A DNA stretch of 64,000 bases, taken from positions 186,001-250,000 of the forward strand of contig JAVHLM010000008.1 in the NCBI GenBank assembly GCA_031082125.1, written 5' to 3'. Below the pieces are notes generated by a model. The model was not told the DNA's origin. It saw only the letters and a list, made by a program, of their open reading frames with translations, and did no database searches. This document shows positions 1 through 64,000 of the stretch, piece by piece. This DNA comes from Candidatus Eremiobacterota bacterium. Its GTDB lineage: Bacteria > Vulcanimicrobiota > CADAWZ01 > Ess09-12. The stretch's first letter is position 1. Each line of letters begins with the position of its first letter. Both the position numbers and the translations under genes were made by a program.

Positions 1-360
1 GACAGCCATATCACCATGGCGGCACTGCTGGCGGAGCAGGAAATCGTCCCTTCCCTCTCCGTCTTTGAAGCCATTCACCTTGCCTGTGCCCTCTGTGAAA
101 AATGCGATATCTTCGTTACATGGGACTTTGAAGCGATCTATGAGAGCGAGACGCTGGTGCGGCTGAAAAAATTCACCGCCGCCCAGAGCTTGGCACCCCT
201 TATAGTTGCAAGCCCTGAAATGCTTCTGCGCCAGGGGTACGGGGGGCCCAAATCTCTTCATGAGCTCCGGGAGATGAGAAATCTGGCCATTGAGGAAAGC
301 AAGGAAAAATCGTCAAAAGAGATAATTCTCTCTCTTGGAAGCACTTTCGGGAGAAATTGA
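1..360 (+). CDS. PIN-domain protein, C-terminal part (cut by window edge)
   Basis: The reading frame is open to the first base, so the N-terminal half is outside the window; an internal ATG at 16 is probably not the start. The remaining ~119 residues show the C-terminal pattern of PIN-domain nucleases: a helix with FEAIHLACA, then DIFVTWDFEAI, and about 30 residues later IVASPEMLL. PIN proteins are Mg-dependent RNases, often VapC-type toxins. The upstream catalytic aspartates and any antitoxin gene cannot be seen. The residues after position ~75 form a charged tail. The fold is likely; the toxin role is only inferred. Confidence 0.6.
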   Translation, partial: DSHITMAALLAEQEIVPSLSVFEAIHLACALCEKCDIFVTWDFEAIYESETLVRLKKFTAAQSLAPLIVASPEMLLRQGYGGPKSLHELREMRNLAIEESKEKSSKEIILSLGSTFGRN

Positions 361-430
361 CATGCTTTCCTGTGAGAAGGGTTGCGCTCCCTAGGGGAGA
401 ATTACTATAGAGGATCTTTATCACGACGAC

Positions 431-1300
431 ATGAGGTGCTTTGTGACGGAAGAATCAACAGGGCAGGAATTATGGAATTACGAGGAGCGCCGCACCGAGG
501 CAAGAAAAAAGATAAGCCTCAAGAAGACATTTCCCGCTGAAATTCTCATAGACGACCCTCAGAAATGCTATCTCTACATAGTGGACATCAGCAGGGGAGG
601 CATGAAGGTGATGACGGAGCTTGCCTTCCCCGACCACAGAGCCTTCATCCTGAGGCTTTACCTTGATGAGGAGGCCGTGGAATTCGCCGTGGAGAAAGTG
701 TGGCACCGCCAGGTAGTAGGCTACATGAATGCCATGGGGCTCAAGTTCATCGCCCTTTCGCAGAAAGCGCTGAATATCATAGAGAATTTCGTGGCAAAAT
801 ACTCCATTGATACCTCAAAAAGAATCATCAAGCCCAACAAGATGATAAATCTCCAGATAATGAGGCACGACGAGTGGGTCCCCTTCTATGCCTACCTGCT
901 CACCCTTGGCCCTCAGGGCTTTGAGTTTACAAGTGATTACGAGTTCCCCGAGGGAGAAGAGTTCCCCCTGCGCTTCTTTATCGCCCAGGGACAGCCCCCC
1001 ATAGAGGTATCGGCAAAAATTCTCTTTATCAAGGAGATCACCCTGGGAAGGAAAAAAGGGTGGATGGAGTTTGTGGAGATTACAGAGCAGAACCGCCTCA
1101 GGCTTCTGGAGCACCTTGACAAGACCCTGCAGGGTGAGCTTCCCTCAAACATCATGGCTCCCATCGAGGGATATGTCATTGATTTCATCGAAGAAGAAAC
1201 CAAGAAAAAGAAGAAAAAAGATGACCATAAGAAATTCCAGAAAATCATGGATGAATCATCTGAGTCTGACGATCCTTCAAACAGCGACTGGAAGCCTTGA
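431..1300 (+). CDS. PilZ-domain protein with a second degenerate PilZ-like half
   Basis: The protein has 289 residues. Residues ~18-25 (EERRTEAR) and 52-57 (DISRGG) match the two parts of the PilZ c-di-GMP site, an arginine-rich RxxxR motif followed by D/NxSxxG on a beta-barrel. Residues ~140-235 look like a second barrel of similar length without clear binding residues. The C-terminus is a lysine-rich, acidic, probably disordered tail. No signal peptide or membrane segment is seen, so it should be a cytoplasmic c-di-GMP receptor; its output partner is unknown. The start ATG lacks a strong ribosome site. The window also holds a Pel-type operon 57 kb away, a possible but unproven client of the same second messenger. 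Confidence 0.75.
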   Translation: MRCFVTEESTGQELWNYEERRTEARKKISLKKTFPAEILIDDPQKCYLYIVDISRGGMKVMTELAFPDHRAFILRLYLDEEAVEFAVEKVWHRQVVGYMNAMGLKFIALSQKALNIIENFVAKYSIDTSKRIIKPNKMINLQIMRHDEWVPFYAYLLTLGPQGFEFTSDYEFPEGEEFPLRFFIAQGQPPIEVSAKILFIKEITLGRKKGWMEFVEITEQNRLRLLEHLDKTLQGELPSNIMAPIEGYVIDFIEEETKKKKKKDDHKKFQKIMDESSESDDPSNSDWKP

Positions 1301-1326
1301 AATCTGAAGTAAAAGCGGGCAACACT

Positions 1327-2262
1327 ATGGGAAAATTGGCAATAGAGACCCATGGGCTCTCAAAGATATACCGGTCAGGCAAAAAGAAGCTGAGCGCCCT
1401 GAAAGAGCTCGACCTTCATGTTGAAGAAGGGCATGTCTTCGGGTTTATCGGTCCTAACGGCGCCGGCAAGACCACCACCATCAAGGTGCTTATGGGCCTT
1501 ATCAGCCCCACTTCAGGCGAGGCCTCCATATTCGAGGAGCCAATCGCTACAGTGGCTTCAAAAGAAAAGATCGGCTACCTTTCTGAGATTGCCTATTATT
1601 ACAGCTTCATGGAGGCGGAAAACCTTCTTCACTTTTACGGTGCCCTCAGGGGGATCGGGAGAGAAAAAAGAAGGCAGAGAATAAAAGAGTATCTTGAGCT
1701 AGTAGGCCTGGCGCAAAGGGGGAGGACACGGCTCAGGGAGTATTCAAAGGGGATGCTGCAGCGCTTCGGCATCGCCCTCGCCCTCATAGGTGATCCGCCC
1801 CTTCTCATCCTGGACGAGCCCACGTCGGGACTCGATCCCATCGGGAGAAAAGAGGTCAAGGATGTCATCATGCGCCTCAAAGCGAGGGGCATCACCATTT
1901 TCCTGAGCTCCCACCATCTTTCCGAAGTGGAGAGAATCTGCGACATGATAGGTATCATCCACCGGGGGACCATGCTTCAATGCGCCCCCCTCTCGCACTT
2001 CCTGGAACAGGGGAGGAAAGTGTATACCATCAGATACACGGGTGGGGAGCCCGCCTTTGAAGAAGCCCTCGCTTCGCGGAAGATCACCGTGGAAAAAACG
2101 GAAAACCACACGAAAAAAATGGTCGTGGAAGAGAAGGACGTTCCTGAGCTGCTCAAGCTCCTCCTTGAGAGGGGAGGGCAGCTTGTGGAAGTGATACCGG
2201 GGCCGGGAAGCCTTGAGGAGATCTTCTTTGACATCATCACCAAGGGAGGAAAAGAGGAGTGA
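1327..2262 (+). CDS. ABC transporter ATP-binding protein (ABC-2 exporter type)
   Basis: This is the ATPase subunit, about 311 residues from ATG 1327. Walker A is GPNGAGKTT, the signature is LREYSKGM, Walker B is LLILDEPTSGLDP and the H-loop is LSSHH. The C-terminal ~90 residues are the extra domain seen in ABC-2 drug, polysaccharide or Na exporters. An in-frame TTG at 1297 overlaps the stop of the PilZ gene and would add ten residues; I prefer ATG 1327 because the conserved region begins just after it. The stop overlaps the next gene's GTG by four bases, showing translational coupling with the permease. Confidence 0.9.
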   Translation: MGKLAIETHGLSKIYRSGKKKLSALKELDLHVEEGHVFGFIGPNGAGKTTTIKVLMGLISPTSGEASIFEEPIATVASKEKIGYLSEIAYYYSFMEAENLLHFYGALRGIGREKRRQRIKEYLELVGLAQRGRTRLREYSKGMLQRFGIALALIGDPPLLILDEPTSGLDPIGRKEVKDVIMRLKARGITIFLSSHHLSEVERICDMIGIIHRGTMLQCAPLSHFLEQGRKVYTIRYTGGEPAFEEALASRKITVEKTENHTKKMVVEEKDVPELLKLLLERGGQLVEVIPGPGSLEEIFFDIITKGGKEE

Positions 2263-3029
2263 GCATCCTGAAAACTCTCTCGATTGCCTCAATGACCATT
2301 GAGGAGAGCCTCAGGAAAAAGATATTCTATATCCTTCTTTTTCTTTCGCTCATACTTGTGGCCTTTTCATCGTTCTTCACCTCTTTCGGCCTTGGCGCGC
2401 AGGTCACCATCATGAAGGATCTTTCCCTCTTCGGAATAAGCTTTTTCGGCCTTCTCTTCACCATAAGCCTCTTCATGAACGCCGTCCCCGGGGAGATAGA
2501 AAACAGGACCATCTATCCCATACTGGCCCAGCCTATCACCAGGGCCACCTATCTCTGGGGGAAGTTCCTGGGAATCTACTCCCTCATCGCGGTGAACCTT
2601 TTCGTGCTGGGGCTTGAGCTCATGGTGGTCCTCTTTCCCCATGAGAACTCATGGAACTTCGAGGTGCTGAAGGCAGTGGTGCTGATTATCCTGCAGTGCG
2701 GGCTCATTGGAGCCTTCATGATGCTCTTCTCTCTCATCTCATCATATCCGCTTGCCATCTCGGCAACCCTTTTCCTGTTCATGGTGGGAAACATCTCCTA
2801 TGCCTACATGGGATACCTTCAGGCCAAGCTCCCTCCCCTCTTCTGGAGCTTCCTGAGATATTTCAAGATACTCCTTCCCAAATTTGACGTATTCAATATC
2901 AAAAACGCCGTCGTCCATGGCCATGCCCTCATTCCAGGGTACATGCTCACTGCCATCGCTTATGGCGTTGCCTACCTTGTGGCGGTCATGATGATTACTC
3001 TCATCATATTCGAGAAAAAGGACCTGTGA
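2259..3029 (+). CDS. ABC-2 family transporter permease
   Basis: The protein has 256 residues and about six hydrophobic segments: an N-terminal one (IFYILLFLSLILVAFSSFF), one near residue 70, and pairs around 105-125, 140-180 and 225-250. Between segments 2 and 3 lies ENRTIYPILAQPITRATYLWGK, where the ENRT...LAQPITR pattern is typical of ABC-2 permeases that pair with the ATPase upstream. Start GTG 2259 overlaps the ATPase stop and has a GGAGG-like site in the end of that gene. It forms the membrane channel; the substrate cannot be told from sequence. Confidence 0.85.
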   Translation: MSILKTLSIASMTIEESLRKKIFYILLFLSLILVAFSSFFTSFGLGAQVTIMKDLSLFGISFFGLLFTISLFMNAVPGEIENRTIYPILAQPITRATYLWGKFLGIYSLIAVNLFVLGLELMVVLFPHENSWNFEVLKAVVLIILQCGLIGAFMMLFSLISSYPLAISATLFLFMVGNISYAYMGYLQAKLPPLFWSFLRYFKILLPKFDVFNIKNAVVHGHALIPGYMLTAIAYGVAYLVAVMMITLIIFEKKDL

Positions 3030-3442
3030 GGCGCGCCATGGGAAGACAGGCTCTGCACCCACTTTTCATACTGGCCGCCGTAGTTTTTTTCCTCGCCGCG
3101 GCGCCTGCGGGGGCACAGACCATCGACGAGCTGAAAGCCTATAAGGAGCGCACCTCCCACCATCACCATGAGACCGCCCCTTCTCCCGGCGATTCGGGAA
3201 AGGTCACCGACGACGACGCCACTCTTTCCCAGGTGTACAAGACCCACGGCCACGGTGAAGAGGAAGAGGAGTGCGACGTATGCGGGGAATACTTTGCCGA
3301 GCCATGGCGGTTCAATGAGGTGCTCCCCCTCCTCTGGAAAAAAACGCTCTGGCCTCTCCTCTTTGCCGGCCTGTGCTATCTTTACCTCTCTTTTCCCGCT
3401 CTTAAAAGAGCCTTTAAGAAAAAGAAAGAGCACCCGCAATGA
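3026..3442 (+). CDS. Small His/Cys-rich membrane protein of unknown function
   Basis: I do not recognise this 138-residue protein. It begins with a signal peptide (hydrophobic residues ~12-28, APAGAQ cleavage-like site). The exported part contains HHHH and HGHGEEEEE followed by CDVC. One membrane segment near residues 108-127 precedes a lysine-rich end (KRAFKKKKEH), so the histidine/cysteine part would face outward and the basic tail the cytoplasm. The GTG start overlaps the permease stop, and its own stop overlaps the next start. Cotranslation with an ABC exporter and the His/Cys/acidic clusters suggest metal binding, which is inference only. Confidence 0.7.
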   Translation: MRRAMGRQALHPLFILAAVVFFLAAAPAGAQTIDELKAYKERTSHHHHETAPSPGDSGKVTDDDATLSQVYKTHGHGEEEEECDVCGEYFAEPWRFNEVLPLLWKKTLWPLLFAGLCYLYLSFPALKRAFKKKKEHPQ

Positions 3443-4122
3443 ATAAAAAGATAGCTGCCCTTATCGTCCTGCTGGTCTTCTGCGCCGTAATCGGGGCCCG
3501 CCTTGAATCCATGCAGCTTGTGCAGAACAGAATCCAGGCCGGGAGCAGCTCAACACAGATGCTCCTCTCCCTCCTTGGCGAGCTCCGTTACACCCTGGCG
3601 GCTTTTATCTGGCTCAAGACGGAGTTTTATCATCATGAGTACGAATTCACGCAGAAGGACTGGAGGCAGAACGAGCCCCTCATGCCTCTCATCAGGCTCG
3701 TGACGCTGCTGGACCCCCACTTCGTCCAGGCCTATGACTTCGGGGGCTATCACCTGGCGGTGAACCTGAAAAAGCCTGACGAAGCCCTCAATTTCCTCCA
3801 TGAGGGCATCGAGCACAATCCCCAGAGCTTTGAGCTCCTCTGGGAGACAGGGTATATCCTCTACCAGGAGAAAAAATACCGTGAAGCCATCCCCTACCTG
3901 CTCCAGGCCCTTCCCCTCTGGAGGCAGAGCTCCTCGATGGACAACGTGGCCCTCAAGGAGATCTGGGTCGTGAGCAGGATTGCCCACAGCTACTGGGAGC
4001 TGGGAGAATATCAAAATGCCGAAAAATACCTCCGCGAGTGGCTCACCCTCGCTCCCATGGCCAACTGGCCCGTTGAAAAGCTAAAAGAGATTGAAGCCAT
4101 GAAGAAATCCCCAAAAAAATGA
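3439..4122 (+). CDS. Membrane-anchored tetratricopeptide-repeat protein
   Basis: The protein has 227 residues: one N-terminal membrane anchor (residues ~5-20) and then helical repeats. The clearest TPRs are around residues 90-190 (PDEALNFLHEGIEHNPQ, KKYREAIPYLLQALPL, GEYQNAEKYLREWLTLAP). It overlaps the preceding gene by ATGA and ends the four-gene ABC operon (1327-4122). A TPR protein on the outer face of the membrane could serve as an assembly platform for the exporter. The cargo is not identifiable. No terminator is visible before the next promoter at 4146. Confidence 0.8.
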   Translation: MNKKIAALIVLLVFCAVIGARLESMQLVQNRIQAGSSSTQMLLSLLGELRYTLAAFIWLKTEFYHHEYEFTQKDWRQNEPLMPLIRLVTLLDPHFVQAYDFGGYHLAVNLKKPDEALNFLHEGIEHNPQSFELLWETGYILYQEKKYREAIPYLLQALPLWRQSSSMDNVALKEIWVVSRIAHSYWELGEYQNAEKYLREWLTLAPMANWPVEKLKEIEAMKKSPKK

Positions 4123-4145
4123 TCCATGTGTTAATAAATTGTTAA

Positions 4146-4174
4146 TTGATTTTTTACGCTCTTCATGACATAAT
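4146..4174 (+). promoter_or_regulatory. Promoter for the 4206 gene
   Basis: A -35 TTGATT at 4146-4151 and a -10 CATAAT at 4169-4174 are separated by exactly 17 bases, about 30 bases before a GGGAGGA ribosome site. Just upstream, 4139-4147 reads TTGTTAATT, a motif found at the same distance from the -10 in the promoter at 11150-11185. TTG 4146 could open a longer reading frame but is part of this -35 box. Confidence 0.6.
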
Positions 4175-4205
4175 GAAGATGAGATTATTATGGGAGGAAC
4201 TATAT

Positions 4206-5036
4206 ATGGACAACACCATCCCTGTCACAAGAACCTACACGCCGCCTCAATCTTCTCCAGCTCCCGCAAAGCCTTCAGGAGATGAAGCCAAGGAAAGTCC
4301 TCCAGGCGTAGACATGGCCAAGCTTGCCCAGCCCATCCTCGGCGTCGGCAACAACCTCAAGGCCGGTGAAAAAGTCACCATCAGCATGGATGGCGACAAG
4401 GTCATCATATCCAAGGAAGGTCCCGACGGCTGGGACAAGTTCAAGCAGGTCTCGGCCGATGCGACGCGCGCCGTGTTCAGGACGGGAAGAGCCCTCGTGG
4501 AGCAGGATCCCTCTTTCGCCTTCAGGGAATCGCTTGAGATATCAAAGAACTCCGTGGAGAGGATGCTCCCGGAGGAGATAAGACCTGTGCTCGGCGCAGG
4601 CCTCTACCCCGTGGTGAGAACGGTCCTCACTGCCATCGATGTCCATAAGGCCATCAAGACCAAAAGGGATGGGGCAGCCACGACAGCCGACAAGCTGGTG
4701 GACTACGGCCATATCGCCACCGATGTGGCAGGACTCCTCGCCATAGCAAGCCCGATTGTGGCAAGAACACCTCTCCCGGGCGCCTCCTATTTCGCGGTCG
4801 CCGCAGTCATAGGCGACATCATAGCGGGCGCGTGGCATGCCCTCCGCTTTGCAGGCCAGGGCCTCTCGAAGCTGAGCCTCGACAAGGAGGACAAGCCGGC
4901 TGGCCAGAACAACGGAGGAGATCAGAAGCCTCCCGCAGAAAAGCCCGATGCGCAGGCCCCTAAAGAAGTGAAAGCTGCAGGGGCTCCCGTGGCGCTCAAG
5001 ATGGAGGAGCCTGGAAGGCGCGACTACTCGATATAG
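4206..5036 (+). CDS. Uncharacterised protein with disordered ends and hydrophobic helical core
   Basis: I do not recognise this 276-residue protein. ATG 4206 is chosen because GGGAGGA sits eight bases upstream and a promoter overlaps the alternative TTG 4146. Residues 1-35 are Pro/Ser/Thr/Lys-rich and likely disordered. Residues ~40-65 (GEKVTISMDGDKVIISKEG) look like a short beta unit. Residues ~110-225 contain helices with two or three weakly hydrophobic stretches (HIATDVAGLLAIASPIVA, YFAVAAVIGDIIAGAWHAL). The tail is again Pro/Lys/Ala-rich. There is no signal peptide. It has its own promoter and terminator and so is monocistronic. Confidence 0.7.
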   Translation: MDNTIPVTRTYTPPQSSPAPAKPSGDEAKESPPGVDMAKLAQPILGVGNNLKAGEKVTISMDGDKVIISKEGPDGWDKFKQVSADATRAVFRTGRALVEQDPSFAFRESLEISKNSVERMLPEEIRPVLGAGLYPVVRTVLTAIDVHKAIKTKRDGAATTADKLVDYGHIATDVAGLLAIASPIVARTPLPGASYFAVAAVIGDIIAGAWHALRFAGQGLSKLSLDKEDKPAGQNNGGDQKPPAEKPDAQAPKEVKAAGAPVALKMEEPGRRDYSI

Positions 5037-5056
5037 TAAGGATTTTGATCGGAACC

Positions 5057-5088
5057 AAGGAGGAGAAAGCTATTTCTCCTCCTTTTTA
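5057..5088. terminator. Bidirectional intrinsic terminator
   Basis: A perfect 12-base stem (AAGGAGGAGAAA / TTTCTCCTCCTT) with a GCTA loop is followed by a T run on the plus strand. It lies between the 4206 gene and the convergent radical SAM gene, whose stop codon is in its right edge. Confidence 0.85.
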
Positions 5089-6432
5089 TATCCCCTCCAC
5101 ACCCATGGGGCCATAGACATTCTCCTTGAGCCTCTTCACCCCGTGCATGTTCAGGGTGTGCATGAGCCGCTGGAAGTGGACCACGTATTCAATGAACTTC
5201 TTTCTCTCGATGGCTTCACTGTTCAGATAGAGGTAATTCCTGGGGTTGAACTGCATGAGCGGCATGGAGGCGAGCCTGCGCCAGTTCATCTCCTCTTTCA
5301 CGAGCCCCCTCTGCATGGTCTCCCGGAAAAGGGCGCTCCCGGGGAAAGGCACGAGAAGAAAAAGATTGACAAGATCAAGCTTCCCTTCGTCGTAGTTGTC
5401 CCTGATGAAATTAAAGGTCTCCTTGAGCTCTGCCTCGCTTTCACAGGGAGAGCCGAGGATAAAGGATCCTTCGACCTGCATGTCCCTCGCCACGCAGAGA
5501 TCGATGGCCCGCTGCACCTGCTTTACACTGATTCTGCCATTCTTGAGATAATCCAGCACCTTCCGGGATCCCGACTCGATTCCGATATAGACCAGCCTGA
5601 CGTTCATGGCCTTGAGAAGGTCCGCCATCTCCTCGTCGATGAGATCGGCTCTCAGGTTGATGAAGGAGGAGAGCTCCCGGTGAAGGCCCGCCTCCGTGAA
5701 GGCTGAGACGAACTCCCGTACCCACCCCTTGTGCATGGTGAAGGAATCATCCTGGAACACAATGCCGCCCGTGTGGTAAAGGTGCTTGAGCTCAAAGATC
5801 TCCTTGATGGTGTAGGGAACCGGGAATTTCCTGTAGTGGCTGTCGGGGGTGGCACAGAAATGGCAGCGGCAGGGGCACCCGCGGCCGCTGAAGAGCTGCT
5901 TCATCTTGCCGGAGAGGTCAAAAAGCTCTCTCTGCGGGAAGGGGATGCGCTCAAGGGGCGAAATCAAGGGGGGGCGCGGGGTCATCTTTACGGTTCCCCC
6001 CTCATGGTAGGCAATACCGGCAATCCCGTCAAGTTTCCCCGCAGGAAGGCTTCCCGCTTCCCTGAAAAGCTTCACCAGCGCCAGGAACGGCTCCTCGCCC
6101 TCACCGACGACACCGGCATCAAAGCATGAGGGAAGGCGGTGAGGAAGGGCTGTCACATGGGGCCCCCCCACGATGACGGGAGCCTGGCTTTCCCGCTTCA
6201 CCTTCTCTGCGAGCTGGCAGGCCCTCTGGAAATGAAAGGTATTCGAGGAAATCCCCACAATATCATAGTCAGAGGCATTGAAAGGCTCATCGCCCTTGAC
6301 AATCCTGAACTCTGCAGGGCTTTCGAGATAAGCCCCCGTGTACGAGGCAAGGTAACAGAGCCCCATGGGCACGGCCATCTCGCTGAAGTAAGTCTCGGAA
6401 TCTATATCATTGGCAACAAGGAGAATTTTCAA
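5086..6432 (-). CDS. Cobalamin-binding radical SAM protein
   Basis: The protein has about 448 residues. The N-terminal ~130 residues form a B12-binding Rossmann-like domain (ILLVANDID at the start, IVGGPHVTALP at its end, GEGEEPF after it). Then comes the radical SAM core with the cluster motif GRGCPCRCHFC (CxxxCxxC). Such proteins methylate or rearrange unreactive carbon centres; the substrate is unknown. TTG at 6432 is preferred as start because GGCAGGTG precedes it by five bases and the domain begins right there. An ATG at 6567 would add 45 low-complexity residues. It converges on the terminator at 5057-5088. Confidence 0.85.
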   Translation of the reverse strand: MKILLVANDIDSETYFSEMAVPMGLCYLASYTGAYLESPAEFRIVKGDEPFNASDYDIVGISSNTFHFQRACQLAEKVKRESQAPVIVGGPHVTALPHRLPSCFDAGVVGEGEEPFLALVKLFREAGSLPAGKLDGIAGIAYHEGGTVKMTPRPPLISPLERIPFPQRELFDLSGKMKQLFSGRGCPCRCHFCATPDSHYRKFPVPYTIKEIFELKHLYHTGGIVFQDDSFTMHKGWVREFVSAFTEAGLHRELSSFINLRADLIDEEMADLLKAMNVRLVYIGIESGSRKVLDYLKNGRISVKQVQRAIDLCVARDMQVEGSFILGSPCESEAELKETFNFIRDNYDEGKLDLVNLFLLVPFPGSALFRETMQRGLVKEEMNWRRLASMPLMQFNPRNYLYLNSEAIERKKFIEYVVHFQRLMHTLNMHGVKRLKENVYGPMGVEGI

Positions 6433-6588
6433 TGGACACCTGCCGTTAAAAGGGAGATTCTCCACTCTCCCCGCTATTCCTTGGTGGGGTGAGCTCCCTT
6501 TTTTTCCTCCATCGGAAAAAGGTAAAAGAACCCCTGCTGTAAAAGTGATATCTACCATCCTGTTCAAGGCCGGGAGGAAGTCGGTGCC

Positions 6589-7659
6589 ATGAAGAGACTC
6601 AAAGGGAAAAAAACCAGGAAGCTCATGGGTGCCAAAGAGGCACAGAAATCACCGCAGGGCACTGAAGCCTCCTCCCCGCTTAAAATCACCATAATAGACT
6701 ACGATGAGCAGCACCTGGAAATCAGGGAGACCCATGCTATCGAGGATGCGTTCCCCTACAGCGACACCTCAACGGTGACATGGATCAACGTAGATGCCAT
6801 CAACAACGCCGAGGTGCTGGAAAAACTGGGAAAGCACTTTGCCATCCACCCCCTTATCATTGAGGATATCTCGAATCCCACGGAGCGGGCCAAGGTCGAG
6901 GATTTTGATGAGTACCTCTACCTTGTGCTCAAGATGCTCTCACCGGGAAGCGAAGGGGAGATAGTGCAGGAGCAGGTGAGCATCGTGGTGGGCTCAAAGT
7001 TCGTCATCACTTTCCAGGAAGAGGAAAAATCGGGAGATGTCTTCCAGCCCATAAGGGAGAAGATAAAGGCCTGCAAAGGGCGCATCAGGAAGATGGGCCC
7101 CGATTACCTGGCCTACAGCCTTGTTGACGCTATCGTGGACAACTACTTCGTCATCCTTGAGAAAACAGGCGATCACATAGAGGACCTCGAGGAAAAACTG
7201 ATGCTCAAGCCTTCACCGGCGACGCTCCAGGGGATCCACATACTGAAAAGGGAGATGATATTCCTCCACCGCTCCGTGTGGCCCCTCAGAGAAGTGATAA
7301 GCCGCCTCCAGAGAGGCGAATCGGCCCTCATCCAGGAAACTACCCGCACCTATCTGCGCGATGTGTATGATCACACCATCCAGGTCATTGAGACCGTGGA
7401 GACGTACAGGGACATGATCTCGGGGATGCTGGACACCTATCTCTCAAGCATCAGCTACAAGACCAATGAAATCATGAAAGTCCTCACCATCATGTCCACC
7501 ATTTTCATCCCTCTCACCTTTTTTGCCGGTGTGTATGGCATGAACTTCAGGCATTTTCCCGAGCTCGAGTGGCACCATGGCCTGCTGCTGTTCTGGATTG
7601 TGAACTGCATCGTGGCAGGCTCCATGCTGATCTATTTCAGGAGAAAACGCTGGATTTAA
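6589..7659 (+). CDS. corA: CorA family magnesium/cobalt transporter
   Basis: The protein has 356 residues. It shows the large cytoplasmic alpha/beta and long-helix domain followed by two C-terminal membrane helices. The first ends in the signature YGMNF (GMN motif) and the second is [19 protein letters not shown]. CorA pentamers admit Mg2+ (and Co2+/Ni2+) down the membrane potential and are gated by internal Mg. A good ribosome site (GGGAGGA) precedes ATG 6589. The first ~25 residues are basic and extra compared with most CorA. Its stop overlaps the stop of the convergent DUF255 gene by four bases. Confidence 0.95.
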
Positions 7660-9491
7660 GCATCCAGGGCAGACTCAAGTGCCACAAGCGCCATGGTGTG
7701 GGCCATGGGAGCCTCGCTGATACGCCGGGAGAAAGTTTTTGCCACGGACCATGCCTCGCCCTCAAGGGATGAATCGCCGGTGAGGCGGGCAAGCTTCACA
7801 AGCGCAAGCATCGCCATCGAATTTCCCGAAGGCACGGCACCGTCATAGATCTCTTTTTTCCTGGCAGGAAGCTCATCGCTCTCCCCGGCGGTGAAGAAAA
7901 AGCCGCCCTTTTCGTCGTCTTTGAAGAACTCCTTCATCAAGCGCGAGAGCCTCGTGGCCTCTTCAAGATAAGAGGGCTTTGAGGTTGCCTCATAAAGCTC
8001 CACGAGGGCCCAGGTCATGAATGCGTAATCATCGAGAAAGGCGGGGATTGCCGATTCACCGCCGCAGTGCCGGTGAAGAAGAAGGCCGCCGGGCTCTCTC
8101 AGGCGGCTCAGGCTAAAGGCCATGGCTTTCTCTGCGGCGGCGGCATAACGCTCGTCGGAGAAGCTCCTCCCCGCCCTGGCCAGGGCGCCCGTCATCAGGG
8201 CATTCCAGTCGGTGAGTATCTTTTCGTCCCTGTGAGGGGCAGTTCTCCCCCTGCGGTGAAGAAAAAGCTTCCGCCGCAGCTCCTCCATCCGCTCCGTGAG
8301 CTCCCTTTCTTCGATTCCAAGAGTTCGGGCATATTCGCCTATTGGCTTTGCGAGATAGAGGATGTTGGCTCCCCTCTCCCCGTCTTCGCCGTGAAAGTTG
8401 CCACCCTCATGAAGGGAAAAGACTTTTGTTGCCAGGTCTGCCTCGTCACTGTCAAGCGCTTTCTTTATTTCGCCGAGGCTCCAGAGGTAATATTTCCCTT
8501 CCCGGCCCTCGCTGTCGGCATCCTCGGCGGAGTAAAAGCCTCCCCCGGGGGCCGACAGGTCTCTTGAGACATACTGGAGCACCTCGTCACAGACCCTCCT
8601 GTATTCCTCTCTTCCCGTGACGGCAAAAGCCTCCGTGAAAGCCAGCAGCAGCATTGCCTGGTCATAGAGCATCTTCTCAAAATGGGGCACCAGCCAGCGC
8701 TCGTCGGTGGAATAGCGGTGGAAGCCGAAGCCCAGGTGGTCAAAGATGCCTCCGCGGCGCATTGCCTCCAGGGTTCCGCAGGCCATGGAGAGGGCTTCCG
8801 GCACCCCTTTTCTCTTGTGATAACGGAGGAGAAACAGTATATTATGGGGGGAAGGGAATTTTGGCGCCCGGCCGAAACCGCCGTGGACGGCGTCATAGGA
8901 TCTTCTGAGCTGCTCATAAGCCTTATCGAGGGCTTCTTCCCCGATATCGCCGGGCTGATAATTTTCGGAATCCCTTTGAAGGGCCGAGGCCACCTCCCGT
9001 GCCGTCTGAAGGGTCCGGGGGCGCTCCAGGACCCAGAGCTGCCTGAGCCTCGGGATAAGGGAGAGGAGGCCCATCCTGCCGAAACGGTTCTCCCTGGGGA
9101 TATAGGTGGCGGCAAAAAAGGGCAGCCTGTCGGGGGTCATCACGATGGTGAGAGGCCACCCGCCGCTTCCCGTCATCATCTGGCAGGCTTCCATGTAAAC
9201 GCCGTCTATGTCGGGGCGCTCCTCCCTGTCCACCTTGATGCACACGAAGGCGTCGTTGAGGAGCTCTGCCACTTCCCTGTCCTCGAAGGACTCGTGGGCC
9301 ATCACGTGGCACCAGTGGCACGTAGAGTAGCCGATTGAGAGAAAGACGGCCTTCCCTTCCCGCTCTGCCTTGGTGAAGGCCTCGGCGCCCCATGGATACC
9401 AGTCCACGGGGTTATGGGCATGCTGGAGAAGATAGGGGCTCTTCTCTCCGGCAAGCCTGTTGGTGTAGTGGACTTCTTCAATACCCGGCAC
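7656..9491 (-). CDS. DUF255 thioredoxin-like / glycan-hydrolase-fold protein (YyaL, SPATA20 family)
   Basis: The 611-residue length and layout fit the YyaL/SPATA20 family. The N-terminal thioredoxin-fold DUF255 begins [21 protein letters not shown], carries STCHWCHVM (CxxC-like CHWC) and [12 protein letters not shown]. It is followed by a long alpha/alpha-barrel resembling N-acylglucosamine 2-epimerases (for example [15 protein letters not shown] and [11 protein letters not shown]). The biochemical function of the family is not established. Start GTG 9491 has GAGGAG upstream. It converges with corA, sharing four bases. Confidence 0.92.
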
Positions 9492-9614
9492 TGCGGCAGC
9501 TCCTCTCTGGAAAGCTCATCGGCTGTCAGATATTGAGATGAAAAAGGCCTGACGGGGATTCACCGGGAACGCCGGGGCGCCGCCCATCACTCTTCCCCGA
9601 TGGATATTCCTGCA

Positions 9615-11045
9615 CTAGGCGTACTGGCGCTCCGCCACCTTGGTGATGCAGTTTATGGCTCCCTGCAGTGAGCTGATGGCTGTCATGTCCATAGGGACAG
9701 GATTATAGCCATATTTTTTGTACACCTTGTTGGCGGGATCATCAAGCTCAGGGATGGCGAAGTTGGGAACAAAGACATTATCGCCGTCAATGACGGCATT
9801 GTTATAAGTGATCCAGGGAGTGCTGCGAAGCGACGAGCTGCCGAGATAGGGCACCCTCTCAATCTTGTAGCCGTCTTTCTGAAGCCCCTTGGCTATGGCA
9901 TCGAAGTTCTGCTGCAGATCGCGATCATCGCCGAGGGTCTCCACAAGGCTGTCGAGGGGAGTGCTGCCGCCGTAGCCCACTTTCTCTCCCATCATCTGCT
10001 GATAGGACTCGTATTTTGCCGGTGACTTGGCCTTGAGATCCTTGAGGGTCCTGAGGGCCATCGAAGGATCGCCCACGAGAATGACGGGCTTTCCCGTGGC
10101 GGGATCAGGCTTGCCAAGGGGGGTCATGGCCATGTCGATATGAAAGGCCGGCTGCTGCCCCTTGTGGCCGATGATGATTACTTTCTGGTGGGGGAAGGTG
10201 CGGTCCATGAAGGATTTGCACCATTCCTCCTGGTCCATCGTGGGAGGCGGGGGCACTCTTTTTTCGGCGGAGATCTCCTGGTATTTGGCGGGGTAGGTTC
10301 CCATGTCCCTCATCATGAAGGCGATGGCGTCGGAGCCTACAAATATGGCGTCCCTTGTGGCCACCTGGTTGCCGCCGTCTATGAAGATGCCCTCCATCCG
10401 CTCGTATTTGAGCTCGGGGTTTGCCTTGGCGAGCTCACCGGCCACCTTGCCGTCTCCCCAGCCGGGGAACCATGCCCTGTCCTGCTCGATGACCTTGTTG
10501 CCCACCACCAGCGTCGAATCCTGTGCCCATATGGAAAGGGACTGCCCCGAGTCGATGATGTGGACCCTGGCGGGGTCGCCAATGGCGCCCTCGCGGGCCC
10601 ACTTCTTTACCAATCCCTGGAGCTCTTTACGCCCGCCCTCGCCGGAGGTGAGGACCGTGAACTTTGCGTCGGGCATATGGGAGAGAAAGGTCTTGAAGGC
10701 ATCTATGTAACCATCCCTCGCGGTGCCTGTCATGCCGTAAGTGAGGGTCATGTGGGTGATCTTCCCTTCATTGGCGGGGATCATATAGCCCTCCATCGAG
10801 AGGCTGCTTGCCGGCAGGGGCTCTTTGCCTTTTTTCGCCGGGGAGTCGGCAAAAATCTCCAGGAGCTTTTTCCCCAGCTTCTGCGACTTCCCCATGACCC
10901 TGGTATTCTCTGAAGGGGGCGAATGGGTGAAGGAATCCACCTTCTCCCCGTTCATGCCTGACTCTTTCAGGGCCTTTTCCCTCTCTCCGGCAAACCTGCC
11001 TAGTGACATCCCCTCGTAAAGGCTTTTCCTGTCATTGATCTCCAT
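9615..11045 (-). CDS. Agmatine-deiminase / peptidylarginine-deiminase-like (pentein fold) protein
   Basis: The protein has 476 residues. Residues ~1-90 are a charged, probably disordered extension with no signal peptide. The rest follows the pentein guanidine-modifying layout: SIWAQDSTLVV (equivalent to W-x-R-D-x-x-P with the Asp kept), IDGGNQVAT (equivalent to xGGN), HIDMAMTPLG (catalytic His-x-Asp) and near the end GAINCIT (nucleophile Cys in the GGxxHCxT position). The catalytic Asp/His/Cys set is therefore present, so hydrolysis of a guanidine compound or an arginine side chain is plausible. The specificity is unknown. It is divergent from the clostripain-type protease, a family that cleaves after arginine. 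Confidence 0.75.
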   Translation of the reverse strand: MEINDRKSLYEGMSLGRFAGEREKALKESGMNGEKVDSFTHSPPSENTRVMGKSQKLGKKLLEIFADSPAKKGKEPLPASSLSMEGYMIPANEGKITHMTLTYGMTGTARDGYIDAFKTFLSHMPDAKFTVLTSGEGGRKELQGLVKKWAREGAIGDPARVHIIDSGQSLSIWAQDSTLVVGNKVIEQDRAWFPGWGDGKVAGELAKANPELKYERMEGIFIDGGNQVATRDAIFVGSDAIAFMMRDMGTYPAKYQEISAEKRVPPPPTMDQEEWCKSFMDRTFPHQKVIIIGHKGQQPAFHIDMAMTPLGKPDPATGKPVILVGDPSMALRTLKDLKAKSPAKYESYQQMMGEKVGYGGSTPLDSLVETLGDDRDLQQNFDAIAKGLQKDGYKIERVPYLGSSSLRSTPWITYNNAVIDGDNVFVPNFAIPELDDPANKVYKKYGYNPVPMDMTAISSLQGAINCITKVAERQYA

Positions 11046-11081
11046 GGTGCACCCCGCTTCTTGAGAAGTTTCTTCCTCGCA

Positions 11082-11110
11082 ATCGTAGCACAGGTGCCTG
11101 TAAAATGCAA
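11082..11110 (-). promoter_or_regulatory. Promoter for the deiminase-like gene, with palindrome in the spacer
   Basis: Read on the minus strand, a -35 TTGCAT (11105-11110) and a -10 TACGAT (11082-11087) are 17 bases apart. The spacer contains ACAGGTGCCTGT (11090-11101), an inverted repeat with 5-base arms ACAGG/CCTGT, positioned where a bound repressor or MerR-type regulator would control the promoter. Confidence 0.5.
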
Positions 11111-11149
11111 GAAAAGAGCGGCAAGTGGTAGCAGCGGTAATGTAACATT

Positions 11150-11185
11150 TTGTTAATTCCCTCCGCGGGCTCTCCCGGTTATAAT
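11150..11185 (+). promoter_or_regulatory. Promoter of the clostripain-family gene
   Basis: A perfect -10 TATAAT lies at 11180-11185. There is no good -35 box. Instead TTGTTAATT at 11150-11158 lies 30 bases upstream of the -10 (start to start), exactly as in the promoter at 4139-4174. This is consistent with an activator-dependent promoter. Confidence 0.5.
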
Positions 11186-11220
11186 GGAATATACCTTAAG
11201 AGCGATATTTTGGAAAGGTT

Positions 11221-12474
11221 GTGAACACAATGACAATAAGACCGGCAGCAGGATCACCTCTCTATGAGCAGCAGGCCGCCCCTTCACAGGCGCCTGTTAA
11301 TAAAGAGGAAGGCGCACAGGCACAGAGCGACAGCATCTCACTTGGCCAGGAGCCGCAAAATCCCGTGGGGGACAAGAAAAAATGGGGAGTAATGCTTTAC
11401 TCCGGTGCGGATAACAACCTGGAGAGCGACATGGTGCAGGATGTCATCGATCTCGAATCGGTGGGCTCGGATAAGAACACCCATGTCCTCGTGCAGCTTG
11501 ACAGGGGCGAATCACCCTCGTCAATCAGCGGTGAATGGGCGGGGTGCCGCAGGTTATATCTCAACAAAGGAACAGACTCCAGCAACCTCACCTCCCCTGT
11601 TATCCAGGACATGGGGCAGGTCAACATGGGCGACGCGAAAACACTTACCGACTTCATCGTGTGGGGAGTGCAGAACTACCCTGCAGAACATTACATGCTC
11701 ATTCTTTCCGACCACGGCGGAGGCTGGCCGGGAGCCATAAGCGATGACTCCCACGGCGGGTGGATCAAGACTCCTGACCTCAACAAGGCTCTCGAGGAAG
11801 CGGAGAAGATCACGGGAAAGAAGATCGACCTGCTGGGCTTTGACGCCTGCCTCATGGCATCTACCGAGGTAGGCTATGAGCTGAAGGATTCCGCCGGCTA
11901 CATGGTGGCATCTGAAAATACCGAGGGCGCGGACGGGTGGCCGTACCCCCAGATTTTCACCTCAAAGATCATGAAGAACCTGCAGAGGGCCCTCAGGGAG
12001 AAGCTCGACATCACTCCTGAAGAGGTCGCCAAGAAGGTGGTGGAAGAGGCACAGGGCTTTCAGGGCACACTTCCCACCCTCTCAGCCATGGATCTGTCGA
12101 AGATGAAGGATCTTGCCGCGGCCACCGATGCCTTTGCCCAGAAGCTTATCGCCACCGATACACCCAAGTATGCAATCCAGGAGGCGGCGAGAGCCTCGCA
12201 GAGCTTCAGCGGCTTCAAGGACCAGTTTGATTTTGCCGAGATGCTCGTAAACAGCAAGGATGTGAAGGATGAAGAGCTCAAGGCCGCCGCGAAGACGATG
12301 ATGAGCGCGATAAAAGGCGCTGTGATTGCCGAGGAGCACTCAAGCTCCAAGCCTGGCGCGCACGGCCTCACGATAGAGCTCCCGAGCTACCCCTCGGATC
12401 CCTCGGAGGACTACAAAGAGCTCAAGTTCGCGAAGGACACCGCCTGGGACGAGGCGCTGGGGAAAATGAAATAA
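11221..12474 (+). CDS. Clostripain (peptidase C11) family protein
   Basis: The protein has 417 residues. After a ~55-residue Gln/Ala/Pro/Ser-rich leader comes the caspase-like C11 core: KKWGVMLYSGADNNLE, the catalytic histidine in LSDHGGGWPG, and the catalytic cysteine in LGFDACLMAS followed by YMVASENTEGADGWPY. Clostripain-type enzymes cut after Arg or Lys. No signal peptide is visible, so it either acts in the cytoplasm or uses another export route. Start GTG 11221 or ATG 11230 are both possible; GGAAAGG precedes them. It is divergently transcribed from the deiminase-like gene, separated by 175 bases holding both promoters. Confidence 0.9.
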   Translation: MNTMTIRPAAGSPLYEQQAAPSQAPVNKEEGAQAQSDSISLGQEPQNPVGDKKKWGVMLYSGADNNLESDMVQDVIDLESVGSDKNTHVLVQLDRGESPSSISGEWAGCRRLYLNKGTDSSNLTSPVIQDMGQVNMGDAKTLTDFIVWGVQNYPAEHYMLILSDHGGGWPGAISDDSHGGWIKTPDLNKALEEAEKITGKKIDLLGFDACLMASTEVGYELKDSAGYMVASENTEGADGWPYPQIFTSKIMKNLQRALREKLDITPEEVAKKVVEEAQGFQGTLPTLSAMDLSKMKDLAAATDAFAQKLIATDTPKYAIQEAARASQSFSGFKDQFDFAEMLVNSKDVKDEELKAAAKTMMSAIKGAVIAEEHSSSKPGAHGLTIELPSYPSDPSEDYKELKFAKDTAWDEALGKMK

Positions 12475-12520
12475 TTAAATTCCCTCCTGCCTCTCGTCGG
12501 AAGCTGTTGAGGGCCTGCCG

Positions 12521-13321
12521 CTAAAGGCTCACGCTCCCGAGGACCTGAGCGCCCTGGATGACCTCGAAGGTCTTCGGGCTGTCGCCGTCGGGAAGGTCAA
12601 AAATCAGGTTCAGCTGGTGCGGCTGCCCCGGGTCGAGCATGACGGCGTCAGGTGTGTCATTCTGGCTGTACACCACGCTGTAGGACATGTCCTTGACGCT
12701 TACGAACCTGTTGCCGCTCTCGCTCAGCACAATGAAGTTGTAGTGGTTGAGGACAATCATTTTTGACGTGATATTCGTGAGGCTCACCGTATAGACCCAG
12801 GACATGTTGTTCACGGGGTCCTGGTTATTGCCGTTCGTGCTCGTCACTATGGCGACTCTCACTTTGGGCTCCTGGGGGGCGGAGTACTGCGACGGCGGCG
12901 GGGCAATCGAGAGGAAGATGACGCTCCGCATGTCGTTGGTGAAGGAGGCCCTCAGTCCCAGAGCTTCGCACAAATCATTGACGTCAAGGTAAAGGTTGTT
13001 CCCGTAATAGTAAGTGTTGACGCCCCTCCCGTTCACCATGTACTCACCCGTGTCTCCCTGATTGGAATCACTGAAAGAGAAGAGGGTCCTTGCCGCATCT
13101 GACGAGATGAAGGCGTCGCCTCCGGACCAGAACATGTAGCCGAATGCGCGGCGGTTATTGTAGAAGAGATTCATGGATATGGGCTTTGCGAGGACCGAGC
13201 CGTTGTTGTCCAGGATGCTCTGGGAGCCGGAGTCCCTGTTGTCGATTACCTGCGAGAACAGGGGGGCGCTCGATATGATGACCGCGAGCCCGATAATCAG
13301 CAGCATGGTGAGAGTTCTCAT
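12521..13321 (-). CDS. Secreted protein with copper-amine-oxidase-N-like stalk domain
   Basis: The protein has 266 residues with a clear signal peptide (MRTLTMLLIIGLAVIISSAP, cleavage near LFSQ). Residues ~45-140 resemble the beta-rich 'copper amine oxidase N-terminal' stalk domain common in cell-surface proteins (DAFISSDAARTLF, NLYLDVNDLCEALGL, RSVIFL). Residues ~155-266 form a second beta domain similar to telokin-like DUF4352 folds (SWVYTVSLTNITSKMIVLNHYNFIVLSE is its core region). Start ATG has AAGGAGGAACGGCG directly before it. No enzyme residues are recognised; a surface or binding role is inferred. Confidence 0.7.
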   Translation of the reverse strand: MRTLTMLLIIGLAVIISSAPLFSQVIDNRDSGSQSILDNNGSVLAKPISMNLFYNNRRAFGYMFWSGGDAFISSDAARTLFSFSDSNQGDTGEYMVNGRGVNTYYYGNNLYLDVNDLCEALGLRASFTNDMRSVIFLSIAPPPSQYSAPQEPKVRVAIVTSTNGNNQDPVNNMSWVYTVSLTNITSKMIVLNHYNFIVLSESGNRFVSVKDMSYSVVYSQNDTPDAVMLDPGQPHQLNLIFDLPDGDSPKTFEVIQGAQVLGSVSL

Positions 13322-13451
13322 CGCCGTTCCTCCTTAAGTGTTCTACGGAAGAATTCCCCCCGGCCCAGTCAATCCCCTGCCCTCCGGCACAGGGAAATGC
13401 GCCCCTGAAGGCGAAGCTTCATTGAAAAGAAGAATCCTGAAGGAGGAACTC

Positions 13452-14504
13452 ATGAGCAAATCAATTATCTCCCTGTTAGGCAAAGATGGACCATACCTTC
13501 TGGAGCACCGGTGCGCGACAGTGCCGAAAGAGCTGCTCCACCTGCCGGGCCCCGATTTTGTGGACAGGATTTTTCTCGCCTCTGACAGGCATATCAGGGT
13601 TCTGAGGGCCCTCGGGACTATATTCTCCCATGGAAGGCTTGCCGGGACCGGATATCTCTCCATACTGCCCGTTGACCAGGGGATCGAGCACTCCGCTGGA
13701 GCCTCCTTTGCCCCCAATCCCCTCTATTTCGACCCCGAAAACATTGTGAAGCTCGCCGTGGAATCGGGCTGCAACGCCGTGGCCTCAACGCTCGGCGTGC
13801 TCGGGGCCGTGGCGAGAAAATATGCCCACAGGATCCCCTTTATCCTCAAGATCAACCACAACGAGCTCTTGTCCTTTCCCAATACCTATGACCAGAGGCT
13901 CTTCGCCTCAGTGGATCAGGGATACGACATGGGCGCCCTGGGGATAGGCGCCACCATCTATTTCGGCTCCGAGGAGTCAAGACGGCAGATCGAGGAAATC
14001 TCAGAAGCTTTTGCCCACGCCCATGAGCTCGGGATGTTCACGGTGCTCTGGTGCTATGTGAGAAATGACGCCTTCAAGAAAAATGCCATCAACTACGAGG
14101 AGTCGGCCGATCTCACCGGCCAGGCGAACCACCTGGGGGTGACCATAGAGGCCGATATCATCAAGCAGAAGCTCCCGGTGAACAACGGCGGCTATAACGA
14201 GGTGAAATTCGGCAAGACAAGCCCTCTTGTCTATGAAAAGCTCACCTCGGCCCACCCCATAGACCTCACACGCTACCAGGTGGCGAACTGCTATATGGGC
14301 CGAATGGGATTAATCAATTCCGGAGGGGCTTCCGGAGCGAATGATAAGCTTGATGCCGTAAGGACAGCCGTCATAAACAAGCGTGCCGGAGGCATGGGCC
14401 TCATCATGGGGAGGAAAGCCTTCCAGAAGCCGATGGAAGAGGGCATCAAGCTGATCCAGGCCGTTCAGGATGTCTATCTCGCAAAAGAAATCACCATCGC
14501 GTAA
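13452..14504 (+). CDS. fbaB: Fructose-bisphosphate aldolase class I (FbaB/DhnA type)
   Basis: From ATG 13452 the protein is 350 residues, the length of Escherichia coli FbaB. AAGGAGGA lies five bases before it, whereas the frame opens earlier at 13338 without a ribosome site. Family signatures include [31 protein letters not shown] and [10 protein letters not shown]. Class I enzymes form a Schiff base between a lysine and the ketose, cleaving fructose-1,6-bisphosphate to two triose phosphates in glycolysis or making it in gluconeogenesis. It is cotranscribed with gpmA, 12 bases downstream. Confidence 0.93.
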
Positions 14505-14516
14505 AGGAGGCGCCTC

Positions 14517-15260
14517 ATGCTCACGCTTGTCATGCTTCGCCATGGCGAAAGCACCTGGAACATGGAAAACAGGTTCACCGGCTGGACCGATGTCGATCTC
14601 TCCTCAAAAGGCATCCAGGAGGCTCACCAGGCAGGGATAGCACTGAGAGAGAAGGGCTTCTCCTTCGACTGCGCCTATTGCTCTGTCCTGAAGCGCGCCA
14701 TCAGGACCCTCTGGATTGTCCTTGATGAGATGGACCTCATGTGGCTCCCCGTAGAAAACTCCTGGAGACTGAACGAGCGCTACTACGGGGCTCTTCAGGG
14801 CCTTAACAAGAAGGAATCTTCTGAGAAGATGGGCGAGGAACAGGTGCATCTCTGGAGAAGAAGCTACGACGTGCCGCCGCCGGCCGTAACCGCTGATGAT
14901 CCCCGTTACCCCGGCAATGACAGGCGCTATCATGGCATCGAAGGCCTTCCCCTCACTGAAAGCCTCAAGAATACCATTGACCGCATGCTCCCCTACTGGC
15001 ACGAAGTGATAGCGCCGACAGTGAAAGAAGGGAAAAAGGTCCTCATCGCCGCCCACGGGAACAGCCTCAGGGGCCTCGTGAAATATCTCGACGGCCTCAC
15101 ACCGGAGGAAGTGGCGGGGCTCAACATTCCCACGGGCATTCCCCTTGTCTACGAGCTTAATGATGATCTCAGCAAGATAAGGCACTATTACCTTGCCGAC
15201 GAGGAGGTCCTCAAGGCTGCCACTGAGCGCGTGGCATCGCAGGCAAAGGTTGCTCCCTAG
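14517..15260 (+). CDS. gpmA: 2,3-bisphosphoglycerate-dependent phosphoglycerate mutase
   Basis: The protein has 247 residues, the usual length. The histidine-phosphatase motif LRHGESTWN carries the phosphohistidine; [24 protein letters not shown] and [12 protein letters not shown] (second catalytic His) complete the active site. It interconverts 3- and 2-phosphoglycerate. AAAGGAGG is placed six to seven bases before ATG 14517. It forms a glycolytic pair with the aldolase gene. Confidence 0.96.
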
Positions 15261-15276
15261 GGGTGTTCCGCCCTGC

Positions 15277-15999
15277 TTACTCGCGGCCGCCGTGAGCCTT
15301 GAGAAACTCCACGACCGCTTTCTGCTCTTCCATCTGGGCATAGGAGAGGGGGGTGGAGCCGTACTTAGTGCGGGCGTTCACCTGAGCTCTTTTCCCCAGA
15401 AGAAACTCCACGACTTCCAGCTTCCCTTCGCGGGCGGCGAGATGAAGAGGCGTCTCGCCCTTCCTGTCAAGAATGTCCACGTTCACTCCCTTTGAGATCA
15501 GAAGCTCCGCGAGCTTCCTGTGCCCCCCCTGGGCGGCGTAGTGAAGGGAGTTTTCCCCCTTCTTGTCGGAGGCGAAGAGGCCTGCCCCCCTCAGGATGAG
15601 CAGCTCCGCCACCTCCTGATGGCCGTTCGCCGAGGCGATGTGCAGAGGAGTGGCACCTCCGTCATCCTTGGCGTTCACCTTGGCCCCTTCGGAGATGAGC
15701 AGCTCGGTGATATTCTTGTTTCCCGCCTTTGCCGCGGCATGGAGGGTTGTCGTGCCGCCCGTGGTCTTCGCGTTGGCGAGCTTTGCGTTCCCCGAGAGGA
15801 GCGCCTTGAGCTTTTTTATGTCGCCTTTTTCCACCGCCTCAAAGAAGTCCTTTTTGGCGGGATCATCCTTCTTCAGAAAATCCCACGAGAGCCCGGGGGG
15901 ACAGGACTCCCTCCCGTAGCATCTCCCTCCCTCATCGGGGGGGAAGAAAAAAAGGGCGGAAAGTGCCGATATGAACGCCAGGTGTCTTATGAAGCGCAT
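15277..15999 (-). CDS. Exported ankyrin-repeat protein
   Basis: The protein has 240 residues. An N-terminal hydrophobic segment (AFISALSALFFF) looks like a signal peptide. From residue ~50 it consists of six ankyrin repeats of 33 residues, with recurring GGATPLHIASANGHQEVAELL-like units and the GETPLHLAAREGKLEVVEFLL type. Ankyrin stacks bind proteins; the partner is unknown. The C-terminal repeat caps the array. AGGGAGG precedes the ATG. It converges with gpmA with a 16-base gap. Confidence 0.85.
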   Translation of the reverse strand: MRFIRHLAFISALSALFFFPPDEGGRCYGRESCPPGLSWDFLKKDDPAKKDFFEAVEKGDIKKLKALLSGNAKLANAKTTGGTTTLHAAAKAGNKNITELLISEGAKVNAKDDGGATPLHIASANGHQEVAELLILRGAGLFASDKKGENSLHYAAQGGHRKLAELLISKGVNVDILDRKGETPLHLAAREGKLEVVEFLLGKRAQVNARTKYGSTPLSYAQMEEQKAVVEFLKAHGGRE

Positions 16000-16049
16000 G
16001 GATGCTGCCTCCCTATGGGTAATGCTCTCAAGAGAGTATTCTCCCTTTC

Positions 16050-16078
16050 TTCACCATGAGCCTTTTATGTGATATAAT
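16050..16078 (+). promoter_or_regulatory. Promoter before the GspE-like gene (extended -10)
   Basis: A -35 TTCACC (16050-16055), a 17-base spacer and a perfect -10 TATAAT (16073-16078) preceded by TGA, which makes an extended TGnTATAAT element. Transcription would begin near 16085, before both candidate start codons of the following gene. Confidence 0.6.
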
Positions 16079-16105
16079 ACTCTCATTGAAGGAAGGTGAA
16101 GTGCC

Positions 16106-17278
16106 CTGAGCTCCTCTCACGAACTGCAGACCGACACGGCGGACAAGATTGCGAAGGCTCTCCTTCTTGACATGCTCAAGCTTGGAGCGTCGGACATGCA
16201 CCTGGAGCCCGATTTTTTCGGCCTCAGGATCCGTTACAGGATAGACGGCGTGATGACAGACATCCTCGAGCTGCCCGGAGAGCACAGCACTGCACTGGTG
16301 CATATCCTGAAAGGCATGGCCGGCATTAATCCTGAGCTCAGGGAGCGCCCCGGCGAGGGAAAAATCTCCCTCCTCGTAAAGGGCAGCACTCATCGTTACC
16401 TGGTGAGCTCAATGCCGGTCATCAAAGGAGAGAGACTTACCATCCATTCCGTGATGGACCATTTCATCGAGAGGACCCTCACGGAGCTGGGGTTCTCCGC
16501 CGGCGTCGATCACTTCGTCACCTCATTCCTCGGTGAGGAGCGGGGGCTTTTTGTCATCACGGGGTCCCTCGGCGATGGGCGCAGCACCACAGCCCTCTCC
16601 CTCGCGAGAAGACAGGCCCATATCCAGCCTTCTTGCACCGCCGTCGAGCTTTCTCCCACTTATGAGGTCCCCGAGGTAAGGCAGATAAAGTGCGGCAGCC
16701 TCATGGAATTCCTGAGGGCGCTCTCGGAGCTTGCCCTGTCGCCCGCAGAGCTTGTGGTTATTGACGAGGTGACAAGCCCCCCCGCGATGCAGTGCGCCGC
16801 AAGGCTTACTGAATCATCCCGGAAGGTCATTGTCCTCACGAGGTCCCGGAATGCCTTCACGGCCCTGAGGGATCTTGTGGACATGGGCATCACCCGCGAT
16901 TATATCGCCTCGTCGCTCAGGGGCGTGCTGGCCCAGAAGCTTGTCAAAACCATATGCCCCCACTGCAGGGCACCCTATAACCCCCACCCCTGGGAGTTGA
17001 GACTCTTTGAGAGCCAGAGGGAATTCCCCCCGGGGTCATTCTCCCGCGGAGAGGGCTGCGAGCAGTGCCGCCACACGGGATACCTCGGGAGGACCCCTCT
17101 CGAGCACCTCGTGATCCCCAGCGGAAAGGCAGGGCTCTCTGAGGCCCTGCTTGCTGAGAGGGAGGTAAAGGAAGGGCTTTACTGCAAGGAGAAAGTGAGC
17201 CTTCTCTCCTCGGCGGGGGATAAGTGCCTCAGGGGCGTCACGACGCTCCAGGAGATTGCCAGGGTGCTGGAACTCTAG
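16106..17278 (+). CDS. Degenerate GspE/PilB-family secretion ATPase
   Basis: The protein aligns in order with type II secretion/type IV pilus assembly ATPases: KLGASDMHLEP and IRYRIDGVM of the N2 domain, a P-loop position, a Walker B position, and a C-terminal four-cysteine zinc motif (CPHC...CEQCRHTGYLGR). The P-loop reads TGSLGDGRSTT instead of TGPTGSGKSTT, so the catalytic lysine is arginine, and the Walker B/Asp-box region is VVIDEVTSPPAMQ. ATP hydrolysis is therefore doubtful. The first plain ATG is 16172, but the homologous helix before KLGASD starts upstream. The frame is open only back to 16100 and offers CTG 16106, just after GGAAGGTGAA. The true start is uncertain between the two. 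Confidence 0.75.
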   Translation: MSSSHELQTDTADKIAKALLLDMLKLGASDMHLEPDFFGLRIRYRIDGVMTDILELPGEHSTALVHILKGMAGINPELRERPGEGKISLLVKGSTHRYLVSSMPVIKGERLTIHSVMDHFIERTLTELGFSAGVDHFVTSFLGEERGLFVITGSLGDGRSTTALSLARRQAHIQPSCTAVELSPTYEVPEVRQIKCGSLMEFLRALSELALSPAELVVIDEVTSPPAMQCAARLTESSRKVIVLTRSRNAFTALRDLVDMGITRDYIASSLRGVLAQKLVKTICPHCRAPYNPHPWELRLFESQREFPPGSFSRGEGCEQCRHTGYLGRTPLEHLVIPSGKAGLSEALLAEREVKEGLYCKEKVSLLSSAGDKCLRGVTTLQEIARVLEL

Positions 17279-17282
17279 GTCC

Positions 17283-17876
17283 TCATTTCTTTCTGCGGCC
17301 TCCCGGCGGCATGGCAGCTCCAAGCTCCTTATACCTGAAGCATCCCACGATATGATCATTCACCAGGCCGATAGCCTGCATATGGGCATAAATGACCGTT
17401 GACCCCACGAATGAAAAGCCCCTTTTCTTGAGATCGGCGCTTACCCTGTCAGAGAGAGGGGTAGTTGCGGGGATCTCTTTCAAAGTCTTCCAGGCGTTTA
17501 TCACGGGCTGATGCTCCACAAAGCTCCAGATATAGCGGTCGAAGCTCCCCCACTGCTGCTGGATCTCGAGGAAAAGCCGCGCGTTTTTCACCGAGGCTTC
17601 TATTTTTTTCCTGTTCCTTATAATACCGGGATTCACGAGGAGCTTCTCAATATCCTCACCGGTAAACTGCGCCACTTTGAGGGGATCGAACCCCCCGTAG
17701 GCCCCGCGGTAATTCTCGCGCTTGCGGAGCACCGTGAGCCAGCTCAAACCCGCCTGGGCGCACTCAAGGGTGAGGAATTCAAAATGCCTGCAGTCGTCAT
17801 GGACCGGCACGCCCCATTCCTCGTCGTGGTACTTTACATAAAGGGGATCATTTCCTGGCCAGGGGCAGCGCTCCAT
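17283..17876 (-). CDS. tag: DNA-3-methyladenine glycosylase I
   Basis: The protein has 197 residues, a typical length. RCPWPGNDPLYVKYHDEEWG at the N-terminus contains the Cys4 and His17 equivalents, and LVNDHIVGCFR near the end gives the His and Cys that complete the zinc site of Tag. The middle carries ECAQAGLSWLTVLRKRENYR of the helix-hairpin-helix fold. The enzyme excises 3-methyladenine from alkylated DNA. GAGGTG precedes the ATG. It converges with the GspE-like gene with only four bases between stops. Confidence 0.95.
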   Translation of the reverse strand: MERCPWPGNDPLYVKYHDEEWGVPVHDDCRHFEFLTLECAQAGLSWLTVLRKRENYRGAYGGFDPLKVAQFTGEDIEKLLVNPGIIRNRKKIEASVKNARLFLEIQQQWGSFDRYIWSFVEHQPVINAWKTLKEIPATTPLSDRVSADLKKRGFSFVGSTVIYAHMQAIGLVNDHIVGCFRYKELGAAMPPGGRRKK

Positions 17877-17990
17877 GGCACCTCACTTTCCCGGGGTATT
17901 CCCGTCAGGGCTTTTCGCCGTCAGACTGTCATTCTCAGGAGGCCCCGCGGGCCAGGAGCACGGCAAAGAGCTTGATCCGTTCGAAGAAGG

Positions 17991-18908
17991 TCACTTGAAC
18001 TCCGTCTTCCCCTTCTGCCCGTCCCGTCCCGACCTTCCGGGGTACCCGCTCTGGCCGCCGGGATTTCCGCCGGGGCCTCCCGAACCTCCCCTGCCGCCCT
18101 GGCCTCCTGCGGCATCTATTGTGACAAAGCTTTTCAGGTCGACCCCCGACGAGGTGACCGTCACGTCTCCTCCGTCGCCGCCGTCACCGCCATCACCGCC
18201 GGGGCCTCCCGAGCCTCCCGCGGCATACCCGCGGCGCGTGGTATAGGGATCAGTATAGCCGTCCTGGTACTGCTGAACGGTGCCCCCCGCTCCGCCGGCG
18301 CCACCGGTGCCTCCATCGCCTCCCCTTGCTGATATGACGAGGGGGCTCGATGATTTCGCGAGGAAGAACTGGGTGATGAAGCTGCCTGACGCAATCTGTA
18401 CGGCGATATAGTCACCGGCATCCCTGAGGCCGACAGCGACATCGCCGCCATTCTCGCCATTGCTTCCGCTCTCTCCCGCCCTGCCGGAGCCGGCGCCCTG
18501 CATCCCACCCTCGTTGTTCACCCAGCCTCCGGATCCGCTTCCCCCGCTCCCGCCGGGGGCTCCCCGCTTCCCGTCAAAGGAATATTTCAGGTCGCTGCGC
18601 ACGGAAAAGCTTATAAAATCCATTACCTCCACATACCTGCCCTGGTAAAACTTCCTCACCTGCCATTTGTAATCGCTCGGAGGGAGGGACATCGCGAAGG
18701 TGGAGCCGCTTATGGGTTTCGAATAGACTGGCTTTCCCATTCCGTAGACCTCAAGGTAGTACTGCGAGCCGTCACCGGGCCAATGAAAATTGACAATGGC
18801 GGGCTGCCCTACGATGACCATGGCCTGCGACGGCACGCAGGACTGCCCATGGGCTGCCATGGCGGAAATAATGAGAAGCAAGGCGGCCAAGAGAAAATAT
18901 CTGCCCAT
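17991..18908 (-). CDS. Secreted glycine-rich, partly collagen-like protein
   Basis: The protein has 305 residues with a signal peptide (YFLLAALLLIISAMAAHGQ). Residues ~25-105 form a beta-type domain beginning CVPSQAMVIVGQPAIVNFHW. From ~115 it is dominated by Gly-Gly-Ser/Asp runs in three blocks separated by short hydrophobic strands (DYIAVQIASGSFITQFFLAK, VTVTSSGVDLKSFVTI). The last ~30 residues have Gly every third position (GYPGRSGRDGQKGK). Such segments often form extended surface structures. No enzymatic motif is seen. The opposite strand is open across this region only because of the repetitive composition. Confidence 0.75.
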   Translation of the reverse strand: MGRYFLLAALLLIISAMAAHGQSCVPSQAMVIVGQPAIVNFHWPGDGSQYYLEVYGMGKPVYSKPISGSTFAMSLPPSDYKWQVRKFYQGRYVEVMDFISFSVRSDLKYSFDGKRGAPGGSGGSGSGGWVNNEGGMQGAGSGRAGESGSNGENGGDVAVGLRDAGDYIAVQIASGSFITQFFLAKSSSPLVISARGGDGGTGGAGGAGGTVQQYQDGYTDPYTTRRGYAAGGSGGPGGDGGDGGDGGDVTVTSSGVDLKSFVTIDAAGGQGGRGGSGGPGGNPGGQSGYPGRSGRDGQKGKTEFK

Positions 18909-18957
18909 CGCTCTCCCCCTTTCCTTGATAAGACTGCCTTTTCTCAGCGCGCTCCTG

Positions 18958-20799
18958 TCAGTGAGGCTTCAATGCCTTCTGTACCGCCCTTTTCATCACT
19001 TTCATGTCAAGCGGGAGCGGTATGATGTCAAAGAACTTGTCTTTCCATTCAGAAAGCCTCACCGAAGAGAGAAGGATAAGGGGCACATCCCTGCTGGTAG
19101 GGGTATTCCTGAAGATATAGTGAAAGGTTTCAACCTCCATGTCGGGAAGAGTACGGTCAAGGAGCACCACGTGAGGCTTTATCTCGATGGTCTTCATGAT
19201 TCCCTCCTTGCCGCCTGCCACGAACTCCGCCCGGTGCCCCTCTTCCTGGAGGGAGAGGGCCGCAAGCCTCCCGCTCTCTATGTCGCCGCCCACTATCAAT
19301 ACCGAGCCCTTCTTGAGGACCTCCTTCGCGGGAGGATGGCCCTGGGGAAGGGTGAAGCGGAAAAGAGTCCCCGCTCCCGGCTCGCTCTCAACAGTGATAT
19401 CAGAGCCATGGCCCTCAACAAACTTCTTTACATTGAAAAGTCCAAGCCCTGTGCCGCGGCGGCTCCCGCTTATCCTGGCGAATTTCTTGAAAAGCTTGGG
19501 CAGCTCATTGCCGGGAATTCCTTTTCCCGTATCCTTCACTTCTACGGCAATCCGCTCGTTCCCGCAAAGAGCGACATTGATGCTTATGGTGCCTCCCTGG
19601 GGTGTGGCACGGATAGCGTTGGAGAGAAGGTTATGGAATACCTGCCTTGTGAGCTGCCTGTCGGCATTGACCCAGAGGGAGCTGTCACATTGGAAATCAA
19701 GGGCAATCTTCATCTCAATGGCAAGGGGCTCGAAAGTGTCATAGAGCTCCTTGATAAGAGAGCAGAGCGTAAAATCCTCAAACAGGAAATGAAGCATGCC
19801 CGATTCTATCCTTGAAAGCTCTACTATGTTGTTGATTATGCCGAGAAGGATGTCGCCGCAATGGTGGATCCTGTTCACGAACTCATTCTTTTTCGCCGAG
19901 ATCTCTCCAAAATCACTGTCGCCAAGGAGCTGGCAGAACCCCATTATCGATGAGAGAGGGGTCCTGAGGTCGTGGGTCATCGAGGCGATGAACTCCTCCT
20001 TCAGCCTTTCAAGCTCCTTGTGGCGCGTCCTGTCCCTGAAGGCGGCGACGGTGCCGAGGATCTCACCGGCAGAGGTGCATATCAGCGATATATTTATCTC
20101 CACCGGCCTTCTCAGGCCTGATTTCGTCAGAATCCAGGCCTCATCAACAAAAATCCCCTTTTTTTCCCTGAGGGATATCCTGATGGGATCACGGGCATCC
20201 CTGAGCACATTATCCGAAGCATCCCTGAAGTCAAGCACCGAGGTGAGGGGATGCCCGGCAATTTCATCGGGGGGCCATTCCGTGATGCTCTGAGCGGCAG
20301 CGTTGAAAAGGATCACTTTCCCTTCCGTGTCGGTAGTCACCACACCGTCGCCGATACTGGCAAGGGTAGTGTGAAGGCGTTCCTTTTCGACCTGAAGCTG
20401 TGCGTTGAGGCGGTCCTGCTCGGCATGGTGGATCTCAAGCTCCGCCAGGAGCTCGGCGGCATTAACGTTTGCCATGGAGAGGGCCTTGTTGAGCTCCGTG
20501 ATCTGCTCATCGCGGAGCTCAATGAGCGCCATAAGCTCTGCGGCATGGGCATTGGCCCGGGCAATCTGCACATTGGTGTCCTCGAGATTCCTGTTCTTCT
20601 CCTCGAGCTCTGCCAGCAGCTCCGCCGATTCGGCATTTGCGCGGGCAAGTGCCTGATTGAGCCTCCCTTCGCACTCCTTCTGATCTTTGCTGTCGGCCAG
20701 GAGCCTGTCAATCTTCTCCTTCTCTTTGAGGAGGGCCTTGTTGGCTGCCATGAGGCTGCGGACTTTCTCCTGGAGGGCCTGCACCTTCTCGTCTTTCAA
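18958..20799 (-). CDS. Hybrid sensor histidine kinase with coiled coil, PAS and degenerate receiver
   Basis: The protein has 613 residues and is soluble. Order: coiled coil 1-145 with repeats of the type ANAxxAELxAxxE; PAS ~150-265 (GDGVVTTDTEGKVILFN); HisKA ~280-345 with the H-box FIASMTHDLRTPLSS; HATPase with NLLSNAIRAT (N-box), DTGKGIP (G1) and GTGLGLF (G2); receiver ~490-613. The receiver keeps the phospho-acceptor position (VVLLDRTLPDM) but has glycines in place of the acidic pair (LIVGGDIES) and lacks the usual lysine before the last helix, so normal phosphorylation is unlikely. Input ligand unknown. It follows the dsrE genes by 63 bases and may be read with them. Confidence 0.9.
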   Translation of the reverse strand: MKDEKVQALQEKVRSLMAANKALLKEKEKIDRLLADSKDQKECEGRLNQALARANAESAELLAELEEKNRNLEDTNVQIARANAHAAELMALIELRDEQITELNKALSMANVNAAELLAELEIHHAEQDRLNAQLQVEKERLHTTLASIGDGVVTTDTEGKVILFNAAAQSITEWPPDEIAGHPLTSVLDFRDASDNVLRDARDPIRISLREKKGIFVDEAWILTKSGLRRPVEINISLICTSAGEILGTVAAFRDRTRHKELERLKEEFIASMTHDLRTPLSSIMGFCQLLGDSDFGEISAKKNEFVNRIHHCGDILLGIINNIVELSRIESGMLHFLFEDFTLCSLIKELYDTFEPLAIEMKIALDFQCDSSLWVNADRQLTRQVFHNLLSNAIRATPQGGTISINVALCGNERIAVEVKDTGKGIPGNELPKLFKKFARISGSRRGTGLGLFNVKKFVEGHGSDITVESEPGAGTLFRFTLPQGHPPAKEVLKKGSVLIVGGDIESGRLAALSLQEEGHRAEFVAGGKEGIMKTIEIKPHVVLLDRTLPDMEVETFHYIFRNTPTSRDVPLILLSSVRLSEWKDKFFDIIPLPLDMKVMKRAVQKALKPH

Positions 20800-20862
20800 A
20801 CTATGCCTCTCTTCCCGGGAAAAGTATCATCTCATCCCCATATAATCAATTTGGGAAGCATC

Positions 20863-21279
20863 CTAGAAGGTAATCACCTTGGTGGAGGGTCCGGTCTTTC
20901 CCACAATTGTCGTCAATCCCACAAGCTTCGCCTCGGGAATAAGCTTTTCCGTCATGGTATCCCTGTCAAAGGAGCAATAATACTCACTGCAGGGCGCACA
21001 GACAAGCAGCTCCCCTCCAAGGGCGCAGTACTGTTCGAGATAGGCCGACAGGGGCTCAAAGCCGCCCACCTCCACATCGCGCATCGCCCCCCTGAGGGCC
21101 CACATCGTGCCTTCCATGGTAAGGTACATTGAGACCTGCTTGCCCATGGCAAGGGCGGCACATCCCCAGGCGAAGGCCAGGGTAGCCCGGGTGCCCCTGT
21201 CCTGTTTTCCCGTCGTAAGCACCATAATAAGATCATTGTTTTCCGTCACGGCAGCACTCCTTTCGTCGTCGGTGGGCAC
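20863..21279 (-). CDS. DsrE/DsrF-like family protein
   Basis: The protein has 138 residues with the DsrE fold: NDLIMVLTTGKQDRGTRATLAFAWGCAALAMGKQV at the start (nucleotide-free Rossmann-like), GGELLVCAPCSEYY in the middle with a CxxC, and a short C-terminal strand set. DsrE relatives pass persulfide sulfur between carriers. It is the last gene of a three-gene set after tusA-like and a larger DsrE-like gene, 19 bases after the latter. Confidence 0.82.
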   Translation of the reverse strand: MPTDDERSAAVTENNDLIMVLTTGKQDRGTRATLAFAWGCAALAMGKQVSMYLTMEGTMWALRGAMRDVEVGGFEPLSAYLEQYCALGGELLVCAPCSEYYCSFDRDTMTEKLIPEAKLVGLTTIVGKTGPSTKVITF

Positions 21280-21298
21280 GGTTTACTGCGCCCGTCAC

Positions 21299-21862
21299 TC
21301 AGATGAATAATACAATCCTGCTCTTCAGGGCCAGGGAGAGAAATGTGGCGACACCGCAGGTGTTAAGGGTATCGCTGTCTACAAGCTCTTTGCAGTCAAG
21401 GCCGAAAAGACCGCTTGAAGTCTCACAGAGATGGAAGTGGGCCCCCATCTCCTTGGCCTGCTTCATGAGGGTGCCGAGATCATCGACGCCCTTCTCTTTC
21501 ATCAGCATTCCCAGCATGGCCTTGCCCATCCCGCCAAAATGCATCTTTGAGAGAGGGACGGTCCCCACGTGGCCAGGGAGCATCATGGAGAGCATCTGCT
21601 GGATAAGGGATTTCCCGGCCGGGGCGGTGGCCCCTTCTTTCCTGAGGGCGCTTACGGCCCAGAAGGTAAAAAATATGTGGACCTCCTGGCCAAGGGCGAG
21701 CGCGCCGTTCGCAATGGTAAAGGCGGCAAAAAGCCTGTCCCATTCTCCGCTGAAGCAGACCAGGGAGACCCTGTCCTCCGGAGCTCCCCCTTTCTGCAGA
21801 TGTGCCACCTGCTCTTCAAGCCTTTTTATGCGCTCTTCAAGAGCGCCGGCGCTGCCATCCAT
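21299..21862 (-). CDS. DsrE/DsrF/DrsH-like family protein
   Basis: The protein has 187 residues. A short coiled coil (ALEERIKRLEEQVAHLQK) is followed by the DsrE/F/H-like domain: RVSLVCFSGEWDRLFAAFTIANGALALGQEVHIFFTFW, MHFGGMGKAMLGMLMKEK and HFHLCETSSGLFGLD with the conserved cysteine. In sulfur-oxidising and many anaerobic bacteria this protein is encoded beside TusA and is thought to take part in persulfide relay. The gap to the tusA-like gene is 17 bases. Confidence 0.88.
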   Translation of the reverse strand: MDGSAGALEERIKRLEEQVAHLQKGGAPEDRVSLVCFSGEWDRLFAAFTIANGALALGQEVHIFFTFWAVSALRKEGATAPAGKSLIQQMLSMMLPGHVGTVPLSKMHFGGMGKAMLGMLMKEKGVDDLGTLMKQAKEMGAHFHLCETSSGLFGLDCKELVDSDTLNTCGVATFLSLALKSRIVLFI

Positions 21863-21879
21863 AAGGCCACCTCCCGGTA

Positions 21880-22113
21880 TTACCCTGTCTTGATAGTTGC
21901 AATGCTGACGGACCCTTCCCTGACAAGGCTTACCAGCGTGTTATGGGTCGTCTCGCACCATGCTTTGACATCGCTCTCAAAGGCAAGATCATCGGCCTTG
22001 ATGACGATAATTGAGCCGGGAGGCGCCTTTCTGAAAGCTTTTGCAAGCTCCACAATGGGCCTCGGGCACTTTGTTCCGATGGCATCGATCTCTATATGCT
22101 CTGACATAGACAC
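21880..22113 (-). CDS. tusA: TusA-family sulfur carrier protein
   Basis: The protein has 77 residues. The signature IDAIGTKCPRPIVELAK holds the active CPxP cysteine that carries persulfide, and the two-layer alpha/beta fold ends with DVKAWCETT. It is first in the tusA-dsrE-dsrE unit. TusA proteins deliver sulfur for tRNA thiolation, molybdenum cofactor or sulfur oxidation; the neighbours favour an inter-carrier relay. The exact subfamily is not certain, so the symbol is used in the family sense. Confidence 0.88.
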   Translation of the reverse strand: MSMSEHIEIDAIGTKCPRPIVELAKAFRKAPPGSIIVIKADDLAFESDVKAWCETTHNTLVSLVREGSVSIATIKTG

Positions 22114-22413
22114 CTCTTTTGCAGTACTTCTGCCCTTACAGCAGGCTCGCCCTTCTTTTCACTTTCCTAAAACATTCAGTGACACGGTGCCTTTTTCCTT
22201 TCTCCTTCAGAGAGGTCCCCCGCCGGCAATTGCAGCGCCCGGTGAGGAGGAATTTTTACGGTGACAGGGAATGTCTGTTAAGAGAAAGACAAGATATTTC
22301 AAGCAAGTCTGGGTTTCAACCAAGCCTTCTCCCTCATCTTGCGGCCAAGCGTTTTTTTCTTTAAACAGATCCTTTCAACAGGAACAAAAATCAAACAAAT
22401 GGAGGAATGCCAC
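22114..22413. other. Intergenic region between tusA and nifJ
   Basis: This 300-base gap lies between divergent genes. A weak TTGCGG-17-TAAACA pair stands before nifJ. I see no gene, repeat or strong hairpin; it probably holds both promoters. Confidence 0.4.
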
Positions 22414-25400
22414 ATGTCCGGTAACACTGAAACTCTCAATTCAGTCTCTCCTGCCTCAACGACCACGCGCTCAAAGAAAAGCGGCAACACCATGGTAACC
22501 ATCACGGGCAACCAGGCGGCGACCCATGTCGCCTATGCTTACAGTGAGGTGGCTGCCATCTATCCCATCACTCCCTCGTCAGACATGGGGGAGATGGCCG
22601 ACACCTGGGCGAGCGAGAAAAGGAAAAACATTTTCGGCCAGGTTGTTGACGTCATAGAGATGCAGTCAGAGGCGGGCGCCGCAGGGGCCGTCCATGGCTC
22701 CCTGAGTGCCGGCGCTCTGACGACAACCTTTACGGCCTCCCAGGGACTTCTTCTCATGATACCCAACATGCATAAGATCGCCGGCGAGATGATCCCGGCA
22801 GTATTCCACGTGTCGGCACGCTCCCTGGCCTGCCAGTCCCTCTCAATCTTCGGTGACCATTCAGACGTGATGAGCGTGAGAAACACCGGCTTCGGCCTGA
22901 TATGCTCCAGCTCGCCCCAGGAGGTCATGGACCTTGCAGCGGTGGCCCATCTTTCAACCCTGAAAAGCCAGGTCCCCTTCCTCCATTTCTTTGACGGCTT
23001 CCGCACCTCCGCAGAGATAATGAAGGTTGAGGAGATAAGCTACGATATCCTGAAAGAGCTCTATGAGCCTGAGTATCTGAGAAGGTTCCGCAACAGGGCG
23101 ATGCGCCCTGAAAAGCCCTATGCGAAGGTAGGCGCCCAGAACCCCGATGTGTATTTCCAGGGGCGCGAGACGATTAATAAAGATTACGACGCAGTTCCCG
23201 GCATTGTCCAGGAATATATGGACAAGGTAGCGGCAAAAACGGGGAGACAGTACCACCTCTTTGATTACTACGGCCATCCCCAGGCCACCAATATCATTGT
23301 GGCCATGGGAAGTGGCTGTGAGACCATTGAGGAATCCATTGACTGCATGCTGAAGCGCGGAGACAAGGTGGGCATGGTGCGCGTGCGCCTTTACAGGCCT
23401 TTCTCAGCCGAGGCCCTTGTGAAGGTGATCCCCACCTCTGTCGAGAGAATAGCGGTGCTGGACAGGACCAAGGAGCCCGGATCTCTTGGCGAGCCGCTTT
23501 ACATGGACATCGTGACGGCCCTTGCAGGAAAAAATATCAAGATTATCGGGGGAAGATACGGCCTCTCGAGCAAGGAGTTCACCCCCTCGATGGTGCAGGC
23601 TGTCTACCGCCATCTTGCGGGGAAATGCACCCACAACTTCACGGTGGGAATCAATGACGACGTGACGCACCTGTCGCTCCCCATCGACGAGGAGCTCTGC
23701 TCGGAGCCCGCCGACATGAAGAGCTGCATGTTCTGGGGACTGGGCTCCGACGGCACCGTCGGCGCCAATAAGGACTCCATCAAGATCATAGGTGATAACA
23801 CTGATCTGAACGCTCAAGGCTACTTTGTCTATGATTCAAAGAAATCATACGGCATCACCATCTCCCACCTGCGGTTCGGCAAGAGCCCCATCAAGTCGCC
23901 TTACCTGGTCTATCACCCCAATTTTGTGGCGTGCCACAATCCCGCCTATATCGGCCGGTATGACATGCTCAAGGGGATCAAGGAGGGAGGCGTGTTCCTC
24001 CTCAACTCCGACTGGGACCGCACCGAGGTCTTCAGCCATCTCACCGAGGAGATGCAGAAAACCATCATGGAGAAGAAGATCAGGTTCTACACCATCGACG
24101 CCCTCAAGATCTCCGAGGCGGCCGGCCTGGGAGCCAGGATCAACACCGTGATGATGACCGCCTTTTTCCTCGTGTCGGGAGTGCTGGAGCATGATGAGGC
24201 TATCAAGCTCATCAAGAGCGCCATCAAGAAAACCTACTCCAAAAAAGGCGAGGAAGTGGTGAAGAAGAACTGGGAATGCGTTGACCGCACCGCCGAGGCG
24301 CTGGTGCAGGTCGATATCCCTGAGAAGATCACCGCCTCGTACAAACCGCCCAGGCTTATCCCCGACGATGCACCGATCTTTGCCAGGGAAATAATTGAGC
24401 GTTCCATGCACCTCCTCGGAGATGAGGTGCCTGTCTCAAAGATGTCCTTTGACGGCGTGCTTCCCACGGCCACATCTAGGCTGGAAAAGCGCGGCATCGC
24501 TCCCCGCGTGCCGGTATGGGTCCCTGAGCACTGCATCCAGTGCAACCAGTGCGTCAACGCCTGTCCCCATGCCGTTGTGAGGGCAAAGCAGATAGCGCCT
24601 GATGACCTGAAAAATGCTCCTTCAAGCTTCCATGTGGAGGATTCAAAGACCAAGAATGACAAGAGCTGGAAATTCAGGCTCCAGATATATGTGGACGACT
24701 GCACGGGCTGCGGCGTCTGCGTGGAAACCTGCCCGGCAAAGACCAAGGCCCTGGAATTCTCGGTGCTTGAAAAAGAGCGCCAGAGCGGACAGGCCGAGAA
24801 CTATCGCTTCTTTGACGCTCTGCCCGACAATGTGGGAGCCGACACCAAGAACCTGAAGAGCAGCGGCTTCATCAAGCCCCTTTTCGAGTTCTCAGGCGCC
24901 TGCGGGGGCTGCGGCGAGACACCCTACATCAGGCTCATCACCCAGCTCTTCGGCGAAAGGATGATAGTTGCCAATGCCACGGGCTGCTCATCAATCTATG
25001 GCGGCACCTTCCCCACCATACCCTACTGCACTACCAAGGAGGGCAGGGGGCCTGCCTGGGGCAACTCCCTTTTCGAGGACAATGCCGAATACGGCTTTGG
25101 CATGCGCCTCGCCGTTGAAAGCAACCGCAGGACCCTCAGGGCAGCCGTCGAGCAGTACATTGCCCTCCAGGGAGCAACCGAAGCGCTCAAGGCAGCCCTT
25201 ACCGCCTGCCTGGGCGCCTGGGACAAGACCGACAGCGAAGCGGTGGCAGCCCAGCAGGCGGTGCAGCCCCTCATCCAGGAAGCCCTCAAGGGAAGTGATG
25301 GCGAGAAAAAGGCCCTCCTTGAGAAAATTCAGGAGCTTCAGGATTACTTCGTGGAGAAGAGCATCTGGTGCATCGGCGGCGACGGGTGGGCCTATGACAT

Positions 25401-25989
25401 CGGCTACGGCGGCCTGGACCACGTGGTGGCCTCGGGGAGAAATGTGAACATCCTGGTGCTTGACACCGAGGTGTATTCAAACACCGGCGGCCAGGCATCA
25501 AAGTCAACGCCCCTCGCCGCAGTGGCGAAATTCGCCAACGCGGGAAAAAGAGTGGGCAAGAAAAACCTGGGACTGATGTGCATGAGCTATGGCTATGTCT
25601 ATGTGGCCTCAATTGCCCTTGGCGCCAACAGGAACCAGGCCCTCAAGGCGCTCCTTGAGGCCGAGGCCTATCCCGGGCCCTCAATCGTCATCGCCTACTC
25701 TCCCTGTATCGCCCACGGTTTCAACATGATGAAGACCCAGACTGAGCAGAAGCGGGCCGTCGAGAGCGGCTACTGGCCCCTTTACCGTTACAACCCCTCA
25801 TCCGAGAAGCCCTTTACGTGGGATAACCCTGAGGTGACAGGCAGTTTCCAGGACTTCATCCGCGGGGAAACGCGCTACAACTCCCTTAAGCTCACGGCAC
25901 CGCAGGATGCCGAGCGCCTTTTTGCCGAGGCGGAGAAGGACGCGAAGCGGCGTATCGACTTCTTTAAAAAGATAGGCGAGATACTCTAG
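22414..25989 (+). CDS. nifJ: Pyruvate:ferredoxin (flavodoxin) oxidoreductase, single-chain
   Basis: From ATG 22414 (GGAGGA seven bases upstream) the protein is 1191 residues, the normal size of the fused enzyme. Domains in order: pyrimidine-binding domain (VAYAYSEVAAIYPITPSSDM), transketolase-C-like, gamma domain (FWGLGSDGTVGANKDSIKI), two 4Fe-4S motifs (CIQCNQCVNACP and CTGCGVCVETCP), and the TPP domain (GACGGCGETPYI, GGDGWAYDIGYGG). It oxidises pyruvate with CoA to acetyl-CoA and CO2, reducing ferredoxin or flavodoxin. A longer frame to 22339 lacks a ribosome site. An intrinsic terminator follows, so the gene is monocistronic. Confidence 0.97.
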   Translation: MSGNTETLNSVSPASTTTRSKKSGNTMVTITGNQAATHVAYAYSEVAAIYPITPSSDMGEMADTWASEKRKNIFGQVVDVIEMQSEAGAAGAVHGSLSAGALTTTFTASQGLLLMIPNMHKIAGEMIPAVFHVSARSLACQSLSIFGDHSDVMSVRNTGFGLICSSSPQEVMDLAAVAHLSTLKSQVPFLHFFDGFRTSAEIMKVEEISYDILKELYEPEYLRRFRNRAMRPEKPYAKVGAQNPDVYFQGRETINKDYDAVPGIVQEYMDKVAAKTGRQYHLFDYYGHPQATNIIVAMGSGCETIEESIDCMLKRGDKVGMVRVRLYRPFSAEALVKVIPTSVERIAVLDRTKEPGSLGEPLYMDIVTALAGKNIKIIGGRYGLSSKEFTPSMVQAVYRHLAGKCTHNFTVGINDDVTHLSLPIDEELCSEPADMKSCMFWGLGSDGTVGANKDSIKIIGDNTDLNAQGYFVYDSKKSYGITISHLRFGKSPIKSPYLVYHPNFVACHNPAYIGRYDMLKGIKEGGVFLLNSDWDRTEVFSHLTEEMQKTIMEKKIRFYTIDALKISEAAGLGARINTVMMTAFFLVSGVLEHDEAIKLIKSAIKKTYSKKGEEVVKKNWECVDRTAEALVQVDIPEKITASYKPPRLIPDDAPIFAREIIERSMHLLGDEVPVSKMSFDGVLPTATSRLEKRGIAPRVPVWVPEHCIQCNQCVNACPHAVVRAKQIAPDDLKNAPSSFHVEDSKTKNDKSWKFRLQIYVDDCTGCGVCVETCPAKTKALEFSVLEKERQSGQAENYRFFDALPDNVGADTKNLKSSGFIKPLFEFSGACGGCGETPYIRLITQLFGERMIVANATGCSSIYGGTFPTIPYCTTKEGRGPAWGNSLFEDNAEYGFGMRLAVESNRRTLRAAVEQYIALQGATEALKAALTACLGAWDKTDSEAVAAQQAVQPLIQEALKGSDGEKKALLEKIQELQDYFVEKSIWCIGGDGWAYDIGYGGLDHVVASGRNVNILVLDTEVYSNTGGQASKSTPLAAVAKFANAGKRVGKKNLGLMCMSYGYVYVASIALGANRNQALKALLEAEAYPGPSIVIAYSPCIAHGFNMMKTQTEQKRAVESGYWPLYRYNPSSEKPFTWDNPEVTGSFQDFIRGETRYNSLKLTAPQDAERLFAEAEKDAKRRIDFFKKIGEIL

Positions 25990-25993
25990 GAAT

Positions 25994-26033
25994 TAAAAAA
26001 AGAGGGCCCTCACTCGAGGGCCTTCTTTTTTTT
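25994..26033. terminator. Bidirectional intrinsic terminator after nifJ
   Basis: The hairpin core is GGCCCTC-ACTC-GAGGGCC, extended by A/T pairs and one G-U pair, with an A run on the left and eight T on the right. It can stop nifJ and the convergent FTR-like gene. Confidence 0.85.
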
Positions 26034-26049
26034 CACCTGTGAGAGACAT

Positions 26050-26559
26050 TCAGAGAAACCTCTCAAAGCGCTCCTTCTTGACTTTACAGACGGGGCATGT
26101 CTCGGGAGGCTCCTCGCGGGCGCAGAGGTATCCGCAAACCTTGCAGCGCCAGACAGGGTAGGCAAGCTTCCCGGGAAGGAGGGCGCCTCCAGGGATCTGC
26201 TTATCCCTTTTTCCCCCGGGAGGCCGGCGCTCAGGGATGGAGCCCTCGAGGACCACCTCTTTTCTTATCACCTTTTCTGAAACGTAGAGAGCGCAATAGC
26301 ACATGTGAAATGCGCCGAGATCGGGATCCCTGTAATCGCAGGGGCAGATTATATCAAGGTCTTCCTCTTTTTTCCCTGAGGCGAGCCTGCAGGGGCATGC
26401 CCAGTAACCGTAACGGTCCTCGTTCACAAGGAGGCCTGCAATGAGGTCCTTGGTGAACTCCCTGTCAGGATTGAGATGGTAGCCTCCTGACTGGGCATCC
26501 CTGGAAAGCTTCTGCAATGCCTTTTCGATTCTTTCTTCAGCAGGGGCTTCTTCGCTCAT
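26050..26559 (-). CDS. Ferredoxin:thioredoxin reductase catalytic-chain-like protein fused to rubredoxin-like domain
   Basis: The protein has 169 residues from ATG 26559, whose ATGA overlaps the stop of the glutaredoxin-like gene. Residues ~1-110 match the FTR beta chain: YWACPCR, then DIICPCDYR, then [10 protein letters not shown]. This is the CPC...CPC...CxC array that holds the 4Fe-4S cluster and redox disulfide (CHC is CYC here). The C-terminal ~45 residues are rubredoxin-like ([10 protein letters not shown] ... CPVCKVKK), with the two CxxC knuckles for one iron. Together they could pass electrons from rubredoxin-type iron to the disulfide site. Its likely partner is the CGWC protein upstream. 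Confidence 0.85.
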
Positions 26560-26834
26560 TTCCCTAGGGCCTCCCTTATGGCAATCTCCTTGAAGCCCAC
26601 AATGCACTGATCGTTAATCACTATGGTGGGAAAGGAGCACTGGGGGTTGTGCTTCTTGACCTCGTCCATGACCTCGTCCTTTTCCGGTCCCTTGAGCTTG
26701 TCCACATCGACATACTCAAAGGCCACCTTGAGCTCGCTGAGAAGATTTTTCACCTTGCTGCACCACCCGCATGTGCTCAGGGCAAAGAGAAGCACAGAGC
26801 CTCTCTTCTCGCCGTCCATATATTTTTTATCCAT
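26556..26834 (-). CDS. Glutaredoxin/thioredoxin-fold protein with CGWC motif
   Basis: The protein has 92 residues from ATG 26834, chosen because AAGGAGG is placed seven bases before it; the open frame to 26873 lacks this. [17 protein letters not shown] holds the redox pair, FPTIVIND the cis-proline, and the end reads [12 protein letters not shown]. The CGWC centre and neighbouring FTR-like gene suggest an FTR-dependent thiol redox relay. Four-base overlap with the FTR-like gene. Confidence 0.85.
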
Positions 26835-26983
26835 ATCGAGCCTCCTTAAAGGGATCCCAATTATTTCTTTCATCCCTTCAAAATCCCTCTTTGCGTGGAA
26901 GGAATCTTTGCCGGCACAATGAATCTTTCCTTATATTAATTTATCTATATATTCAGAAATAAAAATTGAAAGGATGTGCCGCG

Positions 26984-27154
26984 ATGGCTCTCAAGATTTT
27001 CAAGTGCACAAGGTGCGGAAACGTATTTGAGAGGCTCATAAGGTCCAGCGAAGAGAAAAAAAAGGAGCCATGCCCCCACTGCGGAAGCGAAGAGACGAAA
27101 CATACCTTCCTGGGACAGTTTCTGGGCAAGGTGGGATGCTTCGAGGGCGGCTGA
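26984..27154 (+). CDS. FmdB-type small zinc-ribbon protein
   Basis: The protein has 56 residues. Two CxxC pairs (FKCTRCGNVFE and CPHCGSEE) form one zinc ribbon, and the layout (first ribbon half, ~25 basic/acidic residues, second half, short hydrophobic tail) matches FmdB-family putative regulators. AAAGGA lies nine bases before ATG 26984; TTG 26966 is an alternative. Target unknown. Confidence 0.75.
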   Translation: MALKIFKCTRCGNVFERLIRSSEEKKKEPCPHCGSEETKHTFLGQFLGKVGCFEGG

Positions 27155-27196
27155 AGGAGATAGCAAGGGGGGAGTTCCCCTCTCACCACGGCCCTT

Positions 27197-30100
27197 TCAT
27201 TTCGCCTTGGAGGCATTTCTCATGAGGGCCCGGTAATATTCTCCGCGCAGCTCCCACTCCCTGATCCTGCTCTTCTGCAGGGTCGCATTCTTCTCTGCCA
27301 GGGACCTGTCAATGGAAGGAAGGAGCGCCTGAAAAGCCTCGTCGCGCTGACGGGCCTGGCTTTCAATGGTATCCAGCGCCGAGGCCATTCCGTCGCGTTC
27401 TGATGAGAGCTGGGCGAGCCATACCTTGAGGTCTTTACAGTCCGTTTCCAGATCGCTTTCCTTCTGGCGGCCATCCCTCATCTGCTGCACTATACCGTCA
27501 CGCTCGGCAGAGAGCACGGCAAGTCTGGCATCTATTTCGCCGATAAGGTGCTCATAGCTTTCCGCATGCTCGCGGTAGTGCTCTTTGAGCTCAATATAGG
27601 CCTCGCGGTGCTCCTTGGCGAGCTTCTTTTCTGAAGGCCATTCGGGCAGAATCTCGCGGATCTTCCCCTCGAGGGTCATGCGGAGCTTTTCCCACTGAGC
27701 CTGGTGCTTCTCGTGAAGGGCCGTCTCGCTCTTTATGCGGCCCTCGCACTTCCCGAGGGAGTCATTGAGAGCCTTGAGAGCGGCCATGGTCTCCTCTCTG
27801 GTCCTCTCGGCCTCATTGAGACGCACCCTGTCCCTGGCCAGGGTGTGCTCCACCATTTCAAGCTCCTGGCGCTTCCCCTCGATGTCCTTGGTGAGAGTGC
27901 GCAGCGCCAGGGTTTCGCCGAAACCGCACTCTTCAAGAACCGCCCTTGCCCGCTCACCCGCTTTTTGAAACTCGGCGCTGTCTATGAGGGTGAGAAGGGG
28001 CTCTACTATCGATGAATGGCCCATGTATTTCAGGCCCTCCAGCACGGTTTCCTTAAATACCGATGAATAACGCGGGTTATGAAGTATCTCGAGGAAGAAC
28101 TCCCTGGCCGAGGGATTCTTCAGGGCATTAAGGCCCTGGAGTGCCAGGAGCCGCATGTCGTGCCGCTCATTATCATTGCGGGCACGGTCAAGGAAAAAGG
28201 CGAAGCAGTCGTCGATCCCGATATGCACAAGAGCCTGCATGGCACTGAGCCGGTAATTCGGTGCAAGCCCTGCGTCAGAGGCCATATGCTTGAGCTCATT
28301 GATGATGAGGGTCTCCTCTTCTGAAAAAGGCGGGTACACAAGATAGGCTAGGGATTCAAGGGCTCTCTCCCTCACCGTGTCGCCGAACTGCTCCTGCTTG
28401 AAAGAGAAAAGCGTGGCAGCGTGTGAACGGGCTCCCTCAATCCTCCTTAAAACGGAGAGCACAAGCGATATGACGTCATGATCAGTGGAGCCGCCCCCCA
28501 GCAGCTTCAGGAGCTGCGGCAGGAGGGTGGTGATGAGCATTATTTCCCATTTCACGTACTCCACAAGCTCACTATTCTTCCCCATCTTCATCGCCTGCAT
28601 CTTCTCCTCGGCGGAATAGCGCGGAAGCTGGGCAAACCCTCCCGCCATTATTTCAAGCGTCACCTTCTGTACATAGGAATCATCGATGGAAAGAAGCTGG
28701 AGCAGCTTGGGGAAATACTTCAGGAGCTTCCCTTCTTTGACCACAAGCAGCTGGAGCACATGGAGGTGCACAACCGGCGCCACCTGGGGGCTCCTGAGAA
28801 GGTTCTCCATTATCCACTGGGCCTGAAGACGGGCCTGGGAATTCTGCCCGCCTATGGCGTTGTCCAGGATCTCGCAGAGAATTTTTTTCTGGAATGTTGA
28901 GAGGTCGGAGCTGAGGCCCTTCTGGAGGGCGAGGAACACATCCTGGCCCTTTCTTTCATAGAGGGAAGCCTTGGTCACAAGGCTGTCGCTTATGGTGCCC
29001 GCTGCCTTTTTATAAATCTCATCATGGGGAAACTCGGGAAAGAGAAGGATATCCAGAAAATCCTGGAGCACCTCCTCTTCCTCGCGGGAGTCGCGGGTGC
29101 TTGAGAACCATGAGAAAAAGAGATCAAAGGTGAGATTTCTCACCTCTCTCGAGTCTGAGAGGAAAAGAGCTCTCACCCTTCTTCTGAGCTCGTCGCTCCT
29201 CATCGGATTGGTTTTAAGAAGCTCAAGGGCAAGGATCTTTATGTCGTCGGGGGCTGGAGCCATTTCATCAAAAAGGGACGTGAGAAACGCCAGCACCTCG
29301 TCGTCGGTAAACTTTCCGCTCTTTATCAGGTCCACATAGGAAGAGAATGCGCCCTTGCGCACCTCGTCCCTCCCGTCACAGATCCCCTGCCTGAGAAACC
29401 TTATATTCTCTTCCAGGGGCATCTCCCTGATCTCCCTGAACATGCTCCTGGTGATTTCTCCCGGCACATCCTCTTCGGGAAGGCGCCTGATACAGGCCGC
29501 AACCTTTTGATAAAAAGGGAAGTCCGGGCTGTGGTAGTGCACAAGGACCTTCCCGGCTCTTTTCCTCACCGAAGAAGGGAACTTCCCTTCACCAGAAGCC
29601 ATCTCTACCAGCAGGTCAATGACTTCCTCAGTGGGACAGGTTCCCAGAATTCTGGTGACAAGCTCCTGGGCCACTTTCTCGGGGTACTCGCCTTTCCTCA
29701 CCGCGGGAAGAATCTGGAAGACCACCCTGGCCGAAATTGCTTTATGGGTCTCACAGAGAGAGGCAAGCTCATCAATCAGGTGGGGCAGTTCCTCCGGTGC
29801 AATGTCCTTGAGGAGGGAGAGGAGCATCTCAAGGGCGTCACGGTCTCTGGTCGCGAGGGCTGCCATGAGCCCCAGAAGGTTCTGCACGGTATCGGAGTAT
29901 GCTTTTTCTTCTCCAAGAATAAGGGAGCGGTAAAAATTGAAAGCCACGGGAGAGGCGATATCTGAGAGCTCTTTGATGGCAAGAAGCCTTACGCCCGGCC
30001 TTGTGTCAAGAACACACTGAAGAAGGGGTGCCAGGGTTCTTTCAACCTTGCACATCTGATGATAACTGTAATTCAGGGACGGGTATGCGATGAGGGTCAC

Positions 30101-30799
30101 GAGCCTCTCACCCTTTTCATTTCCCTCCAGGAGCTTCCTGAACTCGGAGCGAACATTCTCCGTATGTGCCAGCACGCGCCTGTTGAGATAGGCCAGCTGC
30201 TCCACTTTCTGGCGGTCCTTATCCTTGTGGCGCGGCAGCTTTTTCATCTCCTCCCTGGTGGTGGCCATTGCCTCGGGGTAGTGGTACTCAAAGCAGAGGC
30301 TGAGGGCCCTCGCAAGGACCTCCCAGGACTGGGCGCTTATATCGGTCTCAATGTTGAACTTCACCTGGAGGGTTTTCACCATAATCTTGTAGATAGGAAG
30401 ATTCTTTTCCATCAGAAAGAGTTGGTGGAGCTTCTCATAGAGCTTTGGATCAAGGGTATTGAGATAGATCTCCATAAGGTCAAGGATCAGCGCTGACGGC
30501 ACATCAAGGGAATAAATCTCGCCTATCTGCACGAGGGAGCTGGCGGCGGCAAGCCTCAGACGGCGCGGCAGACTCTCAGGAGCCTTCACCACCTCTATGA
30601 GGGTGTTCCTGAGGGATTTGTGCTTTCTTGTGCCCGCCTCCCAGATGGCCAGGTATTTCTGGTACTCAGGCACATCGGGAGAGGTGATGAGCTCCTGGAG
30701 CACTATATCGGCGTCTTTTCTGAAAAGGAGAGACATGGTGCCCATGAGGCGGTGGGGCAGCGATTTACCCGTAAGCAGTGAGCGGGTCTTCTCGTCCAT
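27197..30799 (-). CDS. Very large HEAT-repeat protein with C-terminal coiled coil
   Basis: The protein has 1200 residues and no signal peptide or membrane segment. Residues ~1-930 are alpha-helical HEAT-like repeats of about 35-40 residues (for example KEVRNLTFDLFFSWF-like, RLLAIKELSDIASPVAF, MRLLALQGLNALKNPSAREF, FKETVLEGLKYMG). Residues ~940-1180 are charged heptads of a long coiled coil (LEMVEHTLARDRVRLNEAERTREE region). It looks like a cytoplasmic scaffold. It is divergent from the ABC permease at 30931; the gap is about 130 bases. I do not recognise a named family. Confidence 0.85.
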   Translation of the reverse strand: MDEKTRSLLTGKSLPHRLMGTMSLLFRKDADIVLQELITSPDVPEYQKYLAIWEAGTRKHKSLRNTLIEVVKAPESLPRRLRLAAASSLVQIGEIYSLDVPSALILDLMEIYLNTLDPKLYEKLHQLFLMEKNLPIYKIMVKTLQVKFNIETDISAQSWEVLARALSLCFEYHYPEAMATTREEMKKLPRHKDKDRQKVEQLAYLNRRVLAHTENVRSEFRKLLEGNEKGERLVTLIAYPSLNYSYHQMCKVERTLAPLLQCVLDTRPGVRLLAIKELSDIASPVAFNFYRSLILGEEKAYSDTVQNLLGLMAALATRDRDALEMLLSLLKDIAPEELPHLIDELASLCETHKAISARVVFQILPAVRKGEYPEKVAQELVTRILGTCPTEEVIDLLVEMASGEGKFPSSVRKRAGKVLVHYHSPDFPFYQKVAACIRRLPEEDVPGEITRSMFREIREMPLEENIRFLRQGICDGRDEVRKGAFSSYVDLIKSGKFTDDEVLAFLTSLFDEMAPAPDDIKILALELLKTNPMRSDELRRRVRALFLSDSREVRNLTFDLFFSWFSSTRDSREEEEVLQDFLDILLFPEFPHDEIYKKAAGTISDSLVTKASLYERKGQDVFLALQKGLSSDLSTFQKKILCEILDNAIGGQNSQARLQAQWIMENLLRSPQVAPVVHLHVLQLLVVKEGKLLKYFPKLLQLLSIDDSYVQKVTLEIMAGGFAQLPRYSAEEKMQAMKMGKNSELVEYVKWEIMLITTLLPQLLKLLGGGSTDHDVISLVLSVLRRIEGARSHAATLFSFKQEQFGDTVRERALESLAYLVYPPFSEEETLIINELKHMASDAGLAPNYRLSAMQALVHIGIDDCFAFFLDRARNDNERHDMRLLALQGLNALKNPSAREFFLEILHNPRYSSVFKETVLEGLKYMGHSSIVEPLLTLIDSAEFQKAGERARAVLEECGFGETLALRTLTKDIEGKRQELEMVEHTLARDRVRLNEAERTREETMAALKALNDSLGKCEGRIKSETALHEKHQAQWEKLRMTLEGKIREILPEWPSEKKLAKEHREAYIELKEHYREHAESYEHLIGEIDARLAVLSAERDGIVQQMRDGRQKESDLETDCKDLKVWLAQLSSERDGMASALDTIESQARQRDEAFQALLPSIDRSLAEKNATLQKSRIREWELRGEYYRALMRNASKAK

Positions 30800-30930
30800 A
30801 CTCCAAACTTCTCCTCCCGCAGGAACTCTCCTTTTCAGGGAGGAAAGGAATTTCTTTACTTAGAATATAGTAAAATACGCCTTTGCCTTTGTACGCCAAG
30901 AAATGCTTAATCCCTGAAAGAGGAAAGACC

Positions 30931-32289
30931 GTGGTATCCCTATCCCTGGCGCAGAAAAACGTAATCCGCAAGCAGGAGAGAAGCCTTCTCACCATTATCG
31001 GAGTCATCCTCGCGGTGGGATCTTTCGTGGCCCTCCTTTCGGTGGCTGAAGGACTCTACCAGAAATTATACCGCGAGGTCTACGGGAGAAACATCGACAT
31101 CTACATCCTCCCCCCCTCGACGCTTCCCCTGCCCACGGGCCCCATCGGCGCGCTGGGGTACTCGGCCGACGAGATCCGCATCATGGAATCACTTCCCGTA
31201 AAGCCCCTCACGGCACCCCTCCCCCCCGACAAGATGAAAAGCCTTGAGAGAAAAGTTGAAAACATCATCACGTACCTCACCCCTTCTGACACCGCAGAAT
31301 CCAGCACCAAGATCCAGAACATAAAAAAAGCCATAGGGGTCACGAGATTCCAGCAGACCATCAACGGCAAGTCAGTGATCCTCTGGGGCATCCCCTATGA
31401 CCAGAACGATATTGGCGAAGAAAATTTCCTTAAGACCTTTTTCCCCAACGTGACAGTTGCCGACGGGCTCCTTCCCACACCGGAGGGCCCCCCTGACGAT
31501 CCCTACTGCCTTGAGGGAGTGAGGAAACTGGAAGAGCTCACCGAAGACGAGAAAAAGATAATCATCGGCACAAAGCTCTCACAGGATCTCAGGCTCCCCT
31601 GCGACAGGGAGTTTTCCATAAAACGGGGACAGAACACGGTAAACCTCAAGGTGGGAACGGTGGCCCGCTTCCAGGTGGGGTTTCAGGACTACTTCTGCTT
31701 CATGCCCGTTGAGACGGCCCTCACCCTCGAGGACTCGCCAGGGAAGGTGAAGGAGATATGGATCCAGGTCCAGGACAAAAAGCTTGTCAAGGAGACAAAG
31801 AGGCAGCTTCAGCTTAACCTTCCCGACCTCTCCGTCAAGACAAGCGAAGAATATCTCGGCGCTTCGAGCGAGCTGGTAAGATATGCATGGCTGCTGCAGT
31901 TCGCCATAGCCCTCATAGGCATTCTCATCGCGACCACAGCTTCAATGAACACCATGCTGATGTCAACCTTTGAGAGAATCAAGGAGTTCGGGGCGCTGCG
32001 GGCTATCGGCACCTCGCGCTTCACGATAATCATGATGATCCTCATTGAATCGCTCATCCTGTCCATTACGGGGGGGATCTTCGGAATTGTCGTAGGGCTC
32101 CTGGGCTCAAAATTCCTCGACGGCGCCGTAATGTCCATTTTCCAGACCTCCTTTCCGCTGGCCCATATCACCGTGAACCTGATTATCTATGCCCTGGTGC
32201 TCTCGCTTTCAATCGGTATCGTGGGAGCCCTGATCCCTGCCATCATTGTCTACCGCATGGATGTGATTCAAGCCCTCCGCGGGGAATAG
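30931..32289 (+). CDS. ABC transporter permease, MacB/FtsX type
   Basis: The protein has ~452 residues. The topology is one N-terminal membrane helix (LLTIIGVILAVGSFVALLSV), a large extracytoplasmic MacB_PCD-like domain, and three C-terminal helices with the FtsX core (QFAIALIGILIATTASMNTMLMS, FGALRAIGTSRFTI, ISITGGIFGIVVGLLG). It ends IVYRMDVIQALRGE, typical of this family. Such permeases transduce force for lipoprotein release, peptide export or cell-envelope remodelling. Start GTG 30931 follows GAAAGAGGAAA; the frame extends to a TTG at 30883. Its ATPase is the next gene. Confidence 0.9.
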   Translation: MVSLSLAQKNVIRKQERSLLTIIGVILAVGSFVALLSVAEGLYQKLYREVYGRNIDIYILPPSTLPLPTGPIGALGYSADEIRIMESLPVKPLTAPLPPDKMKSLERKVENIITYLTPSDTAESSTKIQNIKKAIGVTRFQQTINGKSVILWGIPYDQNDIGEENFLKTFFPNVTVADGLLPTPEGPPDDPYCLEGVRKLEELTEDEKKIIIGTKLSQDLRLPCDREFSIKRGQNTVNLKVGTVARFQVGFQDYFCFMPVETALTLEDSPGKVKEIWIQVQDKKLVKETKRQLQLNLPDLSVKTSEEYLGASSELVRYAWLLQFAIALIGILIATTASMNTMLMSTFERIKEFGALRAIGTSRFTIIMMILIESLILSITGGIFGIVVGLLGSKFLDGAVMSIFQTSFPLAHITVNLIIYALVLSLSIGIVGALIPAIIVYRMDVIQALRGE

Positions 32290-32307
32290 CAACGACAGGA
32301 GCGCGCC

Positions 32308-32985
32308 ATGAGAGTACGACTGATTAGCATCCACAAATACTGGGAGACCCAGGCAGGGAAGCTCCGGGTCCTGGAGAACGTGAACGTAGAATTCAAATCC
32401 GGGGACTTTATTGCCATCATGGGGCCTTCGGGCTCGGGCAAGTCCACGCTCCTCTTCCTGCTGGGATGCATCGATCTCCCCAACTTCGGCCATATCTTCC
32501 TTGATGAAACTGATGTGACGGCCCAGTCAGAGACCGTGAGGGAAAAAATAAGGCTCAATCACATCGGCTTCATCTTCCAGAATTACTATCTTATTCCCAC
32601 CCTCTCGGTCATGGAAAACGTCATGCTCCCCATGCAGCTCGCCGGGTCCTATGGGAGCGAGAGGGACCAGCGGGCGGCATCTCTGCTGCGCCTCGTGGGC
32701 ATGGAGAAAAAAGCATTTGAGAAGACCACCAGGCTCTCGGGAGGACAGGTGCAGCGCGTGGCGACGGCGAGGGCCCTGGCCAATCTCCCGGGGCTCCTCC
32801 TTGCCGATGAGCCGACAGGAAACCTGGATACGCGGGGAAGCAAGGAGATCATGGAGGTGCTTCGCTCGGTGAACGAGAACCAGAAGCTCACCACCATCGT
32901 AGTGACCCACGATCCCAAAGTGGCGAGCTACGCGAACAGGACCTACTACCTTGATGAAGGGAGACTGACGGCAACGGCGATCTAA
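32308..32985 (+). CDS. ABC transporter ATP-binding protein (LolD/MacB type)
   Basis: The protein has 225 residues, the standard size. Walker [10 protein letters not shown]-loop [16 protein letters not shown], signature LSGGQVQR, Walker [14 protein letters not shown]-loop VVTHDP. It starts 18 bases after the permease stop and clearly works with it, hydrolysing ATP to drive the MacB/FtsX-type permease. The M48 protease gene starts four bases after it. Confidence 0.93.
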
Positions 32986-32989
32986 CAAA

Positions 32990-34495
32990 ATGATGGGATA
33001 CCTGGCCGGCCTCTCAGCCACACTCGCGATCTGTTTTCTCACCTCTCTTTACGGGGGGCTTCTCCTCTGTGAATATCTCAGGATCCCCCTCACACTGGCA
33101 TCTTGCGCCCCCCTCTTCATTTTCGGCCTGCAGTATGCCCTTTTCCCCGCAGTCATCGAGAGGCTCTTCTCACCGATTACCTGGCACGGCGGGGAGGGCA
33201 GCTTCCATGAAATGATAAAGGAGCTTGCGCCGCCTGGAAAGTCCGGCAAAGTGACGACCGGGACCTTCCCCTGTCCCCTCCCGCTCATCTTCACCTTCGG
33301 CTCCCATGGGAACAAGGCGAGGATTCTTGCAAGCAAAGGGCTCCTGGACCTCCTGGACAGAAAGGAGATGAAAGCCGTCGCGGCCCATGAGCTCTCCCAT
33401 GCCCTCTCGGGAGATTACCTTGTCATGATGTGCACGGGCCTCATCCCCTTCTTTCTTTATCACTGCGCCAAGAGTACCTTTCTCATAGGGGCTCACGTCA
33501 GCACCCTCAGGAACACAAGGAGCATTTCGCTCTTTTCAGCACTTCTCAGATGGCTCTGGGCGCTGTGCTCCTTCCCCCTCCTTTTCGCCTCAAGGGCAAG
33601 GGAGAGGAAAGCCGACAGCTCCGTGGAAGGCGGGCTCCAGGCCCCTCTCAGAAGGGCCCTTGCGAAAATCACCGCTTCTTTCCGGTCTTGCCCCGGGACA
33701 GAGACCAGGGACCTGCACAGGGCCCTCTCCCTCAGCTTCATTGGAATCATCGATCCCCGGTGCGCCATAGGCACGGTGAAATACGGAGAAACGGGCAGGA
33801 GGGGAAAGAGGTTCCTGCGGGAGGCCATTCTTAACCCCTGGCTTTCCTGGTTTGAATTGTTCTCATCCCACCCGGCGCTGCGCCTCAGAAAGGCTCCGGA
33901 AATACCAGAGGCCCAGGAAAGAGCGTTGAAGCATCATATCGGCCATGCGTACATTGAGATGGTCATCTTCTTCCTGCCCGCCCTGTCATTCATTGCGGGA
34001 CTATTCAGCGTGCTCCGGGGAGGCTACCTGGGCCTTCCCCTGGTGCTGGGGGGCCTTACCGGCATCTTTACACTCTCTTTTCTATTCCCCCGCCCTCCCT
34101 CAAAGGCGGCCACCCTGCCGGAGCTGCTGGAGGGATGCCCCCTCTCGCCCCTCAGGAGCATCGCCTTCACCATGAAGGGCTCCCTGGCCCAGGCCGGCCA
34201 CTTCGGCGCCATCCCCTGGTACCTTCTTTTCAGAGCCGGCGAAGGGACTGTCCCCCTTAAGTTCCTTACGGTCATTCCCCCTGAGGTCCTCTTTCTTCCG
34301 GAGCTTCTCGAGAAAGAGACCGAGCTCGCAGGGTGGATAAGAAAAAGCCCCTTTCCCCATGTGACGGTCTCCCGGCTCACCAGGGGGAGATGCCTCTATT
34401 TCGCCTGGCAGCCCCTCCTTCTCTTCGCCGCGGCATGGGGATCGCTCATCCTGGGATTGTTTTTAATCGGCTATCAGCTCTGCTCCGGAGCATGA
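32990..34495 (+). CDS. M48-family membrane metalloprotease
   Basis: The protein has 501 residues. Two N-terminal hydrophobic segments are followed by the zinc motif HELSH (residues ~133-137) and further down ARERKADSS, which gives the third ligand Glu in the M48 ExxxD pattern. More membrane segments lie near residues 185-205, 315-360 and the C-terminus (LLLFAAAWGSLILGLFLIGYQ). HtpX/BlaR1-like enzymes of this family degrade or process membrane proteins. Position as third gene in the ABC operon suggests it acts on, or is delivered by, the same envelope system. No terminator seen. Confidence 0.85.
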   Translation: MMGYLAGLSATLAICFLTSLYGGLLLCEYLRIPLTLASCAPLFIFGLQYALFPAVIERLFSPITWHGGEGSFHEMIKELAPPGKSGKVTTGTFPCPLPLIFTFGSHGNKARILASKGLLDLLDRKEMKAVAAHELSHALSGDYLVMMCTGLIPFFLYHCAKSTFLIGAHVSTLRNTRSISLFSALLRWLWALCSFPLLFASRARERKADSSVEGGLQAPLRRALAKITASFRSCPGTETRDLHRALSLSFIGIIDPRCAIGTVKYGETGRRGKRFLREAILNPWLSWFELFSSHPALRLRKAPEIPEAQERALKHHIGHAYIEMVIFFLPALSFIAGLFSVLRGGYLGLPLVLGGLTGIFTLSFLFPRPPSKAATLPELLEGCPLSPLRSIAFTMKGSLAQAGHFGAIPWYLLFRAGEGTVPLKFLTVIPPEVLFLPELLEKETELAGWIRKSPFPHVTVSRLTRGRCLYFAWQPLLLFAAAWGSLILGLFLIGYQLCSGA

Positions 34496-34672
34496 CCCGC
34501 ATCAAGCGAAGATTCTTGATTCCACCTGCAGAAGATCATAATTATTTGCACGGATTACACACCCTTTCGGGAATCCAGAATCCGGGAGTCAGGGGGGGTG
34601 CACTCCCGAAAAGATGCAACAAGCGCTTGAATTGGTGCAAGGGAGGGGATAAGTGAGAAAGGGGCTTGTGAG

Positions 34673-34909
34673 GTGAAAAAGAACTACACGGTGCAGGTGC
34701 TGATTGAGCAGGATGAGGACGGCAGGTATGTCTCCTCCTGTCCCAGCCTTGAGGGGTGCTCCACCCAGGGCGACACGTTTGAGGAGGCGATGGAGAACAT
34801 CAGGGATGTCATAATGATGTGCATGAAAGAGCTTGCGGAGGAGAAAAAGACTTTTGACCTAAAGTATCCCGAGATCATAGGGGTGAAGCACCTGGAGATA
34901 GCGATATGA
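34673..34909 (+). CDS. hicB: HicB-family antitoxin
   Basis: The protein has 78 residues. KKNYTVQVLIEQDEDGRYVSSCPSLEGCSTQGDTFEEAMENI is the HicB partial RNase-H fold: it pairs with the HicA toxin and blocks it. There is no C-terminal DNA-binding domain. GTG start with GAAAGGGG upstream. The next cistron starts with ATGA overlap but stops after 17 codons, so the system is probably an orphan antitoxin. Confidence 0.85.
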   Translation: MKKNYTVQVLIEQDEDGRYVSSCPSLEGCSTQGDTFEEAMENIRDVIMMCMKELAEEKKTFDLKYPEIIGVKHLEIAI

Positions 34910-34959
34910 GCGAGAGGCTGCCGGTGCTCTCGCTGGAGGAGCTTGGAAAGCTGCGGTGA
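34906..34959 (+). pseudogene. Truncated partner cistron after hicB (possibly hicA)
   Basis: ATG 34906 overlaps the hicB stop. The 17-codon peptide MSERLPVLSLEELGKLR resembles the first residues of HicA-like toxins (LPVLSG-like start) but ends at TGA 34957. Just downstream, in another frame, protein-like sequence continues to about 35056 (PENFVTERVLAINEWEYVT). A near-duplication of GCTGCGG around the stop suggests a small insertion broke the frame. The continuation is not recognisably HicA, so the identity is uncertain. Confidence 0.35.
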
Positions 34960-35089
34960 GGGGCTGCGGCGGGGGAGGCCGGAAAATTTTGTCACTGAAA
35001 GAGTGCTTGCAATCAATGAGTGGGAATATGTCACCCTTTTTCCGGGTGAGGTTTAGAAGAAATATTCGGTTGGAATCGATGGTTCTGTG

Positions 35090-35257
35090 ATGAAAAGTGC
35101 CAAGGGGACATGGGAAAGGTCAAATGACGACTACCGCGTGAGGATCACTCACCAGAGCGTGACAGACAGCTTCATGGTGAGGTTCAGTCCTGATGGGAGG
35201 AGTTTCACCGCTTATAAAGGAGGCCAGATATACAGAAAAGGCAGCCGTGTCAAATGA
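35090..35257 (+). other. Short orphan reading frame, 55 codons
   Basis: The ORF runs ATG 35090 to TGA 35257. It encodes a beta-type peptide (GTWERSNDDYRVRI ... FSPDGRSFTAYKGGQIY). No ribosome site or family is recognised; it may be the tail of a lost gene in this eroded area. Confidence 0.2.
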
Positions 35258-35758
35258 GACCGGGTTCTCTAAGTGGAGAGAAAATTTTCAGTAGCATAGG
35301 ACAATGGGGAAATTGCCATGAAAAACGAGAAGAAGAACAAGCCGGATTGCATTCGGTGGAGTACGACTTTTCTTGCGCTCACATGATCTTCCTTATTTCG
35401 CTTTCTCAGTAATCAAGTGGGGGAAGCAACGGGAAAAAATATTCTGACATCTTCAAAGCAGTGGGGTAGTTGATAGGAAGCTTGATTTCGGTGCCCCCCG
35501 TCCTCCGAAGAGAGTATACAAGAAATTTCGGGAAAAGTCTAGAAATTTTCCGGCGAAGGGTGACGAAAAGGGGGCAAAGAGAGAAGAATTCCGGGAAGCG
35601 GTGTGTCGATGCGAGGAAAAAGGCGGGATATCAGGCTGAAAGCCCTGATTCTGTAAGCGCCGAACCAGAGCCCTTACTGCCCCTTATATCTTCAGTTGCA
35701 CCCGAGAACCACTCGATGAAATAGTAATCGGCATAGGGGTATTTGGTGCGCATATGTA
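35258..35758. other. Eroded intergenic stretch
   Basis: About 500 bases without a convincing gene. On the minus strand near 35751-35630 a short frame (MRTKYPYADYYFIEWFSG at its start) looks protein-like but is only ~40 codons and unrecognised. Probably decayed sequence. Confidence 0.3.
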
Positions 35759-36049
35759 ATGGGGTGGGGCGGCCTCGATACGGAGGAGAAGCACCTGAAG
35801 GCCCAGTCGCTGAGAGCGCTCCTGCAGGAGGTGGGCACGCACCCCGCGATGCTGATGGGCGGGCTTGCGGGCCTCGAGGATCGCCTTTCGTCCTTCAGTT
35901 GGGTGCAGATGAAGGACGAGGAGAAGAAGGCCCTCATTGAGAAAGCGGAGGAGCTCCGGGCGCTTTCGGCAGAGATGGGCAGGCTTCCGGAGGTGAGAGA
36001 GGCTGCCAGGGGAGAGCTTGAGAGGCGCTCCGAGAAGGGCGGGGGATAG
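35759..36049 (+). pseudogene. Unidentified helical fragment
   Basis: The ORF has 96 codons and an amphipathic helical product (EEKHLKAQSLRALLQEVG, EEKKALIEKAEELRALSAEM). It lacks a ribosome site and lies among broken genes. Its high-GC codon use matches the core chromosome, so it may be the remnant of a native gene. Function unknown. Confidence 0.3.
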
Positions 36050-36194
36050 GCTTCTGTGTATGAAGCAGCGGTCTGAATCGTATGTTCATAGAATGCTACC
36101 GCGGGGTGTGGAGGTTTTGTCTACAGAATATCGTTTTGAATCGATGTGTGCTTCATGGTAGTCATTTCGGTTTTAAGCTAGCGGTAAAAAGCAT

Positions 36195-36511
36195 CTATTG
36201 GGAGGCCCGAATTGCTCCAGAGTGCTTTGGCTGACAATTCATTTTATGATTGGAAAGTATCGCACTCAACGGGGCGTTGTCTTTGGTGCAGGGCTTTTTT
36301 GAAAGCACAAGTTTGCTTACCAATTCTGTTTTGGGGATTTTCATTTTATCTTTTCTCTCCGTGGTTATTCCAGTGATACTTTCGACAACTGATTGAGCGA
36401 GATTTTCAGCGATTTTGCGGGATTTGGAAAGCTGGGATTGAAGGGTGTCGCAGAGAACCAGAAGGGATTTGGTTTTGGTAACGATACGGTGTGGTTCGGG
36501 AAGAGGAGGAT
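36195..36511 (-). pseudogene. hsdS: Type I restriction specificity subunit (hsdS), C-terminal remnant
   Basis: On the minus strand the frame contains PPLPEPHRIVTKTKSLL and LCDTLQSQLSKSRKIAENLA. This is the conserved C-terminal region of HsdS (canonical PPLPEQxRIV, then CDxLExQL), which forms the spacer helix between target-recognition domains. All upstream parts are missing: at ~36511 the sequence changes abruptly to the 3' part of a radical-activase gene on the plus strand. The gene cannot be functional. Confidence 0.7.
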
Positions 36512-36806
36512 ACTTGATAACCTGGAGAAGCTTGCGGGAAGAAGGGATGTATCCCTCATGGTCCGCCTTCCCCTCATACCGGGAATCGATGACAGCGACG
36601 GCAACATAAAGGCAACCGCGCAGTTCTGCAGAAAAACCGGTATCAAGGAGATTCACGTGCTTTCCTATCACCCTCTCGGCATCCCGAAGTATCAGCAGCT
36701 CGGCAGGGAATATACGCTTCACGGAACGCCGGGCCCCTCTCAGACAAGCCTCCAGGAGCTCAAGGAGATAATTGAAGCAGAGGGCATGGAAGGTATCATC
36801 GAGTGA
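36505..36806 (+). pseudogene. Glycyl-radical-activating-enzyme (PflA-like), C-terminal remnant
   Basis: Plus-strand codons from about 36505 to the TGA at 36804-36806 encode ILDNLEKLAGRRDVSLMVRL, then PLIPGIDDSDGNI and KEIHVLSYHPLGIPKYQQLG. This is the end of the TIM-barrel of pyruvate-formate-lyase-activating-like radical SAM enzymes (conserved R-P-L-I-P-G and L-x-Y-H-x-G-xx-K). The N-terminal part with the CxxxCxxC cluster site is absent; the frame enters the hsdS remnant instead. Codon use is core-like, so this was probably a native gene cut by recombination. Confidence 0.7.
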
Positions 36807-36943
36807 CGGGGTGAATTTTTTCCTGGGAAAAGGTTCTTATTCATCCGTTGCACCTGGGAGGGCCTGCTCCCCCTTCAGGTATCTCTGGAAATATAAGGGT
36901 AAACCGGCGTCCTGCTGTTGCCCGGAGAGGAGATTATTCAAGT

Positions 36944-37969
36944 ATGGCAGCGTTACCTTTCAAATCTGTCATTGCAGTCATTGTCATCTTTGCATGTATA
37001 TCCTGCGGCTGTTCAACAAACAGCGAGTCCGCCAGGTTAAAAAGTGACCAGGAGCGACTCCGGAGGGAAAACGGGGAATTGCGAAAGAAGGCGCTTCTGG
37101 TCGAAAGCGAGAACAGGAGACTCTCCTCTGAAATCAAAGATAATGAGCTGAGACTTGAAGCGCTTAAGAGAAGGATCAATACTACTGACATTCCGATGGA
37201 AATCTCCAATAGAAATCTAGAGGAGTGTAAAAGCAACCTCATGGAAATATCTGTTGCCATCAAGGAATATGCAAATACTCACAAGGGAATACTGCCGAAG
37301 AAACTTGACATGCTCCTGGAAGGAAACAAGTATCTGATATCAAGACCAGTCTGTCCTTCCGCAGGTAAAGACACCTATTCAGCAGGCTATTCAATGTCGA
37401 AAGATGGAAAATCGTTTATCGTCCGCTGCGCGGGACATAACCATAAGGATAAGGGTATCGCTCAAAATCTGCCGCAGTACAGCTCAAAATCCGGAATGGC
37501 TGATTCTGTAAAACAGCTGGCGCTCACCAGCCCGAAGCCCGCCATAGAGATAAAGGATCATATTACCGATAAATGGTATAAAGTGGTGATAAGAATTGGC
37601 AAAGTCGATAAGGATATGATGCCTCTGAGGGGAGATATCGAGGGGGCCATAAAAAAGAATGATGCCGTGAATTTTCTCTTCTACAGCGATAATTACAGAA
37701 GCGGGCTCGATGAAGAAAAAGCCGAGCGCAGGCTCTATGAAAAGCTTAAAAAGCTGCTTGCCGATGATGGCCGGCTTAAAGCGGGAGAATGTGAAGTTGA
37801 GCTGGAGCTGAAGCTGCGTTTTATCCCTGACGGAACAAGAAAATATCATAAGGTGAGCGGAGGTTATGTCGATTACTGGCATGTTGCCAAGGAATTGCCT
37901 GCGTGGAGGGTAATTATCAAAGATATTACGAAATATAAAAAAAGATCGGGAAATATCATTGATGTCTGA
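36944..37969 (+). CDS. Predicted lipoprotein with coiled coil
   Basis: The protein has 341 residues from ATG 36944, with GGAGAGGAG ahead of it; the frame is open to 36848. The signal sequence (SVIAVIVIFACISC) ends in a lipobox-like ACISC, so Cys is probably lipidated. Residues ~30-80 form a coiled coil (RLKSDQERLRRENGELRKKA). Residues ~90-155 resemble the soluble part of pilin-like/DUF1559-type proteins (ISVAIKEYANTHKGILPKKLDMLLEGNKYL, then CP...Y...RC). The rest is alpha/beta and unrecognised. Lower GC than the core; flanked by broken genes, so it may be imported. Confidence 0.7.
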   Translation: MAALPFKSVIAVIVIFACISCGCSTNSESARLKSDQERLRRENGELRKKALLVESENRRLSSEIKDNELRLEALKRRINTTDIPMEISNRNLEECKSNLMEISVAIKEYANTHKGILPKKLDMLLEGNKYLISRPVCPSAGKDTYSAGYSMSKDGKSFIVRCAGHNHKDKGIAQNLPQYSSKSGMADSVKQLALTSPKPAIEIKDHITDKWYKVVIRIGKVDKDMMPLRGDIEGAIKKNDAVNFLFYSDNYRSGLDEEKAERRLYEKLKKLLADDGRLKAGECEVELELKLRFIPDGTRKYHKVSGGYVDYWHVAKELPAWRVIIKDITKYKKRSGNIIDV

Positions 37970-38025
37970 AATTGACGGGCTGATCCTCACATGGCATTCT
38001 CGTCACTCAATGCCCGCCTCTTTTC

Positions 38026-39627
38026 TTATTCGATAATGACCGGTGTGGGTGTGAGCTCAATGATGAGCTCCTTCCCGCCTCCCTCAAGTTTTGCCGGGGA
38101 GGCCTCCTGCGATGTCGTGGGGATTTCCCAGAGCTCCCGCGCGTTTCTTACCCCCTTGAGGAGCACTTTTTTTGCAGGAAGGGGGTCCGAGAGCGGGCGG
38201 ACTTTTTCTTCCCGAAGCCAGGCCGCGTACACAACCCTGGAAGAGCCCGGGAAGGTGAACCGGTAAAGGTCGGCACCGCCTTCTCCGGGCAGTTTTTCCG
38301 CGGTCTTGAAGCCGTCCAGCTTTTCCGCAAGCAGTTTCAATGCGTAAAAGGCTGCCCAGGGCTTCCCCTCCCTGTCCATAAGGCCCATGTAAGGGTTGCG
38401 CACAGTGAGGGCCGCCGGTGTGCCGTCCCAGTCATGGGGCATGCCCATGAAGACCTTCTCAAAGCCCGCCGCGAACCTCGTGACGAAGACCCGGGCGAGA
38501 AGGCGCGCCTGTTCAGCCCTGTACCACTCCTGCGCTTTTGCGTGGCCGGGATTATTCTTCTTCTTGACGGCCTCCAGGATCTCTTTCCCTCCCGGCACAG
38601 AAAGAGAGGGGTGAAAAACCCCGCTCTCTATGGGCGCGATCTGCGGCTCGCACCGCGCCTCCATATCCCATATGGCCCTCTTCAGCCCGGTCTTCGCCAT
38701 CTCTTTCCTTACCCAGCTCATATAGCCCGCCGAGGCCGAGGGGTGAGGGCCGTTCCCCCCGGCGTCCAGGATATCATAGAAGGGGGCAAGGGCGATTGTC
38801 TTCTCGGTGAAAGCCCGCGCCCGTTTCCAGATGGCTGCCGTCCTGGCATTTGACGGCTTTTCCAGGAAGGCGGCAAAGCGCTTCTCAAAGAGAAGACCTT
38901 CCGGATCCTCATGGAAAAGGTCATTCCACCTGATGCCGTTTGAGATTATCTTCACCTCGGGGCAGGCCTTTTTTGCCGACTGCCAGGTTTCCCTGAGAAG
39001 GGTCTCATAGTCCTCCACGGTGCCGGTCCAGAACATGGGGTTGGCATACTCGTTCCCCACCTGGTAGTGGAGGATGGGGAATCTGAGGCCTGGCATGTCG
39101 TCTCTGCCGTCGCCGTCGTAACGCTCCACCATGGCCTCCACCCAGGCGCGGTAAGCGGGCATCGCCGAGGGCTCGGGGAGCCTGTCGGTGCTCTTCCAGA
39201 GGATCTCCGGCAATGTGAAGCCCATATCGGGGCGGTACTTTATGGGACCGGCAAACCATCCACTCATGGTTCTCAAGGTGAAAGAGATGCTCCATCCATG
39301 CTTCTGCCACTGCGCCACGGCCCTGTCAACCGCTGCCCACTGGTACCTGTGGACAACCCCCCTGGGCTTCTGCGGCTCAATGGATGCCCATGACACGGGG
39401 GCAAAGTTCACCCAGCGGGCCCCGGTCCCGCTGAACTTCCGGGGCCACTCCTCTCTCTGGTAGAAGGGCTCGCTGTAGAAGACATAATCTATCCCGAACC
39501 TGGAATCACGCCTTTCCTCCCCGCTGCGCGGCGGCGCACCGGCCTTGCTGCTCGCGGGGCTTTTCCCGCAGGCAGTGAGAAACAGTATCCCCAGAAGCGC
39601 AAGAATTCTGAAAGCGATGGTTTTCAT
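38026..39627 (-). CDS. Lipoprotein with TIM-barrel glycoside-hydrolase-like domain
   Basis: The protein has 533 residues from ATG 39627 (the frame is open to 39738 but lacks a signal there). The lipobox is LFLTACGKS. After a short linker, a (beta/alpha)8-type domain begins DSRFGIDYVFYSEPFYQ. WASIEPQKPRGVVHRYQWAAVD and HYQVGNEYANPMFW (Asn-Glu acid/base pair typical of clan GH-A) support a glycoside-hydrolase-like fold. The nucleophile strand may be AIWDMEARCEPQ. The C-terminal ~120 residues are a beta domain (VVYAAWLREEKV). Substrate unknown; it may act on envelope or environmental glycans. Confidence 0.7.
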   Translation of the reverse strand: MKTIAFRILALLGILFLTACGKSPASSKAGAPPRSGEERRDSRFGIDYVFYSEPFYQREEWPRKFSGTGARWVNFAPVSWASIEPQKPRGVVHRYQWAAVDRAVAQWQKHGWSISFTLRTMSGWFAGPIKYRPDMGFTLPEILWKSTDRLPEPSAMPAYRAWVEAMVERYDGDGRDDMPGLRFPILHYQVGNEYANPMFWTGTVEDYETLLRETWQSAKKACPEVKIISNGIRWNDLFHEDPEGLLFEKRFAAFLEKPSNARTAAIWKRARAFTEKTIALAPFYDILDAGGNGPHPSASAGYMSWVRKEMAKTGLKRAIWDMEARCEPQIAPIESGVFHPSLSVPGGKEILEAVKKKNNPGHAKAQEWYRAEQARLLARVFVTRFAAGFEKVFMGMPHDWDGTPAALTVRNPYMGLMDREGKPWAAFYALKLLAEKLDGFKTAEKLPGEGGADLYRFTFPGSSRVVYAAWLREEKVRPLSDPLPAKKVLLKGVRNARELWEIPTTSQEASPAKLEGGGKELIIELTPTPVIIE

Positions 39628-40455
39628 GGCCCGGTGCTCCTTCTCCTGAAAATGAACTCCCCCTGTGTTCCCGGATTCAGGGGGTGTCGCCCTCTCTCCT
39701 GTGTATTCCTGCCCCGGAGGGATGAACCCTGCCGCCATAATGAGCGTGAGTATAGAGTGGGGGGATGCGGAGTTTCATGACTTTTCCCGGATAAAATCGC
39801 TTTGCATCATGGCTTTGGATGCGCAAGGCTTGATGTTTTCCCCAGAGAGAAATAGCGCAGTAAGATTCCTGGGCCATAAGAAAAATTGAAGAGGGCAGGG
39901 TAGATTTGCATGTAACAGGCGAGCGTGGGAGCACTCCACTATTCATGCAACGGCGGGCAAGGCCCCTCAAGAGGCTTAAGAACACGTGAAAATATGCCTT
40001 TCCTGCACATCTGCATCTTTTTACATGAGAAGGCCAGATCTGTCAAGACCAACGTGGTGGTCGTTACTATGGCACTGCTCCTCTCCCTGCTGAAGACCTG
40101 CCATCATCATTAAGCCCGGCAATAGACTTAAGACTATTGAGGTTGAATTCTTTTTTCTTCGTTGTTTTTTATATAAAACAACTTCTTTTTCTCTTCCCCC
40201 TGGGAAGAATGGACTCACTCCATACCTGCCTCCTCTTGCCAGGCTCTCAAAATCCACTTGCCACGTTTACATCCGCACTCTTTGAGGATCTATTCTTTGA
40301 GATCCGGTGCATGGTAGGGTCCGTCAAGCACAGGTGCTGCAATTTTGGGACCGCCATCATTTGTGGCGACAGATGCACCGCAGTCACCTGGACTGAGCAA
40401 ATGGATTCTTGCCTGGTAATCCCGTTATGCGATCATATTTTCAATGCTGTTCTTG
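39628..40455. other. Gene-free stretch next to the IS110 remnant
   Basis: About 830 bases without a believable gene; short frames here lack ribosome sites. The segment nearest the transposase (40260-40450) is likely the 3' non-coding part of the IS110-like element and includes a small GGATCT/AGATCC hairpin at ~40286-40306. Element ends could not be located. Confidence 0.3.
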
Positions 40456-41088
40456 CTATTCTCCCTTCCCTTGTGCCTTTTGTCTGAAAGGCTCATAGAC
40501 CTCCCCTGTCACCCACAGGCGGTGCAGGAGCACCGAGAGCTTACGTGCCACCGCTATGATCGCCCGTTTTTTCGCTGCCTTTCCTCCACGCTGGACCATG
40601 TGTAATCCCCAGCGCCTCAGATCGCAATCTTTTCCAAAAGGGCCAAGGATGTAATTCGCGCTGCTTACCAGCAAGCGTCTCATATAGCTGTTCCCTGCCT
40701 TGGCGATGCGCATCTGAGTTTTTCTCTCTCCTGAATCATCACGCCTGGGACGCAGATCGAAGTATGATCCAAGAATTCTGCTTTTCTTGAAACGATATGG
40801 ATCACCTATGGTAAGGACATAGGCCAGGCCAGTCAGCGCTCCTACACCATTCACCTGGCAGAGCAGCCCGGTAACGGGATAGGTATCTTTTGCCAAAATC
40901 TCAATCTGCTTTTCATAGTCTCTGATCTTTGCGGTCATGATGCCTATCATGTCAAGCAATGGCGATAGGCTTGGCAGCTCCTCTTACGTGGTTTATCAGT
41001 GCAGTTCGGGTGCTGACCAGCGTATCACGGGTTTTTTTGATCTCCAGACACACACCTAGCGGTATTTGTCACCTACCTCCACTCCCAT
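40456..41088 (-). mobile_element. IS110-family transposase remnant with internal deletions
   Basis: On the minus strand, 40456-40959 encodes the C-terminal half (ALTGLAYVLTIGDPYRFKKS, LRPRRDDSGERKTQMRIAKAG, RWGLHMVQRGGKAAKKRA, LLHRLWVTGEVYEPFRQKA), a close IS110-family pattern with the Transposase_20 domain. In other frames upstream lie TRDTLVSTRTALINHVRG and, at 41056-41088, MGVEVGDKYR, the family's N-terminal part with the first catalytic Asp region. The stretches between these are missing and the frame shifts, so at least two internal deletions inactivated it. Confidence 0.8.
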
Positions 41089-41188
41089 TGTCAACCTCGA
41101 AATTATTAGACTTTTTCTTATAGAAAGCGAGCCATTGATCTTGTAATATATTAAAGGTATAGAGATAAGGCAGGTTGAGGGCGGGAAA

Positions 41189-41574
41189 ATGGCGGACCAG
41201 GAATCAGTAAATGGAGAAATGATGCTTGTCACAAGAGAGCAAGACAGGGTAATCATACTGGAAATCCGGGGTGATGTGGATATACATCATGTAAAATCTC
41301 TGGGCAGGGAGCTTGAAAAAATATTATGCGCGGGAAAACATATTCTCTTTAATTTATCCAGGACTTATTATTTGGATAGTATAGGTCTTTCTCTGCTTAT
41401 TGCTTTTCAGAAAAAGCTGAGGAAAGCAGGTAAATTCTTTGACTATGCTCTCCTCGAAGCCATATGAAAAGAATTCTTCACCTTGTGAAGCTCTATGGGT
41501 TCTTTACAATTTTCGAGAATGAAGCTGATGCGATTGGGGCATTCTGGAAAAGCCCTGAATCTGTTACCATTTAA
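41189..41574 (+). pseudogene. STAS-domain anti-sigma-factor antagonist, frameshifted
   Basis: Frame 41189-41467 (92 codons) encodes a STAS domain (RVIILEIRGDVDIHHVKSL, ILFNLSRTYYLDSIGLSLLI). The serine in YLDSIG is the usual phosphorylation site of SpoIIAA-like antagonists. It stops at 41467, but another frame starting at ATG 41464 continues with RILHLVKLYGFFTIFENEADA, which is the normal last helix and strand of a STAS domain, to 41574. Either a one-base frameshift broke the gene, or the second part is separately translated. The next gene is a sigma factor, its natural functional partner. Confidence 0.7.
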
Positions 41575-41705
41575 AAGTTTTTGAGTGATGAATATACAAC
41601 CATGCTGCCAATTAATTTCTGTAACGGTGATAATAGAAAGTAATATGGGGCAAAGGTTTTATAATTATGGCATTAGTATTTAATACCGACAGTGAGGGTG
41701 ATATC

Positions 41706-42317
41706 ATGGCGACTGATGATACTCTTGTTACCCTTGCACAGAAAATGGAGGGACAAGCATTCTACGAGCTGGTGAAGCGTTACCAGAAAAAGATATATCA
41801 TATTGCAATGGGCATTACCAGAAATCACCACAATGCAGAGGAGGTCTCCCAGGAAACCTTTTTAAGTGTATATAGAAAGATAGGCGGGCTAAAGAATGTA
41901 TCCAGCTTCAATACCTGGATACACAGGATTACCACGAATTTTGGCCTGATGAATTTAAGAAATATAGACAACTCGGCAAAGATATCCTTTGATGAGCCAT
42001 TACAGCTTAACAATGAGCAGGTGAAAAGAGAAGTTGTTGATTGGAGAATGAATCCGGCGCTATTATACGAAAAAAAGGAATTCTGGAGATTAGTTGGCAG
42101 GTTAATAGAATTACTGCCCGCAATTTATAAGACTGCGTTTATCATTAGAGTTATTAACGGCTTTTCCAATCAACAGGCGGCAGATGCCCTGGGAATTTCC
42201 CTTCCGGCAGTAAAGTCCAGGACTCTAAGAGCAAGATCTTTACTTCGTAAAGGTTTAAATTTACAATGGAAGTTCCAGCCTGATAATTGCCAGAATCACG
42301 TTAATAGCCACAATTAG
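41706..42317 (+). CDS. ECF-type sigma-70 family RNA polymerase sigma factor
   Basis: The protein has 203 residues from ATG 41706, with GAGGGTG before it; ATG 41667 is also in frame but a TATAAT at 41660-41665 suggests it is the promoter region. Region 2: [53 protein letters not shown]. Region 4: [46 protein letters not shown]. No separate anti-sigma gene is seen next to it; a STAS antagonist gene lies upstream. The sequence is clearly more AT-rich than the core genes. Confidence 0.88.
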
Positions 42318-42378
42318 AATTGACGCACACAGCACTCAATTCCCGGGCAAATTGTCTGGAGAAGAAGGGAGATTAGAT

Positions 42379-42540
42379 ATGCAAAAATATGTATGCGATG
42401 TATGCGGCTATATTTATGATCCTGCCGCTGGTGATCCCGATGCGGGTATTCCCCCCGGCACCCCTTTTGAGAAACTGCCTGATGAGTGGGTATGTCCCGT
42501 ATGCGGCGTTGGCAAGTCGGAATTCTCTCCAACGGAGTGA
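42379..42540 (+). CDS. Rubredoxin
   Basis: The protein has 53 residues, the classic length. [19 protein letters not shown] and [13 protein letters not shown] provide the four cysteines binding one iron; PDEW is the conserved loop. It is a small electron carrier of anaerobes, usually used in oxygen or peroxide detoxification. It follows the sigma factor by ~60 bases and may be part of its regulon. Confidence 0.95.
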
Positions 42541-42593
42541 ACAATTTTTTTTGAAAATTTTCAGCAATGTGCTTAAAAGAAAGGAGTTATGAA

Positions 42594-42848
42594 ATGACAC
42601 CGCAACAAATTGCTCAAAAAGCAATCAGTATTATGAATAAACGAATTACCAATGAGATTTTTTTAATTATTCAAAACAATCAAAATCTTATGTACGAATA
42701 CTTGAAAGCTGTAGAAGATAAGGGGATTGACAATATTAACCAAAGCATTGGAAAAGAAGTGAAGTCGGCCTATTACCTGAAAAACATAAATGATAGAGAA
42801 GAAAACCCCTCTTGCACATTGATACAGAGCCATCAAAAATTCGAATAG
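42594..42848 (+). CDS. Small conserved-looking protein of unknown function
   Basis: The protein has 84 residues from ATG 42594, with AAAGGAG eight bases upstream. Mostly helical: AQKAISIMNKRITNEIFLIIQNN, LMYEYLKAVEDKGIDNINQ, IGKEVKSAYYLKN, ending PSCTLIQSHQKFE. It resembles short hypothetical proteins I associate with anaerobic Proteobacteria (conserved SxLIxSHxxF end) but I cannot name a family. It may be DNA-binding. It lies just before a large hairpin and an IS91 remnant. Confidence 0.65.
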   Translation: MTPQQIAQKAISIMNKRITNEIFLIIQNNQNLMYEYLKAVEDKGIDNINQSIGKEVKSAYYLKNINDREENPSCTLIQSHQKFE

Positions 42849-42877
42849 CTTTTTTTGTAGCGTTTTAGCCACATGAA

Positions 42878-42931
42878 GATACCCTCCTGTAGAATCTGGA
42901 GCATCCTGCGGAGGATCCACAGGAGGGTATC
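42878..42931. repeat. Large nested hairpin (54 bases)
   Basis: Arms GATACCCTCCTGT (42878-42890) and ACAGGAGGGTATC (42919-42931) are perfect complements. Inside, ATCCT (42903-42907) and AGGAT (42912-42916) form a second stem with a GCGG tip. There is no T run, so it is not a normal terminator. It stands at the left side of the IS91-like remnant. Confidence 0.75.
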
Positions 42932-42954
42932 ATCTCATATTATTCATGCCACTA

Positions 42955-43440
42955 AATACTTACTGTATTTTTATTACACTGAGAAAATTCTGGAGAAGAT
43001 GACCTACATGCCACAGGAGGGGAAGGTACTGTACGGCGACGCACGTGATATGAAGGTCTATGATGCGCTTGATTTTCCTGCGCTGCTTTCCTGCCACATC
43101 ACCGGCAGGTGGGAACGCAGAGTTGTTGCATATGGCTATTGCCTGCCCCCGATCTTCCAGGGGAGCCTGCTCCCCCCAGGGGGGTCAAACAAATCCAGGG
43201 GGATGAGGAAGAAGCAGGAGATTGCCGGAGAGCCGCAGGTGATAGAGCCGGTGCTTTACCCAAAGGGCATCACTAATGCACAAATCATAGATTTGGCATT
43301 AGTACATCCTCAAAGGCTTACAGGAAAAGATGGGCGCAATGGATTCAGAAAATCTGGGGTACGGATCCGCTTTTGTGTCCAAAGTGCGGAGAAAAAATGG
43401 GGCACAAAATTTTTGCCAGGAGAGTTCTTTTCTGGTAAAA
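42955..43440 (+). mobile_element. IS91-family-type transposase remnant, multiply disrupted
   Basis: Within the plus strand, KVLYGDARDMKVYDALDFPA followed by LLSCHITGRWERRVVAYGYC is the family segment that usually reads 'LD(F/W)LA-L-SHIP--GE--VRYYG-Y'. Then, after an unrelated ~40-residue insertion and in a different frame (from about 43310), SKAYRKRWAQWIQKIWGTDP and LLCPKCGEKM give the classical end of IS91/IS801-like Y2 transposases (RKxWAxLIxKVYExDPLxCPKCGxxM). The HUH catalytic part is missing. Ends of the element are undefined, although the hairpin at 42878-42931 is a candidate boundary. Confidence 0.65.
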
Positions 43441-43498
43441 TTAGTGAGTGACGGAAATCGAAAATCCTATCCTTTATCCTTCACAGAAGGAGGAAAAA

Positions 43499-43981
43499 AT
43501 GATGTTTCCAGTGAGAAGGACAATCTTTCTCGCAGCGCTTGTGCTTCTGCTTGCGGCATCTTCGCTGAATGCATCCGCCGTTGAGAAGATCCGTCCCGAT
43601 CAGAGGGCCGTTGAGCTTATCGACAGGCTTCTTGCGGCATTATCAATTCAGGATCCCGATGAGCGCCTCAGGGCAGTGATACCTCTTGTTCACAGGAGCA
43701 TGCTGACAGAAGACGGCAAGGACCTTGACAGGGACACCAAAGACTTCTCATATAAGAAAGCCTGTCAAAATGTCGGATTTTACCGATACCCCGCCGATAT
43801 CAAAGAGGTCCACAAGGGAAATGTATATACCATCGGCTGGAAGGAGACCGCTGAAAAGGGAAGGACAGACAGATATTTCATCAGGAAAAAGCCGGGAGCG
43901 AGCGGCGTCCCCGCCCCTCTTTCAGTATTTCTCCCTGAAAACGGCGGTCCTCCAAAGATAGTTGATATGGGAAGCCTTTAG
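43499..43981 (+). CDS. Small secreted protein of unknown function
   Basis: The protein has 160 residues. ATG 43499 or 43502 follows AGAAGGAGGA. Signal peptide (TIFLAALVLLLAASSLNASA). The mature part is alpha/beta: a helical start (DQRAVELIDRLLAALSIQDPDERLRAVIPLVHRSML) then strands (NVYTIGWKET, TDRYFIRKKPG). The helical start with 'LxIQDPDxRLxAVIPLxHxS' repeats a lineage-specific style, but no domain is recognised. The gene is independent, with no operon partner visible. Confidence 0.7.
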   Translation: MMFPVRRTIFLAALVLLLAASSLNASAVEKIRPDQRAVELIDRLLAALSIQDPDERLRAVIPLVHRSMLTEDGKDLDRDTKDFSYKKACQNVGFYRYPADIKEVHKGNVYTIGWKETAEKGRTDRYFIRKKPGASGVPAPLSVFLPENGGPPKIVDMGSL

Positions 43982-44083
43982 ATCGCGCCTGGTTTCTTTC
44001 CTTCTGCCATATTCTGGAGCATCAATAAGCGGTCACGCGGAAAACAGGTACGCGGCATGAAAAGGTGAAAGGAGTATTTCGGC

Positions 44084-44902
44084 ATGAGCAAGCGGACAGG
44101 CCTGTCTCTCTCAGTAGTTTTTGTGTGTATCCTCATTGGTTTCAGTCCGGTCAGGGGAGCTGAAATCATTGGCAGGGGAACACAGATCCGGGGCAGCGCG
44201 GGCAGCAATGCCCGTCTTGAAGGTAAAAGCTTTACCCTTCCCATGCAGTTGAGCATATTTTCTGCATCCTCCAGCGGGAAAGGTTTCTGGATAAGGGACG
44301 CTTCCAGCGGGTCGGTGGTGAAGAGCTTCTGGAGGGCGGAAGACGCAAAGGGAGTAATCATACCCGCGGGAACCTATCAAGTGTTTCCGAATCTGCAGGA
44401 GGGGCAGTTAAGAGCCGAAGTCACCGTGGTCTTCAGGTACGGCGGCCCATCTCCCGCACCATCTCCCTCAGCCGGGCCCGGCAAAGCCCCCTATTCGGTA
44501 ACTTTCAGGAAGAATCAGAAGGTTCCCCCGGGCATTCAGCAGCTCTTTGAGCAGTACGGCAAAGCCTATGTGACCGGCGATGCAGGTATTGTCAGGGAGA
44601 TTTTTTCTCCCGATGCGGCAGTAGAGATTATTGATACAAAAAACAAGGTGACCAGAAAAAATTATCTGCAGTATATGAACAGCTTTGACTATGCTTTCAG
44701 AACCTATGTCTATACCTCTGCCGAGTTTTATGACATGGAGGTGGCCCCTGGAGGTACTGCGGCCCGTATCGAAACGATGATGAGGCAGATATTCTCCACG
44801 GGCCGGGTTTATAACAGCCAATGCAGTTTTCTGCTGAAAAACGAGGGAGGAACATGGAAAATTTCCGAGGCCCGCTTTAAGGTGCTCCCGGAGGGAAGGT
44901 AG
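44084..44902 (+). CDS. Secreted protein with beta domain and NTF2/SnoaL-like domain
   Basis: The protein has 272 residues. Signal peptide (LSVVFVCILIGFSPVRGAE). Residues ~30-125 form a beta-sandwich-like domain (IIPAGTYQVFPNLQEGQLRA). A Pro/Ser linker (PSPAPSPSAGPG) leads to residues ~150-272, which have the cone-shaped NTF2/SnoaL/DUF4440 pattern: QQLFEQYGKAYVTGDAGIVREIFSPDAAVEIID at its start and WKISEARFKVLPEG at the end. Such domains bind small ligands or act as scaffolds. AAAGGAG precedes the ATG by ~10 bases. Confidence 0.75.
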   Translation: MSKRTGLSLSVVFVCILIGFSPVRGAEIIGRGTQIRGSAGSNARLEGKSFTLPMQLSIFSASSSGKGFWIRDASSGSVVKSFWRAEDAKGVIIPAGTYQVFPNLQEGQLRAEVTVVFRYGGPSPAPSPSAGPGKAPYSVTFRKNQKVPPGIQQLFEQYGKAYVTGDAGIVREIFSPDAAVEIIDTKNKVTRKNYLQYMNSFDYAFRTYVYTSAEFYDMEVAPGGTAARIETMMRQIFSTGRVYNSQCSFLLKNEGGTWKISEARFKVLPEGR

Positions 44903-44962
44903 GCCGGGCTCAGCAGGGCGCGCTCCGGAAAAGAGGCGGCGGTCCCGTGGTGAATTCTCCTT

Positions 44963-44991
44963 TTGACAGGGTTAAAATAATAGTCTATAAT
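44963..44991 (+). promoter_or_regulatory. Fully consensus sigma-70-type promoter
   Basis: TTGACA (44963-44968), 17-base spacer, TATAAT (44986-44991): a perfect match to consensus. Transcription would start near 44998, leaving a ~180-base leader to GTG 45181. The leader contains GACGGG...CCCGTC (45009-45036 region) as a small stem and a seven-codon reading frame at 45161. Confidence 0.8.
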
Positions 44992-45180
44992 ATAGGAACT
45001 TTCATCAGACGGGCTTTTTTCTCAACAGTCCCGTCAAAATTCCAGCATTCCACCGGCTCTGGCGGATTGCCGGCCTTTCAATGAGCCTCAGAAACATGCG
45101 AAGATCGCTGATAAGGACCAAAGAATCCGGGAAGAGGGGGCTGGAAAAGGGCGAAATAATATGAAAGGACCTTCCTCAAG

Positions 45181-46242
45181 GTGAGAAAATTCTTTGCACG
45201 GTTTTCACAGGCATGCTTTTATCTCTGTGCGCTGCTCTTGAGCGGCACCATGCCCCTGCAGGCTCAGGGGTATCATCCTCCCTGGACTGCGGTGCTCAAC
45301 CCCGCAGACGGCAGAGCCGTAGAAAGCTTCCGATTCGAGGAGCCCGGCGAAAAAAGCTCCCCTCTGGATCTGCCCTATGCTGATTGCACAAAATGGGAGA
45401 TCCTGCCGGAGGAGAGAAGGCCTGATTCAAAGGCCATGAAGCTTCCTGCTGTGTACAAAGGAAAAAGCATCCATGCGGAACCCTGGCACATCGCTTCTGA
45501 GAACCGGGTCCTGGTGTTCCTCAGTGAAAAGCCCTTTTACGTGGAGTCGGTCCCTGGAAATGTCGATGGAGACTGGGTCGTGGTGGATCCGGCCACAGGG
45601 AGCATCGTATTCGATCTCAAGTTTCATGCGAGGAGTCTCACCGCGGGAAGAAGCCTGTCGTTCGAGCCGGGGATTTCTGCCTGGGGCCGTTACGCTGCTC
45701 TTGATATCGCGCAGAAAACCACGGAAATATACGACATCGCCGCAGGAAAAAAGCTCGCCTCTCTGCCGGTCCCGTTCAGGCCCTATGAATGCCACGGAAT
45801 CTGGGCTGCCGGCGGATTCATCTATGTTCAGACGGGCCGGGGGCTCTCGAAAGCTGACCCTTCCACCGGCAGAATCCTCTGGTCCTATCCCCACGTAGGC
45901 AGAATCAGGGGAGTCCGCCTTCATTCCGACGGCCGCCTCTATGTCGCTTTTGATGAAGATCCGCACACGCTTCAGGAGTCCCTGAAGCGTGCCGCGTCGC
46001 AGCGCTTTCATGGCAAAGATTTTTACGCGGGCATCGTCCCCTATAAAAACAGCTACTTCGGCTCCACGCGCACAGGCGGCGGGGACAGCAGAAAAATCGC
46101 CGTATGGGAGCTGCTCCATGGAAAGTGGTCCTTTATCTTCGAGTATCAGGAAGATATGGCGGAATCGGAAAAAGACAGGCTATACGCAAAGAGCCGCTTC
46201 TCCTCAAAAATGCGCAGGCGGCTGGAATGGCAGGCTCCATAG
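45181..46242 (+). CDS. Secreted PQQ/WD-like beta-propeller protein
   Basis: The protein has 353 residues; start GTG 45181. Signal peptide (FYLCALLLSGTMPLQAQG). The mature part shows repeated propeller strands: DWVVVDPATGSIVFDLKFH, TTEIYDIAAGKKLASLPV, YVQTGRGLSKADPSTGRILWSYP and GRLYVAFDEDPH, consistent with a PQQ-like beta-propeller. No catalytic residues recognised; probably a binding or assembly protein. It is driven by the consensus promoter upstream. A seven-codon leader frame at 45161 lies just before it. Confidence 0.7.
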   Translation: MRKFFARFSQACFYLCALLLSGTMPLQAQGYHPPWTAVLNPADGRAVESFRFEEPGEKSSPLDLPYADCTKWEILPEERRPDSKAMKLPAVYKGKSIHAEPWHIASENRVLVFLSEKPFYVESVPGNVDGDWVVVDPATGSIVFDLKFHARSLTAGRSLSFEPGISAWGRYAALDIAQKTTEIYDIAAGKKLASLPVPFRPYECHGIWAAGGFIYVQTGRGLSKADPSTGRILWSYPHVGRIRGVRLHSDGRLYVAFDEDPHTLQESLKRAASQRFHGKDFYAGIVPYKNSYFGSTRTGGGDSRKIAVWELLHGKWSFIFEYQEDMAESEKDRLYAKSRFSSKMRRRLEWQAP

Positions 46243-46521
46243 ATGACGAGCATCTCTCGTCAGGCGGTGCGTTCCGCTTACCCCGCATCGCTGAGATTCC
46301 CGCACAGGGGCATTTCCCATCTTATGCATGCGCGTGTATGAAAAGAAGATGCGATTCTTGCACCGGAAGGCCGGCGATTCAGATGAGTGAGAATTCTCCT
46401 GATTGCCGGAAAGCAGGTTAAGGCTGCACGGTAACAGAATTACTGGCAGGGGGCTTTCAAAGCCTGCAGAGGCTCCTTCGGGAGCTCATCAGCCTTTTGC
46501 AATAAATAGGAGAGTGCCATC

Positions 46522-49045
46522 ATGAATTTTTTCTCCGCAGTCACCACCTGGGAGCGGTATGTGCGCTGATTTTTCTTCTAGGCCTGCCTCTTGAGGCATC
46601 GGCCCGGAACAGCGATGAGGACTTCAAGGGCATCTATGGGGAAGTGCTCAACAGGGAATACAGGGACACGCCAGAGGGAAGGCAGCAGCTTGTAAACGCC
46701 ATAAAGGCGATAACGCTGGAGCGGGGGCTTCTGAAGTATTTCCCGGAGTTTGGAATAAGTGTCTCCACCCTGCAGGAGTTTACGGCCATCTCTGAGCGCT
46801 ACCCGGCATTTGAGGCTTTAAGCGGCAGGGTGGATAAATTCGGCATATTCATGTCCGGCGCCGGGCTGCTCTTTGACCTTGCATCAGGCACGCGGAAAGA
46901 CGTCGTGGTCATCAAAAGCTCTCTTCTGGTCATGGCCAACCTTCTCGGGAAAGCGGGAATGGGGGGGATAGGAGTCGCCCTCACGGCCGGGCAGCTTTTC
47001 ATTGAGAGGGCCGGCAACGCGATGTATGACGCCTATGAGCAATGCTGGTATCAGTTTTATCGGTACTATTTTACTGAGGGGGAGGGGAAGCTGAAATACA
47101 CCGAGTGGGCTGACAGGCTTGAGCAGAATGCTTATGGAGCCAATATGAACCAGTTCTGGGACCAGGATAACCTCATGGCCCTGTTCAGGGATTACCACGG
47201 CAAGGATACCAAGGGATTCGTCGGCGATGCGCTCGCGTTCTCCGACAAGACATACCGGGAAAAATTCATGGCGCGCTTTTTCTCCGAAGAGCTCAAAGGC
47301 CCGGTGTGCAATATATAGGGTCAGGACAGAAAAAAGGGCCCAGAGAGACCTGGAGGAAATCAGGGCGGAGCTCGAGCGCATCTCCAGGAGCGCCACATTG
47401 AGGGTGACCGTGGCGGAGTCCGGGACCGGCACGCCTGTCGAAGGCGCCTCCGTCAAGGCGGTTCTGGGTGACCCCGCCAGGGGGGCTCCTGCCGTCGAGC
47501 GGACTGCCGTCACTGGCAGCAAGGGGATAGCGGACCTTCAGATCCCCCCGGTGGCGTATATAACCCTCCAAGTGGCCCACAAAGACTACCACTCCTTTGT
47601 GACCGACCTGGGCAGGCTTGAAGTATCCCTGGACAGCGGGGGCAGGCCGGTTCCGACGACCGGAAGCGCCTTTCTCAGCAGGGACAGGGTCGCCCTTGAT
47701 CTTCATGTGAAGAATGCCAGAGACGGGTCTGCGGTGAAGGGAGCGGCCGTCACCGTAAAGGCCGGCGGCTCCTCTGAGAGCGGGGTGACATCAGGCAGCG
47801 GGCGGGCTTCCCTCAAGGTGCTTCCCGGGAACGTGGAGGTCTCCGTCTCGATGGCCGACTACAAATCACAGAAGCTCTCAATGAATGTGCCGGCTTCAGG
47901 AGGGAGCAGGACCGTGGACCTTGAGCCCGGCCTTTCCGGTGGCAGGCTCACCGTGACCGTGAGGCACAAGGTCACGAAAGCGACTCTTGAAGGCGTCGCC
48001 GTGACGGCCGCCGCCGGGGGAGAGACTGCATCCGGTGTCACCAGGGGCGGCAAGGCCGAGCTCTCCTTCAGGGGGGTCGGCAAGGGAAGCGCCGCCCGCA
48101 TCACTGCTTCCAAAGAGGGCTTCAGGTCCCTCACCGTTTCTGGAACATTCGAAGGGGCGGAAACTGCCTCGCAGCTCAGCGCCGCCGCCGCGCTTGAAAT
48201 GGAGCCCGATCAGGCACGGCTCGAAGTCTTCGTGAAGGACAGGGACACCGACGCCCCCCTCGCCGGCGTCAAGGTCGCCGTGGCGGGAGTGGCTGACTGC
48301 GTCCTGACGGGCGTGGACGGCAAGGCAGCCATGGCGGTGCCCAATAAGGAAAAGGTTTCCGTGACCCTCTCAAAAGATGGTTATGCAGGCAGATCCGGGG
48401 AGCGGGAAGTCAGGGACGGGGTGGCAAAGGCGGCGATATATCTCCAGAAAAGCGGAGCAATTCTGGAGGTAAAGGTGGGAGATAAATCAAGCAAACGGCC
48501 CCTTGGCGGGGTGAAGGTAAAGGCTTCTGTCAATGGAGCTGAAACAACGGGAACAACCTCTACCGATGGAATTGCCGTTCTACAGATTCCCGCAGGTAAA
48601 TCGGTTACTATTGCTCTTTCAAAACAGGGCTACGAATATGTACAAGTAACAAAGCCCATTATTGAAGTGGAAGCCTCTGCCAGCGGCGCTCTCTTACCGG
48701 TTGCAGAGCTGGCGATAACCATAAGGAACAAGGACACTCAGAAACCGGTGCGCGGAGCCCTGGTGAAAGCAGGCACGGCATCGGGCACGACCAATGCAGG
48801 CGGCGTGTGCGTGCTCAAAGTGCCCCCTGGAACCGAGGTGGAGGTGAAGGCCTCGGCAGAAGGGTACCTGCCGCGCCAGGCGCCCGGTTCAGAGAAAAGG
48901 GGGAAAGTGCGTCTGGTGCGGCGCCCCCGGGGGGAGGCACCAGACCAGCGTCTTCAGCCTCAAAGACTATGCACAAAATCCCGGAGAATGCCAGGCGATC
49001 AACCCTGCAGGCGCCGCCCGGGTAAGGCTTAGTGTACACGGCTGA
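46522..49045 (+). pseudogene. Giant secreted repeat protein (CNA-B/carboxypeptidase-regulatory-like repeats) with three frameshifts
   Basis: ATG 46522 has AGGAGA upstream but its frame ends after 15 codons. One extra T in the six-T run at 46527-46532 would join it to a good signal peptide (LGAVCALIFLLGLPLEASAR) and the helical domain read to 47318. A second shift near 47295-47315 joins this to the frame ending with many ~70-90-residue beta repeats (TPVEGASVKAVLG, GSAVKGAAVTVKAGG, ATLEGVAVTAAAGGE, APLAGVKVAVAG, RPLGGVKVKASVNG, KPVRGALVKAGT). A third shift, in the C5/G6 tract near 48920-48934, leads to a sensible end (FSLKDYAQNPGECQAINPAG) stopping at 49045. About 840 residues if repaired. It is a surface or adhesion-type protein, apparently inactivated unless phase-variable or mis-sequenced. 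Confidence 0.7.
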
Positions 49046-49437
49046 CGAGCCTGCCCCCGGCAGAGCACCGGGAGCTCAAGAGGAAAGGGGACGGGCGAGG
49101 AGGCCGCCCACAGAGACACGTAAAAGCGTTGCTGTCGCCCTGGTGGCGGCACTGTCACAAGGGGAGGGAGCGCAGGGTGTGATCCGGGAGAGTGGATCAT
49201 TAGGGTGATCATGAAGGACGATTTTGGAGCATGGCAGGGAGTCTGGAGAGATTTTTCAAGGCAAGGGCGACCTTCTACCTTCTCCCCGGGACAGGGGAAA
49301 ATCGGGCGAAATTTGAAGGGGCTTCGAAAATCCCTTGGCTATGGGCACCGATGGGGCGATGAGGGGGCTCGCCAAAAATGAAATTTGAGAAATTCTAAAT
49401 TCCATTTCATTCTGTCGCAGCTATGTTCCTGTTGCCC
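49046..49437. other. Gene-free stretch
   Basis: About 390 bases. A 56-codon frame at ~49210-49380 has no ribosome site and low-complexity product. Nothing else is seen. Confidence 0.3.
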
Positions 49438-49737
49438 TTATGATACCTTTTTTCTTTTTTGTGAATTTAAGCTGGGGATTTCTTGATCCGCCTTTTCTTT
49501 GATCCACATTTGGATTAAAGTCTGATAGCCTATCCCCTTTTTCTTCGCGACTGCTTTCACTAATTCTCTTAATTTGGGATCTATTCTTAACGAAATGAGT
49601 TCTTTTCTCGGCCGCGCATCTACTATTGGCTCTTCTACTTCCTTTGCTACATCCCATGCTTCAGCCGTACTATGTGTAAGCCAGTATTCTCTCTCTTCTT
49701 CTTCAGTTTTGAATTTTGGAATCTTTGCTTTGCCCAT
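49438..49737 (-). CDS. brnA: BrnA-family antitoxin
   Basis: The protein has 99 residues. KIPKFKTEEEEREYWLTHST at the N-terminus and RKELISLRIDPKLRELVKAVAKKKGIGYQTLIQMWI at the C-terminus match the ribbon-helix-helix CopG/BrnA antitoxin pattern. It binds and neutralises BrnT and represses the operon. It starts two bases after the brnT stop. The sequence is more AT-rich than the core, as is common for mobile toxin-antitoxin loci. Confidence 0.85.
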   Translation of the reverse strand: MGKAKIPKFKTEEEEREYWLTHSTAEAWDVAKEVEEPIVDARPRKELISLRIDPKLRELVKAVAKKKGIGYQTLIQMWIKEKADQEIPSLNSQKRKKVS

Positions 49738-49739
49738 AT

Positions 49740-50021
49740 TTATTTCCCTCCCCCTTTTTTTGCTTTCTTAAAGCGATGTTTTTCACTATCGTCCATCTCT
49801 CTTGCCATAATTACTCTTACTTTGCCTCCTGGTTTGCAAATAAAGACAATCGCAAGATGTTTGCCCGCGTCTGTGATGCCATATAAAATATATCGTTGGC
49901 CAATTTTCCTATAACTATTGGCATTGAAAAAGGCCTCTTCGGCTTCTGCGCTGGTAACGCCGTGTTTAGAATAATTCTTGAGTTCATTTCCTTCGTCCCA
50001 TTCAAAATCTCTTATCTGCAT
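49740..50021 (-). CDS. brnT: BrnT-family RNase toxin
   Basis: The protein has 93 residues from ATG 50021 (AAAGGAA upstream); the frame continues to 50078 but BrnT proteins start like MQIRDFEWDEGNELKNYSKH. FNANSYRKIGQRYILYGITD and KVRVIMAREMDDSEKHRFKKA carry the conserved Arg and Glu/Arg pair of this RelE-like ribonuclease fold. It inhibits growth by cutting mRNA unless bound by BrnA. First gene of the brnT-brnA operon. Confidence 0.88.
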   Translation of the reverse strand: MQIRDFEWDEGNELKNYSKHGVTSAEAEEAFFNANSYRKIGQRYILYGITDAGKHLAIVFICKPGGKVRVIMAREMDDSEKHRFKKAKKGGGK

Positions 50022-50039
50022 CTCGGATTCCTTTTTATA

Positions 50040-50086
50040 TATATACAATGCATATACATTATATATCTTTTCCTCCAATTTTGCAA
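50040..50086 (-). promoter_or_regulatory. brnTA promoter and candidate operator
   Basis: On the minus strand, -35 TTGCAA (50081-50086) and -10 TATAAT (50058-50063) are 17 bases apart. Overlapping the -10 and start site is an imperfect palindrome, TATATACAATG-CATATA-CATTATATATC (50040-50067, 9 of 11 arm positions pair), a likely site for BrnA autorepression. Confidence 0.55.
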
Positions 50087-50442
50087 TAGGATTCTTTTCA
50101 GGGGCTTGAAATGGATGGCCATTCTCAAAACCGGGAGGGTTCTCGCAAACGAGAGTTTTTGAAACAAATTATTCCAGTTTGTTGGGCTTTAACCAGTTAT
50201 AGTTTTTTTACGATGCTTTCTGCTATTTTCAGCGTATAGTTCTTACCTAAATTATGAGGGTTTACCTCTATCCTTACCAAAGCTTTTCCCTTCATGCACA
50301 ATCGGTTAAGGAGAAAAAGCTGAGTTGAAAATTATTTTAAGAAACTTTATGTATGCGAGCAAAAAGGAGGATAAAACCATTTTACACAGAACTATATCTC
50401 CGTCGCCTCGATGAAAGGCGCACCGCCAGAAGTCACTGCTTA
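50087..50442. other. Gene-free AT-rich stretch
   Basis: About 350 bases between the brnTA promoter and the next gene's promoter. No gene, repeat array or RNA gene recognised. Confidence 0.3.
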
Positions 50443-50472
50443 TTGACATTCAGAAGATCGATAGGGTAAAAT
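50443..50472 (+). promoter_or_regulatory. Promoter for the SPOR-like gene
   Basis: A consensus -35 TTGACA (50443-50448), an 18-base spacer and -10 TAAAAT (50467-50472), about 30 bases before TTG 50502. Confidence 0.55.
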
Positions 50473-50501
50473 AAAGGAAAATCCCTCAAAGGAAGATAGC
50501 C

Positions 50502-51101
50502 TTGGTCATACTCACCTTCATCAGAAGGCTCTGCATGCTCGTCTGTATCATATTGTTCTTCGTCTTCTGCGTCATGTGGCTCCTCGCTGACGGCAAAAAC
50601 TCGATGAACCATGATGATGACCTGGAGCTTGGCGCCCTCAAGATTTATACGAAATCAGACGACGAGAGCGGAAAGCTTCTGGAAACACTGAAGGGGACCG
50701 GTTACAAGACACAGGTCAAGAGTGAGGACGGCTCCAAGAACAAGCAGAAGGGCTATGTGGTCGTAGGAAGCTTCAAGACCGAGCTTGCAAAGTCTGTCGC
50801 CGAGTACCTGAAGGCAAACAACTACAAGTCAACCATCAAGCCTGCCGAGGAGCAGGATTACTCCCTGATCCAGATAGGGAATGAATATACCAGCAAGGCC
50901 CAGGCCGAGGTGGTAGTGAAAAAGCTCCAGAACGAGCTTTCAGTGAAGTTCAAGACGGAGCCAGTCTATGAAAAGGTAAAAACCCGTCTCCACTATCTTC
51001 TTATAGAAGAAGTTGACGAGAAAAAAGCCGAGGAGCTCAAGACTCAATTCAAGGCGAAACCTGAAGATATCAAATGGGAGGCTTACGCTGACAAGAAGTG
51101 A
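50502..51101 (+). CDS. Membrane-anchored SPOR-like protein
   Basis: The protein has 199 residues; TTG 50502 follows AAAGGAAG by six bases. One N-terminal membrane helix (LCMLVCIILFFVFCVMWLL) and then two or three alpha/beta units of SPOR type: GYVVVGSFKTELAKSVAEYLKANNYKS, YSLIQIGNEYTSKAQAEVVVKKLQ and HYLLIEEVDEKKAEELKTQF. SPOR domains bind denuded peptidoglycan at division sites. The repeats are divergent, so the assignment is by pattern. It has its own promoter and precedes rho by 174 bases. Confidence 0.7.
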   Translation: MVILTFIRRLCMLVCIILFFVFCVMWLLADGKNSMNHDDDLELGALKIYTKSDDESGKLLETLKGTGYKTQVKSEDGSKNKQKGYVVVGSFKTELAKSVAEYLKANNYKSTIKPAEEQDYSLIQIGNEYTSKAQAEVVVKKLQNELSVKFKTEPVYEKVKTRLHYLLIEEVDEKKAEELKTQFKAKPEDIKWEAYADKK

Positions 51102-51215
51102 GCCCGCCACTCATTCATGATTCTCAGGCTGAAGCCCCTGCAAGCGAGTTCCTCATATTCTGAACACCGGGATGCCATCAAAGCAGCGTGCCGAGATACA
51201 ATCATGTTTACTCGC

Positions 51216-51229
51216 CATGACTCGTCATG
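51216..51229. promoter_or_regulatory. Short perfect inverted repeat upstream of rho
   Basis: CATGAC-TC-GTCATG lies 46 bases before the rho start. It may be an operator or an RNA structure in the leader; there is no independent support. Confidence 0.3.
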
Positions 51230-51275
51230 AAAGCAAAATAACGCCTGCACGGTGAATAGACGAAAGGAGCCCTCA

Positions 51276-52559
51276 ATGGAAAACGTGGTGGAAAGCATAG
51301 CCGATCTTGACAACCTCACGAAGGTCGAACTTTCTGAAGTGGCAAAGGAGCTCGGGGTCACGGGCTACCAGCGGCTGAAAAAGCAGGAGCTTGTCTATAA
51401 GATCCTGGAGGTGAAGGCAGAAAAACAGGGTCTTCTTTTTGCCACGGGTATCCTGGAGATACTCCCGGAAGGGTACGGGTTCCTGCGCGGGAGGAGCTAC
51501 CTGCCGGGAAATAACGATATCTACGTCTCCATGTCGCAGATAAAGAGGTTTGACCTGCGTATGGGCGACACTGTGTCGGGGCAGGTGAGGCCACCTAAAA
51601 ACGGCGAAAAATATTACGGGCTCCTCAAGGTGCAGGCAGTGAACAACATGGATCCGGAGCTTGCAAGAAAACGTCCCCATTTCGGCGATCTCACCCCCAT
51701 CTTCCCCAACGAGCGCTTTAACCTCGAAACCAAGCAGGATGATATTGCCACGCGCATCATTGATATCCTTTCTCCGATAGGGAAAGGGCAGCGCGGCCTC
51801 ATCGTGGCCCCGCCCAAGGCAGGAAAAACGATCCTGCTCAAGCAGATCGCAAACGGCATCACCACCAACTTCCCCGATGTAGTCCTCATCGCTCTCCTCG
51901 TCGATGAGCGCCCCGAGGAAGTCACAGACATGGAGCGCTCAATTGAAGGCGAGGTGGTGAGCTCCACCTTCGATGAGCCGCCGGAGCAGCATGCCCACGT
52001 CACCGAGCTGGTGCTGGAAAAAGCCAAGCGTATCGTGGAGATGGGGAAAGACCTGGTGATTCTGCTGGACAGTATCACCCGCCTTGCCCGTGCCTATAAC
52101 CTCATCACGCCTCCCACGGGAAGGACCCTCTCGGGCGGCCTTGACACGGCGGCGCTGAAAATGCCCAAGCGCTTTCTCGGCGCGGCGCGGAACCTCGAAA
52201 ACGCGGGAAGCCTCACTATCATCGCCACAGCTCTCATAGAGACAGGGAGCAAGATGGACGATGTCATTTTTGAAGAATTCAAGGCCACCGGCAACATGGA
52301 GCTCGACCTCACCAGGAGGCTCGCCGAGCGCAGGATATTCCCCGCCATTGACATCAAGAAATCCGGAACGCGCCACGAGGAGCTGCTCATCCCCGAGGAC
52401 GACCTCAAGAAATGCTGGGTTCTCAGGAGAGCCCTTGACATGTTCGGCACCGAGGAGATGACTGAAATCCTCATCGAGAGGATGAGGAAAACGAAAACCA
52501 ACAGGGATTTCCTTGCCACCATCACCAAGGAAGCGCTCTCCTTCACGAAAGACATATAG
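51276..52559 (+). CDS. rho: Transcription termination factor Rho
   Basis: The protein has 427 residues from ATG 51276 (AAAGGAG seven bases upstream; GTG 51252 is also in frame). Domains: Rho N ([21 protein letters not shown]), RNA-binding cold-shock-like domain ([29 protein letters not shown]), and the RecA-type motor with Walker [39 protein letters not shown] (Walker B) and the Q/R loops. As a hexamer it pulls RNA through its ring and ends transcription. Length is close to standard Rho, without extra insertions. Confidence 0.98.
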
Positions 52560-52561
52560 CA

Positions 52562-53824
52562 GTGCCATTGAAGCAGCAGGAAGTTCTCTGGGCGCTTCAG
52601 GCAGATCGCCAGGGGGAGATCTGCGAAAGCACTTCATTCCGCGCAGTAGGCCGCTCAGGCACCGTTGTGCGGGAGCCCCTCGCTGGTGAAGTATCACCCG
52701 CACCATACGGGACGCTCTTCTTTTTCCTCCCCGGAAGGTTTCCTCTCGGCATCTGCCAGGGAAAAACCGCCCCCCTCTCCACGAAAAAAGGTGCGGTGAC
52801 GGCAGTGAGCCTCATACCGCCGCCGGGCTATACAAGGACCCTTCTGCCCGCGTGGAACAAGTATTCCAAGGAAGCGCTCCCTTTCTATGCCTATTCAATG
52901 GGTGCCCTTCAAGAAGGGGAGTTCCGTATCGCCGCCATTGCCACCGAGAACTCCCACCGCTGGGATCCCACGCAGTACAACAGCCCCGACCTCAAGACAA
53001 AGATAAAGAAGAAACTGAAAGCATTCCCGCGCAACAGGCTCCTGTCCCACCTCTCCCACTGCGCCACTGAATACGGCTGTTACAATGCCCAGAATATCTT
53101 TTATGACCGGTGGGAGGGAGGGATTCCTGTCGCACCTTCCTGCAATGCCGACTGCGCAGGGTGCATCTCCAAGAAGAGGGCCAAGGCGCCGCCCTCGCCG
53201 CAGCAAAGGATAGCCTTTGTGCCCACCGCAGAGGAGATAACGGAGGTTGCCGTGGCGCACCTGAAGAACAGCCAGGCCATCGTGAGCTTCGGCCAGGGGT
53301 GCGAAGGCGAGCCCACGACTCAGGCGGGGCTCCTCATAAGGGCCATAACGCTCATAAGGGAGAGAACCTCAAGGGGAACCATCAATATCAATACCAATGG
53401 CTCCAAGCCCGAGGCATTGCGGGAGATGGCGAAAGCAGGGCTTGACAGCATAAGGGTGAGCCTTAACTCGGCACTGGAGAGCCGCTACGAGAGCTTTTTC
53501 AGGCCTTCCGGCTTTTCGTTCGCCACCGTCAGGGAGACTCTTGCCATGGCGAGGGGCGAGGGGCTTTTCATTTCTCTCAACCTCTTCATCATGCCGGGAG
53601 TCACTGACAACGAAGAGGAGGTCGAAGCCCTCTTCAGGCTCCTCAGGGAGCATCCCCCCCACAAGATACAGCTCAGAAACCTGAATATGGACCCCGATCT
53701 CTACTTTTCCACCATGCCGGCGCCCCGGGGCAGGGCCCTCACCATACCGGGCATGCTTGAGCTCATCAGGAAGGAGTTCCCCACGCTCACGCTGGGAAAT
53801 TTCACTCCCTCTCTGAGAGAGTGA
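52562..53824 (+). CDS. Radical SAM protein with N-terminal extension
   Basis: The protein has 420 residues; GTG 52562 is just after the rho stop and probably translationally coupled, though its ribosome site is weak. The first ~175 residues are an extra domain of unknown role (PGYTRTLLPAWNKYSKEALPFY region). The radical SAM core follows: CNADCAGC (CxxxCxxC), FGQGCEGEP (SAM-binding GGE equivalent), INTNGSKPEALREMAKAGLDSIRVSLNS, and LFIMPGVTDNEEEVEALFRLL. Substrate unknown. Its end overlaps the convergent MBL gene by 23 bases. Confidence 0.85.
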   Translation: MPLKQQEVLWALQADRQGEICESTSFRAVGRSGTVVREPLAGEVSPAPYGTLFFFLPGRFPLGICQGKTAPLSTKKGAVTAVSLIPPPGYTRTLLPAWNKYSKEALPFYAYSMGALQEGEFRIAAIATENSHRWDPTQYNSPDLKTKIKKKLKAFPRNRLLSHLSHCATEYGCYNAQNIFYDRWEGGIPVAPSCNADCAGCISKKRAKAPPSPQQRIAFVPTAEEITEVAVAHLKNSQAIVSFGQGCEGEPTTQAGLLIRAITLIRERTSRGTININTNGSKPEALREMAKAGLDSIRVSLNSALESRYESFFRPSGFSFATVRETLAMARGEGLFISLNLFIMPGVTDNEEEVEALFRLLREHPPHKIQLRNLNMDPDLYFSTMPAPRGRALTIPGMLELIRKEFPTLTLGNFTPSLRE

Positions 53825-55952
53825 CAAAATGCTTTCTGCGGCGCTCATCCGCGATGATTGTCAGGTTATAGAACACCGAGGGGACCTCGGTAATTATCCT
53901 GGAAAAATATTCCCGTGATATGATCACTACTTCGGTGGGCTCCCTGGCCGTCACCGTGGCGCTCCGTATCTTGCTCTCCGAAAGGAGGGCCATCTCTCCG
54001 AAAATATCGTCCTTCTCCAGTGTCCCCACGAGGATCTCCCTGTCGTGGCCTTTTTTCGTGACCGTGCACGATCCGCGCAGGATAAGGTATAGATGATCAC
54101 CGATATCGCCTTCCCTTATGATCACCTCTCCTTTGTCAAAGAAACGCTGTCTGCTGTGGATGATAATCTCCTGGAGAAAGTTGTCGGGAGTATCGTTAAA
54201 GACCGTGGTATGGAAAAAATTCGGCCTCACCTGCATGATCCTGAGAAGGCTCCTCTTCACGTTCTCATCCTGGATGAAGCATCGGAAGACCTCCTGGGGG
54301 ATGGCCAGGATCTTCACGCATGACTCGGAGATAATCGTGGCCGTCCTCTTGTGTGAGCCCAGAAAAATCATCTCGCCAAAATAGTCGCCTGAATAAATCC
54401 TCGCGACAAACTCCCCTGCCCGGATCACCTTGAGAGTGCCCTGGAGAAGGAAATAGAAGCACTCATCGCCGGTCGACTCGTCAATTATCACCTCGTGGGC
54501 TTTTCTCTCTATCACCTTTCCCTCGCTGCAGAACACCCTGAGCCAGTCATGGGGCGCTCCCCTCATCAGCGTTGACTCCGAGAGGGCCAGCACATCTTCA
54601 AAGTCCAGTTGCTCACGGGTTGCCTCCAGCGAAAAAATCTGCCCCGCCATCCCGAGGTTGACCCGGGAGCACAGAGCAGGCGGCAGCTCCGCCACGTGGG
54701 TGAGATACATCCTGCGGCGCACCTCGTCGGGAAGCTCAGCGAGCTCTTCAGGCTCAGGGTGGATTGGCCCGCCGCCGCCGTCGAAGAGAATGAGCTCCAG
54801 GCCTTCCCTGAAGGGCAGATTCATCAGAAAATCCCGGTACGACGGCTCAATGATCCCCTTCTCCACAAGGCCGTCAAGAGGCCTGCCCCAGAGCGTGTCA
54901 CCCGAGATAAGAATCTTGCCGTTGATGATGACACCGATGGTGGGGATGGGATGAATGGTGTAGAAACAGGAGATCGTGTTGGAGTACCAGCTGTTTTTCT
55001 CGCCGGGACGGAGCTCGATAAAGTGAACGAGCTTCTCCACATCTTCCATGGGGATGCTCAGAATGCTCGAGGCCTTGACGAGAAAAGAGCGATAGATCAG
55101 ATTTGTCGTCGCAATGCTCGAGCGGTAGCCGTTAATCATCATGTTGAAGATATTGGAGTGATCGTCATGGAGGTGGGTGACCACGAAAAGGCCGATTGAG
55201 CCGGGGTTGATGCCGTAAAGGTTGAGGCGCTCCCCCATCCATGGGGAGCCGTCAATGGAGATGCCCAGGTGCTTCGCGTAGATAATCACATTGGAGGTGT
55301 CGCCCCTGGGATCAAAGCCCGTTGAAGTGCCCAGCACGACGGCACCAAGCTTCATGGGCTTGATGAGCTCCACGGGAGCCTGATAAAGAGTGGGAGGAGA
55401 GATGACATGGGTGTGGGCGATGTCCACCTCGAGGGTTTCACTGCCTGAGGAGACACAGAAGCGATCTGCGCCGGTCCTTTTTATCCTGAGCCCTTCAATC
55501 TCCACTGAGCCGTCAGGCCCGAAGGGTACAAAGCTCACGATCTCGCCGAGCCTGGTAAAATCCTGCCTGAAATAGGAGCGCACCTTCCTGACAAAATCAG
55601 CCTCGCCGCAGGTGCTCCAGGTGAGGGCCTGCTCATCTGTCGGGCCCAGCACGGTCTGCTGCAGAATCGCCGATATCTGGCCGACCTGGCGCGCCATGCC
55701 GACTATGGTGAACTTTTCGCCGCGCTCCTTCGGGCCCTGGCTGAAAATATACTTGTAGAGAGGGAACTCGACGGACTGGGTCATCCCCCTCTCATAGAGC
55801 CTGTCGGGAAGCACGATGATATGGCCGAACTGCTTTTTCTGGAGGGCAAAGTACTTGACCACGTCAGCAGGAACGCCAAATACCACGACTCTTTCACCAA
55901 AAGTGACTACCTTGCATCCGGGAACGACCTCTTCTATCGATAAATGCTGCAT
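53802..55952 (-). CDS. Metallo-beta-lactamase-fold protein with two C-terminal cyclic-nucleotide-binding domains
   Basis: The protein has 716 residues. N-terminal ~170 residues are an unknown domain. The MBL core at ~185-470 has HLHDDH (HxHxDH), a further His in YTIHPIPT, Asp in ISGDTLWG and His in YLTHVAELP, so the two-metal site looks complete. Two CNB domains follow: ~490-590 (FYFLLQGTLKVIRAGEFVARIYSGDYFGEM) and ~605-710 (LYLILRGSCTVTKKGHD, DDIFGEMALLSESKIRSATVTA). The second has the FGEMALL-xxxxRSATV phosphate-binding cassette, consistent with cAMP or cGMP binding. A cyclic-nucleotide-gated hydrolase is inferred. No signal peptide. Confidence 0.85.
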   Translation of the reverse strand: MQHLSIEEVVPGCKVVTFGERVVVFGVPADVVKYFALQKKQFGHIIVLPDRLYERGMTQSVEFPLYKYIFSQGPKERGEKFTIVGMARQVGQISAILQQTVLGPTDEQALTWSTCGEADFVRKVRSYFRQDFTRLGEIVSFVPFGPDGSVEIEGLRIKRTGADRFCVSSGSETLEVDIAHTHVISPPTLYQAPVELIKPMKLGAVVLGTSTGFDPRGDTSNVIIYAKHLGISIDGSPWMGERLNLYGINPGSIGLFVVTHLHDDHSNIFNMMINGYRSSIATTNLIYRSFLVKASSILSIPMEDVEKLVHFIELRPGEKNSWYSNTISCFYTIHPIPTIGVIINGKILISGDTLWGRPLDGLVEKGIIEPSYRDFLMNLPFREGLELILFDGGGGPIHPEPEELAELPDEVRRRMYLTHVAELPPALCSRVNLGMAGQIFSLEATREQLDFEDVLALSESTLMRGAPHDWLRVFCSEGKVIERKAHEVIIDESTGDECFYFLLQGTLKVIRAGEFVARIYSGDYFGEMIFLGSHKRTATIISESCVKILAIPQEVFRCFIQDENVKRSLLRIMQVRPNFFHTTVFNDTPDNFLQEIIIHSRQRFFDKGEVIIREGDIGDHLYLILRGSCTVTKKGHDREILVGTLEKDDIFGEMALLSESKIRSATVTAREPTEVVIISREYFSRIITEVPSVFYNLTIIADERRRKHFVTLSERE

Positions 55953-56003
55953 TGATGGCCTTTCCTGCCCGCTATGGCCCCATGGCGACGTTTTACAAGG
56001 TCT

Positions 56004-57248
56004 CTAAGGCTGTGAAGAATTGACGGCGAAAGATTCCTTCTTGAGGCGGCCCTTGATTACCTCGGCAAGCCTCTTGATGCCCTCGTCAATCTCCTCTTCC
56101 GAGGGGAAAGAGAAATTCAGCCTGAAGGTGTTCTTTCCGCTCCCATCATGATGGAACGCCGAGCCTATCACATAGGCCACCTTCTTTTCAATGGCCTCAT
56201 AGAACATCTGGTCGGCATCAATATATTCAGGGAGGCTCACCCAGAGGAAAAGGCCGCCCTGGGGTTTTGTCCATCTGAGGCCCTGCACCTGGGGCATGTA
56301 TGACTCCAGTGCCTTGAGCATGACATCTCTCTTCTGACGGTACATGACTTTGATTTTTTCAATATGCGGCGCAAGAAGCCCCCTGCGCATGAACTCGGCG
56401 GCAATGGCCTGCGTGAAGTTGGGAGTGCACAGATCGACGGACTGCTTGGCCACGGCGATTTTCCTGATAATGTCCTCATGAGCCACGACCCACCCGATTC
56501 TCAGGCCGGGCACCAGTATCTTGGAAAAGGTGTGGAGCGATATTACATTGCCCGATCTGTCGAGGTTGTAAAGAGAAGGATGCTCTTCACCCTCGAAGCG
56601 GAGCTCCCTGTAAGGGGTATCTTCTATGACGATGACCTGATAGTCCTGGGCGATCTCAACAAGCCTTCTGCGGCGCTCCAGGCTGAGCGTGACGCCCGAG
56701 GGATTCTGAAAATCCGGGACTACATATATGAGCTTGTAATGCTCCCCCTCTCCCTTGAGGTCCAGGAGCTTCTTCTCAAGGATATCGATCCTGATTCCGT
56801 CATCATCGATGGGAACCCCGATCATATTGGCGCCATAGGAGGTGAGGGACTGGAGGCCTCCTACATAGCTCGGCATTTCAACTATCACAGGATCACTGGG
56901 ATCGACAAATAATTTCATCGTGAGATCGAGGCCCTGCTGAGAAGCCACGGTGACAAGAAGGTTGGCCTCAGTTATCTCTAGGCCTTCCCTCTTCATCCAT
57001 TCCACAAGCTGCTTGCGGAGCTTGGGATAGCCTTCAGTCTCACCATACTGGAGCGCCTTTTCAGGCTCCTCGTTCAGCACGGAAAGTGTGATATCCTTAA
57101 GCTCCTCAACAGGGAAGCCTGCCGCAGTGGGAAGCCCTCCTGCAAAAGAGATTATTCCGGGCTTGTTGGTAAGGGCCAGAAGCTCCCTGATTACGCTCTT
57201 CTTCATGCGCCGCCCAAGAGTTGAATAATTTTTCACCAGGTCTATCAT
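56004..57248 (-). CDS. PLP-dependent aminotransferase (class I/II, 2-aminoadipate/LysN-like)
   Basis: The protein has 414 residues. Family motifs: GIISFAGGLPTAAGFP, LQYGETEGYPKLRKQLVEWM, VVPDFQNPSGVTLSLERRR, and the PLP lysine in HTFSKILVPGLRIGWV. This pattern is that of the fold-type-I group with LysN/2-aminoadipate and MocR-like aminotransferases, here without a regulator domain. It converts an amino acid to its 2-oxo acid; the exact substrate is not clear. It stands 140 bases downstream of pelG on the same strand and may be expressed separately. Confidence 0.9.
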   Translation of the reverse strand: MIDLVKNYSTLGRRMKKSVIRELLALTNKPGIISFAGGLPTAAGFPVEELKDITLSVLNEEPEKALQYGETEGYPKLRKQLVEWMKREGLEITEANLLVTVASQQGLDLTMKLFVDPSDPVIVEMPSYVGGLQSLTSYGANMIGVPIDDDGIRIDILEKKLLDLKGEGEHYKLIYVVPDFQNPSGVTLSLERRRRLVEIAQDYQVIVIEDTPYRELRFEGEEHPSLYNLDRSGNVISLHTFSKILVPGLRIGWVVAHEDIIRKIAVAKQSVDLCTPNFTQAIAAEFMRRGLLAPHIEKIKVMYRQKRDVMLKALESYMPQVQGLRWTKPQGGLFLWVSLPEYIDADQMFYEAIEKKVAYVIGSAFHHDGSGKNTFRLNFSFPSEEEIDEGIKRLAEVIKGRLKKESFAVNSSQP

Positions 57249-57388
57249 AACAGGCTCCTTTCAAATGGCTTTCTCTGTTCTCTATCTGTCTCTCTCCCCA
57301 CTACTTCTACAAGAGCTTCACCGATCCCTATCAAATCATGGAATTCTCGCTGCGGCAGGCATTTTGTCCCGCGCCTCGACAGACCTCA

Positions 57389-58810
57389 TCAGAACTTGGG
57401 CATCTCACGCTGCGCTTCATGGAGGGGTTTCTGCATGAAGGTGAGGTAATTGAGGCTTCCGAGCCTCTTCCTCAGGACAAGGAACGTCACCGCCACACCG
57501 ATGACGGCGGCGGCAAGATACCCTGTGCCGAGCGGGACTGTATGGGCGGCATAAGAGGGCACAAGGACGATATTGAACACGAGGTTGGCAAGGAAAAAGA
57601 CCATGATGCAGACAAAAGACTCTTTGAGGAGCTCAAGATACCAGAGGAGCACCACCAGGGCCAGGAGCATGACCTGGAAAAAAGCCCCTATGAGAAGCAG
57701 GATGTAAGTCTTGAGGAGCACCTCCCTGAGATACCCGATGGATTCGAGAAAATTCGGGGCAATAAGGACCATGATGAGCGTGACGAGAAACTGAACCTTG
57801 AATACATCGGAAAGCTCGGTCCTGAGCACATTCATCATCTGCCTCCTCTGGCGCTCTATATCGATCAAGGTCCCCTTGTTGAGGATTACCTGGATGTAAT
57901 GGCGGAGCCCCGCGTAAAAATTCGTCTCCACATGGAGAAAGAAAATGGAGAGTGCGGGAATGATGGTGAGGGTCGCGAGAAATGCCGCCGAGTCGTAGGG
58001 ATACTGCCCCCGGAAGAAGGGCTCACTGTTACTGGGGATATTAAAGCCGAGGCGGGAGTACCAGATGATGATCTTGTCCACCCAGAATCCCAGGTTATAG
58101 AAGAATGCCGCCCACACGAGAGTGGGATAGTTTTTGAAATAGAGGGTGAACTCGAAAATACCGTTTTTCCCGAAGGGGAACTCACTGACAATGCGCTCCA
58201 CAAGCAGGAGCAGCACGGCCATCTGGCCTATCGTGAAACCAAGAAGGTACCCGGTGACTTTCAGCGATGCCCCCAGAAGGACCGCCAGCACGAAGCTCAT
58301 GACAAAGCCGGCCAGAAAAATGACCGTTATCCTCACGAAATCCCTCACCGTGCCCAGGAAGGCCATCACGATCCACTGGTAGCCCACGGTGCAGAAAAGC
58401 ACCACCGAGAGGACCTTCAGGCCGAATTCCATCGGGAGGAAGGCCACATAGGACCACGAGACAAAGAAGTTCACCACGCCGCAGAGGAGCATCACTCCCG
58501 CAAAATTCGGCAGAAGGGAGCCGTACTCTCTCTGAAAAAGCTTGTCTGATATGAAACGGGTGATGGTAAGCTGAAAGAGGCTTGTGGTGACGAGGGAAAA
58601 GGCAAAGACATAGACCACGATGGCTCTGAAAAAAAGGATGTCCCTGGAGGACATATCACGGGAAGCAATGAGGTTGAGTGCCGCAATGCAAATGACTGCA
58701 AAAATCCAGGGGCCTGAAGAGAGCATGAGGGCGTACAGGTTCGCCTTGAAATCGCTGGTGTAGCGGTCCTCCTTCAGAAGGTTCTTAAGCTGGAATCCTA
58801 TGCCGGCCAT
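57389..58810 (-). CDS. pelG: PelG, membrane flippase-like component of Pel exopolysaccharide export
   Basis: The protein has 473 residues and about 12 hydrophobic helices. It begins MAGIGFQLKNLLKEDRYTSD, the conserved PelG opening, followed by alternating helices through the sequence (LMLSSGPWIFAVICIAALNL; GVMLLCGVVNFFVSW). It belongs to the MOP-type superfamily and, with PelF, PelD and PelE, forms the inner-membrane synthase/transport complex for a galactosamine-type polymer. It starts 29 bases after the pelF stop. Last gene of the visible pel operon. Confidence 0.92.
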   Translation of the reverse strand: MAGIGFQLKNLLKEDRYTSDFKANLYALMLSSGPWIFAVICIAALNLIASRDMSSRDILFFRAIVVYVFAFSLVTTSLFQLTITRFISDKLFQREYGSLLPNFAGVMLLCGVVNFFVSWSYVAFLPMEFGLKVLSVVLFCTVGYQWIVMAFLGTVRDFVRITVIFLAGFVMSFVLAVLLGASLKVTGYLLGFTIGQMAVLLLLVERIVSEFPFGKNGIFEFTLYFKNYPTLVWAAFFYNLGFWVDKIIIWYSRLGFNIPSNSEPFFRGQYPYDSAAFLATLTIIPALSIFFLHVETNFYAGLRHYIQVILNKGTLIDIERQRRQMMNVLRTELSDVFKVQFLVTLIMVLIAPNFLESIGYLREVLLKTYILLLIGAFFQVMLLALVVLLWYLELLKESFVCIMVFFLANLVFNIVLVPSYAAHTVPLGTGYLAAAVIGVAVTFLVLRKRLGSLNYLTFMQKPLHEAQREMPKF

Positions 58811-58839
58811 AGCGTGTCTTTCCGCCCTTTACGGGCTTC

Positions 58840-61248
58840 TCAGGTAATATCGGAACGTTTTTTCCAGGGCGCCATGGAAATGAGAGAGTCAAACTGCGCC
58901 CCGTAAAGCTTGTACACGTCGCGGCGCTCATAGAAGCGCCTTATCCTCTCCTTGCCCGCCGCGCCCATCTTCCTGCCGAGCTGCGGATCCCTGACAATCT
59001 TCAAAATCTGCAGGGCCGTGTCATAGGGGGAATGAACGCCCGTGATGGCGCCTGCATGGCCTATTTTCCTGTCCTCGTCGTTTCTGCCATAAAGCAGCTC
59101 CCGCGAAGCACCCACGTTTGTCGCCACACATGGAATGCCCGAGGCCATGGCCTCCATGAGGGAGAGGGGCTGCCCCTCGCTTATGCTGGTGAGGACCATC
59201 ACATCGACGTTCCTGAGATGCTCCCGAAGGTCCACGTTCCCCGTAAAGCTGAAGACCTCGCCCAGGCCCAGCATCTCCACAAGGGCGAAGCACTCATCGG
59301 CGTACTCCTTTTCTTCGTCATAGGGACCCATGATCTTGAATTTCACAAGGGAGCCCAGCTCCTCGCGGACAATCCTGCAGGCCCTGATAAAGGTCTTGAT
59401 ATCCTTGATGGCCACGACCCTCCCCACGAGGGCCACAGTGGAATATTCCTCCCTGTCCTGGCCGTCCTTAACGGCGCTGAATACCTGGGACTCAATTCCA
59501 TTGGGAATTATGGAGATCTTCATGGGATTGGCCCCCGCCTCCATCTGCATAAGCCTGTTGTCGCCGTAAAGGGTGGTGATCCTGTCGGCAAAGCGGTAGG
59601 CGATGCTGCTCATGGTATAATACATGTCTATCCACACCTTCTTCAGGCCTGTGGAGATGTCACGGGCGATATAGCCGTCCTCTTCCCTCTCGTATATCCA
59701 CCCCGACCTGTTTATCTCCAGCATCCGCTCCCTGTGATAGATTCCATGCTCGGTAAGCATCATGGGCCGCCCGAACTCGATCTTCGCAAGGACGCATGCC
59801 AAGCCCGCGTAGCCCGTGAGGGCGCTGTAAAAGAGGCGTGCGGGGGGAAGGGCTGATCTCGCCAGGTTAAAAAGGGGCAGGATAATTGAGCGGTATGACC
59901 AGCTGAATTCAAGAAAGGGGAGATCGGGAGTGTACTTGTCATAGAGCATGACGAGGAATTCCCAGGCCTCATGGGAAAACAAGAGCTCCTGGAGGCCCAC
60001 GTCAAGGTGGTGGGGAATTCCAAGCCCCTTTATCAGTTTTTCAAAGCCCTGGATATCAGCCTGCCTGACGGTGGAGAGAAACTCATAAATCAAGGTGAGC
60101 TTCTCCTTCAGCTCCTTTGATGCAAGGCTCCTTCCACGGCGCTCAGGCACCTCGTAAAGATAGATTTCATTGAAATAACGGACATTCGGTGGGAATGCGT
60201 ATCGAAACTCCCTTATCTCTGAGCTTGCCGTCGATATATGAACCACCGAAAAGGAGCGGTCGTGGAAGGAGGTCATCAAATCGTGGACCCAGGAGGAGAC
60301 GCCGCCGGCCACATAGGGATAGCTCCCCTCGACGACAAGGCAGATGTCAGCCTCCTCCCTCTTTTTCTCCTTGAAGAGAAAGGAGAAATACCAATCTGAG
60401 ATGCATTTGATATTTTCCCCGTCGCCAGGTTCACAGACAGGCTCCCCCTGGAGACTCGCCAGCAGCTCCAGAAGCCCCTTCTTGTAAAGGACCCTGAAGA
60501 GCTCGTTCCTCACATTAATGTTCCTCTCATGCCTCATCGCGCTGGTGAAGCTCTCTATGCAGTGCGTTCCGGGGATCTGCCCCATGGCCCAGATTGCGGC
60601 GAGCCTCACCCTGTCGTTCACGTCATCCGCAAGGCTTATCAGGCGGGAGCAGGATTGAGGAAGCTTCCGGCTCCCGCAGTAGAAGGCTGCGGCATACCTC
60701 ACATTGGGCTCCCTGTGGGCGAGGCAGGCCAGGACCGGCTCGTCAGAGCGGGGATCGCCAATGAGCCGAAGGGCATCGATGGCATTGAAGACTGTGTCGC
60801 TGTGCTCCGCCTCCAGCTTCTCGATGAGGGGGATGACGGCACAGACCTGTTCCCCCTTTCCCATCGCCTCGATGGCATAGAGGGAGACTGCCGGGTTTGA
60901 GGCGTCAATGAGGGGGAGGAGGCATTCATACTTATAATCAGACTCTATTCCCGCCAGGGCATTCCGGGCCTCGCTCACTATCAGGTCATTTTCGTCAAAA
61001 AGGAAGAGCACCATGTCCCTTATGGCCGATTCATATTCGAAGCCCGCCAGATGACGCAGCACCAGGTAGCGCATTTTGAAATTGCCCTTCAAGGCGCGCT
61101 CTGCAAGAAGATGGAGCTCTTCTTCTCCGGTAAGCGTCGCGAGGAGACCCTCTTCTTCCATCGATGCCGTGGGATCGAGGACATCAATGGAGCTGAGGAC
61201 CTTGTCAATCCTCTCCTCCCTATTTTCCTGCACTGCCTTAGCTGCCAT
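58840..61248 (-). CDS. pelF: PelF glycosyltransferase with N-terminal HEAT-repeat domain
   Basis: The protein has 802 residues; typical PelF is about 500. ATG 61248 is preferred (GGAAGGAAGG just upstream); it overlaps the pelE-like stop by 11 bases, and the frame is open to 61326. Residues ~1-290 are HEAT-type helical repeats (MRYLVLRHLAGFEYESAIRD, AVSLYAIEAMGKGEQVCAVI, VRLAAIWAMGQIPG). PelF follows: DICLVVEGSYPYVAGGVSSW, then the GT4 end (VALVGRVVAIKDIKTFIRA, SISEGQPLSLMEAMASGIPCVA). PelF is the cytosolic polymerising glycosyltransferase using UDP-sugar. The HEAT part is an addition probably for docking to its membrane partners. Confidence 0.93.
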   Translation of the reverse strand: MAAKAVQENREERIDKVLSSIDVLDPTASMEEEGLLATLTGEEELHLLAERALKGNFKMRYLVLRHLAGFEYESAIRDMVLFLFDENDLIVSEARNALAGIESDYKYECLLPLIDASNPAVSLYAIEAMGKGEQVCAVIPLIEKLEAEHSDTVFNAIDALRLIGDPRSDEPVLACLAHREPNVRYAAAFYCGSRKLPQSCSRLISLADDVNDRVRLAAIWAMGQIPGTHCIESFTSAMRHERNINVRNELFRVLYKKGLLELLASLQGEPVCEPGDGENIKCISDWYFSFLFKEKKREEADICLVVEGSYPYVAGGVSSWVHDLMTSFHDRSFSVVHISTASSEIREFRYAFPPNVRYFNEIYLYEVPERRGRSLASKELKEKLTLIYEFLSTVRQADIQGFEKLIKGLGIPHHLDVGLQELLFSHEAWEFLVMLYDKYTPDLPFLEFSWSYRSIILPLFNLARSALPPARLFYSALTGYAGLACVLAKIEFGRPMMLTEHGIYHRERMLEINRSGWIYEREEDGYIARDISTGLKKVWIDMYYTMSSIAYRFADRITTLYGDNRLMQMEAGANPMKISIIPNGIESQVFSAVKDGQDREEYSTVALVGRVVAIKDIKTFIRACRIVREELGSLVKFKIMGPYDEEKEYADECFALVEMLGLGEVFSFTGNVDLREHLRNVDVMVLTSISEGQPLSLMEAMASGIPCVATNVGASRELLYGRNDEDRKIGHAGAITGVHSPYDTALQILKIVRDPQLGRKMGAAGKERIRRFYERRDVYKLYGAQFDSLISMAPWKKRSDIT

Positions 61249-62284
61249 GACCTTCCTTCCAGCTTGCGATGAACTCCTCCATATCGGGCTTATCATCACC
61301 CTTATAACCGGCAATATGGGCTTCAATCGTCTTTACCGAATCATTGAGAGAGAGGAAATCCCTCTTCTCCCAGAAGCACTCTGCGAGGACCGTGAGGGCC
61401 GCAATATCTCCGGGCTTCAAAACAATTGCCTTCCTGAGGTGGGGAACTGCGTCGTCTATATCGCCTCTGAAGAGGAGAAGCCTCCCCATCATGAAGTGGG
61501 CTTCATACTGTTCATCCTTGAGCTCAATGGAGCGCCCGAGCGCCTCGGCGGCCCTTTCAAGCTCGGAGCGCTTCATGGCACCTTCAAAGAGGCCTGAAAG
61601 GGCGTGGCGCAGGTGAAGACTCCCCAGTTCCGCAAAAACGCGGGCGTCACGGGGGTTCCGGGATGCCTCGCTCTTCATCTCGCCTATGATGATGCTGTAG
61701 AATTCTGCGATCTTGGCAATCTCCTCGCCGGCAAAATACCGGACATCCATGTGGGGATCGTCTATGAGAGACTTGAGGGACCTTACGGTCTCGGGGCCGG
61801 AAATCTTCCCGAGGCTCTTGATGATATTGAGCTTTGTCCTTGGATCTGCATCCACGAGCGTCGTGGAAAGGGGCTCAAGCTCATAGCCTTCCTTAAGGTA
61901 CGAGAGCGCTTTCCTCACCTTCTTGCGGTGCACCGGATCCCTTGTCATCCCCGCTTCCACGTGGCGGCGGTACTCGATGAAAAGGCCGGAGACCTCGCTG
62001 GAGCCCCCGTAGAGCATCTGTATGAGCGCCACATAGCCTGCCAGCGGAACGGTAAAGAGAAAAACAAAGGCAAAGAGGGCAAGGCGCCTTTTTTCAGGGC
62101 TGTGAAAGAAGGTTGCTATCGCGGCGCAGAGAGCTGCCGCACCGTGGGCCAGAATCACCGGCGGTGCTGAACCGGCGGCACCGTGTTCATAACATGCCAT
62201 GAACAGAAAGAGGGCCGAGCTCTCGGCACCTATGCTCAGGAGCAGAAATAGTCCATGCATTGGAGACAGATGTTTCAAGGGCAT
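61238..62284 (-). CDS. pelE: PelE-like membrane protein with repeat domain
   Basis: The protein has 348 residues. Two N-terminal membrane helices (FLLLSIGAESSALFLFMACY, LALFAFVFLFTVPLAGYVALIQM) with a third hydrophobic stretch between, then a cytoplasmic part with HEAT-like (LNIIKSLGKISGPETVRSLKSL) and TPR-like helices (ERAAEALGRSIELKDEQYEA, LFRGDIDDAVPHLRKAIVLKP). Position between pelD and pelF and the membrane-plus-TPR layout match PelE. The symbol rests on position as well as layout. Twelve bases separate it from pelD; its stop overlaps pelF. Confidence 0.8.
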   Translation of the reverse strand: MPLKHLSPMHGLFLLLSIGAESSALFLFMACYEHGAAGSAPPVILAHGAAALCAAIATFFHSPEKRRLALFAFVFLFTVPLAGYVALIQMLYGGSSEVSGLFIEYRRHVEAGMTRDPVHRKKVRKALSYLKEGYELEPLSTTLVDADPRTKLNIIKSLGKISGPETVRSLKSLIDDPHMDVRYFAGEEIAKIAEFYSIIIGEMKSEASRNPRDARVFAELGSLHLRHALSGLFEGAMKRSELERAAEALGRSIELKDEQYEAHFMMGRLLLFRGDIDDAVPHLRKAIVLKPGDIAALTVLAECFWEKRDFLSLNDSVKTIEAHIAGYKGDDKPDMEEFIASWKEGHGS

Positions 62285-62296
62285 ATCTCCCGGATT

Positions 62297-63700
62297 TTAC
62301 AGAAAGGGAATAAGGGCCTTCTGGGAAGTCTCACCCTTAAGGCTTTCGAGGACCGCCTCAGGCGAGTCCATAGCCGCTATCTCACTCAGAAAGCGGAGCT
62401 CAAGCGCGAGACTTCTCTCGTCTTCATAAGGCTTCAGGCCGAAGGACTTGATTTCCACGCTCATTGCTTTCAGGAGGTCGAAGAACTCCTCCTCGGGGAT
62501 CTGCACCATCATAAGGCAAAACTGTTGCTCTTCTTCAAAATAGGAGAGAATATCAAATTCCCTCATGGTCTGCATAAGAACCCTGGCAAGAAACTTGAGC
62601 GTTGGCTTCCTGTGCTTCTCCAGAACCTTGTCCCAGTCAAGTATGCCTAAAGTGGCGACGGTACAGGTGATGTTTGACCTGCGGGACTGAAGGATGGCCT
62701 CCTCAAGCCTGAGCATGAAATAATGGGGACGGAAAACGCCGAGATCGGGGTCCACAATTCTCCGCCCCTCGCTTGTCTTGTAGGAAAGAGCATTTTCTAT
62801 GGCCCTTGCGGCCCAGTTGGCCACGAGGGAGAAGCTTTTCTTTGTGACGCCGGTGAAGCGGAGCATGCTGAGAGAATCAATTGTGATGACTCCTAAGACA
62901 GTCTCGTTGCTTCTCTTGAGAGGGGCGGTATAGATGGGCGTCCTGGAGAGGATGGCCTCCCTGAGCTGATCGTCCCTTATGCTCACAAGCTTCCCCCGCT
63001 CGCATGCCATCTGGTAGGGCGCCTGGGAGACCTCAATGGTTTCAGGGGGCTTCTCCTCGAAATCCATGTAACCAAGGGCATGCTTCAGGCGGAGCGTCGT
63101 GCCTTCGAGGAGGTAAATCCTGCATTTCTGCACCTCGAGATACTTCCTGAGCACCTCCAGTATCTCCCTGTAAAGGACATCCATGTCCAGGTTCTGCATC
63201 TTTTCCGCATCCATATAGATATCGGAAAGGGTCGTGGCGCGGGTGAGTATTTTTTTCTCGTAGTTCTCCTTTAAAAAGGATATGATCTGGAACTGCTCGT
63301 TGAGCTCCTGGTATCTGCCGCGGCTTTCCTCCATCTCGAGCTCCTGCTCCCGCTGCCTCTGGGCAAAGCGGTCATGGATATGGCCGAATATGAGGATCAT
63401 CAGAAAGAATACCGCTACGACGGGCAGATGAGAGAAGACCTCGGCGGGCTTCACCGGGGGAGTGAGAATATAAAAGAGGGAGCACAGGGCGGCGCTGTAG
63501 TTTCCCCAGGCCGTGCCGTAGCGGACCGCCGAGAGCAGGACTATCAGCAGATAGGGGTTTATGAAGTAAGCCTGCAGAAGATGATAGCCTGGATCGGCGG
63601 GCAGAAGCGTGATATTGAGCCCGAATGCAAGAAGCGAGATTATGGTAATCTCTTTAAAGACCGGGCTTCTGAGAGCATTGAGCAATCTTTCTGATGCCAC
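62297..63700 (-). CDS. pelD: PelD-like c-di-GMP receptor (membrane, GAF, degenerate GGDEF)
   Basis: The protein has 467 residues. Four hydrophobic segments in the first ~110 residues (TIISLLAFGLNITLLP; PYLLIVLLSAVRYGTAWG; SAALCSLFYILTP; LPVVAVFFLMILIFGHI), a coiled coil (~115-150), a GAF domain (~155-310) and a GGDEF-like domain. In the last, TMREFDILSYFEEEQQFCLMM aligns with RxxD-xxxxx-GGDEF: the RxxD inhibitory c-di-GMP site is kept (REFD) but GGDEF is EEEQQ. So it should bind c-di-GMP without making it, as PelD does. Arginine support residues could not be placed. Followed closely by pelE. Confidence 0.85.
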   Translation of the reverse strand: MASERLLNALRSPVFKEITIISLLAFGLNITLLPADPGYHLLQAYFINPYLLIVLLSAVRYGTAWGNYSAALCSLFYILTPPVKPAEVFSHLPVVAVFFLMILIFGHIHDRFAQRQREQELEMEESRGRYQELNEQFQIISFLKENYEKKILTRATTLSDIYMDAEKMQNLDMDVLYREILEVLRKYLEVQKCRIYLLEGTTLRLKHALGYMDFEEKPPETIEVSQAPYQMACERGKLVSIRDDQLREAILSRTPIYTAPLKRSNETVLGVITIDSLSMLRFTGVTKKSFSLVANWAARAIENALSYKTSEGRRIVDPDLGVFRPHYFMLRLEEAILQSRRSNITCTVATLGILDWDKVLEKHRKPTLKFLARVLMQTMREFDILSYFEEEQQFCLMMVQIPEEEFFDLLKAMSVEIKSFGLKPYEDERSLALELRFLSEIAAMDSPEAVLESLKGETSQKALIPFL

Positions 63701-63706
63701 TCTGAC

Positions 63707-64000
63707 TTAAAGATTCCTTTCCTTTGGTTTTTCCACGATATCGATGGCTTTGAGGAGCTTGGCGCGGTCAAAGGGCTTCACAAGGTAATGATCGGCGCCG
63801 TAGTCATAACTGGTGAGTACCGAGTCTGAATCCGAGAGGGCCGTGAGCATAATCACCGGGATGTCCTTCGTCTTCGGGTTGTTCTTGATCATGAGGGTCG
63901 CCTGGATACCGTCCAGCACCGGCATCATGATATCCATAAGCACAATTTCCGGCATCTTTTCAACAGCGGCCTTCACGGCCTCTTCTCCATCGGTGGCCTC
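63707..64000 (-). CDS. Response-regulator receiver domain (cut by window edge)
   Basis: Partial at the right edge: the frame is open to base 64000 (GTG 63976 is internal). Visible residues: EATDGEEA, then PEIVLMDIMMPVLDGIQATLMI with the phosphorylated Asp, VIMLTALSD (the Thr switch) and YLVKPFDRAKL (conserved Lys-Pro). The receiver ends the protein a few residues later, so it is either a stand-alone receiver or the C-terminal domain of a hybrid kinase. Only six bases separate its stop from the pelD start, indicating one operon and so phospho-control of Pel production. Confidence 0.85.
   Translation of the reverse strand, partial: EATDGEEAVKAAVEKMPEIVLMDIMMPVLDGIQATLMIKNNPKTKDIPVIMLTALSDSDSVLTSYDYGADHYLVKPFDRAKLLKAIDIVEKPKERNL

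Follow-up and report, generated by a model that had tools for sequence, protein, structure and literature searches.

A Pel synthase locus with HEAT repeats fused to PelF and a receiver gene before pelD: a proposed Pel subtype

The locus described here concerns Pel, a biofilm polymer of wide occurrence, and bears on how its soluble polymerase, PelF, is attached to the exporter and how it is activated. In P. aeruginosa and B. cereus, PelD serves as the receptor for c-di-GMP and thereby activates PelF (PMC7112168, PMC13254593). Two papers describe PelD, PelE, PelF and PelG of P. aeruginosa as interacting, with PelF as the cytosolic polymerase and PelG as the exporter, and present PelE as a predicted interaction hub (PMC13254593, PMC12345266). 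In the 64,000-nucleotide stretch of DNA analyzed here (the window), PelF begins with a long run of HEAT repeats and a response regulator receiver (REC) is encoded ahead of pelD. One would wonder whether the HEAT part truly belongs to PelF, whether it is linked to the receiver and what the two could bring to a Pel synthase.

Reading of the open frames between 57389 and 64000, together with profile matches, gave the transcription order REC, pelD, pelE, pelF and pelG on the minus strand, exactly as an earlier note on this DNA had proposed. The single-domain REC (63707..64000, Pfam Response_reg, 74 bits) runs 90 bp past the end of the window, to an ATG at G000:C8:250090, and the complete gene (L002) encodes the acidic pair, the phospho-acceptor Asp, the Thr and the Lys. 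Six bp further on, pelD (62297..63700) encodes a DUF4118-like membrane part, a GAF domain (GAF_3, 50 bits) and a degenerate GGDEF domain. The latter was assigned by motif and position, as a Pfam search at E 0.1 gave no match to a PelD GGDEF model; its RxxD motif, at residues 380-383 (REFD), aligns across PelD homologues. After 12 bp comes pelE (61238..62284, 348 aa), with membrane helices at its N-terminus, then a short HEAT stretch and then TPRs, and its end overlaps the start of pelF (58840..61248) by 11 bp. The polytopic exporter PelG (57389..58810, 473 aa) is encoded 29 bp downstream of pelF and matches the Pfam PelG model PF16933 over positions 1-452 of 452 with 376 bits. In the neighborhood, a gene 120 bp before REC (L002:7212-8981, G000:C8) carries both carboxyltransferase halves, accD and accA, in one 589-aa frame; in another genome of the phylum, G013, accD and accA are separate genes, likewise on the pel contig (L037:13651-15530). 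Also on the minus strand, 53802-55952 encodes a protein of 716 aa that combines two cNMP-binding domains with, in its N-terminal half, an HxHxDH-like motif of the metallo-beta-lactamase type, and a similar metallo-beta-lactamase-like frame is found on contig C18 (L036:3-1280).

The locus presents the features expected of a Pel synthase: a PelF with an EX7E motif (residues 691-699) and a 413-bit match to the NCBIfam PelF model NF038011, the PelG exporter, a PelD with RxxD, a PelE with TPRs and the order pelD-E-F-G. Judging from its sequence, nothing of the inner-membrane Pel synthase is lacking here, as PelD, PelE, PelF and PelG are all encoded, and the assignment to a Pel-type system made in the earlier note is upheld.

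The central question is whether the HEAT repeats belong to PelF. The start of pelF is the ATG at 61248, preceded by the ribosome site GGAAGG, so that PelF counts 802 residues; the TTG at 61326 was merely the first start given by the ORF tool and was discarded in favor of this ATG. HEAT_2 of Pfam matches within the first ~250 residues (E 1.2e-18), and the match to NF038011, for which the cut-off is 100 bits, begins at residue ~300. The extension is therefore of about 298 residues (60355..61248), close to the ~290 first announced, and the glycosyltransferase domain of the GT4 type occupies residues 299-802 (58843..60354; DUF3492, 239 bits, and Glycos_transf_1, 84 bits, both Pfam). An AlphaFold2 model built from a two-sequence alignment shows helical hairpins over residues 1-264, with pLDDT mostly between 50 and 86, followed by a linker; with such an alignment the glycosyltransferase part of the model is unreliable. 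The HEAT module matches alphaRep/HEAT structures both by model (Foldseek) and by sequence.

Two genes could have been merged by a frameshift, a misassembly or a mis-called start, and it is true that the ORF tool had picked a wrong start. We nevertheless consider such an artefact extremely improbable. After residue 238 of PelF, no ATG occurs before the glycosyltransferase domain begins, a GTG at residue 246 falls within the HEAT part, and GC3 is unbroken across the junction. Furthermore, the independent assembly of G013, from the same phylum and another family, displays pelD, pelE, HEAT-pelF and pelG in the identical order with the same fusion; the two PelF proteins share 46% identity over their whole length and 39% in the HEAT part, and residues 250-304 of the G013 protein contain no ATG, GTG or TTG. 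The fusion in G013 rules out an assembly artefact, and the junction, which offers no usable start in either genome, rules out a pair of genes or an internal start. The HEAT-PelF fusion is thus confirmed as real, in one in-frame gene.

How common is this architecture? Our survey took in each of the 149 available genomes of the phylum and another 239 spread over the domain; six more phyla were either sampled or covered in full. Among these ~1,260 distinct genomes, and with the thresholds used, HEAT repeats on PelF were found in two of the ~146 that bear PelF, namely that of the window and G013. The 137 loci examined base by base revealed no other HEAT extension at the N-terminus of PelF, and none of 27 PelF-bearing plasmid records (from Azospirillum, Cupriavidus, Caballeronia and others) encodes a HEAT-PelF. 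When peptides of the HEAT part were sought in 84,980 genomes, G013 was the sole find; as the two patterns of 8 residues used for this are strict, the absence elsewhere is weak evidence. Extended open frames around PelF in G228, G468 and other genomes were considered as further HEAT fusions and rejected: that of G228 is a tail at the C-terminus, the others being read-through. The G228 tail (L051 / L222) is of ~180 residues, acidic, rich in Gln and Glu, and non-HEAT.

The literature searched contained no link between PelF or pel operons and HEAT repeats, a search in which subscription papers mostly fell outside, so that an earlier report is possible. A query combining PelF, PelD and "receiver domain" returned one paper, a genome description. 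The view that the fusion is foreign to the described Pel systems is in agreement with this search and with the survey, in which such fusions proved rare.

The repeats of PelE call for a different judgment. In Pfam, the protein matches TPR models and, over a short stretch, HEAT_2 (31.8 bits), and its AlphaFold2 model, again from a two-sequence alignment, consists of helices, with pLDDT of 70-92 in the TPR part. The HEAT/TPR helices which the earlier note had attributed to PelE are hence present; that they make this PelE special does not hold. Indeed, PelE proteins from many phyla, in loci where PelF is plain, follow the same plan of membrane helices, short HEAT stretch and TPR, and HEAT was found in at most 17 of the 38 true PelE rows of our alignment A4, from which two rows that are separate HEAT proteins (L099, L042) were left out. 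Since the same HEAT-then-TPR PelE occurs in ordinary Pel loci, it is a general feature of PelE, and an unusual richness of this PelE in repeats is ruled out.

A HEAT protein encoded at the same site came to light in two other phyla, where a gene of HEAT-protein length lies directly before pelF in 17 of the 17 PelF loci found (L176, L177, L181, L182 and L184-L196). The phylum of G278 accounts for 16 of 16, and G177, from a third phylum, shows the same. These genes mostly encode 635-670 aa, with one of 535 aa ended by a contig edge, and pelE directly precedes them in all loci except two whose contigs are too short to show it. HEAT_2 was found in each of the eight separate proteins scanned (E 8e-8 to 5e-44). 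The fused module aligns start to start and in register with their N-terminal ~290 residues (hhalign probability 99, E 4.5e-18).

The receiver gene follows a similar distribution. A single-domain REC stands directly before pelD in 13 of the 14 HEAT loci with enough upstream DNA (the window and 12 others), versus none of 34 non-HEAT loci (Fisher p 7e-11, a value that ignores the kinship of the sequences). REC and HEAT therefore travel together. In the fourteenth, the separate-HEAT locus L195, the REC site before pelD is occupied by a REC-like frame that has decayed. In several separate-HEAT loci, PelD has lost parts of RxxD.

The separate HEAT genes and the REC before pelD lead us to propose a Pel subtype with the order REC-PelD-PelE-HEAT-PelF-PelG, in which HEAT is a gene of its own in other phyla and is fused to PelF here. 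The window displays both features of this subtype, as HEAT lies between PelE and the glycosyltransferase domain of PelF and REC directly precedes pelD. We found no description of such a REC/HEAT subtype in the literature searched. The earlier reading had missed both the separate HEAT gene between pelE and pelF and the membership of REC in the subtype.

Orthology between the fused HEAT module and its separate counterparts is a more delicate matter. HEAT proteins are common, and HEAT could have been recruited beside PelF twice, independently, the fused module and the separate gene being then unrelated. In favor of this, the fused module (~298 residues) has half the length of the separate proteins (mostly 635-670), and in BLAST the Pel-locus proteins do not stand apart, most of them being equaled or surpassed by certain non-Pel HEAT proteins as matches to the fused module. 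When the HEAT part of G013 was compared with 241 genomes of the G278 phylum, the Pel-locus protein of G278 itself came second and most other Pel-locus proteins were not distinct. BLAST is thus non-decisive and was set aside as a proof of orthology. We nonetheless regard two recruitments as rather unlikely, in view of the same site beside pelF, the in-register N-terminal alignment and the same REC neighbor. Because HEAT repeats look alike, the argument for orthology rests mainly on position; orthology of the two modules is possible, position being the stronger argument and sequence alone falling short of proof.

Trees of PelF and of PelF with PelG bring a further element. They place the two fused proteins together with full support and group nearly all separate-HEAT loci of one phylum, with no firm backbone and no firm grouping of the two fused proteins with the separate-HEAT ones. 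A tree that keeps all HEAT loci in a single clade is not rejected by the AU test (p 0.61) and has a log-likelihood higher by 5.5, which also speaks against two recruitments, and one origin of the HEAT-bearing Pel loci is possible from these sequences.

What could be the role of the HEAT module? Its presence as a separate protein in some phyla and as a fusion in another is natural evidence for its working partner, and the fusion points to PelF as this direct partner. The helical scaffold suggested in the earlier note is a plausible role. The best explanation, which we hold with a little more confidence than doubt, is a Pel synthase subtype in which HEAT docks PelF on PelD and PelE and REC acts via HEAT. 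In such a synthase, c-di-GMP would bind PelD, whose RxxD is kept, and PelD and PelE would form a membrane platform. The HEAT solenoid would most likely dock the soluble polymerase PelF on this platform, in line with PelG, the exporter of the chain, which we presume to be Pel. A second on/off input, beside c-di-GMP, probably comes from phosphorylated REC by way of the HEAT part, and HEAT may carry the phosphorylation signal from REC. The REC partner is what points to this second input.

A more precise and more tentative version, possible though in our opinion doubtful, is that HEAT and REC constitute a phosphorylation-controlled switch, phospho-REC binding HEAT and thereby setting the docking or the activity of PelF, so that a two-component signal would be joined to that of c-di-GMP. 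If this were true, HEAT would be an eighth, unnamed Pel subunit. On the other hand, HEAT could be a passive tether or an oligomerization part, with REC acting elsewhere, on transcription or on PelD, and their link reflecting shared ancestry. Joint inheritance of HEAT and REC in one clade would indeed produce an association without contact, and REC adjoins pelD, not the HEAT gene. However, the association extends over three phyla whose sequences have diverged widely, a setting in which genes of no use should have been lost, and we therefore judge the passive role somewhat improbable. The decayed REC of L195, where HEAT is kept, fits either view.

The nature of the polymer itself deserves discussion. 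The absence of the outer components PelA, PelB and PelC from the window, already noticed before, extends beyond base 64000: pelA, pelB and pelC were found neither from the operon to the end of the contig, 21 kb upstream, nor within 5 kb downstream. The sole GH114 protein found in the genome (L036:8159-10486, G000:C18) is a distant, lipoprotein-like protein of 775 aa with two GH114 domains and no linked pel gene. Both observations would suit a synthase making a polymer other than Pel, exported without PelA, PelB or PelC. We find such a product unlikely, since PelF matches an NCBIfam equivalog at four times its cut-off and Gram-positive Pel loci also do without pelB and pelC (PMC7112168). A Pel product, which would be a GalNAc-rich and partly deacetylated polymer, is thus retained as the preferred reading.

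Some outer components may be found in related loci. A TPR protein encoded upstream of REC in several separate-HEAT loci is a candidate PelB. In the phylum of G338, PelA lies between pelE and pelF (L212:3548-5809, also L213-L216). The L212 gene matches a solved PelA structure (PDB 9cgy), an arrangement that echoes the order of B. cereus; the two intervening genes of this phylum that were scanned gave no Pfam match.

Several parallels can be drawn with known Pel systems. With pelABCDEFG of P. aeruginosa, the locus shares the PelD-E-F-G order, the GT4 polymerase, the exporter, the c-di-GMP motif of PelD and the TPRs of PelE; it differs by the HEAT module on PelF, by the REC before pelD and by the lack of pelA, pelB and pelC in the locus. 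The pelDEA_DAFG operon of B. cereus has in common with the HEAT subtype a pelDEFG core without pelB and pelC and an extra gene between pelE and pelF (PMC7112168, PMC13254593), but this gene encodes a deacetylase, whereas the HEAT subtype has at this site a solenoid of HEAT repeats, cytosolic and, in the window, joined to PelF. The Streptococcus loci in which pelD carries extra domains likewise illustrate how the control of a Pel system can be altered or supplemented (PMC12345266); there, PelD bears a degenerate SDR domain and four additional genes are present, while in the window the change consists of HEAT and REC. A further likeness is with the Pel loci of the G278 and G177 phyla, which show the same order REC, PelD, PelE, HEAT, PelF and PelG, except that HEAT is there a separate protein, mostly of 635-670 aa, and that several of these loci have a TPR (PelB-like) gene upstream of REC.
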